A stretch of 64,000 bases of DNA. Origin: Nitrospira tepida (GTDB taxonomy: Bacteria; Nitrospirota; Nitrospiria; Nitrospirales; Nitrospiraceae). Below are positions 1 to 64,000 of this stretch, one piece after another (the first letter of the stretch is position 1; every line of letters begins with the position of its first letter). The DNA is taken from the NCBI RefSeq assembly GCF_947241125.1, contig NZ_OX365700.1, positions 1,674,001-1,738,000 on the forward strand, in the 5' to 3' direction. Both the position numbers and the translations under genes were made by a program. The notes under the pieces are model-generated. The model made no database searches, was not told where the DNA came from, and saw only the letters and a list, made by a program, of their open reading frames with translations.

Positions 1-987
<987 letters not shown>

Positions 988-991
988 AGAA

Positions 992-1064
992 ACGTTCACC
1001 GTCAACCGTCAATCGACAGGAGAACTGGCCCTACGCTTGACGCATGACGGATGACGAATTACGG
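992..1064. repeat. Intergenic word-repeat hairpin 1 (tuf/rpmG)
   Basis: The left side holds CACCGTCAACCGTCAAT. The right side holds the complementary-type word series TGACGCATGACGGATGACG. The two arms are imperfect reverse complements built from tandem variants of one short word (CGTCAA/CGTCAT). The same layout with other words occurs at three more gene junctions in this window. Confidence 0.55.
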
Positions 1065-1072
1065 AGAAGAAG

Positions 1073-1222
1073 ATGCGCGAAATCATCGATCTGGCCTGTA
1101 CGGAGTGCAAGCGTCGGAATTACTCGACGATGAAAAACAAGAAGAACGATCCGGACCGCCTTGAGCTGAAGAAGTTTTGTCGGTTTTGCCGGAAGCACGT
1201 GCCGCACAAGGAAGTGAAATGA
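1073..1222 (+). CDS. rpmG: 50S ribosomal protein L33 (bL33)
   Basis: A 49-residue large-subunit protein. Two CxxC pairs (C9/C12 and C36/C39) make it the zinc-binding type of L33. The start is ATG at 1073. It sits between tuf and tRNA-Trp, followed by secE and nusG, a classic conserved order. The stop codon TGA is the first word of the hairpin repeat that follows. Confidence 0.93.
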
Positions 1223-1304
1223 GTGCTGAGTGCTGGGTTCTGAGTGCTGAGCTGTGGGGCGGGGAGCCGATTTACTCAGAACTCAGCACTTGGTACTCAG
1301 CACC
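1220..1304. repeat. Intergenic word-repeat hairpin 2 (rpmG/tRNA-Trp)
   Basis: The left arm repeats GTGCTGAG and TTCTGAG. The right arm reads CTCAGAACTCAGCAC and then TACTCAGCACC, the reverse complement of the same words in a different order. The left arm begins at the rpmG stop codon and the right arm ends 8 bp before the tRNA. No T tract follows, so this is not a standard terminator. Confidence 0.6.
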
Positions 1305-1311
1305 ATAAAAG

Positions 1312-1387
1312 AGGGGCATGGTGTCAATGGCTAGCACATCGGTCTCCAAAACCGAGAGTCTAGGTTCGAATCCTAGTGCCCCTGCCA
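1312..1387 (+). tRNA. trnW: tRNA-Trp (anticodon CCA)
   Basis: A full cloverleaf can be drawn: acceptor AGGGGCA/TGCCCCT, D stem GTGT/GCAC, anticodon stem TCGGT/ACCGA with loop CTCCAAA (anticodon CCA, tryptophan), T stem CTAGG/CCTAG with loop TTCGAAT, then G and an encoded CCA. The position between rpmG and secE is common in bacteria. Confidence 0.96.
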
Positions 1388-1477
1388 ATCTGGATCGTCG
1401 GCCATAGAGGATCATTCTCAGCGCCGGGGGGGCGTGCCGGTCGCCACGCCGGACGGCGCGGAGCGGAAAGGGAGACC

Positions 1478-1672
1478 GTGTTCAAGAAACTGTGGGCGTC
1501 GGTGGTCGAATTTATGACGGACGTGCGGGGCGAGATCAAGAAGATCTCTTTTCCGACCAGGGCTGAAACGATCGGATCGACCACGGTGGTGATCGTCTTC
1601 TGCATTATCATGTCGCTCTACCTGTCCGTCTTGGATTCATTTCTCGTCTGGCTCGTGAGCAAGATCATCTAG
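1478..1672 (+). CDS. secE: Preprotein translocase subunit SecE
   Basis: SecE is the small membrane subunit that clamps SecY in the SecYEG channel. The 64-residue product has an amphipathic N-terminal part with the typical EIKKISFPTR stretch, followed by one hydrophobic membrane segment. The GTG at 1478 is chosen because GGGAG lies just upstream. The open frame extends back to 1376, but that would overlap the tRNA. nusG follows. Confidence 0.9.
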   Translation: MFKKLWASVVEFMTDVRGEIKKISFPTRAETIGSTTVVIVFCIIMSLYLSVLDSFLVWLVSKII

Positions 1673-1757
1673 TCCGGTGGGGCCGGTCCCGCGTGGGGGG
1701 GGGACGACGCCCCGAGGGGCCATCGTGCAGTGAGAGGCGCTGTGAGGAAGCCAAGCC

Positions 1758-2318
1758 ATGAGTGAACAAGAAACCGCGACGACGCCCAAGCAATGGTATG
1801 TGATCCATACCTATGCCGGCTTTGAAGGTCGGGTCAAGGCCAGTCTCATCGAGCGGGCCGGCCAGATGGGCATGACCGACAGGATGGGGCAAGTCCTCGT
1901 GCCGACGGAAGACGTCATCGAGATCAAGGACGGGAAGCGGCGCACGTCCAAGCGAAAGTTTTTTCCGGGCTATGTTTTGGTCGAATTGGAAACGCCGCTG
2001 ACGGATGAAACGCTGCAGATGATCAAGGAGACGCCGAAGGTCACGGGGTTTGTGGGCGGCGGCGCGCAACCGACCCCGCTGTCTCAGGAAGAGGTCGAAT
2101 CGCTCCTGAAGCAAATTGATTCCGGCACGGCGCGGCCGCGGGAGCAGATCCGCTTCGTCAAGGGCGATAACGTGCGCATCATCGACGGGCCCTTTTTGGG
2201 GTTTAACGGCGCCGTGGAAGACGTGGATCAGGTGCATAACCGGGTCAAGCTGATGGTGAGCATTTTCGGGCGGTCCACCCCGGTTGAGCTGGGATTTTTG
2301 CAGGTGGAACGAATCTAG
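1758..2318 (+). CDS. nusG: Transcription termination/antitermination protein NusG
   Basis: A 186-residue NusG with the N-terminal NGN domain (starting WYVIHTYAGFE) that binds RNA polymerase, and a C-terminal KOW domain (VKGDNVRIIDGPFLGFNG). It links RNA polymerase with Rho or the ribosome. ATG start with a GAGG-type site upstream. The secE-nusG-rplK-rplA order is the standard one. Confidence 0.96.
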   Translation: MSEQETATTPKQWYVIHTYAGFEGRVKASLIERAGQMGMTDRMGQVLVPTEDVIEIKDGKRRTSKRKFFPGYVLVELETPLTDETLQMIKETPKVTGFVGGGAQPTPLSQEEVESLLKQIDSGTARPREQIRFVKGDNVRIIDGPFLGFNGAVEDVDQVHNRVKLMVSIFGRSTPVELGFLQVERI

Positions 2319-2402
2319 CCATTTGCAATGGCGAATGTTGAATGTGAAATGAACGGACGACCGAGACGACTCACCATTTAACATTCATCATTCTACATTC
2401 AG
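2319..2402. repeat. Intergenic word-repeat hairpin 3 (nusG/rplK)
   Basis: It begins directly after the nusG stop. The left arm reads GAATGTTGAATGTGAAATG. The right arm reads TTTAACATTCATCATTC and then TACATTCAG, which is the reverse complement of variants of the same word. It ends at the rplK ribosome-binding site GAGGAG. Its layout matches the other three loci although the word is unrelated. Confidence 0.6.
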
Positions 2403-2413
2403 AGGAGTAGCGC

Positions 2414-2836
2414 ATGGCGAAGGAAGTTTCGGCGCAGATCAAATTGCAAATCCCGGCCGGCAAGGCGAATCCCGCTCCTCCGGTGGGGCCGTCCTTGGGT
2501 CAGCATGGCGTGAACATCATGGAGTTCTGCAAGCAGTTCAACGCCAAGACTCAAAAGGACGGGGACAGCATCATCCCGGTCATCATCACCGTGTACAAGG
2601 ATCGCAGTTTCACGTTCATCTGCAAGACGCCGCCGGCATCGGACCTGTTGAAGAAGGCGGCAGGCATCATCAAGGGATCCGGCGTGCCCCAAAAGGACAA
2701 GGTGGGCAAGATTACGCAGGCCCAGCTTCAGGAAATCGCCAAGAAGAAAATGGCCGATTTGAATGCGGCCGATGTCGAGGGCGCCATGAACATTATCGCG
2801 GGGACGGCCCGCAGCATGGGCATCGTCATCCAGTAA
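2414..2836 (+). CDS. rplK: 50S ribosomal protein L11 (uL11)
   Basis: A 140-residue L11 of normal length. The N-terminal domain carries the conserved proline-rich segment ([19 protein letters not shown]). The C-terminal part binds 23S rRNA at the GTPase-associated centre, where EF-G and EF-Tu act. ATG start with GAGGAG upstream. First of the rplKAJL genes. Confidence 0.97.
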
Positions 2837-2870
2837 GCAGCGGCATAACGATTCGCGCGAGGAGTTGGTC

Positions 2871-3563
2871 ATGGGAAAGAAAATGCAGGCGGCTTTGAAG
2901 AAGGTGGAGCCGCGAGCCTATCCGCTCAAGGACGCCGTCGAACTGGTCAAGCAGGCGGCCTACGCCAAATTCGATGAAACCGTCGATCTCGCGCTCCGGC
3001 TCGGCGTGGATCCCAAGCGCTCCGATCAGATGGTCCGGGGTACAACCCTGCTGCCGCATGGCTCCGGCAAGCAGATCCGCATCCTGGTCTTTGCCAAGGG
3101 CGAGAAGGAGCAGGAGGCCAGGCAAGCCGGCGCCGATTATGTCGGGGCTGACGATCTGATGGAGAAGGTCAAGGGCGGGTGGATGGAATTCGATTGCGCG
3201 ATTGCGACCCCGGATCTCATGGGCGCGGTGGGCAAGCTCGGGAAGGTGCTCGGCCCGCGGGGGCTCATGCCCAATCCGAAGACCGGCACGGTGACGTTTG
3301 AGGTCGCGAAGGCCATCGGTGAAATTCGGAAGGGGCGCGTCGAATACAAGCTCGATAAGGCCGGCATCGTGCACGTGCCGGTGGGCAAGGTCTCCTTCGA
3401 AGCCTCGCGGCTGTTGGAGAACGCCCAGGCGGTGCTGGAATCGGTCGTCAAGGCCAAGCCCGCCTCCTGCAAGGGGCGCTATCTCAAGACCGCCACCATC
3501 TCAAGCACCATGGGGCCCGGCATCAGGCTGGATGCCGTTGCGCTGGCGAAGCAATGGGCGTGA
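2871..3563 (+). CDS. rplA: 50S ribosomal protein L1 (uL1)
   Basis: A 230-residue L1 that forms the mobile L1 stalk at the E site. In many bacteria it also represses its own operon. The conserved [14 protein letters not shown] motif is present. The ATG at 2871 is preferred over the in-frame TTG at 2865 because GAGGAG sits 6 bases upstream. Confidence 0.96.
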
Positions 3564-3596
3564 GCGAGTCGTGACGCTTAACGGAAGAGGACGATC

Positions 3597-4532
3597 ATGA
3601 AACGGGAAGAGAAGGCGGTCGCGGTTGCCGAACTGAATGACAAGTTCAAGCGGGCTCGACTGGCGATCCTGACGGAATGCACCGGCATGCCGGTCGCGCA
3701 CCTGACCGAGCTGCGCAAACAGCTCCGCGGGGTGAAGGCGGAATACAAGGTCGTGAAGAACACCCTGGCCGCGCGGGCCTCGGAGGGCACGGAGGTCGCG
3801 CCGCTCCGGTCTCATTTCAAGGGGCCGGCGGCGGTGGTTCTGGGCTATGACGACCCGGTCAGCCCGGCCAAGGTGCTGAGGGAATTTGTCGGGACGGAGA
3901 AGCGCGACGAGAAACTGAAGATCCTGCTCGGGGTGCTGGAGGGCAAGCTGCTTCAGGCGGCCCAGATCCACGACGTGGCCAGGCTGCCGAAGAAGGACGT
4001 GCTGCTGGCGATGCTGCTTTCCGCGATGCAGGGGCCGGCGCGGAATTTGGTTTATGTGTTGAGCGGGGTGGTGAGGAAATTCGTCTATGTGTTGAGCGCG
4101 ATTCAGGACACCAAGAAAGGGGAGGGAACGATGCCTACTGCGGAAGGAAAGCTGTCTCAGGAAGATTTCATCAAGGCGATCGAGGGCATGAGCGTGCTGG
4201 AACTCGCCGAACTCGTCAAGGGATTGGAGTCGCGCTTCGGCGTGACCGCGGCGGCGCCGGTGGCGGTGGCCGCGGCCGGCGGGGCGGGGGCCGCAGCGGC
4301 GGCGCCGGCCGAAGAAAAGACCTCGTTCGACGTCATTCTCGCCAGCGCGGCGGCGGACAAGAAGATTCAGATCATCAAGGTTGTGCGGGAACTCACGAGC
4401 CTGGGCTTGAAGGAAGCCAAGGATCTGGTCGAAGGCGCGCCGAAGCCCGTGAAGACCGGCGTGGCGAAAGAAGAAGCGGACAGCATGAAGAAGAAGCTGG
4501 AAGAGGCGGGCGCGAAGGTCGAGATCAAGTAA
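3597..4532 (+). CDS. rplJ: Ribosomal protein L10 (uL10), frame open into L7/L12
   Basis: Residues 1 to about 178 are a complete L10, the base of the ribosomal stalk, which binds 23S rRNA by its N-terminal domain and L7/L12 dimers by its C-terminal helix. There is no stop codon after the L10 part. The frame continues through KKGEGT into the start Met of L7/L12 at 4131 and ends at 4532, giving a possible 311-residue L10-L12 fusion. A strong ribosome site (AAGGGGAGGGA) stands before 4131, so free L12 can also be made. Either the fusion is real or a base error has removed the L10 stop. Confidence 0.85.
4131..4532 (+). CDS. rplL: 50S ribosomal protein L7/L12 (bL12)
   Basis: A 133-residue L7/L12. 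The N-terminal dimerisation domain ([20 protein letters not shown]) is followed by an Ala/Gly/Val hinge and the C-terminal factor-binding domain ([20 protein letters not shown]). ATG at 4131 has a purine-rich ribosome site directly upstream. It shares one uninterrupted frame with rplJ. L12 is normally present in several copies per ribosome, which fits an independent strong start. Confidence 0.92.
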
Positions 4533-4619
4533 TCACGCGAGTCTGTGGGCTTGACCCGTGCTCCACGCGCAGCCGCGGGGCCGGGATGTGGGACGGATCG
4601 AGACAAAGGAGCGACACGC

Positions 4620-8582
<3,963 letters not shown>

Positions 8583-8710
8583 GCCGTTCCATGAGCGTCT
8601 GGAGCGTTCGAGTCGGGTCATGAGACAGAATCAACAATCGGCGCGGCATCACGCCCAATGTCGGCCGCGCCGGCGTTGAGCAGTTCACCATCTGACAAGG
8701 GGGACCTACC

Positions 8711-12883
<4,173 letters not shown>

Positions 12884-12917
12884 GGGGGCGAAAGGCCATC
12901 GCGTCGCCGCGGAGGCC

Positions 12918-12946
12918 TTGACAGAGGCAAGCGAGATCATTATAAT
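12918..12946 (+). promoter_or_regulatory. Consensus sigma70 promoter for the rpsL-rpsG-fusA-tuf genes
   Basis: TTGACA at 12918-12923 and TATAAT at 12941-12946 are separated by exactly 17 bp. Both hexamers match the consensus at all positions. It lies 83 bp before the rpsL start, after rpoC. Confidence 0.85.
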
Positions 12947-13028
12947 CCGCCGGCTTTGCATATGAATTTTGTTGCGGAGCCGGCGTTGTCCGGAAACGCG
13001 CCATTCAAGAAGGAAATTTTCTGACACC

Positions 13029-13400
13029 ATGCCCACGATCAATCAATTAGTCCGGCGCGGGAGACGCTTGGTCCGGAGCAAGACGAAAAGTCCTGCGCTC
13101 AAGCGCTGCCCTCAGAAGCGGGGCGTCTGTCTCCGCGTCTATACCACGACTCCCAAAAAGCCGAACTCCGCTCTCCGCAAGGTCGCCAGGGTGCGACTGA
13201 CCAATGGAATCGAGGTCACGACCTACATTCCCGGCGTCGGGCACAATTTGCAAGAGCATTCGATCGTGCTGGTGCGCGGCGGTCGTGTGAAGGACTTGCC
13301 CGGCGTGCGGTACCACATTGTTCGCGGCACGCTGGACGCCGTCGGGGTGGCCGGCCGCAAGCAGGGGCGGTCGAAGTACGGCGCGAAGCGTCCGAAGTAG
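13029..13400 (+). CDS. rpsL: 30S ribosomal protein S12 (uS12)
   Basis: A 123-residue decoding-centre protein. The conserved [12 protein letters not shown] and [25 protein letters not shown] segments, whose lysines are classic streptomycin-resistance sites, are of wild-type form. The ATG at 13029 starts the homologous MPTINQL sequence; the upstream extension of the frame is not homologous. Promoter at 12918. Confidence 0.97.
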
Positions 13401-13465
13401 GGAATCATTAAGGCCGTCACCCGCCGGTTCGCGGGTTGTGAACTTTTTCGTGAGGATTTTCGCCG

Positions 13466-13936
13466 ATGCCTCGTGGTGGACAAGTTTCGTTAAGAGAGAC
13501 GCTGCCTGATCCCAAATTCGGGGACCGTCTTGTGGGTAAGTTCGTCAATGTGCTCATGTCGCGCGGGAAGAAGAGCACGGCGGAGCAAATTTGTTACGGC
13601 GCGTTTGAATTGATTCAGCAAAAGACCAACGGCGACCCGATGAAGGTCTTCCGTGCGGCGGTGGATAACGTCAAGCCCGTGGTTGAAGTGAAGTCTCGGC
13701 GTGTGGGTGGTGCCTCGTACCAGGTTCCTGTCGAGATTCGTCCTACCCGTCGTTTGTCCCTGGCCCTCCGGTGGATTGCCGAGTATGCACGAACGCGCTC
13801 GGGCAAGAGCATGGTCGACAAGCTCGCGGCTGAGCTGATAGACGCCGCCAACAATACCGGCGCCGCGGTGAAGAAGCGAGAGGATGTCCACCGTATGGCA
13901 GAGGCGAACAAGGCCTTTGCTCACTACCGCTGGTAG
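13466..13936 (+). CDS. rpsG: 30S ribosomal protein S7 (uS7)
   Basis: A 156-residue S7 that nucleates the 30S head by binding 16S rRNA. The usual length and the conserved [19 protein letters not shown] core and [10 protein letters not shown] tail are visible. GAGGA lies upstream of the ATG. Second gene of the str group. Confidence 0.97.
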
Positions 13937-14029
13937 AGACCTGCACAAGACCGCATCGTCGTTCTGCTGAAGCAATTCGGCGGCATCGTTGTTTTGTTGT
14001 GATCGTTCGTGTGACCGAGGAGATTGTCC

Positions 14030-16111
14030 GTGGCTCGACAGACACCGCTTGAGCGGACCAGAAATATCGGCATCATGGCGCATATCGATGCGGGGAAGAC
14101 GACCACGACCGAGCGCATTCTGTACTATACGGGCGTGTCGCACAAGATCGGCGAGGTGCACGAAGGCGCCGCGACCATGGACTGGATGGAGCAGGAGCGG
14201 GAGCGCGGCATTACGATCACGGCCGCGGCGACCACCTGTTTTTGGCGCGACCACCGGATCAATATCATCGACACGCCGGGTCACGTGGATTTCACGATCG
14301 AAGTGGAGCGGTCGCTCCGCGTGTTGGACGGCGCGGTGGCGGTGTTTGATTCGGTGCAGGGCGTCGAGCCGCAATCGGAAACCGTTTGGCGGCAGGCCGA
14401 CAAATATCGGGTGCCGCGGATCGCGTTCATGAACAAGATGGACCGGGTCGGGGCAGATTTCTATGCCAGCGTCCAGTCCATCATCGATCGTCTGGGCGCC
14501 AATCCCGTGCCGATCCAGATTCCTATCGGGCGGGAGGCCGAATTCCGCGGCACCATCGACCTGGTCAAAATGAAGGCCTTTTATTACGACGACGAGACGC
14601 TGGGGGCCAAGTATGAAGTGAGAGAGATCCCGGCGAACTTGTTGGAGCAGGCCCAGCAGTACCGTGAAAAGATGCTGGAGGCCGTGGCCGAGCATGATGA
14701 ACAGGTGCTTGAAAAATATCTCAACGGCCAGCCGCTGACCGAAGAAGAAATCATCCGCGCCATTCGGGCCGGGGCCGTCACGATGAAGGCTGTGCCGGTG
14801 CTCTGCGGGTCGGCGTTCAAGAACAAGGGCGTCCAGCAGCTCCTCGACGCGGTGGTCGAATATTTGCCTTCTCCGTTGGATATTCCGCCGGTCGCGGGCG
14901 TGGACCCGAATTCCGGCAAGGAGCTGACCAGGCGCACGGCCGATGACGAGGCGTTCTCCGCGCTGGCGTTCAAGATCATGACGGATCCGTTTGCCGGACA
15001 GTTGACCTTCTTCCGGGTGTATTCCGGCATGTTGAAGACCGGCACCGCGGTGCTCAATCAGACCAAGGGCACCAAGGAGCGCGTCGGCCGGCTTTTGAAG
15101 ATGCACGCCAACAAGCGTGAGGAGATCGACACCGTCTATGCTGGCGATATTGCGGCGGCGGTCGGTCTCCGAAGCGCCGGGACCGGGGATACGCTCTGTG
15201 ATGAGAAACAGCCGATCCTCCTTGAGGTCATGAAATTTCCTGAGCCGGTTATCGCGATGGCGATCGAGCCCAAGACCAAGCCGGATCAGGAGAAGTTGGG
15301 GTTCTCGCTCCAAAAGCTGGCGCAGGAAGATCCTTCCTTCCGCGTGAAGACGGACGAGGAGACCGGGCAGACCATTATCTCGGGAATGGGCGAATTGCAT
15401 CTTGAGATCATCGTGGATCGATTGCTGCGCGAGTTTAAGGTCGAGGCCAATGTCGGAAAGCCTGAAGTGGCCTATCGGGAGACTATCAAGCGCCAGGCCG
15501 AAGCCGAGGGGAAATATATCAAGCAGACCGGCGGTCGAGGGCAGTACGGCCATGTGGTCCTGACGGTGGAGCCGTCCGAGCCGGGCAAGGGGCTGGAGTT
15601 CGTCAACAAGATCGTCGGCGGCGCCGTCCCCAAGGAATACATCCCCGCGATCGAAAAGGGAGTCCGGGAGCGGATGGAAACGGGCGTCCTCGCCGGCTAT
15701 CCCATGCGGGATGTTCGGGTGACGGTCATCGACGGCTCGTACCACGATGTCGATTCGAGCGAGATGGCGTTTAAAATTGCGGCCTCGATGGGCTTCCAGG
15801 AGGCCTGCCGAAAGGCCGATGCCGTGTTGCTCGAGCCGATCATGAAGGTTGAGGTGCTCGTCCCGCAGGAATTTATGGGTGATGTGATCGGCAACCTGAA
15901 TGGACGGCGCGGCAAGGTGCAGGGGATCAAGGTTCGGGCCGGATCCCAGGCCATCGAGGCGGCGGTTCCGCTGGCCGAAATGTTCGGGTACGCCACGGAC
16001 CTTCGGTCGCGGACTCAGGGGCGTGCCACGTACAGCATGGAGTTTGATCGCTACGATCAGGTGCCGAAGCAGATAGCGGAAGCCATCATTGCTAAGAATC
16101 GAGGCGAATGA
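14030..16111 (+). CDS. fusA: Elongation factor G
   Basis: A 693-residue translocation GTPase. G motifs [20 protein letters not shown] and NKMD are present, followed by domains II to V. GTG at 14030 is chosen because GAGGAG precedes it and the protein then begins [14 protein letters not shown], as in the family; an in-frame TTG lies 6 bases upstream. It precedes tuf. Confidence 0.96.
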
Positions 16112-16146
16112 CAGTCGTTGTGAGGATGATGGGGGAGGAGTGAGGC

Positions 16147-17353
<1,207 letters not shown>

Positions 17354-17388
17354 GGGACAGTGATTTCTAGCATGGGGAGTGTGGTCTG

Positions 17389-17700
17389 GTGAGAGTCGAT
17401 CAACGGATCAGGATCAGATTGAGGGGGTTCGATTACCGCGTGTTGGACCAATCGGTCGCGGAGATCGTCGATACGGTTCGGCGAAGCGGCGCCAAGGTCG
17501 TGGGGCCCATTCCGTTGCCGACCAGGATCGAACGGATCACCGTACAACGCGCCACCCACTGCGATAAAAAGTCCCGGGAGCAGTTTGAAGTGCGCACGCA
17601 CAAGCGCCTGCTCGATATTGTCGAGCCGACCCCCGAGACGATGGATTCCCTGATGAAGTTGAATCTGGCGGCCGGAGTCGACGTCGAGATCAAGCTGTAA
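17389..17700 (+). CDS. rpsJ: 30S ribosomal protein S10 (uS10)
   Basis: A 103-residue S10, also the NusE partner of NusB in antitermination. The family core ([13 protein letters not shown], and GPIPLPTR near the middle) is clear. GTG start at 17389. It opens the S10 cluster directly after tuf. Confidence 0.96.
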
Positions 17701-17702
17701 GC

Positions 17703-18335
17703 GTGACAGAGATGACAAACGGACTGATCGGCAAAAAGTTGGGGATGACGCAGGTCTACGGGGACGGGAACGCCTTGATTCCCGTGACGGTGATCGAGGT
17801 GGGGCCTTGTCGGGTGGTGCAGGTCAAGACCAGGGACCGGGACGGGTATGAGGCGGTTCAGTTGGCCTATGGAGAGGTGAAGGAGCGGAAGGTGTCTCGG
17901 GCTGCTCGCGGGCACTTGAAGGCGTCCCAAAGTCCGGCCAGCCGGATCCTGCGCGAATTCAAGCCTGTCGGGGACGTGGCGCTCGGGCAGGTGGTGAAGG
18001 CCGATCTCTTCAAAAAGGGCGATGTGGTGGACGTCATCGGAATCTCCAAAGGCAAGGGCTTTCAAGGTGTCGTCAAGCGGCACCATTATGCAGGAGGTCC
18101 CGAATCGCACGGGTCAATGTTCCATCGGGCTCCTGGGTCCATCGGCAGCAGCTCGTACCCCTCCCGCGTGTGGAAGAACAAGACCCTGCCCGGGCAGATG
18201 GGGAACGAGCGGGTGACCGCGCAGGCGCTGCAGGTCGTCGAGGCTCGGCCCGATGAAAATCTGCTGCTTGTGAGGGGATCGGTGCCGGGAGCGGAGAACG
18301 GGATTGTGATCATTCGAAAGTCGAAGAAAGGCTAA
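17703..18335 (+). CDS. rplC: 50S ribosomal protein L3 (uL3)
   Basis: A 210-residue L3, an early assembly protein reaching the peptidyl transferase centre. The IGKKLGMTQVY start and the GPESHGSMFHRAPGSIGSSS loop are present. GTG at 17703, two bases after rpsJ ends; an ATG at 17712 is an alternative and begins nearer to the usual N-terminus. Confidence 0.95.
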   Translation: MTEMTNGLIGKKLGMTQVYGDGNALIPVTVIEVGPCRVVQVKTRDRDGYEAVQLAYGEVKERKVSRAARGHLKASQSPASRILREFKPVGDVALGQVVKADLFKKGDVVDVIGISKGKGFQGVVKRHHYAGGPESHGSMFHRAPGSIGSSSYPSRVWKNKTLPGQMGNERVTAQALQVVEARPDENLLLVRGSVPGAENGIVIIRKSKKG

Positions 18336-18338
18336 GCC

Positions 18339-18962
18339 GTGCCGTCCGTCGATGTGGTTGACCTCAATAAGCGCAAAGTGGGTACGGTGGAATTGCCGGC
18401 CGCCGTCTTCGGCCAAACTGCCAACAAAGTCTTGGTGCATGAGGCGGTGGTGATGCAGCGGGCCGGCGAGCGGCAAGGCACCGCCTCCACGCTTCGGCGC
18501 GGAGAGGTGAGCGGGTCGGGAAAGAAGCCGTGGAAGCAAAAACATACGGGGCGGGCGCGAGCCGGGTCGGTGCGCTCTCCGGTATGGCGCCACGGCGGCA
18601 GCGTGTTCGGACCTAAGCCGCGTTCGTATGGGTACGGCATTCCCAAGCAAAAATACCATCGCGCGCTGCAGATGGCGTTGTCCTCAAAGGTAGCGGCCGG
18701 CGACCTGGTGGTGGTGGACGACCTCACCATGGCGGCTCCTAAAACTCGTCAATTGGAGAAGGTCCTGGCGCAACTGGGGGTGAAGAAAACAAGCCTGCTG
18801 GTGGTCGGCGAAGGGGCGGGGGATGTGGTCAAGGCGGCCCGCAATCTTCCCGGCGTGAAGGTGGTTTCGCCTGAACGGCTGAGCGTCTACGATGTGTTGC
18901 GGTACGACTCGCTCGTGATTGCGCAGCCGATTCTGAGCCGAATTCAGGAGGCCTGGGCATGA
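18339..18962 (+). CDS. rplD: 50S ribosomal protein L4 (uL4)
   Basis: A 207-residue L4. Its long basic loop (KKPWKQKHTGRARAGSVRSP) lines the exit tunnel. In some bacteria L4 also represses the S10 operon. GTG start 3 bases after rplC. The stop overlaps the rplW start by 4 bases (ATGA). Confidence 0.95.
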   Translation: MPSVDVVDLNKRKVGTVELPAAVFGQTANKVLVHEAVVMQRAGERQGTASTLRRGEVSGSGKKPWKQKHTGRARAGSVRSPVWRHGGSVFGPKPRSYGYGIPKQKYHRALQMALSSKVAAGDLVVVDDLTMAAPKTRQLEKVLAQLGVKKTSLLVVGEGAGDVVKAARNLPGVKVVSPERLSVYDVLRYDSLVIAQPILSRIQEAWA

Positions 18963-19252
18963 GTGAGAAGTTGCATCAAGTGCTCATCCGTCCTCTGATC
19001 ACAGAAAAGGTGACCAGCCTCCGGGAGTCCGGCAATACCGTGGCGTTCGTTGTGAGCTCACGGGCCAACCGTGTGGAAGTCCGGCGGGCGGTCGAGTCGT
19101 TGCTCAAGGTCAAGGTCGAGCGGGTCAATATTCTGAATGTGATGGGAAAAACCAAGCGATTGGGGCGTTTTGTCGGAAAAAAGCAGGACTGGAAAAAGGC
19201 CCTGGTGACGTTGAAAGCCGGCGAAAAGCTCGAATTGTACGAAAGCGTCTGA
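18959..19252 (+). CDS. rplW: 50S ribosomal protein L23 (uL23)
   Basis: A 97-residue protein at the tunnel exit, the docking site for trigger factor and SRP. The RPLITEKVTSLRE start and the basic MGKTKRLGRFVGKK segment are typical. Translationally coupled to rplD by an ATGA overlap. Confidence 0.95.
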   Translation: MSEKLHQVLIRPLITEKVTSLRESGNTVAFVVSSRANRVEVRRAVESLLKVKVERVNILNVMGKTKRLGRFVGKKQDWKKALVTLKAGEKLELYESV

Positions 19253-19276
19253 TCACGCATTGCGAATAGGTTGACG

Positions 19277-20104
19277 ATGGCGTTGCGAATCTATCAGCCA
19301 ACTTCCCCCGGTCGTCGCGGCATGACGGCGCTGACCGGCGAGGAATTATCGAAAAAGCGTCCTGAAAAGGCGTTAACGGTGTTTCTCCACCGGACGGGGG
19401 GGCGAAATTCCGACGGGCATCAAACCCTCCGATTCCGTGGGGCTGGACACAAGCGCCTGTATCGCCAGATCGACTTTAAGCGGAACAAGCTTGCGATTCC
19501 GGCCAAAGTTGTGGCCATTGAATACGATCCGAACCGGTCGGCGCGCATCGCCCTCCTGCATTACCGCGACGGCGAGAAGCGCTATATCCTGGCCCCCGAC
19601 GGCCTCGCGGTGGGCCGCACCGTCGAGTCAGGGCCCGAGGTGGAAGTGCGAGTGGGGAATGCGTTGCCGTTGGCCAATATGCCGTTGGGCACGACCGTGC
19701 ACAATATTGAGCTCAGGCCGGGCAAGGGAGGGCAGTTGATCCGGAGCGCCGGCAGCTTTGCGCAGGTCATGGGGCGCGACGGCGGCTATGTGCAGATCCG
19801 ACTCAAGTCTGGTGAGATGCGGAAGGTGCTGGGGGCCTGTATGGCCACCGTCGGGCAGGTCGGCAATTTGGACCACGAAAATATCGCCGTCGGGAAGGCG
19901 GGCCGGTCCCGTTGGCTGGGACGACGCCCGCATGTGCGAGGGGTGGTAATGAACCCCGTGGACCATCCCCACGGCGGCGGCGAAGGAAAATCCGGCCAGG
20001 GGAATCCGCATCCGGTCTCGCCTTGGGGGCTTCCCACCAAGGGATACAAGACCAGGAATAATAAATCGACCGAGAAATTCATCATCGCCCGGCGGAAGAA
20101 GTAG
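19277..20104 (+). CDS. rplB: 50S ribosomal protein L2 (uL2)
   Basis: A 275-residue L2, needed for subunit association and peptidyl transfer. The conserved GRNSDG and [12 protein letters not shown] motifs, including the functionally important histidine, are present. ATG at 19277 gives the normal [15 protein letters not shown] start; an in-frame TTG lies 6 bases earlier. Confidence 0.96.
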
Positions 20105-20118
20105 CGCGGAGGAAGAGG

Positions 20119-20406
20119 ATGCCGAGATCAGTCGCGAAAGGCGCGTTTGTCGATGGGCACTTGCTCAAGAAGGTCGAGCAAATGAACGCGTCGCGGGACA
20201 AAAAGCTCATCAAGACCTGGTCGCGCCGGTCCACGGTGGTGCCGGACATGATCGGGCATACCTTCGCGGTGCATAACGGGAAGAAGTTCGTGCCGGTCTA
20301 TGTGACGGAAAATATGGTCGGGCACAAACTGGGCGAGTTTTCTCCCACGCGATTTTTCAAGGGACACGGACAGGCCAAAACGGAAAAGGCCGTGCCGTTG
20401 AAGTAG
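20119..20406 (+). CDS. rpsS: 30S ribosomal protein S19 (uS19)
   Basis: A 95-residue head protein that contacts S13 and the tRNA A site. The [20 protein letters not shown] and [13 protein letters not shown] stretches are conserved. ATG start with a GGAGGAAGAGG site immediately upstream. Confidence 0.96.
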
Positions 20407-20417
20407 GGGTTGTCGAG

Positions 20418-20771
20418 ATGGCTGAAGCAAGAGCGGTGCTCCGGTATGTGCGTGTGTCGCCTCGAAAAGCCAGGCCGGTGGTGGATCTGATCCGCGGCCA
20501 ACAGGTCCCGAAGGCGCTGGCGTTGTTGAGCCACACGCCGCGCGCCGCGGCCAAGGTCGTGGAGAAGCTGCTGCGCTCCGCCGTGTCCAACGCCGAGCAA
20601 AAGAACATCGATGACGCGGACAATCTCTGGGTAGCCCGCGCCTTCGTGAACGGGGGGCCCATTCTGAAGCGCTTTCGATCGCGGTCTATGGGCCGCGCCA
20701 ATTCGATCCATAAACGAACCAGCCACATTACGATCGTGGTCGGCACCAAAGGGAAGCCGGTATCGGCCTGA
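20418..20771 (+). CDS. rplV: 50S ribosomal protein L22 (uL22)
   Basis: A 117-residue L22 with a globular domain and a tunnel-lining beta hairpin. [19 protein letters not shown] and the C-terminal [17 protein letters not shown] are typical. It lies between rpsS and rpsC as expected. Confidence 0.96.
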
Positions 20772-20829
20772 TCGAATTGCCGGCGGGGCCTTGCGCCGCG
20801 CCGCCATGCTTTAACGTAGAGAAGGGTGT

Positions 20830-21516
20830 ATGGGACAGAAATCTCATCCGTACGGACTGCGCCTGGGGTATAGCACCAACTGGACATCTCGCTGGTACGC
20901 ATCCAAGGACTATGCGCGGCTGCTGCATCAGGACATCCGGATCAAGCGGATGGTGAAGGACCGGCTGTACCACGCCGGCGTCGCCAAAGTCGAAATCGAA
21001 CGATCGGGAGACCAAACGCGGGTGATCATCCACACCGCTCGTCCCGGCATCATCATCGGGCGCAAAGGAGCGGAGGTCGATAAGCTGAAGGCGGCGATCG
21101 AAAAGCAATACGGCGGACAGGTCTATATCAACGTGAAAGAGATCAAGAAGCCGGAGCTCGACGCTCAACTGGTCAGCGAAAATATCGCCACCCAATTGGA
21201 AAAGCGGGTCGCGTTTCGGCGGGCGATGAAGCGCAGTGTGGCCGCGGCGCTGCGATTGGGCGCCCAGGGGATCAAGATTTCCTGCGCCGGTCGACTGGCC
21301 GGAGCGGAGATCGCCAGGACTGAATGGTATCGGGAAGGCCGTGTGCCGCTGCATACCCTGCGGGCCGACATCGAATATGGATTCGCCGAAGCGAAGACCA
21401 CCATGGGGCAGATCGGCGTCAAGACGTGGATCTACAAGGGCGAAGTCGTTCCTCAACAACAAGGCAAGGCTGAACTCGGGCTGGCTCGTCAGGACGGCCG
21501 CGCGGTGACATTGTAG
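20830..21516 (+). CDS. rpsC: 30S ribosomal protein S3 (uS3)
   Basis: A 228-residue S3 at the mRNA entry channel. The KH domain motif [14 protein letters not shown] and the C-terminal [11 protein letters not shown] are clear. ATG start; the gene begins [13 protein letters not shown], as in the family. Confidence 0.96.
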
Positions 21517-21559
21517 CGCCGTCTCATCGCCATCGTGCGCGCGTGAAATCGGGGGAATC

Positions 21560-21979
<420 letters not shown>

Positions 21980-21993
21980 GGAGACGCAACGCC

Positions 21994-22197
21994 ATGGACG
22001 CCAAGGATGTGCGCGGTCTGACGGACGAAGAACTGCGCGAGAAAGAACGCCAGTTGCAGCAGGAGCTGTTCAACTATCGGTTCCAAATGGCCACGGGTCG
22101 GCTGGAGAATCCCATGCTGGTCCGGAAGACCAGAAGAGACTTGGCGCGGGTCAAGGGTATTCGCCGCGAAGCGGCCTTGGCCAAGAAGACACTGTAG
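21994..22197 (+). CDS. rpmC: 50S ribosomal protein L29 (uL29)
   Basis: A 67-residue two-helix protein next to L23 at the tunnel exit. The LTDEELREKERQLQQELFN helix and the LARVKGIRRE end match the family. Normal length and place. Confidence 0.95.
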   Translation: MDAKDVRGLTDEELREKERQLQQELFNYRFQMATGRLENPMLVRKTRRDLARVKGIRREAALAKKTL

Positions 22198-22223
22198 TCG
22201 TGAACGCCGAATCGGGAAGGACG

Positions 22224-22493
22224 ATGGACACAACGGAGAAGGACAGATCGGGTCGGCGCGAATGCGTCGGGCACGTCATTAGCAACAAGATGATGAAAAC
22301 CGTGGTGGTCGGCGTGCAACGGACCGTCACGCATCCCAAGTATCACAAGGTCATGCGGCGAGTGACCAAGCTGAAGGCGCATGACGAACAGGGGCAATGC
22401 CAGGTCGGCGATTTCGTGCGATTGGTGGAGACGCGTCCGATCAGCAAGCACAAACACTGGCGTGTGCTTGAGATCGTGGCCAAGCGAGGATGA
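22224..22493 (+). CDS. rpsQ: 30S ribosomal protein S17 (uS17)
   Basis: An 89-residue OB-fold protein that binds 16S rRNA. GHVISNKMMKTVVVGVQRTV and the ETRPISKHKHW motif are typical. ATG at 22224 is chosen because GGAAGGA lies just upstream; an in-frame GTG at 22200 would add 8 residues. Confidence 0.93.
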   Translation: MDTTEKDRSGRRECVGHVISNKMMKTVVVGVQRTVTHPKYHKVMRRVTKLKAHDEQGQCQVGDFVRLVETRPISKHKHWRVLEIVAKRG

Positions 22494-22535
22494 TCGAGGC
22501 GGATTGATGTCGGCGAAGCGAGAGTCGAGCACGCG

Positions 22536-22904
22536 ATGATTCAGAACTATACATACATGGATGTGGCGGATAACTCCGGCGCCAGGCAAGTGATGTGTTT
22601 TCACGTCCTCGGCGGCTCCGGCCGGCGGTACGGATCGCTGGGGGACGTCGTCGTGGTGGCCGTCAAGGAAGCCATTCCCCAGGCGTCCGTAAAAAAGGGC
22701 GATGTCAGCCGGGCGGTCATTGTGCGGACCACCAAGGGGGTGCGCCGGGAAGACGGCTCCTACATCAAGTTCGACCGGAACGCCTGTGTCTTGATCAATG
22801 CCCAGGGCGAGCCGATCGGGACGCGCATCTTCGGCCCTGTGGCGCGGGAACTGCGGTGGAAAAAGTTCATGAAGATCATTTCTCTGGCTCCGGAAGTGTT
22901 GTGA
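22536..22904 (+). CDS. rplN: 50S ribosomal protein L14 (uL14)
   Basis: A 122-residue L14 at the subunit interface and the RsfS binding site. It starts [19 protein letters not shown] and ends with [12 protein letters not shown], both typical. The upstream ribosome site is weak. Confidence 0.96.
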
Positions 22905-22929
22905 ACGGCGGGAGAGAGGACGGCTCGGT

Positions 22930-23259
22930 ATGCAGGCGCTGAAGAAGTCTCGGATCAAAAAAGGGGATACCGTCGTCGTGATCTCCGGTCGGGAGCGGGG
23001 AAAGAGCGGCAAGGTCCTCTCGGTTCACCCGGGGACGGCCAAGGTTCTGGTTGAAAAACTCAACATGATCAAGCGGCACACCAAGCCGAATCCGAAAGTG
23101 CGGCAAGGCGGGATTGTCGAACGGGAGGCCCCGTTGCCGATTTCCAACGTCATGCTGCTCTGTCCGGCGACGCAGAAGCCGACGCGCGTGGGCATCAAAG
23201 TCATGGACGATGGCCGCCGCGTGCGGATGAGCAAGCAATCTCAGCAGGCGATTGAATAA
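22930..23259 (+). CDS. rplX: 50S ribosomal protein L24 (uL24)
   Basis: A 109-residue assembly-initiating protein with an N-terminal KOW motif ([20 protein letters not shown]) and [13 protein letters not shown] in the middle. ATG start, purine-rich upstream sequence. The stop is 2 bases before rplE. Confidence 0.95.
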
Positions 23260-23261
23260 TC

Positions 23262-23945
23262 ATGAGTCCGAAAGATTCTCCAAAAGGCAAGTCGGAAAAG
23301 CCCGCGGGCGGAAAGCCTGCGGCCGGGAAGCCGTCGGGCGGGAGAAAGAAAGAGCCGGCGCTGGCGGCGGCGGAGACCGAATCGACTCCCGATAGTCAGG
23401 CCGGAATGTCGCGGGTGGTTGAGCGATACAAGGAGCAGGTTGTGCCGGCGCTGATCAAGGAGTTCGGCTACAAGAATCCCATGCAGGTGCCGAGGCTGAA
23501 TCGAATCGTCCTCAACGTCGGGATGGGGGAGGCGATCCAGAACGTGAAGTTGCTGGAAAGCGCGGCGACGGAGTTGGGCATCATCACCGGGCAGCGTCCG
23601 GTGATCACCCGGGCGAAGAAGGCCATCGCGGGTTTCAAGCTCCGACAGGGCATGCCGATCGGCGTCAAGGTCACGTTGCGGGCCAAACGCATGTATGAGT
23701 TTTTCGACCGGCTCGTCAGCGTCGCCCTTCCGCGCATCCGGGATTTTCGCGGGGTGTCCGCCAAGGCGTTCGACGGCCGCGGCAATTACACGCTCGGGCT
23801 GAAGGAGCAGTTGATTTTTCCCGAGATTCAATACGATTCGGTGGCCTCGATCCACGGCATGGACATCACGTTCGTGACGACGGCCAAGACCAACGACGAA
23901 GGGAAGGCCTTGCTCAAACATATGGGAGTTCCGTTCCGTACGTAA
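23262..23945 (+). CDS. rplE: 50S ribosomal protein L5 (uL5) with N-terminal extension
   Basis: L5 binds 5S rRNA and forms a bridge to S13. Residues from about 49 on are a normal L5 core ([20 protein letters not shown] onward). Before it lies a 48-residue low-complexity stretch rich in Lys, Gly, Pro, Ala and Ser, making 227 residues against about 180 in the family. An internal ATG at 23406, preceded by AGGCCGGA, could start a standard-length protein, so the tail may or may not be translated. The frame is open and GC-rich, without frameshift signs. Confidence 0.93.
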
Positions 23946-24015
23946 GGAGCGGGCAGAAGGCGGCTCATGGGGCGAGGCGGTTGAAGGCCGCTTCCGGTGA
24001 ACGGAGGACAAGGGC

Positions 24016-24201
24016 GTGGCAAGACTAGCGCTGAAACTGAAGGCTGCAAGAGATCCCAAATTCAAGGTGCGGGCGTATCATCGCTGTCCCCTCTGCGGCC
24101 GAGTGCGCGGCTATTTGAACCGCTTTGAGATGTGCCGCATTTGCTTTCGGTTCTTGAGTCTCAGGGGGGAAGTTCCCGGAGTCCGCAAATCCAGTTGGTG
24201 A
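24016..24201 (+). CDS. rpsN: 30S ribosomal protein S14, zinc-binding type (uS14)
   Basis: A 61-residue short S14 with a CPLC...CRIC zinc ribbon (C24, C27, C40, C43), the ancestral zinc-dependent form. GTG start. It lies between rplE and rpsH as in the spc operon. Confidence 0.95.
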
Positions 24202-24244
24202 GCAAGGCGAGGGCGGGCGAATTCACGTGAGGTGAGAGTTTCCG

Positions 24245-24640
24245 ATGGTCACGGACCCAATTGCAGATTTATTGAACCGAATCCGAAACGCAGCCCAACG
24301 GGGCCATGATGCGGTGGTCGTTCCCGCGTCGAAGATGAAGGGCGAGATTTTGCGCATCCTCAAGGAGGAGGGATTCATCGGCCCGTTTGAAAAATCGGAC
24401 GCCGGCGGACATCCGGCCTTCAAGATCGAATTGCGCTACGTCGAGCAGGGCCGACCGGTCATCGCGGGCACGGCGCGCATCAGCCGACCGGGCCGGAGGG
24501 TGTATGTCGGCAAGCAAGACGTTCCCAAGACTCGAGGCGGGCTGGGCGTGACCATCGTGTCGACATCCAAGGGGGTCATGACGGAACGAGAATGCCGGCG
24601 GGCAGGGCTGGGCGGAGAGGTGCTCTGTTCGGTTTGGTAA
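24245..24640 (+). CDS. rpsH: 30S ribosomal protein S8 (uS8)
   Basis: A 131-residue S8 that binds helix 21 of 16S rRNA and represses spc operon translation in several bacteria. The TDPIADLLNRIRNA start and the C-terminal GVMTERECRRAGLGGEVLC region are standard. ATG start. Confidence 0.96.
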   Translation: MVTDPIADLLNRIRNAAQRGHDAVVVPASKMKGEILRILKEEGFIGPFEKSDAGGHPAFKIELRYVEQGRPVIAGTARISRPGRRVYVGKQDVPKTRGGLGVTIVSTSKGVMTERECRRAGLGGEVLCSVW

Positions 24641-24679
24641 GGAGTCCGGGCGCTCGCGGCAGGTTGTGGAGTTATCCAT

Positions 24680-25216
24680 ATGTCACGAATCGGGAAAAAA
24701 CCGCTTCAGATTCCGGCTGGGGTTGATGTCAAAGTCGCGGGGAACGTGGTCACCGTCAAGGGGCCGTTGGGCCAATTGACATGGCCGCTGGCCCAGGGCC
24801 TCTCGGTGGCCGTTCAGGACAACACGGTCAACGTGACCCGGCAAAGCGAGGAGCGGAATGTGCGAGCGATGCACGGGCTGACCAGGGCGGAATTGGGCAA
24901 TATGGTGGCCGGAGTCACCAAGGGATATGAGAGAACCTTGGAGATCAACGGGGTCGGGTACAAGGCGCAGTTGCAGGGCAAGACCATGAGCTTCAACGTC
25001 GGCTACATCAACCCGATCGAGTTTCCATTGCCGGCCGGGATCGACGCGAAAATCGACAAGCAGACCGTGATCACGCTTCGCGGGATCGACAAGCGGTTGA
25101 TCGGGCAGGTGGCGGCGAAATTGCGCGCGATCAAGCCGCCCGACGTCTATAAGCAGAAGGGCATCAAGTACGCGGGTGAAGCGCTTCGTAAGAAGGAAGG
25201 CAAGACCGGGAAGTAG
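24680..25216 (+). CDS. rplF: 50S ribosomal protein L6 (uL6)
   Basis: A 178-residue L6 next to the sarcin-ricin loop. The [15 protein letters not shown] start and the C-terminal [14 protein letters not shown] are typical. Complete and of normal length. Confidence 0.96.
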
Positions 25217-25227
25217 GAGATCGTCGC

Positions 25228-25593
25228 ATGTTCACCGCAAAGAAAGCCGAGACCCTTGAGCGCCGTCGTCAGCGCATTCGCAAGCGAATTTTTGGGACGG
25301 AAGAGCGGCCCCGGCTCAGCGTGTATCGGAGCCGGAGCCACATCTACGCCCAGATCATCAATGATCTGACGGGCCGTACGCTGGTGTCCGCTTCGACGCT
25401 TGACGCGGCGTTGAAACAATCACTCAAATCCACGGGGACCGTCGAAGCGGCCAAAGCAGTCGGACTCCTGTTGGCTGAACGGGCCAAGGCCGCCCATGTC
25501 GGTGCGGTGGTGTTTGACCGAGGGGGGCGGCCGTACCACGGGCGCATCAAAGCGTTGGCCGATGCCTCCCGCGAAGGCGGCCTTCAATTTTAG
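25228..25593 (+). CDS. rplR: 50S ribosomal protein L18 (uL18)
   Basis: A 121-residue 5S rRNA-binding protein of the central protuberance. [20 protein letters not shown] and the C-terminal [18 protein letters not shown] segments are conserved. ATG start after AGGAG. Confidence 0.96.
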
Positions 25594-25680
25594 CGGCCGA
25601 GGTGGTCGAGAGGCAGGATGGCGATGAGCGCCGCCGATACCATCTCGTCTTTGACCACGTACTGAGAAGGGGAATCACAC

Positions 25681-26193
25681 TTGGCACGAATTAACGCCGA
25701 CGAGTTGAGTCTGAAGGACAAGGTCATCTTTATTAACCGTGTGGCCAAGGTCGTCAAGGGCGGGAAACGATTCAACTTCTGTGCGCTTGTGGCGGTCGGC
25801 GACGGACAAGGCTGGGTGGGAATTGGGAAGGGCAAGGCCGCGGAAGTGCCGGCGGCTATTTCCAAGGCCGTCGAACAGGCCAAGAAACACCTGGTTCAGA
25901 TTCCTGTCTTGAAGGGCACGATCCCGCACGAAGTGGAAGGACGGTTCGGCGCCGAGCATATTATCTTGAAGCCCGCCGCCCCGGGGACCGGCATCATTGC
26001 GGGCGGCGCGGTACGCACCATCGTCGAACTGGCCGGCGTGCACAATATCATCGCCAAGACATTGGGAAGAGGCAACCCTTTCAACGCGGTTCGAGCGGCG
26101 TTGAACGGACTGTCGCAGCTCCGCAATCCAGACGAAGTGTTCCGAATCCGCCGCGGTCAGGCGGAAGGCCCCGCGGCCGCAACAGCCGGCTGA
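25681..26193 (+). CDS. rpsE: 30S ribosomal protein S5 (uS5)
   Basis: A 170-residue S5 at the mRNA entry site, important for decoding accuracy. The double-stranded RNA-binding fold ([20 protein letters not shown]) and [11 protein letters not shown] are typical. TTG start at 25681, 8 bases after an AAGGGG site. The 87-bp gap before it holds no recognised element. Confidence 0.95.
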
Positions 26194-26207
26194 GATGAGG
26201 TGAAGAC

Positions 26208-26414
26208 GTGGCACAAGCGGACAAGCCGGCGCAGACACGACAACTGGTGGTCACCCTGAAGCGAAGCATGATCGGCACGCCCATGCGCCATCGCCTGGTG
26301 CTGCGTGGGCTGCGCCTGAGGCGGCCGAACCAGTCGGTGATCCTCCCGGACACGGCGCAAGTGAGAGGCATGATCCAGAAGGTCAATTACCTTCTTGAGG
26401 TGACGCATCAATGA
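26208..26414 (+). CDS. rpmD: 50S ribosomal protein L30 (uL30)
   Basis: A 68-residue L30. The core LVVTLKRSMIGTPMRHRLVL and the C-terminal RGMIQKVNYLLEV fit the family. GTG start. Its stop overlaps the rplO start by 4 bases. Confidence 0.94.
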   Translation: MAQADKPAQTRQLVVTLKRSMIGTPMRHRLVLRGLRLRRPNQSVILPDTAQVRGMIQKVNYLLEVTHQ

Positions 26415-26860
26415 AGCTCTTTGATCTGGCTCCGGCAAAAGGGGCGACGAAGCCACGAAAGCGAATCGGACGAGGGCCCGGCTCAGGCCACGGGAAGACG
26501 TCCACCAAAGGACACAAGGGGCTGTTGGCGCGCTCCGGCGGGGGAAAGCAACCGGGCTTCGAAGGCGGACAAATGCCGCTGATTCGCCGTGTGCCGAAGT
26601 TCGGGTTCCGGAATCCCACGCGCATCGAATACGCGGTGGTGAATTTGGACGCCTTATCCAGGCTGTCGGCCGGGGATCCAGTCACGCCGCAGATGTTGGT
26701 CGAAGCAGGGCTGGTCAAGCACAAAACCTGGCCGGTCAAGATCTTGGGAAGCGGCGAACTGACTCGGCCGCTTGTGATTCAGGCGCACAAGTTCAGCAAG
26801 TCCGCCGAAGCAAAAATCCAGGCGGCTGGTGGGAGGGCTGAGGTCATCCGAGGTGTTTGA
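26411..26860 (+). CDS. rplO: 50S ribosomal protein L15 (uL15)
   Basis: A 149-residue late-assembly protein. The glycine-rich basic N-terminus ([20 protein letters not shown]) and [17 protein letters not shown] are hallmarks. Overlaps rpmD at its start and secY at its end. Confidence 0.96.
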
Positions 26861-28166
26861 GCGACTTCTCACAAGCTTCCACAACATTCTCAAGATTCCC
26901 GAGCTACGGACGCGTATCCTGTTTACGCTGGGGATGCTCGTCGTCTATCGGATCGGGGCCCATATCCCGACGCCGGGAATCAATAATGACGAGCTCGCGA
27001 AGTTCCTGATCGAGAAGGGAGGGTCGTTACTGGGGTTTCTGGACATCTTCTCCGGCGGGGCCCTGTCCCGGCTGACGATCTTTGCGTTGGGGATCATGCC
27101 CTACATCAGCGCATCGATCATCCTACAGTTGCTGACGGTGGTGATTCCCCATCTGGCCAAGCTGGCCAAGGAGGGAGAGCGGGGACGGAAGAAGATCATC
27201 CAGTACACGCGGTTCGGCACGATCGGCATCGCTCTGATTCAGGGGTTTGGCATCGCGATCGGCCTGGAAGGCATGAACCAGGGCGCCTTCGTGCTCAATC
27301 CGGGCTGGGGTTTTCGCTTGATGACGGTGATCACGCTCACCGCCGGCACCGGGTTCCTGATGTGGCTGGGCGAGCAGATCACCGAACGAGGCATCGGGAA
27401 CGGCATTTCGTTGATCATTTTCGCGGGGATCGTGGCGCGCCTCCCGAGCGCCGTGGCCCAGACCTACGATCTGTACCAGGTCGGCCAGTTGAACTTCTTT
27501 GTGCTGCTGTTGCTCGGCCTGATCATGTTGGCCGTCGTCGGCGCCATCGTGTTTTTGGAAAGTGGGCGGCGAAAGATTCCCGTGCAATACGCCAAGCGGG
27601 TGGTCGGCCGTCGGGTGTACGGAGGGCAGAGCACGCATATTCCGTTGAAGATCAACACGGCGGGGGTGATCCCGCCGATTTTTGCATCCTCGCTGATCGC
27701 GTTTCCGGCGACGATCGCTGGATTTATCCAGGTCCCGTGGGTGCAATCGATCGGGGGGCAATTGGCACCAGGATCCGTCCTCTACACCCTGCTCTATGTC
27801 GGGCTGATCGTGTTTTTCTGTTTCTTTTATACGGCGGTGGTGCTCAACCCTGTCGATATGGCGGACAACATGAAGAAGTACGGGGGGTTTATTCCCGGCA
27901 TTCGGCCCGGACAGAACACCTCGGACTTCATCTATAAAGTGCTGACGCGGATCACCTTCGCCGGCGCCATTTATCTGGCGATTGTGTGCGTGATCCCCGA
28001 GATTTTGATCTATCGGTTGAACGTGCCGTTTTACTTCGGCGGCACCTCGTTGCTCATTGTGATCGGCGTCGGTTTGGACACGGCCCAGCAGATCGAGTCG
28101 CACATGCTGATGAGAAATTACGAAGGGTTTCTCGGCGGCCATAAGCCGCTGCCGGGCCGGCGGTAG
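26853..28166 (+). CDS. secY: Preprotein translocase subunit SecY
   Basis: A 437-residue, ten-segment membrane protein forming the protein-conducting channel with SecE at 1478. It starts [19 protein letters not shown] and carries the plug region ([15 protein letters not shown]) and the cytosolic C5 loop. GTG at 26853 inside the end of rplO is preferred; an earlier GTG at 26829 would add 8 residues. Next to adk, as in most spc operons. Confidence 0.95.
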
Positions 28167-28197
28167 CCGGCACGGCGGAAGCGGACGGAACGAAACC

Positions 28198-28854
28198 ATG
28201 CGAGTCGTCTTCTTAGGCGCGCCGGGAGTGGGGAAGGGAACGCAGGCCGATCGGATCGCGGCACAAACCAATCAGCCGAAAATTTCGACCGGCGATTTGT
28301 TGCGCGAAGCGGTCAAGAAACAGACGGCGCTGGGGCTTCAAGCCAAATCCTACATGGATCGGGGGGCTCTGGTTCCGGATGAGGTGGTCATCGGCATGGT
28401 CCGCGAAAAACTCGGCGAACCGGCCTGTGCCAAGGGCTTTATTCTGGATGGGTTCCCGCGCACGGTCGCCCAGGCGGAAGCATTGCAGCGGCTGCTTGAA
28501 GACAACAGGATGACGCTCGATCGCGTCGTGAACTTTGCCGTGCCGGTCGGCGACATCGTCAAGCGGTTGAGCGGGCGCCGCAGTTGCGGCAAGTGTCAGG
28601 CCGTGTACCACGTGGACTTCGCGCCCCCTCGCGTCGCGGAGATCTGCGACCGTTGCGGCGCGGCCTTGGTCCAGCGCAGCGATGACAAGCCCGACACCGT
28701 CGAAGCCCGGTTGCGGGTCTATGAGGAGCAGACCGCGCCGTTGATTCGGTATTATCAGGGGAAGCATCTTCTGGCGGATCTTGACGGATCCGGTTCCGTC
28801 GAGGTCGTCAGTGGTCGCCTCCAGCGTGTGCTGGGCCCGCTGATGCATACATGA
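28198..28854 (+). CDS. adk: Adenylate kinase
   Basis: Interconverts AMP plus ATP with two ADP. The P loop GAPGVGKGTQ, the AMP site and the DGFPRTVAQAE motif are present in 218 residues. The LID domain carries CGKC and CDRC pairs, indicating a zinc-stabilised lid. It overlaps map by 4 bases (ATGA), so the two are probably translated together. Confidence 0.97.
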   Translation: MRVVFLGAPGVGKGTQADRIAAQTNQPKISTGDLLREAVKKQTALGLQAKSYMDRGALVPDEVVIGMVREKLGEPACAKGFILDGFPRTVAQAEALQRLLEDNRMTLDRVVNFAVPVGDIVKRLSGRRSCGKCQAVYHVDFAPPRVAEICDRCGAALVQRSDDKPDTVEARLRVYEEQTAPLIRYYQGKHLLADLDGSGSVEVVSGRLQRVLGPLMHT

Positions 28855-29627
28855 TCATCCTAAAGACCGCCGGCGAAATCGACACGATGGCAGAAGCAGC
28901 GCGGGTGGTGGCTGAAACGCTTGAGGTGCTCAAGAAAGAAGTCAGGCCGGGAATCACCACCGAATATCTCGATCGGATCGCTGAAGAGAATATCCGGATG
29001 AGAGGGGCGCTTCCCGCGTTCAAGGGATATCGCAATTATCCGAGGACGCTGTGCGCGTCCGTGAATCAGGAAGTCGTGCACGGGATTCCATCAAAGCGGG
29101 TTCTCAAAGAGGGCGACATTATCGGGTTGGATCTCGGCGCAATCGTGGAAGGGTTTTACGGAGATTCGGCGTTGACGGTTGCCGTAGGGACCGTCGATCC
29201 CGCCGTCGAGCGGCTGATCCGCGTGACCGAAGCCGCGCTGTATGCCGGAATCGAGCAGGCCGTGGTCGGGAACCGGCTGTCGGATATCTCCCATGCCGTG
29301 CAAACCTGTGTCGAGGCCGCTGGTTACTCCGTTGTCACGGATTTCGTCGGGCACGGGATCGGGCGGCAACTGCACGAAGAGCCGCAGGTGCCGAACTACG
29401 GGAAGCCCGGACAAGGGCCGCGGTTGAAGTGGGGCATGGTCCTGGCGATCGAACCGATGGTCAATGCGGGCGGGAGCGCGGTGCGGGTGCTGGACGATCA
29501 GTGGACGGCCGTTACGGTGGACGGAAGCCTGTCCGCCCATTTTGAGCATACGATTGCCATTCAGCCGAGCGGTCCGGCCCGCGTGCTGTCGCAGGCATCG
29601 GGGGCGCGATTGCACGGCAGGGCCTGA
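28851..29627 (+). CDS. map: Methionine aminopeptidase, type I
   Basis: Removes the initiator Met from new proteins. All five metal ligands can be read in the 258 residues: the Asp in GLDLGA, the Asp in YGDSAL, the His in GHGIG, the Glu in AIEPMV and the Glu in HFEHT. Coupled to adk at its start and followed by infA. Confidence 0.97.
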
Positions 29628-29643
29628 AGGAGGCGTCACGAGC

Positions 29644-29862
29644 GTGTCCAAGGAAGATGTCATCGAGGTGCAGGGCACGGTCTCCGAGACCCTTCCCAAT
29701 GCCATGTTCCGGGTGGAGCTGGAGAACGGGCACAAGATCCTGGCTCACATCTCGGGCAAGATGCGGATGCACTTCATCCGGATTCTGCCGGGAGATAAGG
29801 TGACGGTGCAGCTCTCGCCGTACGATTTGACCCGGGGACGGATTACATATCGCTTCAAATGA
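29644..29862 (+). CDS. infA: Translation initiation factor IF-1
   Basis: A 72-residue OB-fold protein that binds the 30S A site during initiation. It begins with [20 protein letters not shown] and ends with RGRITYRFK, as in the family. GTG at 29644 is chosen because GGAGG lies upstream and homology starts there. Confidence 0.96.
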
Positions 29863-29913
29863 CGAGGACAAGCCGGTTTTAGGAAGCCGGGTTGTACAGG
29901 AAAGTAGGGTGGT

Positions 29914-30027
29914 ATGAAGGTGAAGTCGTCGGTGAAACCCATCTGTTCAAAATGTAAAGTGGTGCGTCGGCGCGGGGTGGTCCGGGTCCTCTGCGAGAAT
30001 CCCCGCCACAAACAACGGCAAGGTTAG
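29914..30027 (+). CDS. rpmJ: 50S ribosomal protein L36 (bL36)
   Basis: A 37-residue protein starting [15 protein letters not shown]. Zinc ligands C11, C14, C27 and H32 make it the zinc-binding type. Located between infA and rpsM, as in most genomes. GTAGGGTGGT precedes the ATG. Confidence 0.96.
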
Positions 30028-30090
30028 AAGACGTAAACCGTGAAACGTTAAACGGATCGCGGCTGCTCACGTTTCGCGTTTAACGCGCTG
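30028..30090. repeat. Intergenic word-repeat hairpin 4 (rpmJ/rpsM)
   Basis: It starts right after the rpmJ stop. The left arm has GTGAAACGTTAAACG. The right arm has CACGTTTCGCGTTTAACG, the reverse complement of the same words GTGAAACG and TTAAACG in altered order. It ends just before the rpsM ribosome site GGAGGA. Confidence 0.6.
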
Positions 30091-30098
30091 GAGGAAAT

Positions 30099-30488
30099 AT
30101 GGCTCGGATTGCAGGAGTAGATCTGCCGCGTGAGAAGCGCACGGATGTCGGCTTGACCTATATCTACGGAATCGGCCGCGCCGCCGCCCAGGCAATTCTC
30201 GCCAAGGCGGGCGTCGACGGGACGATACGGGTCAAGGATCTGACGGAGGACAATATCATCAAGTTGCGCGAGGTCATCGAGCGCGAGCACAAAGTCGAGG
30301 GCGATCTGCGCAAAGAAGTCGCCATGAATATCAAGCGGCTGGTCGATACCGGGACCTATCGGGGGCTGCGCCATCGGAAGGGGTTGCCGGTTCGAGGCCA
30401 ACGGACCAAGACCAATGCGCGGACCCGGAAGGGACGGCGGTCGTCCGCCGGCAGTAAACCCAAAAAGCTGACCCCGGCCGGCGCATAG
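30099..30488 (+). CDS. rpsM: 30S ribosomal protein S13 (uS13)
   Basis: A 129-residue S13 of the 30S head. [14 protein letters not shown] at the start and the basic C-terminal tail ([17 protein letters not shown]), which reaches the P-site tRNA, are typical. The GGAGGA ribosome site is strong. Confidence 0.97.
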
Positions 30489-30521
30489 CCGAGTGGCGTG
30501 AGCGATGACAAGGATTGATCT

Positions 30522-30905
30522 ATGAGTGTCAAGAAGGGCAAAAAGAAAGAGCGCAAGATCGTTCAGAGCGGCGTAGCTCATATTCAAGCTTCCTTCAACA
30601 ACACCATCGTGACCATTACGGACATGACCGGCAACACGGTTGTGTGGTCCAGCGCCGGGAATCAAGGGTTCAAGGGATCCCGGAAGAGCACCCCGTTCGC
30701 GGCGCAGCGAGCCGGTGAAGCGGCCGCCCGGAAGGCGATGGAAAACGGCATGCGCCAGGTCGACGTCTATGTGAACGGGCCGGGGGCCGGACGCGAGTCG
30801 GCGATCCGGGCGCTCCAGGGTGCCGGCATGCGGATCAATTTGATTCGGGATGTGACGCCGATCCCCCACAACGGATGCCGGCCTCCGAAGCGCCGGCGTG
30901 TCTAA
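30522..30905 (+). CDS. rpsK: 30S ribosomal protein S11 (uS11)
   Basis: A 127-residue platform protein. The [19 protein letters not shown] core and the C-terminal [14 protein letters not shown] are hallmarks. Sits between rpsM and rpsD in the alpha cluster. Confidence 0.97.
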
Positions 30906-30981
30906 TCGGTGAGCGGTCCGGAATCCGGGCATAGGAGTCCATTGCAAATGAGCGTTCATTCTCAAGCAACGAGGTGATGTC

Positions 30982-31608
30982 GTGGCGAGGTATCGAGGTC
31001 CCGTCTGCCGATTATGCCGTCGAGAGGGAGAAAAGCTGTTTCTGAAAGGCTCCCGGTGCATGACCGAGAAATGCGCCATCGAGCGACGGAGTTATCCCCC
31101 TGGTCAGCACGGGCAGGGACGGCAACGGACGACGGACTATAGCGTTCAGCTACGCGAGAAACAGAAGCTGCGAAGAATTTACGGCCTGCAGGAGCGGCAA
31201 TTCCGGGGCGTCTTCCAGCGCGCCGAGCGGCGGACCGGGGTCACGGGCGAGATCCTGCTGTCGTTGCTCGAAAGTCGGCTCGACAATGTCGTGTATCGCC
31301 TCGGCTTCGCCGTCTCCCGCAAACAGGCCCGCCAGTTGGTCGGCCACGGGCATGTGTCCGTGAACGGCCGTAAGGTTGACATTCCGTCGCAGGTCTTGAA
31401 GACCGGAGACGTGATCGAGGTTCGTCCGGGCAGCCGGGAGATCACGACCGTGCTGTCGGCTCTGGATGCCGTCGATTCGCGCGGGGTGCCGGCCTGGCTG
31501 GAATTGGATCGGACGGCCTTTCGCGGCACCGTCAAGGCCACGCCGACGAAACAGGACGCCGCCGTCCCGGTGAATGAACAACTCGTGGTCGAGTTGTATT
31601 CACGATAA
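30982..31608 (+). CDS. rpsD: 30S ribosomal protein S4 (uS4)
   Basis: A 208-residue primary 16S rRNA-binding protein. The N-terminal zinc finger has C9, C12, C26 and C31. The S4 RNA-binding domain ([20 protein letters not shown]) follows. S4 represses the alpha operon in some bacteria. GTG start after GAGGTGAT. Confidence 0.96.
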
Positions 31609-31691
31609 CATCGCATGATCGGAATTCCGCCGGCCTCCCGCATCTGTGCCGGGGAGGCGGCGTCTAACATTGGTGAGATGAAGGGGGACCC

Positions 31692-32711
31692 ATGATCAAG
31701 CTCATGAAGGACTTTCAGATCCCGCTGCGGGTCGAAGTCGACAAAGAAACGCTCTCCCCGGTCTACGGGAAGTTCACGGCGGAGGCGTTTGAGCGAGGTT
31801 TTGGTACCACTGTGGGGAATGCCTTGCGGCGCGTGCTGTTGTCGTCATTGACCGGCGCGGCGGTCACGAGTGTCCGTATCGAGGGAGTCTTGCATGAGTT
31901 CTCCACGATTCCGGGAGTGACCGAGGATGTGACGACCATCCTGCTCAATATCAAGAGCCTGCGCCTCGCCCTCCAAGGGGAAAAACCGAAAACGATCCGT
32001 CTCCGCAAGAAGGGTCCGGGGGAAGCCAAGGGATCCGATATCGTTCATGACGGAGATTTGAGCATCCTGACCCCGGATCTGCACATCGCCACGCTCGACA
32101 AGGACGCCACGATCGACATCGAAATGGTCGTGAAGCACGGACGCGGCTATGTTCCGGCCGAACGCAACAAAGAGGAAGGGTTGCCGATCGGGGTGATCGC
32201 GGTCGATTCCATTTTTTCCCCGGTCAAGCGCGTCAATTTCCAGGTTGAGAACGCGCGGGTCGGACGGATGACCGACTACGACAAGCTGACCCTTGAAATT
32301 TGGACCGACGGCACCATTTCCCCCCGGGACGCGCTGTCGACGGCTGCGTCGATTCTACGCGACCATTTGGATATCTTCGTGAGTCCGGAGGATCGGCTGG
32401 AGGCGAAGCCGGAAGCCGGCGCCGAAGAGCAGCTCCAGGCGGTGAACCGCAATCTGTATCGCAATGTCAGCGAACTCGAACTGTCCGTCCGCGCGGCCAA
32501 TTGCTTGAAGAACGCCAATATCAAGACCATCGCCGACTTGGTACAGAAGACCGAATTGGAGATGCTGAAGACGAAGAATTTCGGAAAGAAGTCCTTGAAC
32601 GAAATCAAGGAAATTTTGACGGAGATGGGACTGGGCCTCGGGATGAAGCTTGAGCCGGCGGCGCTGCAAGGCGCCGGCGAATCCAACAGCAAACCCGACG
32701 TTTCTTCTTAA
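31692..32711 (+). CDS. rpoA: DNA-directed RNA polymerase subunit alpha
   Basis: A 339-residue alpha subunit. The N-terminal domain ([20 protein letters not shown]) dimerises and nucleates assembly with beta and beta'. The C-terminal domain ([20 protein letters not shown]) contacts DNA and activators. ATG at 31692 after AAGGGGG; a second Met is 4 residues in. Followed by rplQ. Confidence 0.97.
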
Positions 32712-32729
32712 GGGAAAAGGAAGGCTACC

Positions 32730-33200
32730 GTGCGACACGGCAAACGCGGAAGACAACTCGGACGGCAAACCAAGCATCGATGGGCGTTGTTTCGCAGCCT
32801 CGTCACGTCGCTGCTGGATCATGAGCGGATCGAAACCACGGAGGCCAAGGCGAAAGAGGTCCGGGGGTTCACCGACCGCATGATCACGCTCGGCAAGGAG
32901 GGGACATTGGCGGCCCGTCGGCGGGCGCTGGGGTTTATCCGGCGCAAGGACGTGGTCTCCAAGTTGTTCGGAGAGATGGCGGATCGGTTCCGGAGCCGGC
33001 CCGGAGGCTATACCCGGATTATCAAGACCCGGCGGCGCGTCGGAGATGCGGCGCATATGGTGGCCATCGAACTGGTGGCTCAGGCGGCGCAGGTTTCGAA
33101 GAAGGAAGCTCCCGCGGCCAAGAAATCCAAGCCCGGATCTGCATCATCCGGCCCAGCTACCGGCACCGGTGAGGCGGCCGCTCCCATCAGCAGCACCTAA
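32730..33200 (+). CDS. rplQ: 50S ribosomal protein L17 (bL17) with long C-terminal tail
   Basis: A 156-residue L17. The first 115 or so residues are the usual domain (MRHGKRGRQLGRQTKHRWAL start). A tail of about 40 residues rich in Lys, Ala, Pro, Ser and Gly follows. GTG start. It ends the ribosomal run; an inverted repeat lies 24 bp downstream. Confidence 0.94.
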   Translation: MRHGKRGRQLGRQTKHRWALFRSLVTSLLDHERIETTEAKAKEVRGFTDRMITLGKEGTLAARRRALGFIRRKDVVSKLFGEMADRFRSRPGGYTRIIKTRRRVGDAAHMVAIELVAQAAQVSKKEAPAAKKSKPGSASSGPATGTGEAAAPISST

Positions 33201-33224
33201 GCGTTTCCCTGACTCACTCTCTCC

Positions 33225-33256
33225 GCGGCGTATCTAGCTTCAGCCGGATACGCCGC
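33225..33256. terminator. Inverted repeat after rplQ, possible terminator
   Basis: GCGGCGTATC at 33225-33234 pairs perfectly with GATACGCCGC at 33247-33256 around a 12-base loop. No T run follows, so termination would need help or the repeat may mainly protect the 3' end of the ribosomal transcript. Confidence 0.45.
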
Positions 33257-33300
33257 TGCATCTGGACACTCCCGCTTCGCGCTTCCCTACCTGCGACTTA

Positions 33301-33329
33301 TTTACTTGGACCGACCTCCATGCTACTAT
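33301..33329 (+). promoter_or_regulatory. Extended -10 promoter candidate for lptC
   Basis: TTTACT at 33301-33306 and TACTAT at 33324-33329 are 17 bp apart, and TGC directly before the -10 hexamer makes it an extended -10. It stands 27 bp before lptC. The block is strikingly like the one before aroB at 44011-44039. Confidence 0.5.
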
Positions 33330-33356
33330 CATGCCAGTTAAAGATCGCGTTGTGTC

Positions 33357-33950
33357 GTGACCTTCGCTTCTGTGATGTCCTGGCAACAGTGGGTTCGGGG
33401 GTTTCTGCTCGCGCTTGCGGTAGTTTCTAGCACCTTTCTCGCGTACCTCCTGCTGACCCGAACTGAGTCGACGTCCCCACGGACCGCTGCGCCCAAGCCG
33501 TTGCGTGATCAAGCCGATGCCGGGATGGAGCAGTTTACCTTTACGCAGACGAAAGACGGCGTGGTCCAATGGGAGGTGAAGGCCAAGCAGGCTAGCCTCT
33601 ATGAAGAACAAAACCATGCATTGTTAAAGACGGTCGAGGTGACGTTGTTTGGCGTGCGCGGGCGTGAGTTGACGGTTGAAGGAGACGAGGCACGGCTCAA
33701 TACGTCCAATAAGAACTTCGAAATCGAAAACCGCGAACGGGACCTTGTCATTCATCTCGATGGAGGCTATACGATCTACACCAATCATGTGCAGTGGACC
33801 GACAAGCGCCAGGAATTGGAGACGCAGGACCCCGTGATCATTGAAGGCAAGGGCATGCGGATCACGGGACGGGGGTTATTGGGGAAGGTGGAGCGTGAAG
33901 AGTTTCAAGTATTGGACGATGTGCGTGTGGACCTTGACGCGGCTCAGTAG
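33357..33950 (+). CDS. lptC: LPS export protein LptC
   Basis: The bitopic inner-membrane link between the LptBFG transporter and the LptA bridge. The 197-residue product has one N-terminal membrane segment (residues about 13-33) and a periplasmic domain of the LptC type. GTG at 33357; an internal ATG lies 6 residues in. Overlaps lptA and is followed by lptB, which supports the call more than sequence alone. Confidence 0.8.
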   Translation: MTFASVMSWQQWVRGFLLALAVVSSTFLAYLLLTRTESTSPRTAAPKPLRDQADAGMEQFTFTQTKDGVVQWEVKAKQASLYEEQNHALLKTVEVTLFGVRGRELTVEGDEARLNTSNKNFEIENRERDLVIHLDGGYTIYTNHVQWTDKRQELETQDPVIIEGKGMRITGRGLLGKVEREEFQVLDDVRVDLDAAQ

Positions 33951-34542
33951 CCGTGTCGTCGTGGCCGGCCTTCTCTGCGCGGCTTCGGCTCTGGCCCAGG
34001 AACAGCGGGCCACACCCGATGAGAAAACGACCATTACCGCGAAGAAGATGACGGTCCGGAATCAGGAGAACAAAGCGATCTTTGAAGGGGCAGTGGTCCT
34101 CACACGGGGGCCGCTGGTGGTGCATTCAGATACCATGGTGATGCTGTATCAGGGAAAAGCCGACAGCGCGGCGTCACCGGGCGGCCAAACGGCTTCGTGC
34201 GGGTCTGGGGAGGGGGCTTCGCGCGGAAAGCCCGCGGCGGGACGGGATCAGAAGCCTAATGCTGGCCAAGCCATGCCGACGGTATCCGACCGCAAGGTGT
34301 GCCTGATCGAAGCCAGCGGGAACGTCACGATCGAAAAGGATGAGGGGCGCGCCATCTGCCGCAAGGCGGTGTTCTATCAGGAGGAAGAGAAAATTGTGCT
34401 GACGGGAGATCCCGTGGTGTGGCAACGTGGAACCCGTGTCACGGGGCAGAAGATCACCATGTTCCTGGCGGAAGATCGCAGCGTTGTGGAAGGCGGTTCC
34501 CATGTCACCATCGTTCCAGAAGGAGAACGCCGGTCGCCATGA
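33919..34542 (+). CDS. lptA: LPS transport periplasmic protein LptA
   Basis: A periplasmic beta-jellyroll bridge protein carrying LPS to the outer membrane. ATG at 33919 gives a signal peptide ending ASALAQ. The OstA-like core is split: after VVHSDTMVMLYQGKAD comes a stretch of about 45 residues rich in Gly, Ala, Ser, Pro and Lys before the fold resumes at VCLIEASGNVTIEKDEGRA. Length is 207 residues. Its start overlaps lptC by 32 bases and its end overlaps lptB by 4. Confidence 0.8.
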   Translation: MCVWTLTRLSSRVVVAGLLCAASALAQEQRATPDEKTTITAKKMTVRNQENKAIFEGAVVLTRGPLVVHSDTMVMLYQGKADSAASPGGQTASCGSGEGASRGKPAAGRDQKPNAGQAMPTVSDRKVCLIEASGNVTIEKDEGRAICRKAVFYQEEEKIVLTGDPVVWQRGTRVTGQKITMFLAEDRSVVEGGSHVTIVPEGERRSP

Positions 34543-35327
34543 GTAAGGGAAAGGCCGTGAGCCTCATCCCTGTGGACAGTGTCGCTCGGAGTCAGGCTCG
34601 CGTCGAAGACCGCCTGGCCGGGGAAGGACTGGTCAAGAGTTTCAAAGGCCGGACGGTCGTCAAAGGAGTCCAGCTTGATGTGACCGCGGGAGAAATCGTG
34701 GGGTTGCTGGGGCCCAATGGCGCCGGCAAGACGACGATCTTCGACATGATGGTGGGGCTCTGCCAGCCGGATGCCGGGACCATCAGTCTCGGCGAGCAGG
34801 TCGTGACCGCGCTGCCCATGTACCAACGGGCTCGTCTCGGCCTTGGATACCTTCCACAGGAGTCTTCCGTGTTCCGGCGCTTGTCGGTGGAAGACAACAT
34901 CATGGCGATTCTTGAAATGCTCGAGCTGTCGAATGAAGAACAGGAACAACGGTTGGAAGCCTTGCTGAAGGAATTGGACCTGACGCCGCTTCGGAAGAGC
35001 AAAGCCTATGCGCTCTCGGGCGGCGAACGGCGGCGGCTAGAAATTACGCGCGCGCTCGCCACCCGCCCGCGCTTCCTGTTGCTCGACGAACCGTTTGCGG
35101 GCATTGACCCCATTGCGGTGGCGGAGATTCAGCACATCATCACCCGCATGAAGCACCGGCACATCGGCATTCTGATTACCGACCACAATGTGCAGGAAAC
35201 CTTGTCCATTACCGATCGTGCTTACATCATCAACGAGGGCACGATCTTGGAAGCGGGAACGCCGGAAGTCATCGTGAATAGTGCGGTGGCACGCGCGGTA
35301 TACTTGGGAGACCGCTTCCAATTGTAG
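34539..35327 (+). CDS. lptB: LPS export ABC transporter ATP-binding protein LptB
   Basis: The ATPase that drives LPS extraction from the inner membrane with LptF and LptG, which are not in this window. Walker A GPNGAGKTT, signature LSGGERRRLE, Walker B FLLLDEPFAGID and the H-loop ITDHN are intact in 262 residues. ATG at 34539 is chosen for its AGAAGGAG site and ATGA overlap with lptA. About 25 extra N-terminal residues precede the ABC domain. Confidence 0.93.
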   Translation: MSKGKAVSLIPVDSVARSQARVEDRLAGEGLVKSFKGRTVVKGVQLDVTAGEIVGLLGPNGAGKTTIFDMMVGLCQPDAGTISLGEQVVTALPMYQRARLGLGYLPQESSVFRRLSVEDNIMAILEMLELSNEEQEQRLEALLKELDLTPLRKSKAYALSGGERRRLEITRALATRPRFLLLDEPFAGIDPIAVAEIQHIITRMKHRHIGILITDHNVQETLSITDRAYIINEGTILEAGTPEVIVNSAVARAVYLGDRFQL

Positions 35328-35350
35328 CGCCGGTTCACGGGATATCCATC

Positions 35351-36859
35351 ATGAAACTCAGGCTCGATCTCAGACTCAGCCAAAAGTTGATCATGACGCC
35401 GCAGCTCCAGCAGGCGATCAAGCTGTTGCAATTGTCCCGTCTGGAACTGCAACAGACATTGGAGCAGCATCTGCTCGAGAATCCGGTTCTCGAAGAAGTG
35501 CAGTCGGAGGTGGAAGAGGCCGAGGCGGCGGCAAGCGAGGACGGTGTTCCGCCCGTCGAGCCTTCCAACGACACCGTCGCCTCGGCCGAATCGGCCGGCA
35601 CCGCGAACGATCGCGACAACCCCGAAGAGCTGTCGGCCTCGGGGTGGGAGGACTATTTCGACAGCGACCGCCGTGCCGGCGATGTGGAGTATCCTTCCGG
35701 GGGGCAGGATGAGATGCCGTCCTTCGAACAGACGCTTACCACGGCCACGTCGCTGGAGGAGCATTTGCGTTGGCAACTTTCCCTGTGCGGGTTATCGGAA
35801 CGGGAGAAGATGATCGGACGTCTGATCATCGGCAATCTTGACGACGACGGCTATTTGAGGATTTCGCTGGAGGAAGTCGTCGCGGGCACCGATTTCACGC
35901 CGACCGAAGCGGAGAACGTCCTCAGCGAAATTCAGAAGTTCGACCCGGCCGGCGTCGGCGCGCGCAACCTGCCGGAATGTTTATTGCTGCAATTGGGTTA
36001 TCTCGGCCGCAGCCCGATCGGGTCCATCGGCGCCAGGCCCGGGGCCTTGCGGGGGGCGGTCGTGGAGTCCATCATTCTCCATCATCTGAAGGATCTGGAG
36101 AAAAAGCAGTACGCCAAGATCGCCAAGACCCTGGATGTCAGTTGCGAGGAGGTGTTCGAAGCCACGCGCGTCATCGAGGGGCTGGAGCCCAAGCCCGGCC
36201 GTCCGTTCTCCTCGACAGACAATCATGTGATTGTGCCGGATGTGTTCGTGGTCAAACACGAAGGCCAATGGGTTGTGCTCCTGAACGACGAAGGTCTGCC
36301 ACGGATGCGGATCAGCCCCTATTGCAAGCAGCTTCTGGCGACGCAGGGGGCCTCGGGGGAAACCAAAGCCTACCTCGATGAAAAAATGCGTGCGGCCCAA
36401 TGGGTGTTGCGCAGTATCGAACAGCGCAACAAAACGATCGTCAAGGTCGTCAGCAGCATCGTGAAATTCCAGGAAGCGTTTTTTGAACAGGGCGTGCAGC
36501 ACTTGCGTCCGTTGGTATTGAAGCAGGTGGCCGACGACGTGGGGATGCATGAGTCGACGATCAGCCGCGTCACCGCGAACAAATATCTGTATTGTCCTCA
36601 AGGAATGGTGGAGTTGAAATATTTCTTCAATGCGGGGCTTCAGCGGACCGACCTGCAGGGAGAGATGCTCTCGTCGGTGACGGTGCGGGAAATGATTCGC
36701 CGAATGGTCGCGGAAGAGGACAGCGCTCACCCACTGAAGGATGAGGAGATTGCCGCCCGGCTCCGCGGCCAACAGATCATGATTGCACGGCGGACCGTTG
36801 CCAAGTACCGAGCCGAAGAGAACATCCCCTCTGCCAGCCAGCGGAAGCGTTTTTTCTGA
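35351..36859 (+). CDS. rpoN: RNA polymerase sigma-54 factor
   Basis: A 502-residue alternative sigma factor for enhancer-dependent promoters. The glutamine-rich region I (PQLQQAIKLLQLSRLELQQ) and the RpoN box (ARRTVAKYR) near the C-terminus are intact. lptB-rpoN-hpf-rapZ is a widespread order. Its presence matters because the nitrogen genes downstream appear to use sigma70-type promoters with RNA-based control. Confidence 0.97.
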   Translation: MKLRLDLRLSQKLIMTPQLQQAIKLLQLSRLELQQTLEQHLLENPVLEEVQSEVEEAEAAASEDGVPPVEPSNDTVASAESAGTANDRDNPEELSASGWEDYFDSDRRAGDVEYPSGGQDEMPSFEQTLTTATSLEEHLRWQLSLCGLSEREKMIGRLIIGNLDDDGYLRISLEEVVAGTDFTPTEAENVLSEIQKFDPAGVGARNLPECLLLQLGYLGRSPIGSIGARPGALRGAVVESIILHHLKDLEKKQYAKIAKTLDVSCEEVFEATRVIEGLEPKPGRPFSSTDNHVIVPDVFVVKHEGQWVVLLNDEGLPRMRISPYCKQLLATQGASGETKAYLDEKMRAAQWVLRSIEQRNKTIVKVVSSIVKFQEAFFEQGVQHLRPLVLKQVADDVGMHESTISRVTANKYLYCPQGMVELKYFFNAGLQRTDLQGEMLSSVTVREMIRRMVAEEDSAHPLKDEEIAARLRGQQIMIARRTVAKYRAEENIPSASQRKRFF

Positions 36860-37004
36860 CCACGAATCGAGCTCACCTCTGGGCTTCTCCTCACTGAAGG
36901 GGAGGCGAGGCCATGCTCCCGCCAGTTATTGAATCTCCATGCATAAGCGTCGAGGTGTTCAAGAGTCAAGCCGGTCGCCTATTCCAAATGAAACGGAGCG
37001 AGCG

Positions 37005-37532
37005 ATGAACATTGTAATTACGGGGCGTCACATTCGCATTACCCATGCCTTGCGGGAGTATGTGCAGCAGAAAGTCGAGCGGCTGGGGCGATACAGCCTG
37101 CCGCTCAGCAGTGTGCAGATGATTCTGTCCGTGGAGAAATTTCGCCATCAAGCCGAGATCGTCTGCGTCTTCAACGGGAAACAATATCGTGCCAAAGCCT
37201 CGTCGCATGAAATGTATGCTTCGATCGACGACGTGACCGATAAACTCGATCGGCAGATGCGGAAAAAGAAGGACAAGCTCGTCAGCCATAAAGGAGCGAG
37301 GCGCCGGGAGACACTGGCCAGAATCCCGTCCCGAGAAGCGGAAGAGGCGCAGAGCGTTTCGGTCAACCGGACCCAGGCTGAAACATTGACGGTTCATGAA
37401 GCGCTCAGTCGATTGCCGATGGAAGCGGCCTCGTTGCTCTTTTTCACGGAAGCTGCATCAGGATCAGTGTTGGCATTGCGCCGCGGCGCCGGCGGCGCGG
37501 TCGAACTGATTGTGCCGCAGGCTCAACCATAG
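37005..37532 (+). CDS. hpf: Ribosome hibernation-promoting factor, long form
   Basis: Binds the 30S decoding site in stationary phase and, in the long form, dimerises ribosomes. Residues 1 to about 100 are the HPF/RaiA domain (MNIVITGRHIRITHALREYV). A divergent C-terminal dimerisation-like domain ends the 175 residues. ATG at 37005 is chosen because homology begins there and GGAG is upstream. Confidence 0.9.
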   Translation: MNIVITGRHIRITHALREYVQQKVERLGRYSLPLSSVQMILSVEKFRHQAEIVCVFNGKQYRAKASSHEMYASIDDVTDKLDRQMRKKKDKLVSHKGARRRETLARIPSREAEEAQSVSVNRTQAETLTVHEALSRLPMEAASLLFFTEAASGSVLALRRGAGGAVELIVPQAQP

Positions 37533-37543
37533 GGCGGAGTTCA

Positions 37544-38410
37544 ATGACGGATTTTCAGTTGGTGATCATCAGCGGCCTGTCGGGTTCCGGGAAAACGCAT
37601 GCCCTGAAGTGCTTTGAGGACGAAGGGTATTTCTGTGTGGATAATCTGCCGCCCGCGCTGCTCCCAACTTTCGTCGAGTTGTGTCGGCAGCAGGGCGATG
37701 AGGTCAGAAACGTCGCCTTGGGTATCGATATTCGTGAGCGCGCGTTTCTCGGTGATCTGAGAGCGAATCTGGAAGGCATCAGGCGAAGAGACTACAAGCT
37801 CCGCCTGCTGTTTTTTGAAGCAAAAGAAGACGTGCTGGTCAGGCGGTTCTCTGAGTCGCGTCGGCCTCATCCGGTCATGCCCCAAGCCCCTCTCCTGGAC
37901 GCCGTTCGTGTCGAGAAGGAACGGTTGCAGGACCTCCGCGACATCGCGGACCTGATCATCGACACCTCGGACTTGACCGTTCATGACCTCAAAGGGGTGC
38001 TGAGCCGATACATACACAAAGAGGCGGCGGGTCGCCGCATGACGATTTCTCTCATCACCTTCGGATTCAAGTTCGGCGTTCCGTATGACATTGATCTGCT
38101 TTTCGACGTGCGTTTTATGAAGAACCCGTATTTTCATCAGGAGATGAAAGCCTTAACGGGCGAAGACAAGCGGGTGCAAGCGTACGTATTGGAGGATTCC
38201 GCGGCCTGCGAGTTTGTCGAGAAGCTGCTCGATCTGCTGAAGTTTCTGATCCCTCTGTTTGAACGGGAACACCGCAGTTACCTGAATATCGGCATCGGAT
38301 GCACGGGGGGGCGCCATCGTTCTATCGCCGTGGCCTGCCATGTCCGGGACGCCTTGGCCGCCCAAGGATTCGAGCCCATCCTGTTTCATCGCGACATTCA
38401 CAAGTCTTAA
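37544..38410 (+). CDS. rapZ: RNase adapter protein RapZ
   Basis: A 288-residue member of the RapZ/YvcJ family, a nucleotide-binding protein that in E. coli recruits RNase E to the GlmZ small RNA. P loop SGLSGSGKT, the DNLPP motif and the C-terminal GCTGGRHRSIA are present. Its target here is unknown. No ptsN gene lies between hpf and rapZ, unlike in many proteobacteria. Confidence 0.94.
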   Translation: MTDFQLVIISGLSGSGKTHALKCFEDEGYFCVDNLPPALLPTFVELCRQQGDEVRNVALGIDIRERAFLGDLRANLEGIRRRDYKLRLLFFEAKEDVLVRRFSESRRPHPVMPQAPLLDAVRVEKERLQDLRDIADLIIDTSDLTVHDLKGVLSRYIHKEAAGRRMTISLITFGFKFGVPYDIDLLFDVRFMKNPYFHQEMKALTGEDKRVQAYVLEDSAACEFVEKLLDLLKFLIPLFEREHRSYLNIGIGCTGGRHRSIAVACHVRDALAAQGFEPILFHRDIHKS

Positions 38411-38454
38411 TCGGTCGAGTCCTCCCGCAACGCGCGCACTGAACGGCGCTTTGC

Positions 38455-38482
38455 TTGACACATGTAGGACATGGACTATACT
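38455..38482 (+). promoter_or_regulatory. Sigma70-type promoter for the pil operon
   Basis: TTGACA at 38455-38460 and TATACT at 38477-38482 are separated by 16 bp. The promoter lies about 135 bp before pilM. The remaining gap (38411-38616) holds no other recognised feature. Confidence 0.65.
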
Positions 38483-38616
38483 TGGCAATGTCCCACACTG
38501 CGTGTGAACTAAAACGAAAAGTCAAGTACAGATCAGGCCCTATAAAGAACTAGGCATAAAGGTCTGTGCTGGAATGTCTTCGATGGAGTGTGTCGAGCGA
38601 TAGAGGCGGTTCATCT

Positions 38617-39723
38617 ATGTTGGCACAACTACGCAACGTCCTGTCAGCCGATTTTTCAACTCTTCTCTCTTCCAGGCGGCAGCTTATCGGACTCGACATC
38701 GGCTCCAGCGCGATCAAATTGGTCCAGTTGAAGGAAGTGAAGGGTCGGTACGTCCTGCAAAAGTGTGCGGTGAAACCGCTTGAGCCGGAGGTCATTGTCG
38801 ACGGAACCGTCATGGACGAAGGCCGCGTCGTCGCGGCCATTCGGGAGCTCATGTCCGAGCAAGGAATCAAGCACAAACAGGCGGCCATTTCGATTTCAGG
38901 ACATGCGGTGATTGTGAAAAAGATCAGCCTGCCGCCGATGCCGGATAATGAACTGGCAGAGCAGGTTAAGCTGGCTGCTGAACAATACATCCCCTTTGAT
39001 ATCAATGAGGTCAATCTGGATTTTCATGTGTTGAACGGGACGGACGGCAGTGGGGACGGCGACGGCCAGATGTCGATTTTGCTCGTAGCGGCGAAGAAGG
39101 ACAAGGTGAATGAGCTCTGCGAACTGGTCAAGACCGCGGGATTGACCCCCAGTGTTATGGACGTGGATGCCTTTGCCATCCAAAACATGCATGAGGTCAA
39201 TTACCCGATGACCAAGGGAGACGTCACGACGATCGTCAATATCGGTGCCAGCGTGATGAACGTCAATATCGTTCAGAATGGCGCGTCGCTCTTTACCCGG
39301 GATATTCCTCTCGGAGGCAATCGTTACACGGAAGCCATTCAAAGAGAATTGGGCCTATCCTTCGAAGAGGCGGAAGAAGTGAAGAAGAGCGAACGTCCGA
39401 GCAGCAGCCAAGAGGAGGTCGTTCGGAGCGTCATGGAGAGCCTCAATGCGGAGGTGGCGTCGGAGATCGGGCGCACCATTGATTACTATAAAAGTACGGC
39501 TGGAGACGGAGATGTGGAGCGCCTCCTTCTTTGTGGAGGGGGGGCCAAAGCAAGTGGATTACTCGAACAACTTCGTGATCGTATGCGGGTCAAAGTCGAA
39601 TTAGCCAATCCCTTTCAGGAGATTGACTGCACGGCAGCCGATGTCGATCCTGCCACGCTTGATGAAATGAGCGCCGTTGCCGCGGTGGGCGTTGGCCTTG
39701 CGTTGCGTGTAATGGGGGACTGA
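38617..39723 (+). CDS. pilM: Type IV pilus assembly protein PilM
   Basis: A 368-residue actin-like cytoplasmic protein that joins PilN at the inner-membrane alignment complex. The phosphate motif LIGLDIGSSAIKLVQL and the later LLLCGGGAKASGL motif are visible. ATG at 38617 with AGAGG upstream. Its stop overlaps the pilN start by one base. Confidence 0.95.
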   Translation: MLAQLRNVLSADFSTLLSSRRQLIGLDIGSSAIKLVQLKEVKGRYVLQKCAVKPLEPEVIVDGTVMDEGRVVAAIRELMSEQGIKHKQAAISISGHAVIVKKISLPPMPDNELAEQVKLAAEQYIPFDINEVNLDFHVLNGTDGSGDGDGQMSILLVAAKKDKVNELCELVKTAGLTPSVMDVDAFAIQNMHEVNYPMTKGDVTTIVNIGASVMNVNIVQNGASLFTRDIPLGGNRYTEAIQRELGLSFEEAEEVKKSERPSSSQEEVVRSVMESLNAEVASEIGRTIDYYKSTAGDGDVERLLLCGGGAKASGLLEQLRDRMRVKVELANPFQEIDCTAADVDPATLDEMSAVAAVGVGLALRVMGD

Positions 39724-40277
39724 TGATTCGGATCAATCTTATCGCCGGACCTCGGGCCAAGAAAGCGCAACCCGCGCAGTGGGGGGCACGAGCGGAGGCC
39801 ATGAGTGGGGCCGCCATCATCGGGCTCACGCTGCTGATCGCCTGGTGGTACGTGGGCGCGCTTCAAGAGGAGCGTCAAGCCAAAGAACAGGAGAAGCAGG
39901 AAAAGGGGAGACAAATCGCCGCGCTCAAGGAACAGGTCAAGCAAGTTGATGGATTTGAACAAAAGAAGAAGACGCTCGAAGATAAGAATCGGATTATCGA
40001 TCAGCTCGAAAAATCACGGTCCGGTCCAGTGAAAGTGATGGACCATCTCAGCCGGAGTCTTGATCCGCTGAAGTTGTGGCTGTCGAAGATGTCAATGAAG
40101 GAAGGGCGAGTGGAGGTCGAAGGACGGGCGCTTACGAACGATGACATCGTAGAGTTCGTGAATAATCTGCGTCGAACGGAATATTTTACCGCGATTCAAC
40201 TGATGGAGTCCCGCGCAGCGACCGAAGGCAAGACAGGAGTATTCAGCTTCAAGATCACTTTCGCGCTGAGGACCTAA
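39723..40277 (+). CDS. pilN: Type IV pilus assembly protein PilN
   Basis: A 184-residue bitopic protein. The short cytoplasmic start IRINLIAGPR, which binds PilM, is followed by one membrane segment, a charged coiled coil of about 60 residues and a periplasmic ferredoxin-like domain. Pairs with PilO. Confidence 0.93.
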   Translation: MIRINLIAGPRAKKAQPAQWGARAEAMSGAAIIGLTLLIAWWYVGALQEERQAKEQEKQEKGRQIAALKEQVKQVDGFEQKKKTLEDKNRIIDQLEKSRSGPVKVMDHLSRSLDPLKLWLSKMSMKEGRVEVEGRALTNDDIVEFVNNLRRTEYFTAIQLMESRAATEGKTGVFSFKITFALRT

Positions 40278-40280
40278 ACA

Positions 40281-40931
40281 GTGGACATGCCCAAACTGAA
40301 TCTGGATTCTCTGCATAGCGTGCCACTGTCCCAGAAGCTGGCGCTGCTGGGACTCATCATCGCCGGGATCATGGCCGGAGTGTACTACTACTATATCGAG
40401 CCCGAGAACGAACAGATCAGCCAGCTCCAAACTCAGATTGTCCAACTGGATGCGGAAGTTCAGAATCTCACGATCAAAGTGAAACATCTCGATGAACTGG
40501 TCGCGGCGACTAAACAGTTGGAGATCGAGCTCGCCAAGAAAAAAGAGCGGCTGCCGCCATCCGAGGAGGCCGTGATGCTGCTGAAGCAACTGTCGGATCT
40601 CGGATCTCGGCTTGGGTTGGATATCAAACTGTGGAAACCTGCTCCTCCTGCTGAAGACCCTTCCAAGCTCTTTGTCCGGATGCCGGTCAGCGTCGAGGTG
40701 ACCGGCGGATACCATACGGCGGCTATTTTCTTTGACCGTGTCAACCGCTTGCCCCGTATTATCAATGTGTCGGACTTGAGGATGGGGAATCCACAGGTCG
40801 AAAAAGGACGGGTTGTGACGCAAACTGTATTTGATTTGGTGGCCTTTGCGGCGCCGGAAGAGCGAGTCGCATCGGTCAATGCGTCAAGTCCTGCTGTTCC
40901 CGCGACGCTTCCGGGGAATGTCAAGCGATGA
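40281..40931 (+). CDS. pilO: Type IV pilus assembly protein PilO
   Basis: A 216-residue PilN partner with one membrane segment (about residues 20-40), a coiled coil and a periplasmic domain. GTG at 40281 after GAGG; an ATG two codons later is an alternative. The stop overlaps pilP by 4 bases. Confidence 0.92.
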   Translation: MDMPKLNLDSLHSVPLSQKLALLGLIIAGIMAGVYYYYIEPENEQISQLQTQIVQLDAEVQNLTIKVKHLDELVAATKQLEIELAKKKERLPPSEEAVMLLKQLSDLGSRLGLDIKLWKPAPPAEDPSKLFVRMPVSVEVTGGYHTAAIFFDRVNRLPRIINVSDLRMGNPQVEKGRVVTQTVFDLVAFAAPEERVASVNASSPAVPATLPGNVKR

Positions 40932-41554
40932 AGATGAGCGATGTGAAGCTGTTGCCTGTCAATGTCAAATTGGGTTGGGTGGGCCCTCCAATTATTTTAA
41001 TGGCTCTCATCGTGCCCGCTATGGGATTCGCACAACCGGCTTCCGAAGCTAAACAACCTGGAGGCATGGTGCCTGTGTCGCCGGCATCCATCCCGAGCCA
41101 GGCCGTTGGCGAAGCGACGTCCACCTTGCGTCCCCCTCAAAGCACTCCGGGGCAACCGGAAGCCTTGGCCGGGACGGGGGCGGTCCTTGGCGCATTTGAG
41201 ACCGAGGTGCCGGTGTATGATCCTGCAGGACGCCGTGACCCCTTTGTCGCCATTGTGCAACTCGACGACAGAAAAACCGACGAAGCCCTGCCTCCTCTGC
41301 AACGGGTTGCCGTAACCGAGATCAATCTCATTGCCGTCGTGTGGGGAGGGTATGGATACACAGGCATGGTGCAAACTCCCGATGGGAAGGGTTACGTCAT
41401 CCGGAAGGGGACGCGGCTAGGAACCAATAACGGCCTTGTGACATCGATTACCGAGCGAGGCGTGATCGTTGTGGAGCGATTTACAGACGTCTACGGGAAT
41501 AAACAGGAGCGGGAATACGTTAAGCTCCTTCATCCAAAAGAGGCGGCAGAATGA
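40928..41554 (+). CDS. pilP: Type IV pilus assembly protein PilP
   Basis: Links the PilNO complex to the PilQ secretin. The 208-residue protein has a hydrophobic N-terminal signal-like segment, a Pro/Ser/Gly-rich linker and a C-terminal beta domain with the YDPAGRRDPF motif typical of PilP. Overlaps pilQ by 4 bases. Confidence 0.9.
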   Translation: MKMSDVKLLPVNVKLGWVGPPIILMALIVPAMGFAQPASEAKQPGGMVPVSPASIPSQAVGEATSTLRPPQSTPGQPEALAGTGAVLGAFETEVPVYDPAGRRDPFVAIVQLDDRKTDEALPPLQRVAVTEINLIAVVWGGYGYTGMVQTPDGKGYVIRKGTRLGTNNGLVTSITERGVIVVERFTDVYGNKQEREYVKLLHPKEAAE

Positions 41555-43773
41555 AACGGCATAACTGGCTCGCGGGTGCGGCGGTTTTGGTGATGGTAGG
41601 TGGTGGAGCGTCGTTAGCTCAGGGTGAGACGAGTCAACCACCGGCACCTGCTGAGGAGCGGCCGATGCTCTCCGGACTGCATATCACGCCCTACCCGGAC
41701 CGGGTGCGTGTCACAATTGCAGGGGTAAGGAAAGATGAGGTCTATCAAGTTCGAAAGAGCTCGGTGCCGCCCATGGTGTCCATTGTGCTGCCCGGCCATT
41801 CCTGGGGTACGGCCTCCGGCGAAGCAGTCGTGAACCAAGGTCCAGTGGTCAAACTCATCCGTGAAAATATCGCCTCGCCAATCAAGGGTTCGCGCATTGT
41901 CTTTCAGCTCACAGAGCCGGCCGATCCCGATATCTCGCGGGATGGTGACAGCTTGCAGGTGGAGTTCCCGATCCACATGGCGTTGTCCATGACGGCCACG
42001 ACAATCAAGGCCGTCGAGGTGCATCCGAATGCGCAGGGCGTCCAAATCGTGGTCTCGGCCGACGGGCGGCTGTCCCACGACGTGCGCCTCATCGAGGGGA
42101 ATCGTCTCGTTATCGATCTGCCACGTGTGTCGTCCGAGGCCGTTGTCCCGGAGGTCGGAAGGAAGGATCAACTGATCCAGCGGGTTCGCCTCGGACGTCA
42201 CAGCGAGAAGGTTCGGCTAGTCGTGGATCTGACGGAGCCAGCGGCCTATTCTGTTGAGTCGACGCCGAGCGGCCTGATCGTGCACCTTGCGGGAACGGCG
42301 GGAAAGACCGTGCTTCCAAAAGCTCAAGCGCAAGAGCCGGAACGCTTTTCGGGCGCCGGCTCATCTCCTGAAATGTCCGTACGGTCTGTTGCCACTCTCG
42401 GCTCTGCGCCGCGCGCCGTCCACGCCGTTCAGCACCCGAACCAGGGGACGGCCATGAAGCCGCAACTGGTGCAACTCACCGCCGCAATCGATCAAAAAAA
42501 TCAGGATGAGGTTGTCGTCGACCAGCCGCGCTTCGTCGGGCGGCGGATTTCGCTGGATTTCCAAGCGGCCGAAATCAGCAACGTCCTGCGGCTGATCGCC
42601 GAGGTCAGTGGCTTCAATATCGTGGTGGGTGAAGGGGTTAAATCCAAGGTGACGATGAAGCTGGCCAACGTGCCGTGGGATCAGGCGCTGGACATGTTGC
42701 TGCGCATGAACGGCCTTGGAATGATGAAGCAGGGCAACATCGTCTGGGTGGACACCTTGATGAATCTGTCCAAACAGCAGGAGGAGGAAGCGAAAGCCAA
42801 GGAAGCCAAGAGTAAAGCCGAAGAGATCGTGACGCGCATTTTTTATCTGCGCAACATTCCTGCGCAGGAGGTGGTGACGTCGTTGCGGCAGTATCTGAGC
42901 CCAAGGGGACAGATGCAATTCAACAACGCGAGCAATGCGGTGATTGTGCGGGACATCGAGTCCAGAATCGGAATGTTCCGGCAGCTCGTCGATGGAATCG
43001 ACCTGCAATTGCCGCAGGTGGAAATCGAAGCGCGGGTGGTGCAAGCCAACACGAACTACACCCGTTCCCTCGGCATTCAATGGGGCTTTCAAAATGTGAA
43101 TACGCTCGGGTCCGCGAACGGAGTCGCCAACTTCAGGGCCGGCACCACGGGGTCGTTCGGCCAGCCGGTCAGCGATTTCCTGGTAAATTTGCCGGCGACG
43201 GTGGCCGGTCTTCAGCCTATTCCGGCGGTCGGATTTCAATTCGGCAAGACGGACGGCGCGCTGCTGGATCTTCGTCTTTCCGCTGGAGAGGCCCTGGGGT
43301 TGACCAAGGTGATCGCCTCGCCGAAAATCACGACGTTGGATAACCGGGAGGCCAAGATTTCTCAGGGCGAATCCATTCCGTTCCAAACCGTCTCGTTGCA
43401 GGGCACGCAGACCACGTTCGTTGACGCGAATCTGGAACTGCAGGTGACGCCGCAGATCACGTCGCGTGATCCGAACGAGGTAACCAAGCGAATCATGCTC
43501 AAGGTACGGGCAACCAGAAACGCCGTCGGAGCGCGAAGCAATCCCGCGGGGCCCAGCATCGACAAGCGGGAGGCTCAAACGCAAGTCCTGGTTCGAGATG
43601 GCGAGACCATGGTGATCGGCGGCGTGTACGTCGATCAACAGCAGAACAACGTGAACGGGGTTCCGTATCTCTCGCGGATTCCGGTACTCGGCTGGTTGTT
43701 CAAGAACAAAGTCGAGGATATTGCGAGACAGGAGTTGCTTATCTTCCTGACGCCGAACATCGTCAAGAGCTGA
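41551..43773 (+). CDS. pilQ: Type IV pilus secretin PilQ
   Basis: A 740-residue outer-membrane secretin through which the pilus passes. It has a signal peptide, two AMIN-like domains in the first 270 residues, a secretin N domain (about 325-480, starting RRISLDFQAAEISNVLRLIA) and a C-terminal secretin barrel with the final VPYLSRIPVLGWLF and ELLIFLTPNIV motifs. Last gene of pilMNOPQ. Confidence 0.95.
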   Translation: MKRHNWLAGAAVLVMVGGGASLAQGETSQPPAPAEERPMLSGLHITPYPDRVRVTIAGVRKDEVYQVRKSSVPPMVSIVLPGHSWGTASGEAVVNQGPVVKLIRENIASPIKGSRIVFQLTEPADPDISRDGDSLQVEFPIHMALSMTATTIKAVEVHPNAQGVQIVVSADGRLSHDVRLIEGNRLVIDLPRVSSEAVVPEVGRKDQLIQRVRLGRHSEKVRLVVDLTEPAAYSVESTPSGLIVHLAGTAGKTVLPKAQAQEPERFSGAGSSPEMSVRSVATLGSAPRAVHAVQHPNQGTAMKPQLVQLTAAIDQKNQDEVVVDQPRFVGRRISLDFQAAEISNVLRLIAEVSGFNIVVGEGVKSKVTMKLANVPWDQALDMLLRMNGLGMMKQGNIVWVDTLMNLSKQQEEEAKAKEAKSKAEEIVTRIFYLRNIPAQEVVTSLRQYLSPRGQMQFNNASNAVIVRDIESRIGMFRQLVDGIDLQLPQVEIEARVVQANTNYTRSLGIQWGFQNVNTLGSANGVANFRAGTTGSFGQPVSDFLVNLPATVAGLQPIPAVGFQFGKTDGALLDLRLSAGEALGLTKVIASPKITTLDNREAKISQGESIPFQTVSLQGTQTTFVDANLELQVTPQITSRDPNEVTKRIMLKVRATRNAVGARSNPAGPSIDKREAQTQVLVRDGETMVIGGVYVDQQQNNVNGVPYLSRIPVLGWLFKNKVEDIARQELLIFLTPNIVKS

Positions 43774-44148
43774 CGAGATCCGGTAGGTCCGAGGTCGCCG
43801 TGTGGCTTGCTCGGCCGGAAGCCGAGTTGCGCGGCGGGTGCACCCTAGCCCGGCACGCATAAGAGACGCGCTCAGCCTCCTGCGGCATCACTCTCACCGT
43901 CATTCTGAACCGGCTGCTTCCGATATCCCCGCTGGCGCCCGTCAGCAAGCCATCTGTTCGTCGTTGTTCGGATGCCCCACAGCACTCGAGTCGCAGCCCC
44001 TGACCAGACTTTTAGTTGGCCACGATCCTGTGCTACTATCTCGGCATCTCGCCTGCCCGGCAGCCGGATGGCATTCCTCAAGCGTTCCACAGACAGAGCG
44101 CGCGCTGATAAATCTGGTTGGGCTGGTGCATCCGAGTGCTGTCAGCGT
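43774..44148. other. Gap between pilQ and aroB
   Basis: A 375-bp stretch without a convincing gene. The open frames here have no recognisable product and overlap aroB out of frame. The only element seen is the extended -10 promoter at 44011-44039. Confidence 0.5.
44011..44039 (+). promoter_or_regulatory. Extended -10 promoter candidate for aroB
   Basis: TTTAGT at 44011-44016 and TACTAT at 44034-44039 with a 17-bp spacer and TGC before the -10. It lies about 110 bp before aroB. It shares the pattern TTTA-TTGG-TGCTACTATC with the candidate before lptC. Confidence 0.5.
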
Positions 44149-45264
44149 ATGTCGGCTACGACCATACCTTTCTCTACGCAGGTGACCGTCTCCCTCGGAG
44201 AGCGGGGATATCCGATTGTGATCCAGCCCGGATTGCTGGGGGAGGTGGGGGCTCGGCTCAAAGGGTTGGGCGCAAAAGGAAAGGTGGGGTTAGTCACCGA
44301 TCGAACCGTCGCTCGCTTGTACGCGCCTGAGGTGATGGCGGCGCTCCGACGGGCAGGATATCGTGTGCATCTGATCACGGTTCCGTCCGGTGAGCGGGCC
44401 AAGACGCTTGCCTGGATGGGGAAGGTGTTGGATATCTTGGTCAAGGAGCGGTTCGAACGCAGTTCCTTCCTTGTTGCCTTGGGCGGCGGCGTCGTGGGGG
44501 ACCTTACGGGCTTCGCCGCATCCGTTTATCTACGGGGAGTGCCGTTCGTCCAGGTTCCGACCACGGTCATTGCGCAAGTCGATTCGAGCGTGGGAGGCAA
44601 GACCGGGGTCAATCATCGGTTGGGAAAGAACCTCATCGGCGCGTTCTATCAACCGCGGGCGGTGTTGATCGACCCGGTGACCCTCCAGACTCTGCCTGTT
44701 CGCGAAATCACAGCCGGGTTGGCCGAGGTCATCAAGTACGGCGTGATCGCCGACCCCGATTTTTTTCAATACCTGGAGCAGCACATCTCGGCCGTGCTCA
44801 AGTTGGATCGGGAGGCGACGGCTGCGGTCATTCGGAGATCGTGTGAAATCAAAGCCGCCGTGGTGGGGGCGGATGAGCGGGAAGGCGATCGCCGGAGGAT
44901 CTTGAACTATGGCCATACCATCGGCCACGCGCTGGAGGCGCTCGGGGCCTATCGGTCGCTGATTCATGGAGAGGCGGTGGCGATCGGGATGGTGGCGGAA
45001 GCCTCGTTGGCGGTTCATTTAGGCTATTGCCAACCGGATGTGGTCCAACGGATTCGTACGTTGGCGCAGGCAGCCGGATTGCCGTACCGTCTTCCTCGGG
45101 TTTCGATGGAGAAAATGTGGACGGCCATGCAGCATGACAAGAAAGTGGTCCAGGGCACGGTCTATGGGGTGTGGCCCGTTCGGATCGGAGAGGTACGCAT
45201 CGCCCCCGTGCAGCGTGATGAGTTTCGGCAGTGGTTCGCCCGGGTAAGGAAAGAGCATGCTTAA
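44149..45264 (+). CDS. aroB: 3-dehydroquinate synthase
   Basis: Second step of the shikimate pathway. The 371 residues include the NAD-binding GGGVVGDLTGFAAS, PTTVIAQVDSSVGGKTGVN, and metal ligands in GLAEVIKYG (Glu), NYGHTIGHALE (His) and IHGEAVAIGM (His). ATG at 44149; the frame is open further upstream but without homology. Confidence 0.96.
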   Translation: MSATTIPFSTQVTVSLGERGYPIVIQPGLLGEVGARLKGLGAKGKVGLVTDRTVARLYAPEVMAALRRAGYRVHLITVPSGERAKTLAWMGKVLDILVKERFERSSFLVALGGGVVGDLTGFAASVYLRGVPFVQVPTTVIAQVDSSVGGKTGVNHRLGKNLIGAFYQPRAVLIDPVTLQTLPVREITAGLAEVIKYGVIADPDFFQYLEQHISAVLKLDREATAAVIRRSCEIKAAVVGADEREGDRRRILNYGHTIGHALEALGAYRSLIHGEAVAIGMVAEASLAVHLGYCQPDVVQRIRTLAQAAGLPYRLPRVSMEKMWTAMQHDKKVVQGTVYGVWPVRIGEVRIAPVQRDEFRQWFARVRKEHA

Positions 45265-45273
45265 CAGCCGGCC

Positions 45274-46590
45274 GTGGCGGCCCACGCAATGTCAGGTACC
45301 AGCGACAACACTCCTCGTATGACCAAAGCCTTGCACAATTCCACAGATCGTCTCCGACAGGCTTTACGAGAGAAATCGCGTGAGGTGGAAGTGCTTCACC
45401 GCATCAGCGATTCCATCAGCAATACGTTAGATCTCGAATCCGTCCTGAAGCATATTGTGGAGGTGGTCGTGGAAGTCACGCACGCCGATGCCTGCCTCCT
45501 GTATTTGCTGTCGCCGGGCAAGGACGAACTGGTGCTTCGTGCCTCCAAAAATCCCCACCCGAGGCTGATCGGCCGCATTACGCTCGGCTTGGGAGAGGGC
45601 ATCACGGGCTGGGTGGCGCGGGAGCGCATGAGCGTGGTGATTCCCAGCAACGCAAGCGATGACCCGCGGTTCAAGGTGTTCCACAACCTGCCGGAAGATC
45701 GGTATCAGGCGTTCGTGTCGGTGCCGATTCTGACCAAAAAGGAAGTGGTGGGCGTGATCAACGTCCAACACAAACGTCCCCGCCGATATCAGGCCGACGA
45801 GTTGGCGCTGCTGACGACCATCGCCAATCAAGTGGGCGGCGCCATCGAGAACGCGCGCCTCTATGAAGAAATGCGGAGAAAAGTCCTGCAGGTGGAGACG
45901 CTTTCGCAGGTCTCCGAGACCGTGACATCCAATCGGCTGATTGAAGACATCTTTCAGTTGATCGTGGCCATGGTCGCGCAACTGATGAACTCCAAGATCT
46001 GCTCGATTATGCTCTTGGACCATGAGAAGGGCGAGCTGCGCATCGTGGCCACGCAGAGCTTGAGCGAGGCCTACCGCCGGAAGCCGCACCTGAAAGTCGG
46101 TCAAAGCATCAGCGGCCGGGCCGTGCAGGAGCGGCGGCCCATCATCGTGCCGGATGTGACCAAAGAACACGATTATATGTTCCCGGACATCGCCAGGAAG
46201 GAAGGCCTCTGCTCGCTGCTGTCCGTGCCCATGTTGGTGAGGGACAAGGCGCTGGGCGTGATCAATACCTACACGTCCGTCTCGCACCATTTCACGGCCG
46301 AAGAAACCAAGGTGGTCCAGGCCATCGCCAATCAGGCGGCTATCGCCATCGAACATACGACGTTGCTCGACAAGTCGTTTGAGATGCAGGAGGCGCTGGC
46401 GGTTCGGAAGGTCGTGGAGCGGGCCAAGGGCTATCTGATGCGGACCCGGAAACTGACCGAGGAGGAAGCGTTCCGCCTGATCCAACGGCAAAGCATGACC
46501 TTGCGCAAATCGATGCGGGAGGTCGCCGAGGCGATTCTTCTCGCGGGAGAGATCGAGGAACAGGCGGCAGGTGGAGGCAAGCTCGCCTAA
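45274..46590 (+). CDS. GAF-GAF-ANTAR RNA-binding antiterminator
   Basis: A 438-residue regulator. After a short helical start there are two GAF sensor domains (about residues 45-195 and 205-360). The C-terminal ANTAR domain (about 370-425) has the conserved VVERAKGYLM, EEEAFRLIQRQS and MREVAEAIL helices. ANTAR proteins bind paired hairpins with six-base loops in nascent RNA and block terminator formation. Four such leaders lie downstream at 48423, 57425, 57532 and 62847, so this is the likely regulator of the nitrogen island. GTG start at 45274; ATGs at 45289 and 45319 are alternatives. The GAF ligand cannot be told from sequence. Confidence 0.9.
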   Translation: MAAHAMSGTSDNTPRMTKALHNSTDRLRQALREKSREVEVLHRISDSISNTLDLESVLKHIVEVVVEVTHADACLLYLLSPGKDELVLRASKNPHPRLIGRITLGLGEGITGWVARERMSVVIPSNASDDPRFKVFHNLPEDRYQAFVSVPILTKKEVVGVINVQHKRPRRYQADELALLTTIANQVGGAIENARLYEEMRRKVLQVETLSQVSETVTSNRLIEDIFQLIVAMVAQLMNSKICSIMLLDHEKGELRIVATQSLSEAYRRKPHLKVGQSISGRAVQERRPIIVPDVTKEHDYMFPDIARKEGLCSLLSVPMLVRDKALGVINTYTSVSHHFTAEETKVVQAIANQAAIAIEHTTLLDKSFEMQEALAVRKVVERAKGYLMRTRKLTEEEAFRLIQRQSMTLRKSMREVAEAILLAGEIEEQAAGGGKLA

Positions 46591-46603
46591 GAGAACCTGT
46601 GCG

Positions 46604-47623
46604 TTACGGTTTCGGTGTGGAGGGCGTTGTTCGCGGTGGCTGTTTGTGGGACCCGGCGGTCCCACGTTGTTGAGCGGCCAGGTCTTTCAAGTCTTGCTTT
46701 AAGCGATTAATCTCATCCCGCAGTCGTTCCAGTTCCAGATCCTTCTTCACGACCAGTTCTTTCAATTCTCGGACCTCTTCGGCTGTGGATGCCGCGGGCG
46801 GCGCCAGATGTGATTCGGGCGCTCCTGCCGTAGGAGCCGGCGCAGGCGCCGGTGGTTCCGGCGTGCGCGGAAGGGCTTGATAGTCCACGGACACCGATGG
46901 CAGCTCGGCGGGCAGCGGCAATACCTCACGCCGAGACAAGTCAGTCCGTAGGGCTGAGGCCGGCGTGAAGAGCAGGGTACGGCCAGCCAGGTCTTTCGAG
47001 TCGGCGGGACTAGAGTCCAGAGCGCGGGTTGCGTCGGGACGACCGCGATATTTCGTCAAAATGATGTGCAGCGCCCGCCCCCGCACATAGAGCGCGCCCG
47101 CCGTTTCTTTCTGCTCGATCGAAGGCATCTGCGATAGCCCCGAATCGACTCCTGTGCCGGCTCTGTGGTCCGTTTCCGAGCTTCCGGGAGAGCTCCGCAC
47201 TCGAAAGATGACATATTGATCGGCTGTAGCCGCGGAGAGGGCGGTGCTGATCAACGGAGCCAGAAACTGCGCATCTTCGTATGAAAGGACCGGGCTGACG
47301 CGTATCGAGCCGTTTGAGGCTGAGACAGTGGCCGAGTCTGGTCGTATCGAAAGGCCGCGCAAGCTTGCCAGAATGACCGATGATTCCAGAATGATCGGAT
47401 GAGAAGCCTGGAGTCCCGTCACCGACCGAAACCCAGCGGTGGAGCCCCGTTGAGGAACGGTTTCGAGCAGGATGGATCCTCTCGGTCCGTCGTACAGCAG
47501 GGTTCGCTTCGGCGAGAACAATCCACAGCCGCTCAGGTGCACGATGAGACTGACAAGCAGCAACAGGATAAGTCGCGAGGCAGAAGACGAACGAACAGGG
47601 GGAGAAACTTCTGGTGCTTTCAT
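46604..47623 (-). CDS. Putative lipoprotein with C-terminal coiled coil
   Basis: The only clear minus-strand gene, convergent with the ANTAR gene (13-bp gap). A hydrophobic N-terminal segment ends in the lipobox-like LSGC, followed by 300 residues without a recognised domain. A Pro/Ala-rich linker leads to a charged coiled coil (about residues 275-320, ELKELVVKKDLELERLRDEI), then a Pro/Thr/Ser tail. ATG at 47623 places the signal at the N-terminus; an upstream GTG at 47659 is possible. Family not recognised. Confidence 0.7.
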   Translation of the reverse strand: MKAPEVSPPVRSSSASRLILLLLVSLIVHLSGCGLFSPKRTLLYDGPRGSILLETVPQRGSTAGFRSVTGLQASHPIILESSVILASLRGLSIRPDSATVSASNGSIRVSPVLSYEDAQFLAPLISTALSAATADQYVIFRVRSSPGSSETDHRAGTGVDSGLSQMPSIEQKETAGALYVRGRALHIILTKYRGRPDATRALDSSPADSKDLAGRTLLFTPASALRTDLSRREVLPLPAELPSVSVDYQALPRTPEPPAPAPAPTAGAPESHLAPPAASTAEEVRELKELVVKKDLELERLRDEINRLKQDLKDLAAQQRGTAGSHKQPPRTTPSTPKP

Positions 47624-47866
47624 GATTGTTTGAGGGGCCAGTGTATCAAAAATGCGCACCTCTTGGTATGGGTGTCAGCTCAGCGCTTGCGGGAGGTGCG
47701 GAAGACGATGTCAGGAGTCACAGCGCCGCCCCGAATCGCGATTTGGGCGGTCGAGCAACCCTCCTTCGACGCACGGCTTGCGAACCGGTCGGCCATTATG
47801 GCAAAAGGGGCCGTCGCCGCCCCGCAAGGAAAGCCCCACCGAGGTGAGCATGGAAAAGGTCAAGCG

Positions 47867-48274
47867 ATGTCTGATCGACTGCTGATCCAGCGGAGGCCCA
47901 GAGCAGTCATGGTCGGCGTTGCGCTGCTGCTGAGCTTCTCCGGATGCGCGACGACGAGCTACAAGCCATTGGAGCAGACGACCGGCCAGGACGTGACGCA
48001 AGTCGCCGAGAATGAATTTCGGGTGGAGTATCGGGCCGGACTCTTCACGCCGCAGGAACGCATGGATGACTATATCAAGCTCCGCTGCGCGGAGGTCACG
48101 CTTCAGCGAGGGTATGACTATTTCGAAATGGGGGAACGGTTCGACAATGTGATCCTCTCCAGGACCACCTCGGTGCTGCTGCGCGTCCATAAGGGGAGGA
48201 TTCCGGAAGGCGCGAACCTGTTCCACGATGCGAGACAGGTCGTGGCTCAGCTCCGACAGCTTCCGCGGGAGTGA
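47867..48274 (+). CDS. Small lipoprotein, CC0125/CC1285-like
   Basis: A 135-residue protein with a signal segment ending LLSFSGCATT (lipidation at Cys likely). The mature part has FRVEYRAGLFTPQERMDDY and EVTLQRGYDYFEM, which resembles the CC0125/CC1285 lipoprotein family of unknown function. ATG at 47867 puts the signal peptide at the N-terminus; the frame is open much further upstream without signal. Divergent from the preceding gene across a 243-bp gap. Confidence 0.72.
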   Translation: MSDRLLIQRRPRAVMVGVALLLSFSGCATTSYKPLEQTTGQDVTQVAENEFRVEYRAGLFTPQERMDDYIKLRCAEVTLQRGYDYFEMGERFDNVILSRTTSVLLRVHKGRIPEGANLFHDARQVVAQLRQLPRE

Positions 48275-48380
48275 CAAACCGTGGCCGTGGGAGTGGCCTG
48301 GGGTCCGGAGCCGGTGAACTAGCCGCTCAGTTGCTGGCGGTAAGGGAGGATGCCTACGAGGTCATGATGTCATGAAGAGA

Positions 48381-48409
48381 TTGACAGGACCGCGGGGAGG
48401 CTGTTATAA
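48381..48409 (+). promoter_or_regulatory. Sigma70 promoter of the nadE-amt-glnB-glnD-glnA genes
   Basis: TTGACA at 48381-48386 and TTATAA at 48404-48409, spacer 17 bp. Transcription would begin near 48416, 7 bases before the first ANTAR-type hairpin. The spacing and surrounding sequence resemble the promoter at 57378. Confidence 0.75.
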
Positions 48410-48422
48410 GTGCGCCCAACAT

Positions 48423-48518
48423 CCGGGGACAACGGCGTCTGACTGGATGGTCTGACAAAGCACAAGGGACAACGACGTCCTCTTTTCCCAGCGATGGGGA
48501 TTGAGGGCGTTTTTTTTT
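48423..48518 (+). promoter_or_regulatory. ANTAR-type antitermination leader 1 with terminator, before nadE
   Basis: Hairpin P1 spans 48423-48446: GGAC, loop AACGGC (48431-48436), GTCT, extended by CCGG/CTGG across a 2-base bulge. Hairpin P2 spans 48466-48481: GGGAC, loop AACGAC (48471-48476), GTCCT. Both loops have A at 1 and G at 4. The terminator uses CGTCCTC (48476-48482) paired with GAGGGCG (48503-48509) and nine T. Its 5' arm overlaps the 3' arm of P2, so P2 and terminator exclude each other, as in known ANTAR targets. Confidence 0.85.
48476..48518 (+). terminator. Conditional terminator of leader 1
   Basis: CGTCCTC/GAGGGCG stem with an inner TCCC/GGGA helix, followed by nine T at 48510-48518. 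It stands 68 bp before nadE. Confidence 0.85.
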
Positions 48519-48586
48519 GGCCGCGGGATGCTGACGGGGGTGCCTGGGCTTCCTCAGCGGATCTCCAAGACGGTAGGGCAGGACTG

Positions 48587-50362
48587 ATGCGGACGTTTCG
48601 AGTGGCCATGGCCCAGATCAATCCCACGGTGGGGGATCTCGACGGAAATCTTCAGGCGGTCATGTCCGGAGTGAAGGAAGCCCGCAAGGCCAAGGCCGAC
48701 CTCGTGGCCTTCCCCGAACTGGCGCTCACCGGGTATCCGCCGGAGGATCTCCTGCTCAAGCCGCGGTTCATCGAGGACACCCGCCGTGCCCTGGAAGCGC
48801 TCATCCCGGAATGTCACGGCCTGGCGGTGGTCGTCGGCTACGTGGCCCAGGGCGTCGGCGCCGAACCCAAGCGGATGAAGCCGACCGCCGTCCCGGCGGG
48901 ACGGGACGAACTTTACAATGCCGCCGCGGTCATCGTGGATGCCCGCCTGGTCACGACCTACGCGAAACAGTACCTCCCGAACTACGGCGTCTTCGATGAG
49001 AGCCGGTACTTCTATCCGGGACAGCGCAGCCCGGTCATCGTGTTGAACGGCACGACGATCGGCGTGAACATCTGCGAGGACATCTGGCTACCCGAAGGGC
49101 CGACCAAGTTCCAGGCTGCGGCCGGGGCGGAGATCATCGTCAACATCAACGCCTCCCCTTTCCATATCGCCAAGAGCCGTCAACGCGAGCAGATGTTGGC
49201 CACGCGCGCGCGGGACAACCACGTCATCGTGACCTACACCAATACGGTGGGAGGCCAGGATGAATTGGTGTTCGATGGCAACAGCGTGGTGCTGGACCAA
49301 ACGGGCGAAGTGGTTGCCAGGGCCAAGGCGTTTGAAGCGGACTTTCTCGTGACGGATCTCAATGCGACCGCGGTCGGGCGGGGTCGCCTGGTCCAGGGGA
49401 GAAGAAGGGCCGCTGGCGGCCGTCTCCCCAGCTCGGTCGAACGCATGGTCGTGCCGGCGTACGAAACGCCGAGTCATGCGCCCCGGGCCGTGCCGAGCCT
49501 GGCCCAGCCGATGGATCAACTCGAAGAAGTCTACCGGGCCCTGGTGCTCGGCGTGCGGGATTACGTGCGGAAAAACCGATTCCAACGGGCGGTGATCGGT
49601 CTGAGCGGCGGAGTGGATTCGGCCTTGACCGCTGCGATTGCCGTGGATGCGTTGGAAGCGGCGAATGTGCTGGGGCTTTTCATGCCGTCCCCGTTCACGT
49701 CCATCGAAAGCCATGAGGACGTGGCTGATCTGGCAAGCCGGCTCGGCATCGAATACCGAACCGTTCCGATTGCAGAACTCTTCGCATCGTATCGGGCTGC
49801 GCTGGCACCCACGTTCGCAGACCATCCGTCGGACGTCACCGAAGAGAACCTTCAGGCCCGCATCCGCGGCAATCTTCTGATGGCGATCTCGAACAAGTTC
49901 GGACACCTCGTGCTGACGACCGGGAACAAAAGCGAGTTGAGCGTCGGCTACGCGACGCTCTACGGGGACATGGCCGGGGGTTTCGCCGTGATCAAGGACG
50001 TGCCAAAGACGATGGTCTATGAACTGGCCCGGTACCGAAACAGCCTCGGCAAGGCGACCATAATTCCCAAGCGGGTGTTGGAGCGGGCGCCGACCGCTGA
50101 GCTGCGGCCGAATCAGCGCGACGAGGATTCGCTGCCTCCTTATCCGGTGCTGGATCCGATCCTCAAGGCCTATGTCGAGGATGACCGATCTCCCGACGAA
50201 ATTGCCGCCATGGGGTTCGACCGGGCGACGGTCGAGCGCGTCATCGCGCTGGTGGACCACAGCGAATATAAACGCCGGCAGGCGCCGGTGGGCATCAAGA
50301 TCACGCATCGGGGCTTGGGGAAGGACCGCCGGATGCCGATCACCAATCGGTATCGAGGCTGA
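48587..50362 (+). CDS. nadE: Glutamine-dependent NAD+ synthetase
   Basis: Makes NAD from nicotinate adenine dinucleotide using glutamine-derived ammonia. The N-terminal glutaminase (nitrilase fold) has its Glu in FPELALTGYPPEDLL, its Lys in YAKQYLPNYG and its Cys in GVNICEDIW. The C-terminal synthetase has the PP-loop GLSGGVDSALT. 591 residues. ATG at 48587 is chosen by homology; the open frame starts inside the upstream terminator at 48494. First gene after ANTAR leader 1, which links NAD synthesis to the nitrogen genes. Confidence 0.95.
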   Translation: MRTFRVAMAQINPTVGDLDGNLQAVMSGVKEARKAKADLVAFPELALTGYPPEDLLLKPRFIEDTRRALEALIPECHGLAVVVGYVAQGVGAEPKRMKPTAVPAGRDELYNAAAVIVDARLVTTYAKQYLPNYGVFDESRYFYPGQRSPVIVLNGTTIGVNICEDIWLPEGPTKFQAAAGAEIIVNINASPFHIAKSRQREQMLATRARDNHVIVTYTNTVGGQDELVFDGNSVVLDQTGEVVARAKAFEADFLVTDLNATAVGRGRLVQGRRRAAGGRLPSSVERMVVPAYETPSHAPRAVPSLAQPMDQLEEVYRALVLGVRDYVRKNRFQRAVIGLSGGVDSALTAAIAVDALEAANVLGLFMPSPFTSIESHEDVADLASRLGIEYRTVPIAELFASYRAALAPTFADHPSDVTEENLQARIRGNLLMAISNKFGHLVLTTGNKSELSVGYATLYGDMAGGFAVIKDVPKTMVYELARYRNSLGKATIIPKRVLERAPTAELRPNQRDEDSLPPYPVLDPILKAYVEDDRSPDEIAAMGFDRATVERVIALVDHSEYKRRQAPVGIKITHRGLGKDRRMPITNRYRG

Positions 50363-50485
50363 CCGGCGAGCCCGAGCGCGGAGGTTCCAGGAAGTCCTGG
50401 GCTCACAAAAGGGGAGCGGCGGATCATGAGTGAGACACGATCGCCGGTTCAAGCAACTCACATTACTGAGGAGGAGGCAGGGAGC

Positions 50486-51337
50486 ATGGCGCAAGCGCAT
50501 CGATGGAGGAAGGGGCTCTTGATCTGGCTCATGGTTGCAGGAGGGCTGGGCGGCGGTCCGATGCCGGTCGGAGCCGAGGACGATTTGATGGACACGACCA
50601 AACATCCGGTCTCCGTGACCATGGCTCTGCAGGCCGACAGCTTCTTCGGCTTCAACCCGCAGGTCTACGGCACCTATGGACTCACCAAGAATCTGGCCCT
50701 GGCCTTCAACGTCACCTACTGGACCGACATTCAGGGCCTCGGCGTGCATGACTCCAACCCCTGGCTTGAACTGGACCTCGGCGTGAACCTCAAATTCCTG
50801 GACGACCGTCTCTCGATCACCCCGATGATCGGGACGGTGCACGGCCAATTGCTCTCTTCCCGCGGCGGGGCCTTCCCCAAGGGCGGCGGCAGCCGCAACG
50901 AACGGACAACGGCCTTCGACGGCTGGGTGCCGAACATCACCGTGAACTATTTGGACAGCCGGTTCGAGGGCGAGTTCTATATGGGCTACTACAAGGCGGG
51001 GCGCAACGAAGGGGGCAGCCCGGGCGGGGCTGGAGCGGGCTGTGTGTCTGATTTTCCGGATTGCACGACCGGGAACCGGGGGACCTGGGATTTTCTGCAC
51101 TATTGGGTGAACGCGGGGTACCGGCTGAACAGCATGTGGTCGATCGGCGGGCATTACGAGCACTTGTTGACAACGCGGGACAACAGCGCGCCGGGGGCCC
51201 AGCAGGATTACTACCGGTGGGTCGGCCCCTATGCGGAGATGAAGCTGGCGGGGGGCATGGCGCTCCGCTTCACGGTGGGGCGGGACCTGACCGACAATCA
51301 GGACTTCTACAAGATCAAATTCACGAAGACGTTCTAG
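50486..51337 (+). CDS. Outer-membrane beta-barrel-like protein, unknown function
   Basis: A 283-residue protein with a signal peptide (KGLLIWLMVAGGLGGG, cleavage near VGAED) and alternating polar/hydrophobic, aromatic-rich segments ending in Phe, as expected of a beta barrel. The family was not identified. ATG at 50486 has GAGGAGG upstream and starts the signal peptide directly; an earlier ATG at 50426 also has a ribosome site. Between nadE and amt it may serve uptake of small nitrogen compounds, but this rests on position alone. Confidence 0.7.
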   Translation: MAQAHRWRKGLLIWLMVAGGLGGGPMPVGAEDDLMDTTKHPVSVTMALQADSFFGFNPQVYGTYGLTKNLALAFNVTYWTDIQGLGVHDSNPWLELDLGVNLKFLDDRLSITPMIGTVHGQLLSSRGGAFPKGGGSRNERTTAFDGWVPNITVNYLDSRFEGEFYMGYYKAGRNEGGSPGGAGAGCVSDFPDCTTGNRGTWDFLHYWVNAGYRLNSMWSIGGHYEHLLTTRDNSAPGAQQDYYRWVGPYAEMKLAGGMALRFTVGRDLTDNQDFYKIKFTKTF

Positions 51338-51356
51338 TCACGCTCATCACGGGGGC

Positions 51357-51386
51357 GCGGGCGGCGCGGACCGTCGCGCCGCCCGC
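51357..51386. repeat. Perfect 12-bp inverted repeat before amt
   Basis: GCGGGCGGCGCG pairs fully with CGCGCCGCCCGC around a 6-base loop (GACCGT). No T run follows. It could stabilise the upstream transcript end or lower expression across the omp-amt junction. The loop lacks A at position 1, so it is not an ANTAR-type hairpin. Confidence 0.6.
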
Positions 51387-51434
51387 ACAAGGGCCAGGCA
51401 GAAAGCAACGACCGCGGCAGCAAGGGAGGGAGGA

Positions 51435-52778
51435 GTGAGGATATATCGAGGAGGATCCAAAACCGTGGGGCCGGCTCTCGTGATCGGTGCCGTGCTGCTC
51501 ATCGTGAGCGCGGCTGGTGGCGGCATCTGTTTCGCGCAAGGAGCCGAGCCTTCACTGAAGGCTGACACGGGCGACACGGCATGGGTCTTGGCCTCTTCGG
51601 CCCTCGTGTTGGCCATGACCGTGCCGGGCCTCGCCCTGTTCTATGGGGGGCTGGTCCGGAAAAAGAACGCGCTAGCGACCATTCTCCACAGCCTCAGCAT
51701 CTTGAGCGTGATCAGCCTGCTCTGGATCCTGCTGGGGTATAGCTTGACGTTCGGACCGGACAAAGGCGGGATGATCGGCGGGCTCGATTGGGTCGGGCTC
51801 GCGGGAGTCGGCATGGACCCGCATCCGGCCTATGGGCCGACCATCCCGCATCAAGCATTCATGGTCTTTCAACTGATGTTCGCGGCGATCACGCCCGCGT
51901 TGATCACGGGAGCCTATGCCGAGCGGATCAAGTTCAGCGCCATGCTGTTCTTCAGCATTCTCTGGTCTCTGGTCGTGTACGCGCCTGTGGCCCATTGGAT
52001 TTGGGGCGGGGGGTGGCTCGCCAAGATGGGAGCCTTGGACTTTGCCGGCGGGGCCGTGGTGCACATCACGTCGGGCGTCAGCGCGCTGGTTTGCGCGCTG
52101 GTGCTCGGCCAGCGGCGCGGTTACGGGACGGACTATATGGCGCCCCATAACCTCCCACTGACGTTGCTCGGGACGGGACTGCTCTGGTTTGGGTGGTTCG
52201 GCTTCAACGCGGGCAGCGCGCTCGGGGCGAACGGCGTCGCCGTGGGGGCCTTCGTGGCCACCCATACGGCCGCCGCATGCGGCGGCCTCGTCTGGATGCT
52301 GGTGGAATGGATGCACCGGGGCAAGCCGACCGTGCTGGGCATGGCCAGCGGCGTCATTGCAGGTCTGGCCACGGTGACGCCCGGAGCCGGCTATGTGGGT
52401 CCCCTTTCGGCCTTGATGATCGGCGCGATCGCCGGATTTCTCTGCTACTTCGCAATTGTGTGGAAGGGGAAGTTCGGCTATGATGACGCCCTCGATGTCG
52501 TGGGAATTCACGGTGTTGGAGGGATCGCCGGGATCCTGGCGACGGGCCTGTTTGCTTCCAAAGCCGTCAATGCCGGAGGAGCCGACGGTCTGTTGTTCGG
52601 CAACCCGGGGTTCTTCGGCGTCCAGGCGTTGACGGTCGTCGTCGTCGCCGGGTTTTCGCTGGTCATGACCTATGTGCTGCTGAAGGTCCTGGATGTCCTG
52701 ACCGGACTGCGGGTGACGCCGGATGAGGAGTCGAGCGGCCTCGATCTGGCGCAGCACAACGAGCGCGCCTATTCGTAG
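51435..52778 (+). CDS. amt: Ammonium transporter Amt (copy 1)
   Basis: A 447-residue membrane channel for ammonium with a cleavable signal-like N-terminus (ending CFAQ) and about 11 membrane segments. The Phe-gate region FMVFQLMFAAIT, the first pore His in DFAGGAVVHI and the second in VVGIHGVGG are present. GTG start after GGGAGGAGTGAGG. The neighbouring glnB encodes the PII protein that normally plugs such channels. Confidence 0.95.
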   Translation: MRIYRGGSKTVGPALVIGAVLLIVSAAGGGICFAQGAEPSLKADTGDTAWVLASSALVLAMTVPGLALFYGGLVRKKNALATILHSLSILSVISLLWILLGYSLTFGPDKGGMIGGLDWVGLAGVGMDPHPAYGPTIPHQAFMVFQLMFAAITPALITGAYAERIKFSAMLFFSILWSLVVYAPVAHWIWGGGWLAKMGALDFAGGAVVHITSGVSALVCALVLGQRRGYGTDYMAPHNLPLTLLGTGLLWFGWFGFNAGSALGANGVAVGAFVATHTAAACGGLVWMLVEWMHRGKPTVLGMASGVIAGLATVTPGAGYVGPLSALMIGAIAGFLCYFAIVWKGKFGYDDALDVVGIHGVGGIAGILATGLFASKAVNAGGADGLLFGNPGFFGVQALTVVVVAGFSLVMTYVLLKVLDVLTGLRVTPDEESSGLDLAQHNERAYS

Positions 52779-52820
52779 GCCGTCTCGGTCATGTTCATCG
52801 CACCACAGTCCGTCCGATGA

Positions 52821-55876
<3,056 letters not shown>

Positions 55877-55932
55877 TCACCGAACAGTTCTGGCAACACC
55901 GTTGGAGCCAGTGTTCTGAAAGGAGGAGGGGG

Positions 55933-57342
55933 ATGACAGCGAAGGAAGTGTTGGAACTTGCCAAGAAGAACAAGGTCGCCGTGGTCGATCTCAAGTTCGT
56001 CGACCTGATCGGCACCTGGCAGCATTTCTCCATTCCCGTGGAGGAAATGACCGAAGGACTCTTCAAAGACGGGTCGGGATTCGACGGCTCGTCGATCAGG
56101 GGATGGCGGGCTATCAATAACAGCGACATGCTGGCCATCCCCGATCCCAAGTCGGCCTGCATGGACCCCTTTGCGGCTGTGCCGACCCTGAGCCTGATCT
56201 GTAACGTGGTCGATCCGGTCACGCGCGAGAATTACGACCGCGATCCGCGCTACATCGCTCAGAAGGCCGAGCAGCACCTGAAGAGCACGAAGATCGGCGA
56301 CGTGTCCTACTGGGGACCCGAGGCGGAGTTCTTCATTTTCGACCAGGCGCGGTACGACCAAACCAGCCACAGCTCCTATTATTTCATCGATTCGGAAGAA
56401 GGAATCTGGAACGCCGGGCATGACGGCGTCAATCTGGGGTCCAAGATCCGCCACAAGGAAGGCTACTTCCCGGTGGCCCCGACCGATACCCAGCAGGACA
56501 TCCGCAGCGAGATGATCCTGGAGATGCAAAAAGCGGGCATGATGGTCGAAAAGCATCACCACGAGGTGGCGACGGCCGGCCAGGCGGAAATCGACATCCG
56601 GTTTGACACGTTGGTGTCTACGGCCGACAAGATGATGATGTACAAGTACATCGTCAAGAACGTCGCCAAGCGCCACAACAAGACCGTGACGTTCATGCCG
56701 AAGCCGATCTTCGGCGACAACGGCTCGGGCATGCATACCCATCAGAGCATCTGGAAAGAGGGGAAGCCGCTCTTCGCCGGGAAGGAATATGCGGGGATCT
56801 CCCAACTGTGCCTGTACTACATCGGGGGCATCCTGAAGCACGCCAAGGCCTTGGCGGCGCTCACGAACCCGACGACCAACTCGTACAAGCGGCTGACGCC
56901 CGGGTTTGAAGCGCCGGTGCTATTGGCCTATTCCAGCCGGAACCGGTCGGCGGGCATCCGGATTCCCATGTACTCACCAAGCCCGAAGGCCAAGCGGATC
57001 GAGGTGCGGTTCCCGGACCCGACCTCCAACCCGTACCTGGCCTTCTCGGCCATGCTGATGGCCGGTCTGGACGGAATCGAGAACAAGATCAACCCCGGAG
57101 AACCGGCGGACAAGGACCTCTACGATCTCGAGCCGGAAGAGGCGGCGAAGATTCCGACCATGCCTGGGAGCTTGGACGAGGCGCTCGTGGCGCTCGAAAA
57201 GGACCATGAGTTCCTGCTGAAGGGCGGAGTGTTCAGCGAGGATCTGCTCGAATCCTGGATCGCTTATAAGCGGACCAAGGAAGTCGATGCGATGCGCCTC
57301 CGGCCGCATCCATACGAGTATTTCCTCTATTACGACGCATAG
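55933..57342 (+). CDS. glnA: Glutamine synthetase, type I
   Basis: Makes glutamine from glutamate, ammonia and [16 protein letters not shown] at the start, the [10 protein letters not shown] catalytic segment and NRSAGIRIP are typical. The Tyr in [10 protein letters not shown] is at the adenylylation site of regulated type I enzymes. 469 residues. Strong AGGAGGAGG before ATG. Last gene before the second set of RNA leaders; no terminator immediately after its stop was seen. Confidence 0.97.
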
Positions 57343-57377
57343 AGACCGGCCTGTCGCGGACCGTTCCCACGTGGCGG

Positions 57378-57406
57378 TTGACGGCGGGCGGGGAAGCGTG
57401 GTATAA
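57378..57406 (+). promoter_or_regulatory. Sigma70-type promoter of the transporter-cynS-amt genes
   Basis: TTGACG at 57378-57383 and GTATAA at 57401-57406, spacer 17 bp. Transcription would begin near 57413, 12 bases before the first hairpin of leader 2. Confidence 0.65.
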
Positions 57407-57424
57407 GCCACGCTCAAGAGTCGA

Positions 57425-57520
57425 ACTGGGACAACGGCGTCGTCAGTACGGCTCTCATAACCAAGTCAACGGACAACGGCGTCCGTCATTCTGAAAAGGG
57501 TGGCGGACGCCGTTCGTTTT
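57425..57520 (+). promoter_or_regulatory. ANTAR-type antitermination leader 2 (first of a tandem pair)
   Basis: P1 spans 57425-57447: ACTGG then GAC, loop AACGGC (57433-57438), GTC, one bulged G, TCAGT. P2 spans 57469-57486: ACGGAC, loop AACGGC (57475-57480), GTCCGT, a perfect 6-bp stem. The terminator pairs CGGCGTCCG (57477-57485) with CGGACGCCG (57504-57512) and is followed by TTCGTTTT. It uses the whole P2 3' arm, so the two structures compete. Confidence 0.87.
57477..57520 (+). terminator. Conditional terminator of leader 2
   Basis: A stem of 9 perfect pairs, extendable to about 12 with wobble pairs, and tail TTCGTTTT at 57513-57520. Confidence 0.8.
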
Positions 57521-57531
57521 AGCGGTCACGA

Positions 57532-57626
57532 CGAGACAGGGCGGTCTCGGGCCGGTGGCCGACAGGCTCAGGCAGGACAATGGCGTCCTCCGTTCCCGGT
57601 CATGGGGATCGAGGACGCTTTTTTTT
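57532..57626 (+). promoter_or_regulatory. ANTAR-type antitermination leader 3 (second of a tandem pair)
   Basis: P1: CGAGAC (57532-57537), loop AGGGCG, GTCTCG (57544-57549), a perfect 6-bp stem. P2: AGGAC (57574-57578), loop AATGGC, GTCCT (57585-57589). Both loops have A at 1 and G at 4. The terminator pairs GCGTCCTC (57583-57590) with GAGGACGC (57611-57618) and ends in eight T. No new promoter separates it from leader 2, so polymerase must pass two controlled terminators in series. Confidence 0.87.
57583..57626 (+). terminator. Conditional terminator of leader 3
   Basis: Perfect 8-bp stem GCGTCCTC/GAGGACGC with T8 at 57619-57626. It lies 70 bp before the substrate-binding protein start. Confidence 0.87.
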
Positions 57627-57696
57627 GGAGTTGGAACGCAGGATGACTCACGGCGTGCCGGCGAAGAGCGGAAAAACCGGCAAAGGAGAGCCGACT

Positions 57697-59013
57697 ATGA
57701 GCGATGACAGGGGAACACGCGAAGCGGGCACGTCCGAGGCACCGCTGCTCTCATCCGACGAGTATTTCGAGCGAACGGTCAAGGAGTCGCTGGCTCATGC
57801 CGTCCTTGAGAGCGCCGGGACCTCGCGGCGCCGATTCCTCGCGGCGCTAGGAGCGACGACGCTGATGACCGTAATCGAGCAGATCCTCCCCCTTCGGGAG
57901 ATCGTCGCGCTGGCGGCGGATCCGATAGGGAAACCGGAAAAAAAGGATGTGAGCGTGGGCTTCATTCCCATCACCTGCGGGACCCCCATCATCATGGCCG
58001 AGCCGCTCGGCTTCTACAAGAAGCACGGGCTGAACGCCTCGGTGAAGCGGGCCGCCGGTTGGGCCATGATCCGCGACTGGGCGATCAATGGCGAGGTGGA
58101 CGCGGCCCATATGTTGACGCCGATGCCGCTGGCCATCACGTTGGGTGCTGGCTCCGTCCCGAAGCCCTTCTACATGCCCGCTGTCGAGAACATCAACGGA
58201 CAGGCCATCACGCTGCATATCAAGCACAAGAACGTCAAAGCGGCGGCGGACATGAAGGGATTCCGGTTCTGCGTGCCGTTCGATTATTCGATGCACAACT
58301 ATCTGCTGCGGTATTTCCTGGCCGAAGGAGGCCTGCATCCGGACAAAGATGTGCAGATTCGGGTCGTGCCGCCGCCGGAGATGGTCGCGAACCTGAAGGC
58401 CGGCAACGTGGACGGCTATCTCGGACCCGACCCGTTCAACCAACGGGCGGTGTATGAAAACGTGGGGTTCATCTTCAAGCTCTCCAAGGAGATTTGGGAC
58501 CGGCACCCCTGCTGCGCCTTCACCGTGTCGCAGGACTTCGCCGCGCGCTATCCGAATACCTTCGGGGCGCTCTTCCGCGCGATCGTCGATGCAACGCACT
58601 ATGCCTCGAACCCCGCGCATCGCAAAGAGATCGCCGCGGCCGTCGCGCCGACCAACTATTTGAATCAGCCGGTCACGGTGCTGGAGCAGGTCCTGACCGG
58701 CACCTACGCGGATGGGCTGGGCGCCATCAAAAAGGAGCCGAACCGGATCGACTTCGATCCGTACCCCTGGCATTCGATGGCCGTTTGGATTCTCACCCAA
58801 ATGAAACGATGGGGCCATCTCAAGGGGGACGTCAACTACAAGGCGGTGGCGGAGCAGGTCTATCGCGCCGCCGACTGCGATCGGATCGCAAAAGAACTCG
58901 GCTATCCCACCCATGCCAGCACCACGACGAAACACGTGATCATGGGCCGCGAGTTCGATCCGCAGCAAGCCGAGGCCTACGTGAAGAGCTTCAAGATCCA
59001 CGGGATGGCGTGA
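57697..59013 (+). CDS. Nitrate/cyanate-type ABC transporter substrate-binding protein
   Basis: A 438-residue solute-binding protein of the NrtA/CmpA/CynA type. A twin-arginine signal motif (SRRRFLAALGATTL, about residues 43-56) suggests Tat export. The mature part starts VSVGFIPITCGTPIIMAEPLG and has the family's GPDPFNQRA segment. ATG at 57697 is chosen because AAAGGAG precedes it by 8 bases; the frame is open back to 57580 inside the leader. With cynS in the same cluster cyanate is the likeliest substrate; nitrate, nitrite or bicarbonate cannot be excluded. Confidence 0.88.
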   Translation: MSDDRGTREAGTSEAPLLSSDEYFERTVKESLAHAVLESAGTSRRRFLAALGATTLMTVIEQILPLREIVALAADPIGKPEKKDVSVGFIPITCGTPIIMAEPLGFYKKHGLNASVKRAAGWAMIRDWAINGEVDAAHMLTPMPLAITLGAGSVPKPFYMPAVENINGQAITLHIKHKNVKAAADMKGFRFCVPFDYSMHNYLLRYFLAEGGLHPDKDVQIRVVPPPEMVANLKAGNVDGYLGPDPFNQRAVYENVGFIFKLSKEIWDRHPCCAFTVSQDFAARYPNTFGALFRAIVDATHYASNPAHRKEIAAAVAPTNYLNQPVTVLEQVLTGTYADGLGAIKKEPNRIDFDPYPWHSMAVWILTQMKRWGHLKGDVNYKAVAEQVYRAADCDRIAKELGYPTHASTTTKHVIMGREFDPQQAEAYVKSFKIHGMA

Positions 59014-59047
59014 GCAGCACGTGACGCCGGGAGGAGGAGAACAGGAT

Positions 59048-60031
59048 ATGCTGACGGAGACGGCGGTGGCGGGCGGGAAGTCGATCGGAGTCGAGGCAAC
59101 GGTACGGACCGGCCCGGCGGCAAATGGAAAGAAGGTCCGCGCGATGGCCGGACAGACCGGCGGCAACCCATGGTTCATTTCCGGATTCATCCTGTTTCTA
59201 TTTCTACTGGGGTGGCAGCTCTTCACGCTGCGAGCCCCGTTCGATCCCAAAGGGATGACCGAGGAACAGCTCCAGTTGATGGAGTTCAATGGCGACATCG
59301 TCCGCACGGAGAGCGGCACCTATCAGTGGAATCCCGAAAAGGAAAAGGTCAAGGGAGTGCCGGGCCCCCTGGCCGTGCTGGAGAAGGCGCGGGTCGAGCT
59401 GAGCGAGGCCTTCGTGAAGAAGGGGACGAACGATCACGGGATCGGCTACCTCGTGCTCTACACGGTCGCGCGGTTCGGCGCCGGCCTCCTGGCGGCCTCG
59501 GTGGTGGCGATCATTCTGGGCGTGTTGTTAGGACTGAACAAGGTGCTCTTCAAGGCCGTGAACCCCTACATCCAGATTCTGAAACCGATCTCGCCGCTGG
59601 CCTGGATGCCGCTGTTGCTCTACACGGTCAAGGATCCGAAGTGGACTGCGGTGTTGGTCGTCTTCATGGCGGCGCTGTGGCCCACCCTGGCGACGACGGC
59701 CTTCGGCGTGAACGGTCTGCGCAAGGACTATTTGCATGTCGCCGCGATCCTCCAATTGTCCTGGTTCAAGCGGCTCTTCAAGGTGATCTTGCCCGGCGCG
59801 GCCCCGACGATCGTCAACGGCCTGCGGATCTCCTTCGGCAGCGCGCTGGTCGCGGTGGTCCCGGCGGAAATGCTGCTCGGCGAGCTGGGGGTGGGGTATC
59901 TGAGCTGGATCGAATGGAACAACCTCGATATTTCCGGCGTCATCTTCGCCATTCTCGTCGTGGGCTGCGTGGGAGTGATCTTGGATTCGGGATTCAACAA
60001 GCTGGCGGGCTTGGTCACCTATCAGGAGTAA
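59048..60031 (+). CDS. Nitrate/cyanate-type ABC transporter permease
   Basis: A 327-residue inner-membrane permease of the NrtB/SsuC type. One N-terminal segment, a roughly 90-residue non-membrane insert, then five or more segments with the EAA-loop LQLSWFKRLFKVILPGAAP that contacts the ATPase. ATG at 59048 with GGAGGAGG upstream; the frame begins at a GTG at 59021. Forms a transporter with the flanking genes. Confidence 0.88.
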   Translation: MLTETAVAGGKSIGVEATVRTGPAANGKKVRAMAGQTGGNPWFISGFILFLFLLGWQLFTLRAPFDPKGMTEEQLQLMEFNGDIVRTESGTYQWNPEKEKVKGVPGPLAVLEKARVELSEAFVKKGTNDHGIGYLVLYTVARFGAGLLAASVVAIILGVLLGLNKVLFKAVNPYIQILKPISPLAWMPLLLYTVKDPKWTAVLVVFMAALWPTLATTAFGVNGLRKDYLHVAAILQLSWFKRLFKVILPGAAPTIVNGLRISFGSALVAVVPAEMLLGELGVGYLSWIEWNNLDISGVIFAILVVGCVGVILDSGFNKLAGLVTYQE

Positions 60032-60034
60032 CCC

Positions 60035-60880
60035 ATGGCCTTTCTGCAAATCGACAACGTCAGCAAGTACTTTCCCAGCCCATTGGGCGAGGGGCGGGTC
60101 TGCGTGTTCAAGGACGTCACAATCAAGATCGACAAGGGCGAGTTCGTGACGGTCATCGGCCATTCGGGTTGCGGCAAGAGCACCCTGCTAAATATCATCG
60201 CCGGGCTGGATGAGGCGTCAGAAGGCGGGGTTCTGCTCGGAGGCCGTGAAGTCTCGGGGCCGGGGCTGGACCGCATGGTCGTCTTTCAGAATTTTTCCCT
60301 GATGCCTTGGATGACGGTGTTCGAGAACATCGCCCTGGCTGTGAGATCGGCCTATCAGGACTGGGAGCCTTCGCAAGTGGCGGCGCACGTCAACAAATAC
60401 ATTGCGCTGGTGGGGTTGAAGGGGGCGGAGGCGAAACGGCCGGCGGCCTTGTCCGGCGGCATGAAGCAACGGGTCGGGTTGGCGCGGGCCTTTTCCATTG
60501 AACCGAAAGTCCTGCTGCTCGATGAGCCGTTTGCCCAGATCGACGCCTTGACCCGCGGCGTGATCCAGGAAGAGCTGATTCAAATGTGGAACACGTCGAA
60601 GAACACGGTGTTCATGGTCACCCATGATGTGGATGAGGCCATTCTGTTGTCGGATCGGATCATGTTGATGACCAATGGACCGTCCGCTCGAATCGGCGAG
60701 ATCGTGGACGTCACGATCCCGCGACCGCGCTCGCGGGAGTCGATCATCGATCATCCCCATTACTACAAGATCAGAAATCACGTGATTCATTTCCTGGTCC
60801 GGCATGCGGCCCATGCCGGCGGGGTCGGGTCGGCCTCCGGCGGGCGTTCCGTTGAAGAGCCGGTGCTGGTGCGGTTCTAA
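60035..60880 (+). CDS. Nitrate/cyanate-type ABC transporter ATP-binding protein
   Basis: A 281-residue NrtD/CynD/SsuB-type ATPase. Walker A GHSGCGKST, Q-loop VVFQNFSLMPW, signature LSGGMKQRVG, Walker B VLLLDEPF and H-loop VTHDVDEA are complete. Starts 3 bases after the permease. It lacks a fused substrate-binding-like domain of the NrtC kind. Confidence 0.9.
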   Translation: MAFLQIDNVSKYFPSPLGEGRVCVFKDVTIKIDKGEFVTVIGHSGCGKSTLLNIIAGLDEASEGGVLLGGREVSGPGLDRMVVFQNFSLMPWMTVFENIALAVRSAYQDWEPSQVAAHVNKYIALVGLKGAEAKRPAALSGGMKQRVGLARAFSIEPKVLLLDEPFAQIDALTRGVIQEELIQMWNTSKNTVFMVTHDVDEAILLSDRIMLMTNGPSARIGEIVDVTIPRPRSRESIIDHPHYYKIRNHVIHFLVRHAAHAGGVGSASGGRSVEEPVLVRF

Positions 60881-60938
60881 GCGAGGCAGGCACACATAGC
60901 CGTTCCGTCGACAGGGCGGCATAACCGAGGAGGGGCAC

Positions 60939-61379
60939 ATGGACAAGGAGACGGTGCGCAATACGATCAAAGACAAGCGGATGAAGAAGAACGTGACGAT
61001 CGCCGAAATCGCCAAGACGGTCGGGAAGAACCCGACCTTTGTGGCGGCGGCGCTGAACGGCAATCATCGGTTCACGCTCGACGAAGCCAAGAAAGTCGGC
61101 GCGCTGTTGGATCTCGATGGCGCGACCACGGAGGCCCTGAGCAAATTTCCGGTCCGGACCGACTATCCGAACACCACGGACCCCTTCAAATACCGATTGT
61201 TGGAAATCATCGGCGTGTACGGCGATTCCCTGCGGGAACAGGCCAACGAGATGTTCGGCGATGGGATCATGAGCGCGATCGACTTCTCCATTGATATGGA
61301 AAAGGTGACCGGCAGCCAGGGAGAGGCCCGCTGCAAGATCACGCTCAATGGCAAATGGCTGGAGTACAAGACCTTCTGA
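60939..61379 (+). CDS. cynS: Cyanate hydratase (cyanase)
   Basis: Converts cyanate and bicarbonate to ammonia and CO2. The 146 residues have the helix-turn-helix-like N-terminal bundle and the C-terminal catalytic part. Arg in KYRLLE, Glu in LLEIIGVYG and Ser in GIMSAIDF match the catalytic Arg/Glu/Ser triad. GAGGAGG precedes ATG. Directly downstream of the transporter and upstream of amt, consistent with cyanate as a nitrogen or energy source. Confidence 0.96.
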   Translation: MDKETVRNTIKDKRMKKNVTIAEIAKTVGKNPTFVAAALNGNHRFTLDEAKKVGALLDLDGATTEALSKFPVRTDYPNTTDPFKYRLLEIIGVYGDSLREQANEMFGDGIMSAIDFSIDMEKVTGSQGEARCKITLNGKWLEYKTF

Positions 61380-61421
61380 ATCCGGAACCCGAGATTTTCT
61401 GTCTATCGCGGAGCAAGCATC

Positions 61422-62738
61422 ATGCATCGAATGGGTCTTGCACGGTTCGGGCTGGCAGTGATCGCCGGTCTGGCCTCAGCCGGGTCGGCCTGGGGCCAAG
61501 TGCCGGCAGCGGCGCCGGCGATCAACGAGGCCGACACCGCATGGGTCCTCGTGTCGTCGGCCTTTGTCTTGGCCATGACCTTGCCGGGGCTGGCGCTGTT
61601 CTATGGCGGATTGGTCCGGAGCAAGAACGTGCTGGGGACGATCATGCAGACTTTTGTGGTCGTGTGCCTGGTCAGTCTCTTGTGGATGGCCGTCGGCTAC
61701 AGCCTGGCGTTCGGTCCCGACACCGAGGGCCTGGTCGGCAATCTGGACTGGATCGGGTTGAGCGGCGTGGGGCTGGCGCCGCATGCGGCCTATGGCCCCA
61801 CGATCCCGCATCAAGCTTTCATGGTCTTTCAGATGATGTTTGCGGCCATCACGCCGGCCTTGATCACCGGCGCCTTTGCCGAGCGCATGAGATTCAGCGC
61901 GCTCGTCCTCTTCGCCGGACTCTGGTCGCTGGCGATCTATTGCCCGATCGCGCACTGGCTGTGGGGCGGCGGATGGCTGGCCCGCTTGGGAGCCTTGGAT
62001 TTCGCCGGGGGCGCAGTGGTGCACCTCAGCTCGGGCGTGAGCGCGCTGGTGTGCGCGCTCGTCCTCGGAGCGCGTCAGGGTTACGGGACGGATTATCTGG
62101 CGCCGCACAATCTTCCGATGGTGCTTCTCGCGACCGGTTTGCTGTGGTTCGGCTGGTTCGGCTTCAACGCGGGCAGCGCCCTGGGCGCGAACGAAACCGC
62201 GGTCATCGCCTTTACGGCCACCCATATCGGCGCCGCCGCGGGGGCGCTGGCCTGGCTGGCAGTGGAATGGGCCCATCGCGGAACCCCGACGGTGCTGGGA
62301 ATCGCAAGCGGCGCGGTGGCCGGGCTGGCGATGGTGACGCCAGGGGCGGGCTACGTCGGCCCGGTTTCAGCGCTGCTGATCGGAGGGGTGGCCGGAGCCC
62401 TGTCCTATTGGGCCATCATGAAGAAGGGCAAGCTCGGTTACGACGACGCGCTCGACGTGGTCGGCATCCATGGAGTGGCCGGAGTGTTTGGAATGGTGAT
62501 GACGGGATTGCTGGCTTCCAAGGGCGTCAACGCATCCGGGGCCGACGGGCTCTGGAGCGGCAACCTGCATTTCTTTGGAGTCCAGATCCTAGCCGTGGTG
62601 GCGGTGAGCTTCTTTTCCGCCGCGGGGACGCTGGTCATTTTGAAATTAGTCGATCGGGTGGTCGGCCTGCGCGTGACGGCAGAGGAAGAACGGATGGGGT
62701 TGGATCTCAGCCAGCACAACGAGCGTGCCTATTCCTGA
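61422..62738 (+). CDS. amt: Ammonium transporter Amt (copy 2)
   Basis: A 438-residue Amt close in sequence to copy 1. A signal-like N-terminus ends near SAWGQ. It shows the Phe gate FMVFQMMFAAIT and pore histidines in DFAGGAVVHL and VVGIHGVAG, and the same C-terminal ending LSQHNERAYS that contacts PII. 42 bp after cynS, so it may take up or recapture ammonia from cyanate breakdown. Confidence 0.95.
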   Translation: MHRMGLARFGLAVIAGLASAGSAWGQVPAAAPAINEADTAWVLVSSAFVLAMTLPGLALFYGGLVRSKNVLGTIMQTFVVVCLVSLLWMAVGYSLAFGPDTEGLVGNLDWIGLSGVGLAPHAAYGPTIPHQAFMVFQMMFAAITPALITGAFAERMRFSALVLFAGLWSLAIYCPIAHWLWGGGWLARLGALDFAGGAVVHLSSGVSALVCALVLGARQGYGTDYLAPHNLPMVLLATGLLWFGWFGFNAGSALGANETAVIAFTATHIGAAAGALAWLAVEWAHRGTPTVLGIASGAVAGLAMVTPGAGYVGPVSALLIGGVAGALSYWAIMKKGKLGYDDALDVVGIHGVAGVFGMVMTGLLASKGVNASGADGLWSGNLHFFGVQILAVVAVSFFSAAGTLVILKLVDRVVGLRVTAEEERMGLDLSQHNERAYS

Positions 62739-62846
62739 TGCTGAAAACGGCCTCTGATTCATGCGTTGCCCGTGATCTTAGAGCGGCTGGTGTGGGCACA
62801 GGTTTAGTTGAGGGATGAGCTGGCCCCGGTAGTTTGATCGCAGGCA

Positions 62847-62987
62847 CCTCACAATGGAGTGAGGATGTAAGCGCAGAATAGAACAACAGATCCGGCAGTG
62901 TTGTCGGATTGGCTGGCAAAGGCGCCGGCGGTGAGCGGGAAGGGTGATGAGGCGCCCTCCCTTGCATCGCGGCGCCTTTTGTTTTTG
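62847..62987 (+). promoter_or_regulatory. ANTAR-type antitermination leader 4 with terminator
   Basis: P1: CCTCAC (62847-62852), loop AATGGA, GTGAGG (62859-62864). P2: ATCCGGC (62890-62896), loop AGTGTT, GTCGGAT (62903-62909) with one wobble. Both loops have A at 1 and G at 4. The terminator starts 8 bases after P2: AAAGGCGCCG (62918-62927) pairs with CGGCGCCTTT (62970-62979), then TGTTTTT. Here P2 and terminator do not overlap, unlike leaders 1-3. No good promoter was seen, so it may act as a relay for the transcript from upstream. Confidence 0.75.
62918..62987 (+). terminator. Terminator between amt copy 2 and the small gene
   Basis: A 10-bp stem with a long inner arm that can itself pair (GGGAAGGG with CCCTCCC), then a T-rich tail at 62977-62987. 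Confidence 0.7.
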
Positions 62988-63005
62988 GTGATGGGTTGAT
63001 GAACA

Positions 63006-63121
63006 GTTTCTCCGGCGGCCTATGAAAAACGACGGAAGGGAAACGGGCGTGGGTGCTTCTCCGCCGGCACAGTGACGAAAAGACGATGAAGGGCCGCCGG
63101 TTCTAGCAAAGCTTGGTATGG
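63006..63121 (+). repeat. Structured repeat element, copy A
   Basis: Begins GTTTCTCCGGCGGC. CCGGCGGCC (63012-63020) pairs perfectly with GGCCGCCGG (63092-63100), closing a 71-base variable insert. It ends with the conserved tail TTCTAGCAAAGCTTGGTATGG. See copy B. Confidence 0.65.
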
Positions 63122-63148
63122 GTAATAAGGAGAAGAAGCAGCGGCGGT

Positions 63149-63219
63149 GTTTCTCCGGCGGCATCAATGAAGAGGGGCTACGCCCGATGAGCCGCCGGCT
63201 CTAGCGAAGCTTGGTATGG
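63149..63219 (+). repeat. Structured repeat element, copy B
   Basis: Begins with the same 14 bases as copy A. CCGGCGGC (63155-63162) pairs with GCCGCCGG (63191-63198) around a 28-base insert that holds its own GGGC/GCCC hairpin. The tail CTCTAGCGAAGCTTGGTATGG differs from copy A at only two positions and runs into the GGAGG site of the next gene. No known riboswitch class was recognised. Confidence 0.65.
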
Positions 63220-63227
63220 AGGCGAAC

Positions 63228-63431
63228 ATGGCTATGACAACGACGGAAACCATGGTCATCGACATCTTACGTCAAGAGGGCGAGCAGACCCTTGAGAGTC
63301 TCTGGCATCGGTCCGGGTTGGATTGGGTGCAAGTGTTCGGCGCGATCGACCACCTCAGTCGATCAGGAGAAGTATCGTTGCGGCGTGCGACGGAACGCCA
63401 TTACCAGGTCTCGCTGACGGGGATGAGATGA
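63228..63431 (+). CDS. Small winged-helix-like protein
   Basis: A 67-residue protein. The pattern (LRQEGEQTLESLWHRSGLD, then VFGAIDHLSRSGEVSL and a short beta pair) looks like a compact winged helix-turn-helix without a sensor domain. ATG at 63228 has GGAGG 5 bases upstream; an in-frame ATG at 63216 lies inside the repeat tail. Its stop overlaps the next amt start (ATGA), so the two are coupled. Its target is unknown. Confidence 0.7.
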   Translation: MAMTTTETMVIDILRQEGEQTLESLWHRSGLDWVQVFGAIDHLSRSGEVSLRRATERHYQVSLTGMR

Positions 63432-64000
63432 CGCAGGCGGCGGCCCAGACCCTCTGGTCGCTGATCGCGACGAGCCTCGCGACCCTGGTCGTCCCGGGCG
63501 TGGCCCTGTTTTACGGAGGGATGGTGCGGAGAAAGAACGTGCTCAACACGATCGGCATGCCATTCAGCGCCCTGGCGGTCGTCTCGCTTGCGTGGTTGTG
63601 CGTCGGCGAGGGATTGACCTACGGGCGGGATGGGGTCGGATCGCTGCGTCCGCTCTTTCACGCCGTCATGGCATCGCTGGCGCTGGCTCTGGTGGCCGGC
63701 GCCATCGTGGAGCGGGTCCGCTTCCTGTTCTTTCTCCTGTTCGGCCTGCTCTGGAGCCTGCTGGTATACGGACCGGTCGTGTCCTGGCTCTGGGCCGGAG
63801 GGTGGCTCGCGAACCTGGCCTCGCTGGATTTTGCCGGAGGCGCGGTCGTCCATCTCAGCGCCGGCGTGACCGCCCTGGTCGCGGCCGTCGTCATGGGGAA
63901 GCGGCGGGGCTATGGTCAGGTCGAAATCCTGCCCAATCACTTGCCGTTCTCGTTCCTGGGGGCCGGCTTGATGTGGGTCGGCTGGTTCGGCTTGTCCGCC
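63428..64000 (+). CDS. amt: Divergent ammonium transporter Amt (copy 3), 5' part
   Basis: The first 191 residues are visible; the gene runs off the window. It has the Amt hallmarks GVALFYGGMVRRKNVL, WLWAGGWLANLASLDFAGG and the first pore His (VVHLSAG), but no signal peptide. The usual periplasmic loop before the Phe-gate helix is short. In LFHAVMASLALAL the second gate Phe of copies 1 and 2 is Met. Coupled to the small winged-helix-like gene. Confidence 0.88.
   Translation, partial: MTQAAAQTLWSLIATSLATLVVPGVALFYGGMVRRKNVLNTIGMPFSALAVVSLAWLCVGEGLTYGRDGVGSLRPLFHAVMASLALALVAGAIVERVRFLFFLLFGLLWSLLVYGPVVSWLWAGGWLANLASLDFAGGAVVHLSAGVTALVAAVVMGKRRGYGQVEILPNHLPFSFLGAGLMWVGWFGLSA

Follow-up and report, generated by a model that had tools for sequence, protein, structure and literature searches.

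A conserved tandem of predicted ANTAR-type attenuators between glnA and a cyanate uptake and cyanase operon in Nitrospira

The window analysed here, a stretch of 64,000 nucleotides of the Nitrospira tepida genome, carries the glutamine synthetase gene glnA, followed by a promoter, two leader units (A and B) and an operon that runs from an ABC-type substrate-binding protein through the transporter and cyanase to an ammonium transporter (Table 1). Relatives of this cyn operon belong to Nitrospira, and the closest named locus is that of N. moscoviensis, whose substrate-binding protein is 86% identical. In many relatives another first gene is followed by cynS, and in the one array checked this gene encodes a formate/nitrite transporter; cynS comes later in 34 arrays. 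That genes of this kind cluster in Nitrospira close to glnA, glnK and amtB is already known from a publication whose text contains neither ANTAR nor antitermination (PMC5767232).

Table 1. Features of the locus and of the remaining ANTAR-related elements, in positions of the window.
Feature	Position	Strand	Sequence or evidence
GAF-GAF-ANTAR protein	45289..46590	+	PF03861 75 bits; two GAF domains plus ANTAR
Leader 1, single ANTAR attenuator	48427..48518	+	GGAC[AACGGC]GTCT, GGGAC[AACGAC]GTCCT, 9-bp terminator, T9
glnA (glutamine synthetase), directly 5′ of promoter	55933..57342	+	ORF
Promoter, TTGACG −35, 18-nt spacer, extended −10 TGGTATAAG	57378..57407	+	−35 at 57378-57383, TGGTATAAG at 57399-57407
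Unit A, whole (P1, P2, intrinsic terminator)	57425-57520	+	Between glnA and cyanate-uptake/cyanase operon
Unit A P1 hairpin, loop AACGGC	57425..57447	+	ACTG.GAC[AACGGC]GTC..CAGT; folding; P1 covariation
Unit A P2 antiterminator hairpin, loop AACGGC	57469..57486	+	ACGGAC[AACGGC]GTCCGT; folding
Unit A intrinsic terminator overlapping P2, 18-bp stem	57475..57520	+	AACGGCGTCCGTCATTCT/AGGGTGGCGGACGCCGTT, weak U-tract TTCGTTTTAG
Unit B, whole (P1, P2, intrinsic terminator)	57532-57626	+	Between glnA and cyanate-uptake/cyanase operon
Unit B P1 hairpin, loop AGGGCG	57532..57549	+	CGAGAC[AGGGCG]GTCTCG
Unit B P2 antiterminator hairpin, loop AATGGC	57574..57589	+	AGGAC[AATGGC]GTCCT
Unit B intrinsic terminator overlapping P2, T8 tail	57583..57626	+	GCGTCCTC../..GAGGACGC then eight T
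NMT1_2-family ABC substrate-binding protein (CynA/NrtA-like), first gene of the operon	57697..59013	+	PF13379 283 bits
ABC permease and ATPase, nitrate/cyanate transporter type	59021..60880	+	TIGR01183 below cut-off, TIGR01184 above
cynS, cyanase	60939..61379	+	TIGR00673 above cut-off; PF02560
amt, ammonium transporter	61422..62738	+	TIGR00836 above cut-off
Further single ANTAR attenuator	62890-62988	+	Terminator with TTTTGTTTTT

ANTAR leaders such as those of EutV/eut in Enterococcus faecalis, NasR/nasF and AmiR/amiE combine hexaloops that have A1 and G4 with a terminator overlapping P2 (PMC3369931, PMC3369936, PMC8934654), and the Nitrospira units share this design of P1/P2 hexaloops with an overlapping terminator. 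A preliminary description of the locus had placed two leaders back to back here, each with its own P1, P2 and terminator, and both its coordinates and its loop sequences were borne out by sequence reading and folding. Both window units carry dual hexaloops with A1 and G4 (AACGGC/AACGGC in unit A, AGGGCG/AATGGC in unit B). In both, the 3′ half of P2 is reused by the 5′ arm of the terminator, which makes the two folds mutually exclusive. RNA folding recovered both terminators (z = −4.6 and −2.5; −6.6 for the whole leader). At full length each unit was predicted to fold into P1 plus the terminator, and when it was cut before the 3′ arm of the terminator, P1 plus P2 became the minimum-energy structure, although in stability this truncated form did not exceed shuffled sequence (z about −1). 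The terminator d-score in the window was 9.7 for unit A and 42.6 for unit B, while unit A terminators of relatives had a median of 39; since its U-tract is poor, unit A may leak in the window. By sequence and predicted structure, units A and B have the features that mark an ANTAR target leader RNA.

In Markov-resampled sequence, a scan for a hexaloop plus overlapping terminator gives about 0.4 matches per 64 kb by chance. The P2 pattern alone is unspecific, with 14 perfect matches genome-wide compared to 45 for the reversed pattern. Matches of the revised scanner at 6962, 23393, 41106 and 61508 of the window, on the minus strand and within genes, look like chance and were set aside. Rfam at gathering score found no leader in the window. 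At a relaxed score unit A weakly matched RF00625 (P11, Pseudomonas; 21.2 bits, E 0.013), far under the gathering threshold of 70, and membership in that family was rejected. NasT, an ANTAR protein, presumably exerts its effect on nirBD by way of P11/NalA.

Loci gathered by the substrate-binding protein and by the unit A RNA model, and then rescanned, yielded 54 distinct tandem arrays in Nitrospiraceae, with N. moscoviensis among them. Because RNA model R1 had unit A and leader 1 in its training set, its strong scores there are circular, including the E value of 3.9e-8 for leader 1; unit B, which lies outside that set, scored E 0.10. The scan missed unit B in one genome (G020, locus L142), where the RNA model places one. 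P1 and the terminator of unit A covary, with 11 pairs changed on both sides, and none of 500 shuffles reached the observed covariation score. The unit B terminator covaries as well, with 64 cells changed on both sides (19.7 when shuffled) and a covariation score above all 500 shuffles. P2 stems are nearly invariant in both units and hence show little covariation and are uninformative in this respect; in unit B the GGAC/GTCC stem is invariant and loop A1 and G4 are kept in 49 distinct relatives. Substitutions at position 3 of the unit A P2 loop are matched by its partner in the terminator (A-U in 9, C-G in 4, G-C in 1), as would follow if one set of bases took part in both folds. A recent duplication of the units was rejected, because conservation across species is seen separately for type A and for type B. 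Supported mainly by this comparison, units A and B are confirmed, at the level of sequence, as real tandem ANTAR-type attenuators.

The window also encodes a GAF-GAF-ANTAR protein, 11 kb upstream of the leaders, which is the single PF03861 match in this 4.73-Mb single-contig genome. Its ANTAR domain aligns with those of EutV, Rv1626 and NasR. Among the RNA-contact positions of EutV (PMC8934654), Arg142, Lys143, Lys149, Glu160 and Met172 are kept, Lys147 is replaced by Arg and Tyr164 by Phe (still aromatic), and six of the seven contacts mapped here are kept or conservative. Across 147 family genomes, ANTAR protein and leaders occur together in 94, are both absent from 41 and are discordant in 12 (Fisher p 1.6e-23, a value overstated because the genomes are related). 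Most genomes have one ANTAR protein, and in four cynS-positive genomes without ANTAR no such unit was found within about 1.5 kb on either side of cynS. The GAF-GAF-ANTAR protein is likely the antiterminator of these leaders, which it would bind in response to nitrogen status or to nitrite/nitrate, perceived through GAF. Many complete genomes of genus g6 (G024, G034, G040 and others) are devoid of both ANTAR protein and leaders; cynS is also absent from 8 of 12 tested ANTAR-less g6 genomes, an apparent joint loss of the regulon.

Upstream of unit A, a strong promoter of the form TTGAC(G/C)-N16-18-TGnTA is conserved in all 54 arrays, 65-74 nt 5′ of the P2 loop, and in the window transcription is predicted to start at about 57413-57415. 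A promoter scan demanding T at the end of the −10 reported none in the window. Between units A and B the 54 arrays hold no position-conserved promoter candidate, and the best inter-unit candidate is always weaker; on this comparison we rejected a promoter hidden in unit A. The preliminary description was thus right that no promoter separates the units, and it had overlooked that glnA lies directly 5′ with no intervening terminator. glnA adjoins the array on its upstream side in 53 of 54 cases, the remaining array ending at a contig end, and in these 53 the glnA stop lies 19-35 nt ahead of the −35 box with no terminator-like site in between. Since no terminator separates glnA from the promoter, the pair probably also blocks polymerase that reads through from the glnA operon, which suggests a second, insulating role, and units A and B appear to be the sole terminators of that operon too.

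Polymerase that starts at about 57414, or runs on from glnA, would meet unit A first and unit B second. Each terminator hairpin would form when active ANTAR protein is absent, and transcription would stop in vivo at either unit, whereas an active GAF-GAF-ANTAR dimer would hold P2 in each and let polymerase enter the cyanate uptake, cyanase and ammonium transport operon. We consider it probable that the array consists of two ANTAR-dependent attenuators in series behind one promoter, giving lower leak and insulation from the glnA operon. Speaking against this are the poor U-tract of unit A in the window, the G1 loop of P1 in unit B of most relatives together with its variable P1-P2 spacing, the scant covariation of the unit B P2 stem, and the genomes that manage with a single unit. 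In a series model with one ANTAR protein and independent sites, multiplying the read-through fractions of the two units gives the output. With equal affinities the effective Hill coefficient is at most 1.06-1.17 (about 1.2) and with affinities 10- to 30-fold apart it is about 1 or below, while the leak is squared, so that a 10-fold range becomes 100-fold and a 33-fold range about 1100-fold. The purpose of the doubled units would then be mainly to cut off-state leak to about the product of two leaks and to insulate the operon, with steepening at most mild. The proposal in the preliminary description of an AND-like, steeper response can be kept as far as two conditional terminators do stand in series before one operon, but a steepening is only weakly expected (Hill at most 1.17), and 'AND' is a loose term since, with one ANTAR protein in the genome, both units read one signal. 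'Tighter off' is the safer claim under this model, and 'steeper' would need cooperativity.

Doubling might instead serve insulation and not tighter or steeper control, with unit A mainly ending glnA read-through and unit B acting as the leader proper. We regard this as possible, though on the unlikely side. The unterminated 19-35 nt between glnA stop and −35 box in 53 of 53 arrays would fit it, as would the occurrence of pairs at the glnA junction when other leaders are single; the conserved promoter 5′ of unit A, however, means that both units are transcribed from that promoter as well. This alternative is compatible with two ANTAR-dependent attenuators in series and does not exclude them.

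The two units differ in a consistent manner. The P1 loop of unit A is ANNGNN in all 54 arrays, and unit A has the A1 and G4 of ANTAR leaders in every one. In unit B, position 1 of the P1 loop is G in 45 of the 54, A in 6, the window among them, and T in 1; a C[NNNGNN]G hairpin with 6 bp or more nevertheless lies upstream of P2 in 52 of 54 arrays (shuffled spacers: mean 4.1, maximum 12). The P1-P2 spacing is 27-34 nt in unit A, for arrays with P1 scored, and 12 to 45 nt in unit B (31 in the window). EutV contacts the loop at G4, and A1 is believed to prevent the loop from closing (PMC8934654), in nasF the loop A1 is essential (PMC3369936), and spacing as well as A1 matters in EutV/NasR (PMC8934654, PMC3369936). 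Because position 1 of the P1 loop is mostly G, while A1 matters in EutV and nasF, we infer that unit B probably binds the ANTAR protein more weakly in most species. That the loops of the two units differ, as first described, holds across relatives; the accompanying suggestion that affinities may differ is strengthened by G1 in 45 of 54 arrays but not by the window itself, which has A. At three loci (L018, L025, L147) an extra conserved-looking hairpin lies between terminator A and P2 of unit B, for example GAGGCTTC[TTCGTC]GAAGCCTC, or GGCGAGGT..ACCTTGCC.

Such a pattern, with P1A strictly ANNGNN (54 of 54), P1B relaxed and P2 strict in both units, could also arise if an ANTAR dimer recruited at P1/P2 of unit A passed to P2 of unit B and made a good P1B dispensable, in keeping with the role of P1 as recruitment hairpin in the successive-binding model of Walshe et al. 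(PMC8934654). This hand-over is a rather doubtful reading, since the P1B hairpin is still kept, with its G4, and the inter-unit distance exceeds the P1-P2 spacing tolerated by EutV. A fully cooperative relay, in which unit A loads the ANTAR protein and hands it over to P2 of unit B and the second read-through depends on the first, we judge unlikely. If true, the pair would be a proofreading antiterminator at the glnA/cyn junction, with P1B free to drift to a G1 loop.

Control of one unit alone by ANTAR seems quite improbable. In that case unit B would be an ordinary terminator that leaks in part and carries a relic P1, or the poor U-tract would make unit A weak, leaving in effect one regulating leader, as the G1 loop in 45 of 54 arrays and the variable spacing of unit B, or the d-score of 9.7 of the window unit A, might suggest. 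However, P2 of unit B keeps GGAC..GTCC, A1 and G4 in 49 sequences though a terminator needs no GGACA side, P1B-type hairpins are present in 52 of 54 arrays against a shuffled mean of 4.1, and all 108 terminators of the 54 arrays have d-scores above 0. Chance hairpins beside an ordinary glnA terminator, free of ANTAR regulation, are extremely improbable: A1/G4 hexaloop hairpins are common in GC-rich sequence and the P2 pattern is unenriched genome-wide, but conservation, covariation and the co-occurrence with the ANTAR protein contradict this explanation.

Other ANTAR leaders in these genomes, before nadE, amt2 and amt1, are single. In the window, leader 1 precedes a nadE-porin-amt-glnK-glnD-glnA gene run, and because the called ATG of nadE at 48494 lies inside the leader 1 terminator, a start near 48584 is the more likely one. 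The further single attenuator (P1 ATCCGGC[AGTGTT]GTCGGAT, P2 GGCTGGC[AAAGGC]GCCGGC) sits 3′ of the second amt and 5′ of another amt-like gene. One unit suffices in some genomes (L020, L035, L036). Inspected by eye, the single leader of L035 combines a type A P1 with a type B P2 and terminator, and in L036 unit A runs, with the junction in the U-tract, into sequence that lies 3′ of unit B in relatives. As both look like inter-repeat deletions, these single leaders were probably derived by deletion between repeats. L035 and L036 correspond to small genomes (G050, 1.8 Mb, and G064, 1.7 Mb). An 8.3-kb contig (L165, G090:C126) carries four ANTAR units, at 3029, 3138, 4614 and 7904, arranged as a tandem before cynS, one unit before cynA and one after cynD. 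Two tandem ANTAR-like units, the second with P2 loop TATGGC, also precede cynA by about 300-430 nt in L039 (at about 3500-3700), which represents a genome of the Nitrospirales that does not belong to the main set.

In the EutV, NasR and AmiR systems there is one leader per gene, and the four terminators of eut are spread along the locus. Nitrospira, in contrast, has two complete leaders before one operon, the second mostly with a variant P1 loop. In the E. coli bgl operon, the antiterminator BglG relieves two terminators that flank bglG. There, as here, one protein would act on two terminators, but the RNA element and the protein family are unrelated. Several ANTAR leaders on nitrogen genes also make up the regulons of Pelobacter carbinolicus and Desulfotomaculum reducens (Ramesh et al. 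2012; PMC3369931), the main text of which mentions neither a tandem array nor Nitrospira. Tandem TPP and c-di-GMP riboswitches ('pseudo-cooperative') likewise place two self-sufficient terminator switches in series for one signal and one gene (PMC9481103, PMC4759541); they bind a small molecule directly whereas the Nitrospira ligand would be a protein, so that the logic is alike and the family is not. A literature search confined largely to open-access main texts found no earlier report of back-to-back ANTAR leaders and no paper that pairs 'ANTAR domain' with Nitrospira. The Nitrospira array is a known type of element, the ANTAR attenuator, in a tandem form of which we met no description within this regulator family.

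Metabolite riboswitches provide known cases of complete switches in series, and the Nitrospira array would be a conserved, protein-operated version in which the units are consistently unlike. It offers a natural test of P1 as recruitment hairpin in the successive-binding model and of the benefit of doubling an attenuator. Behind two serial stop signals, genes for nitrogen from cyanate or nitrite should stay very tightly off, and our results point to a regulator by which Nitrospira, a central nitrifier, would control the uptake of nitrogen sources.
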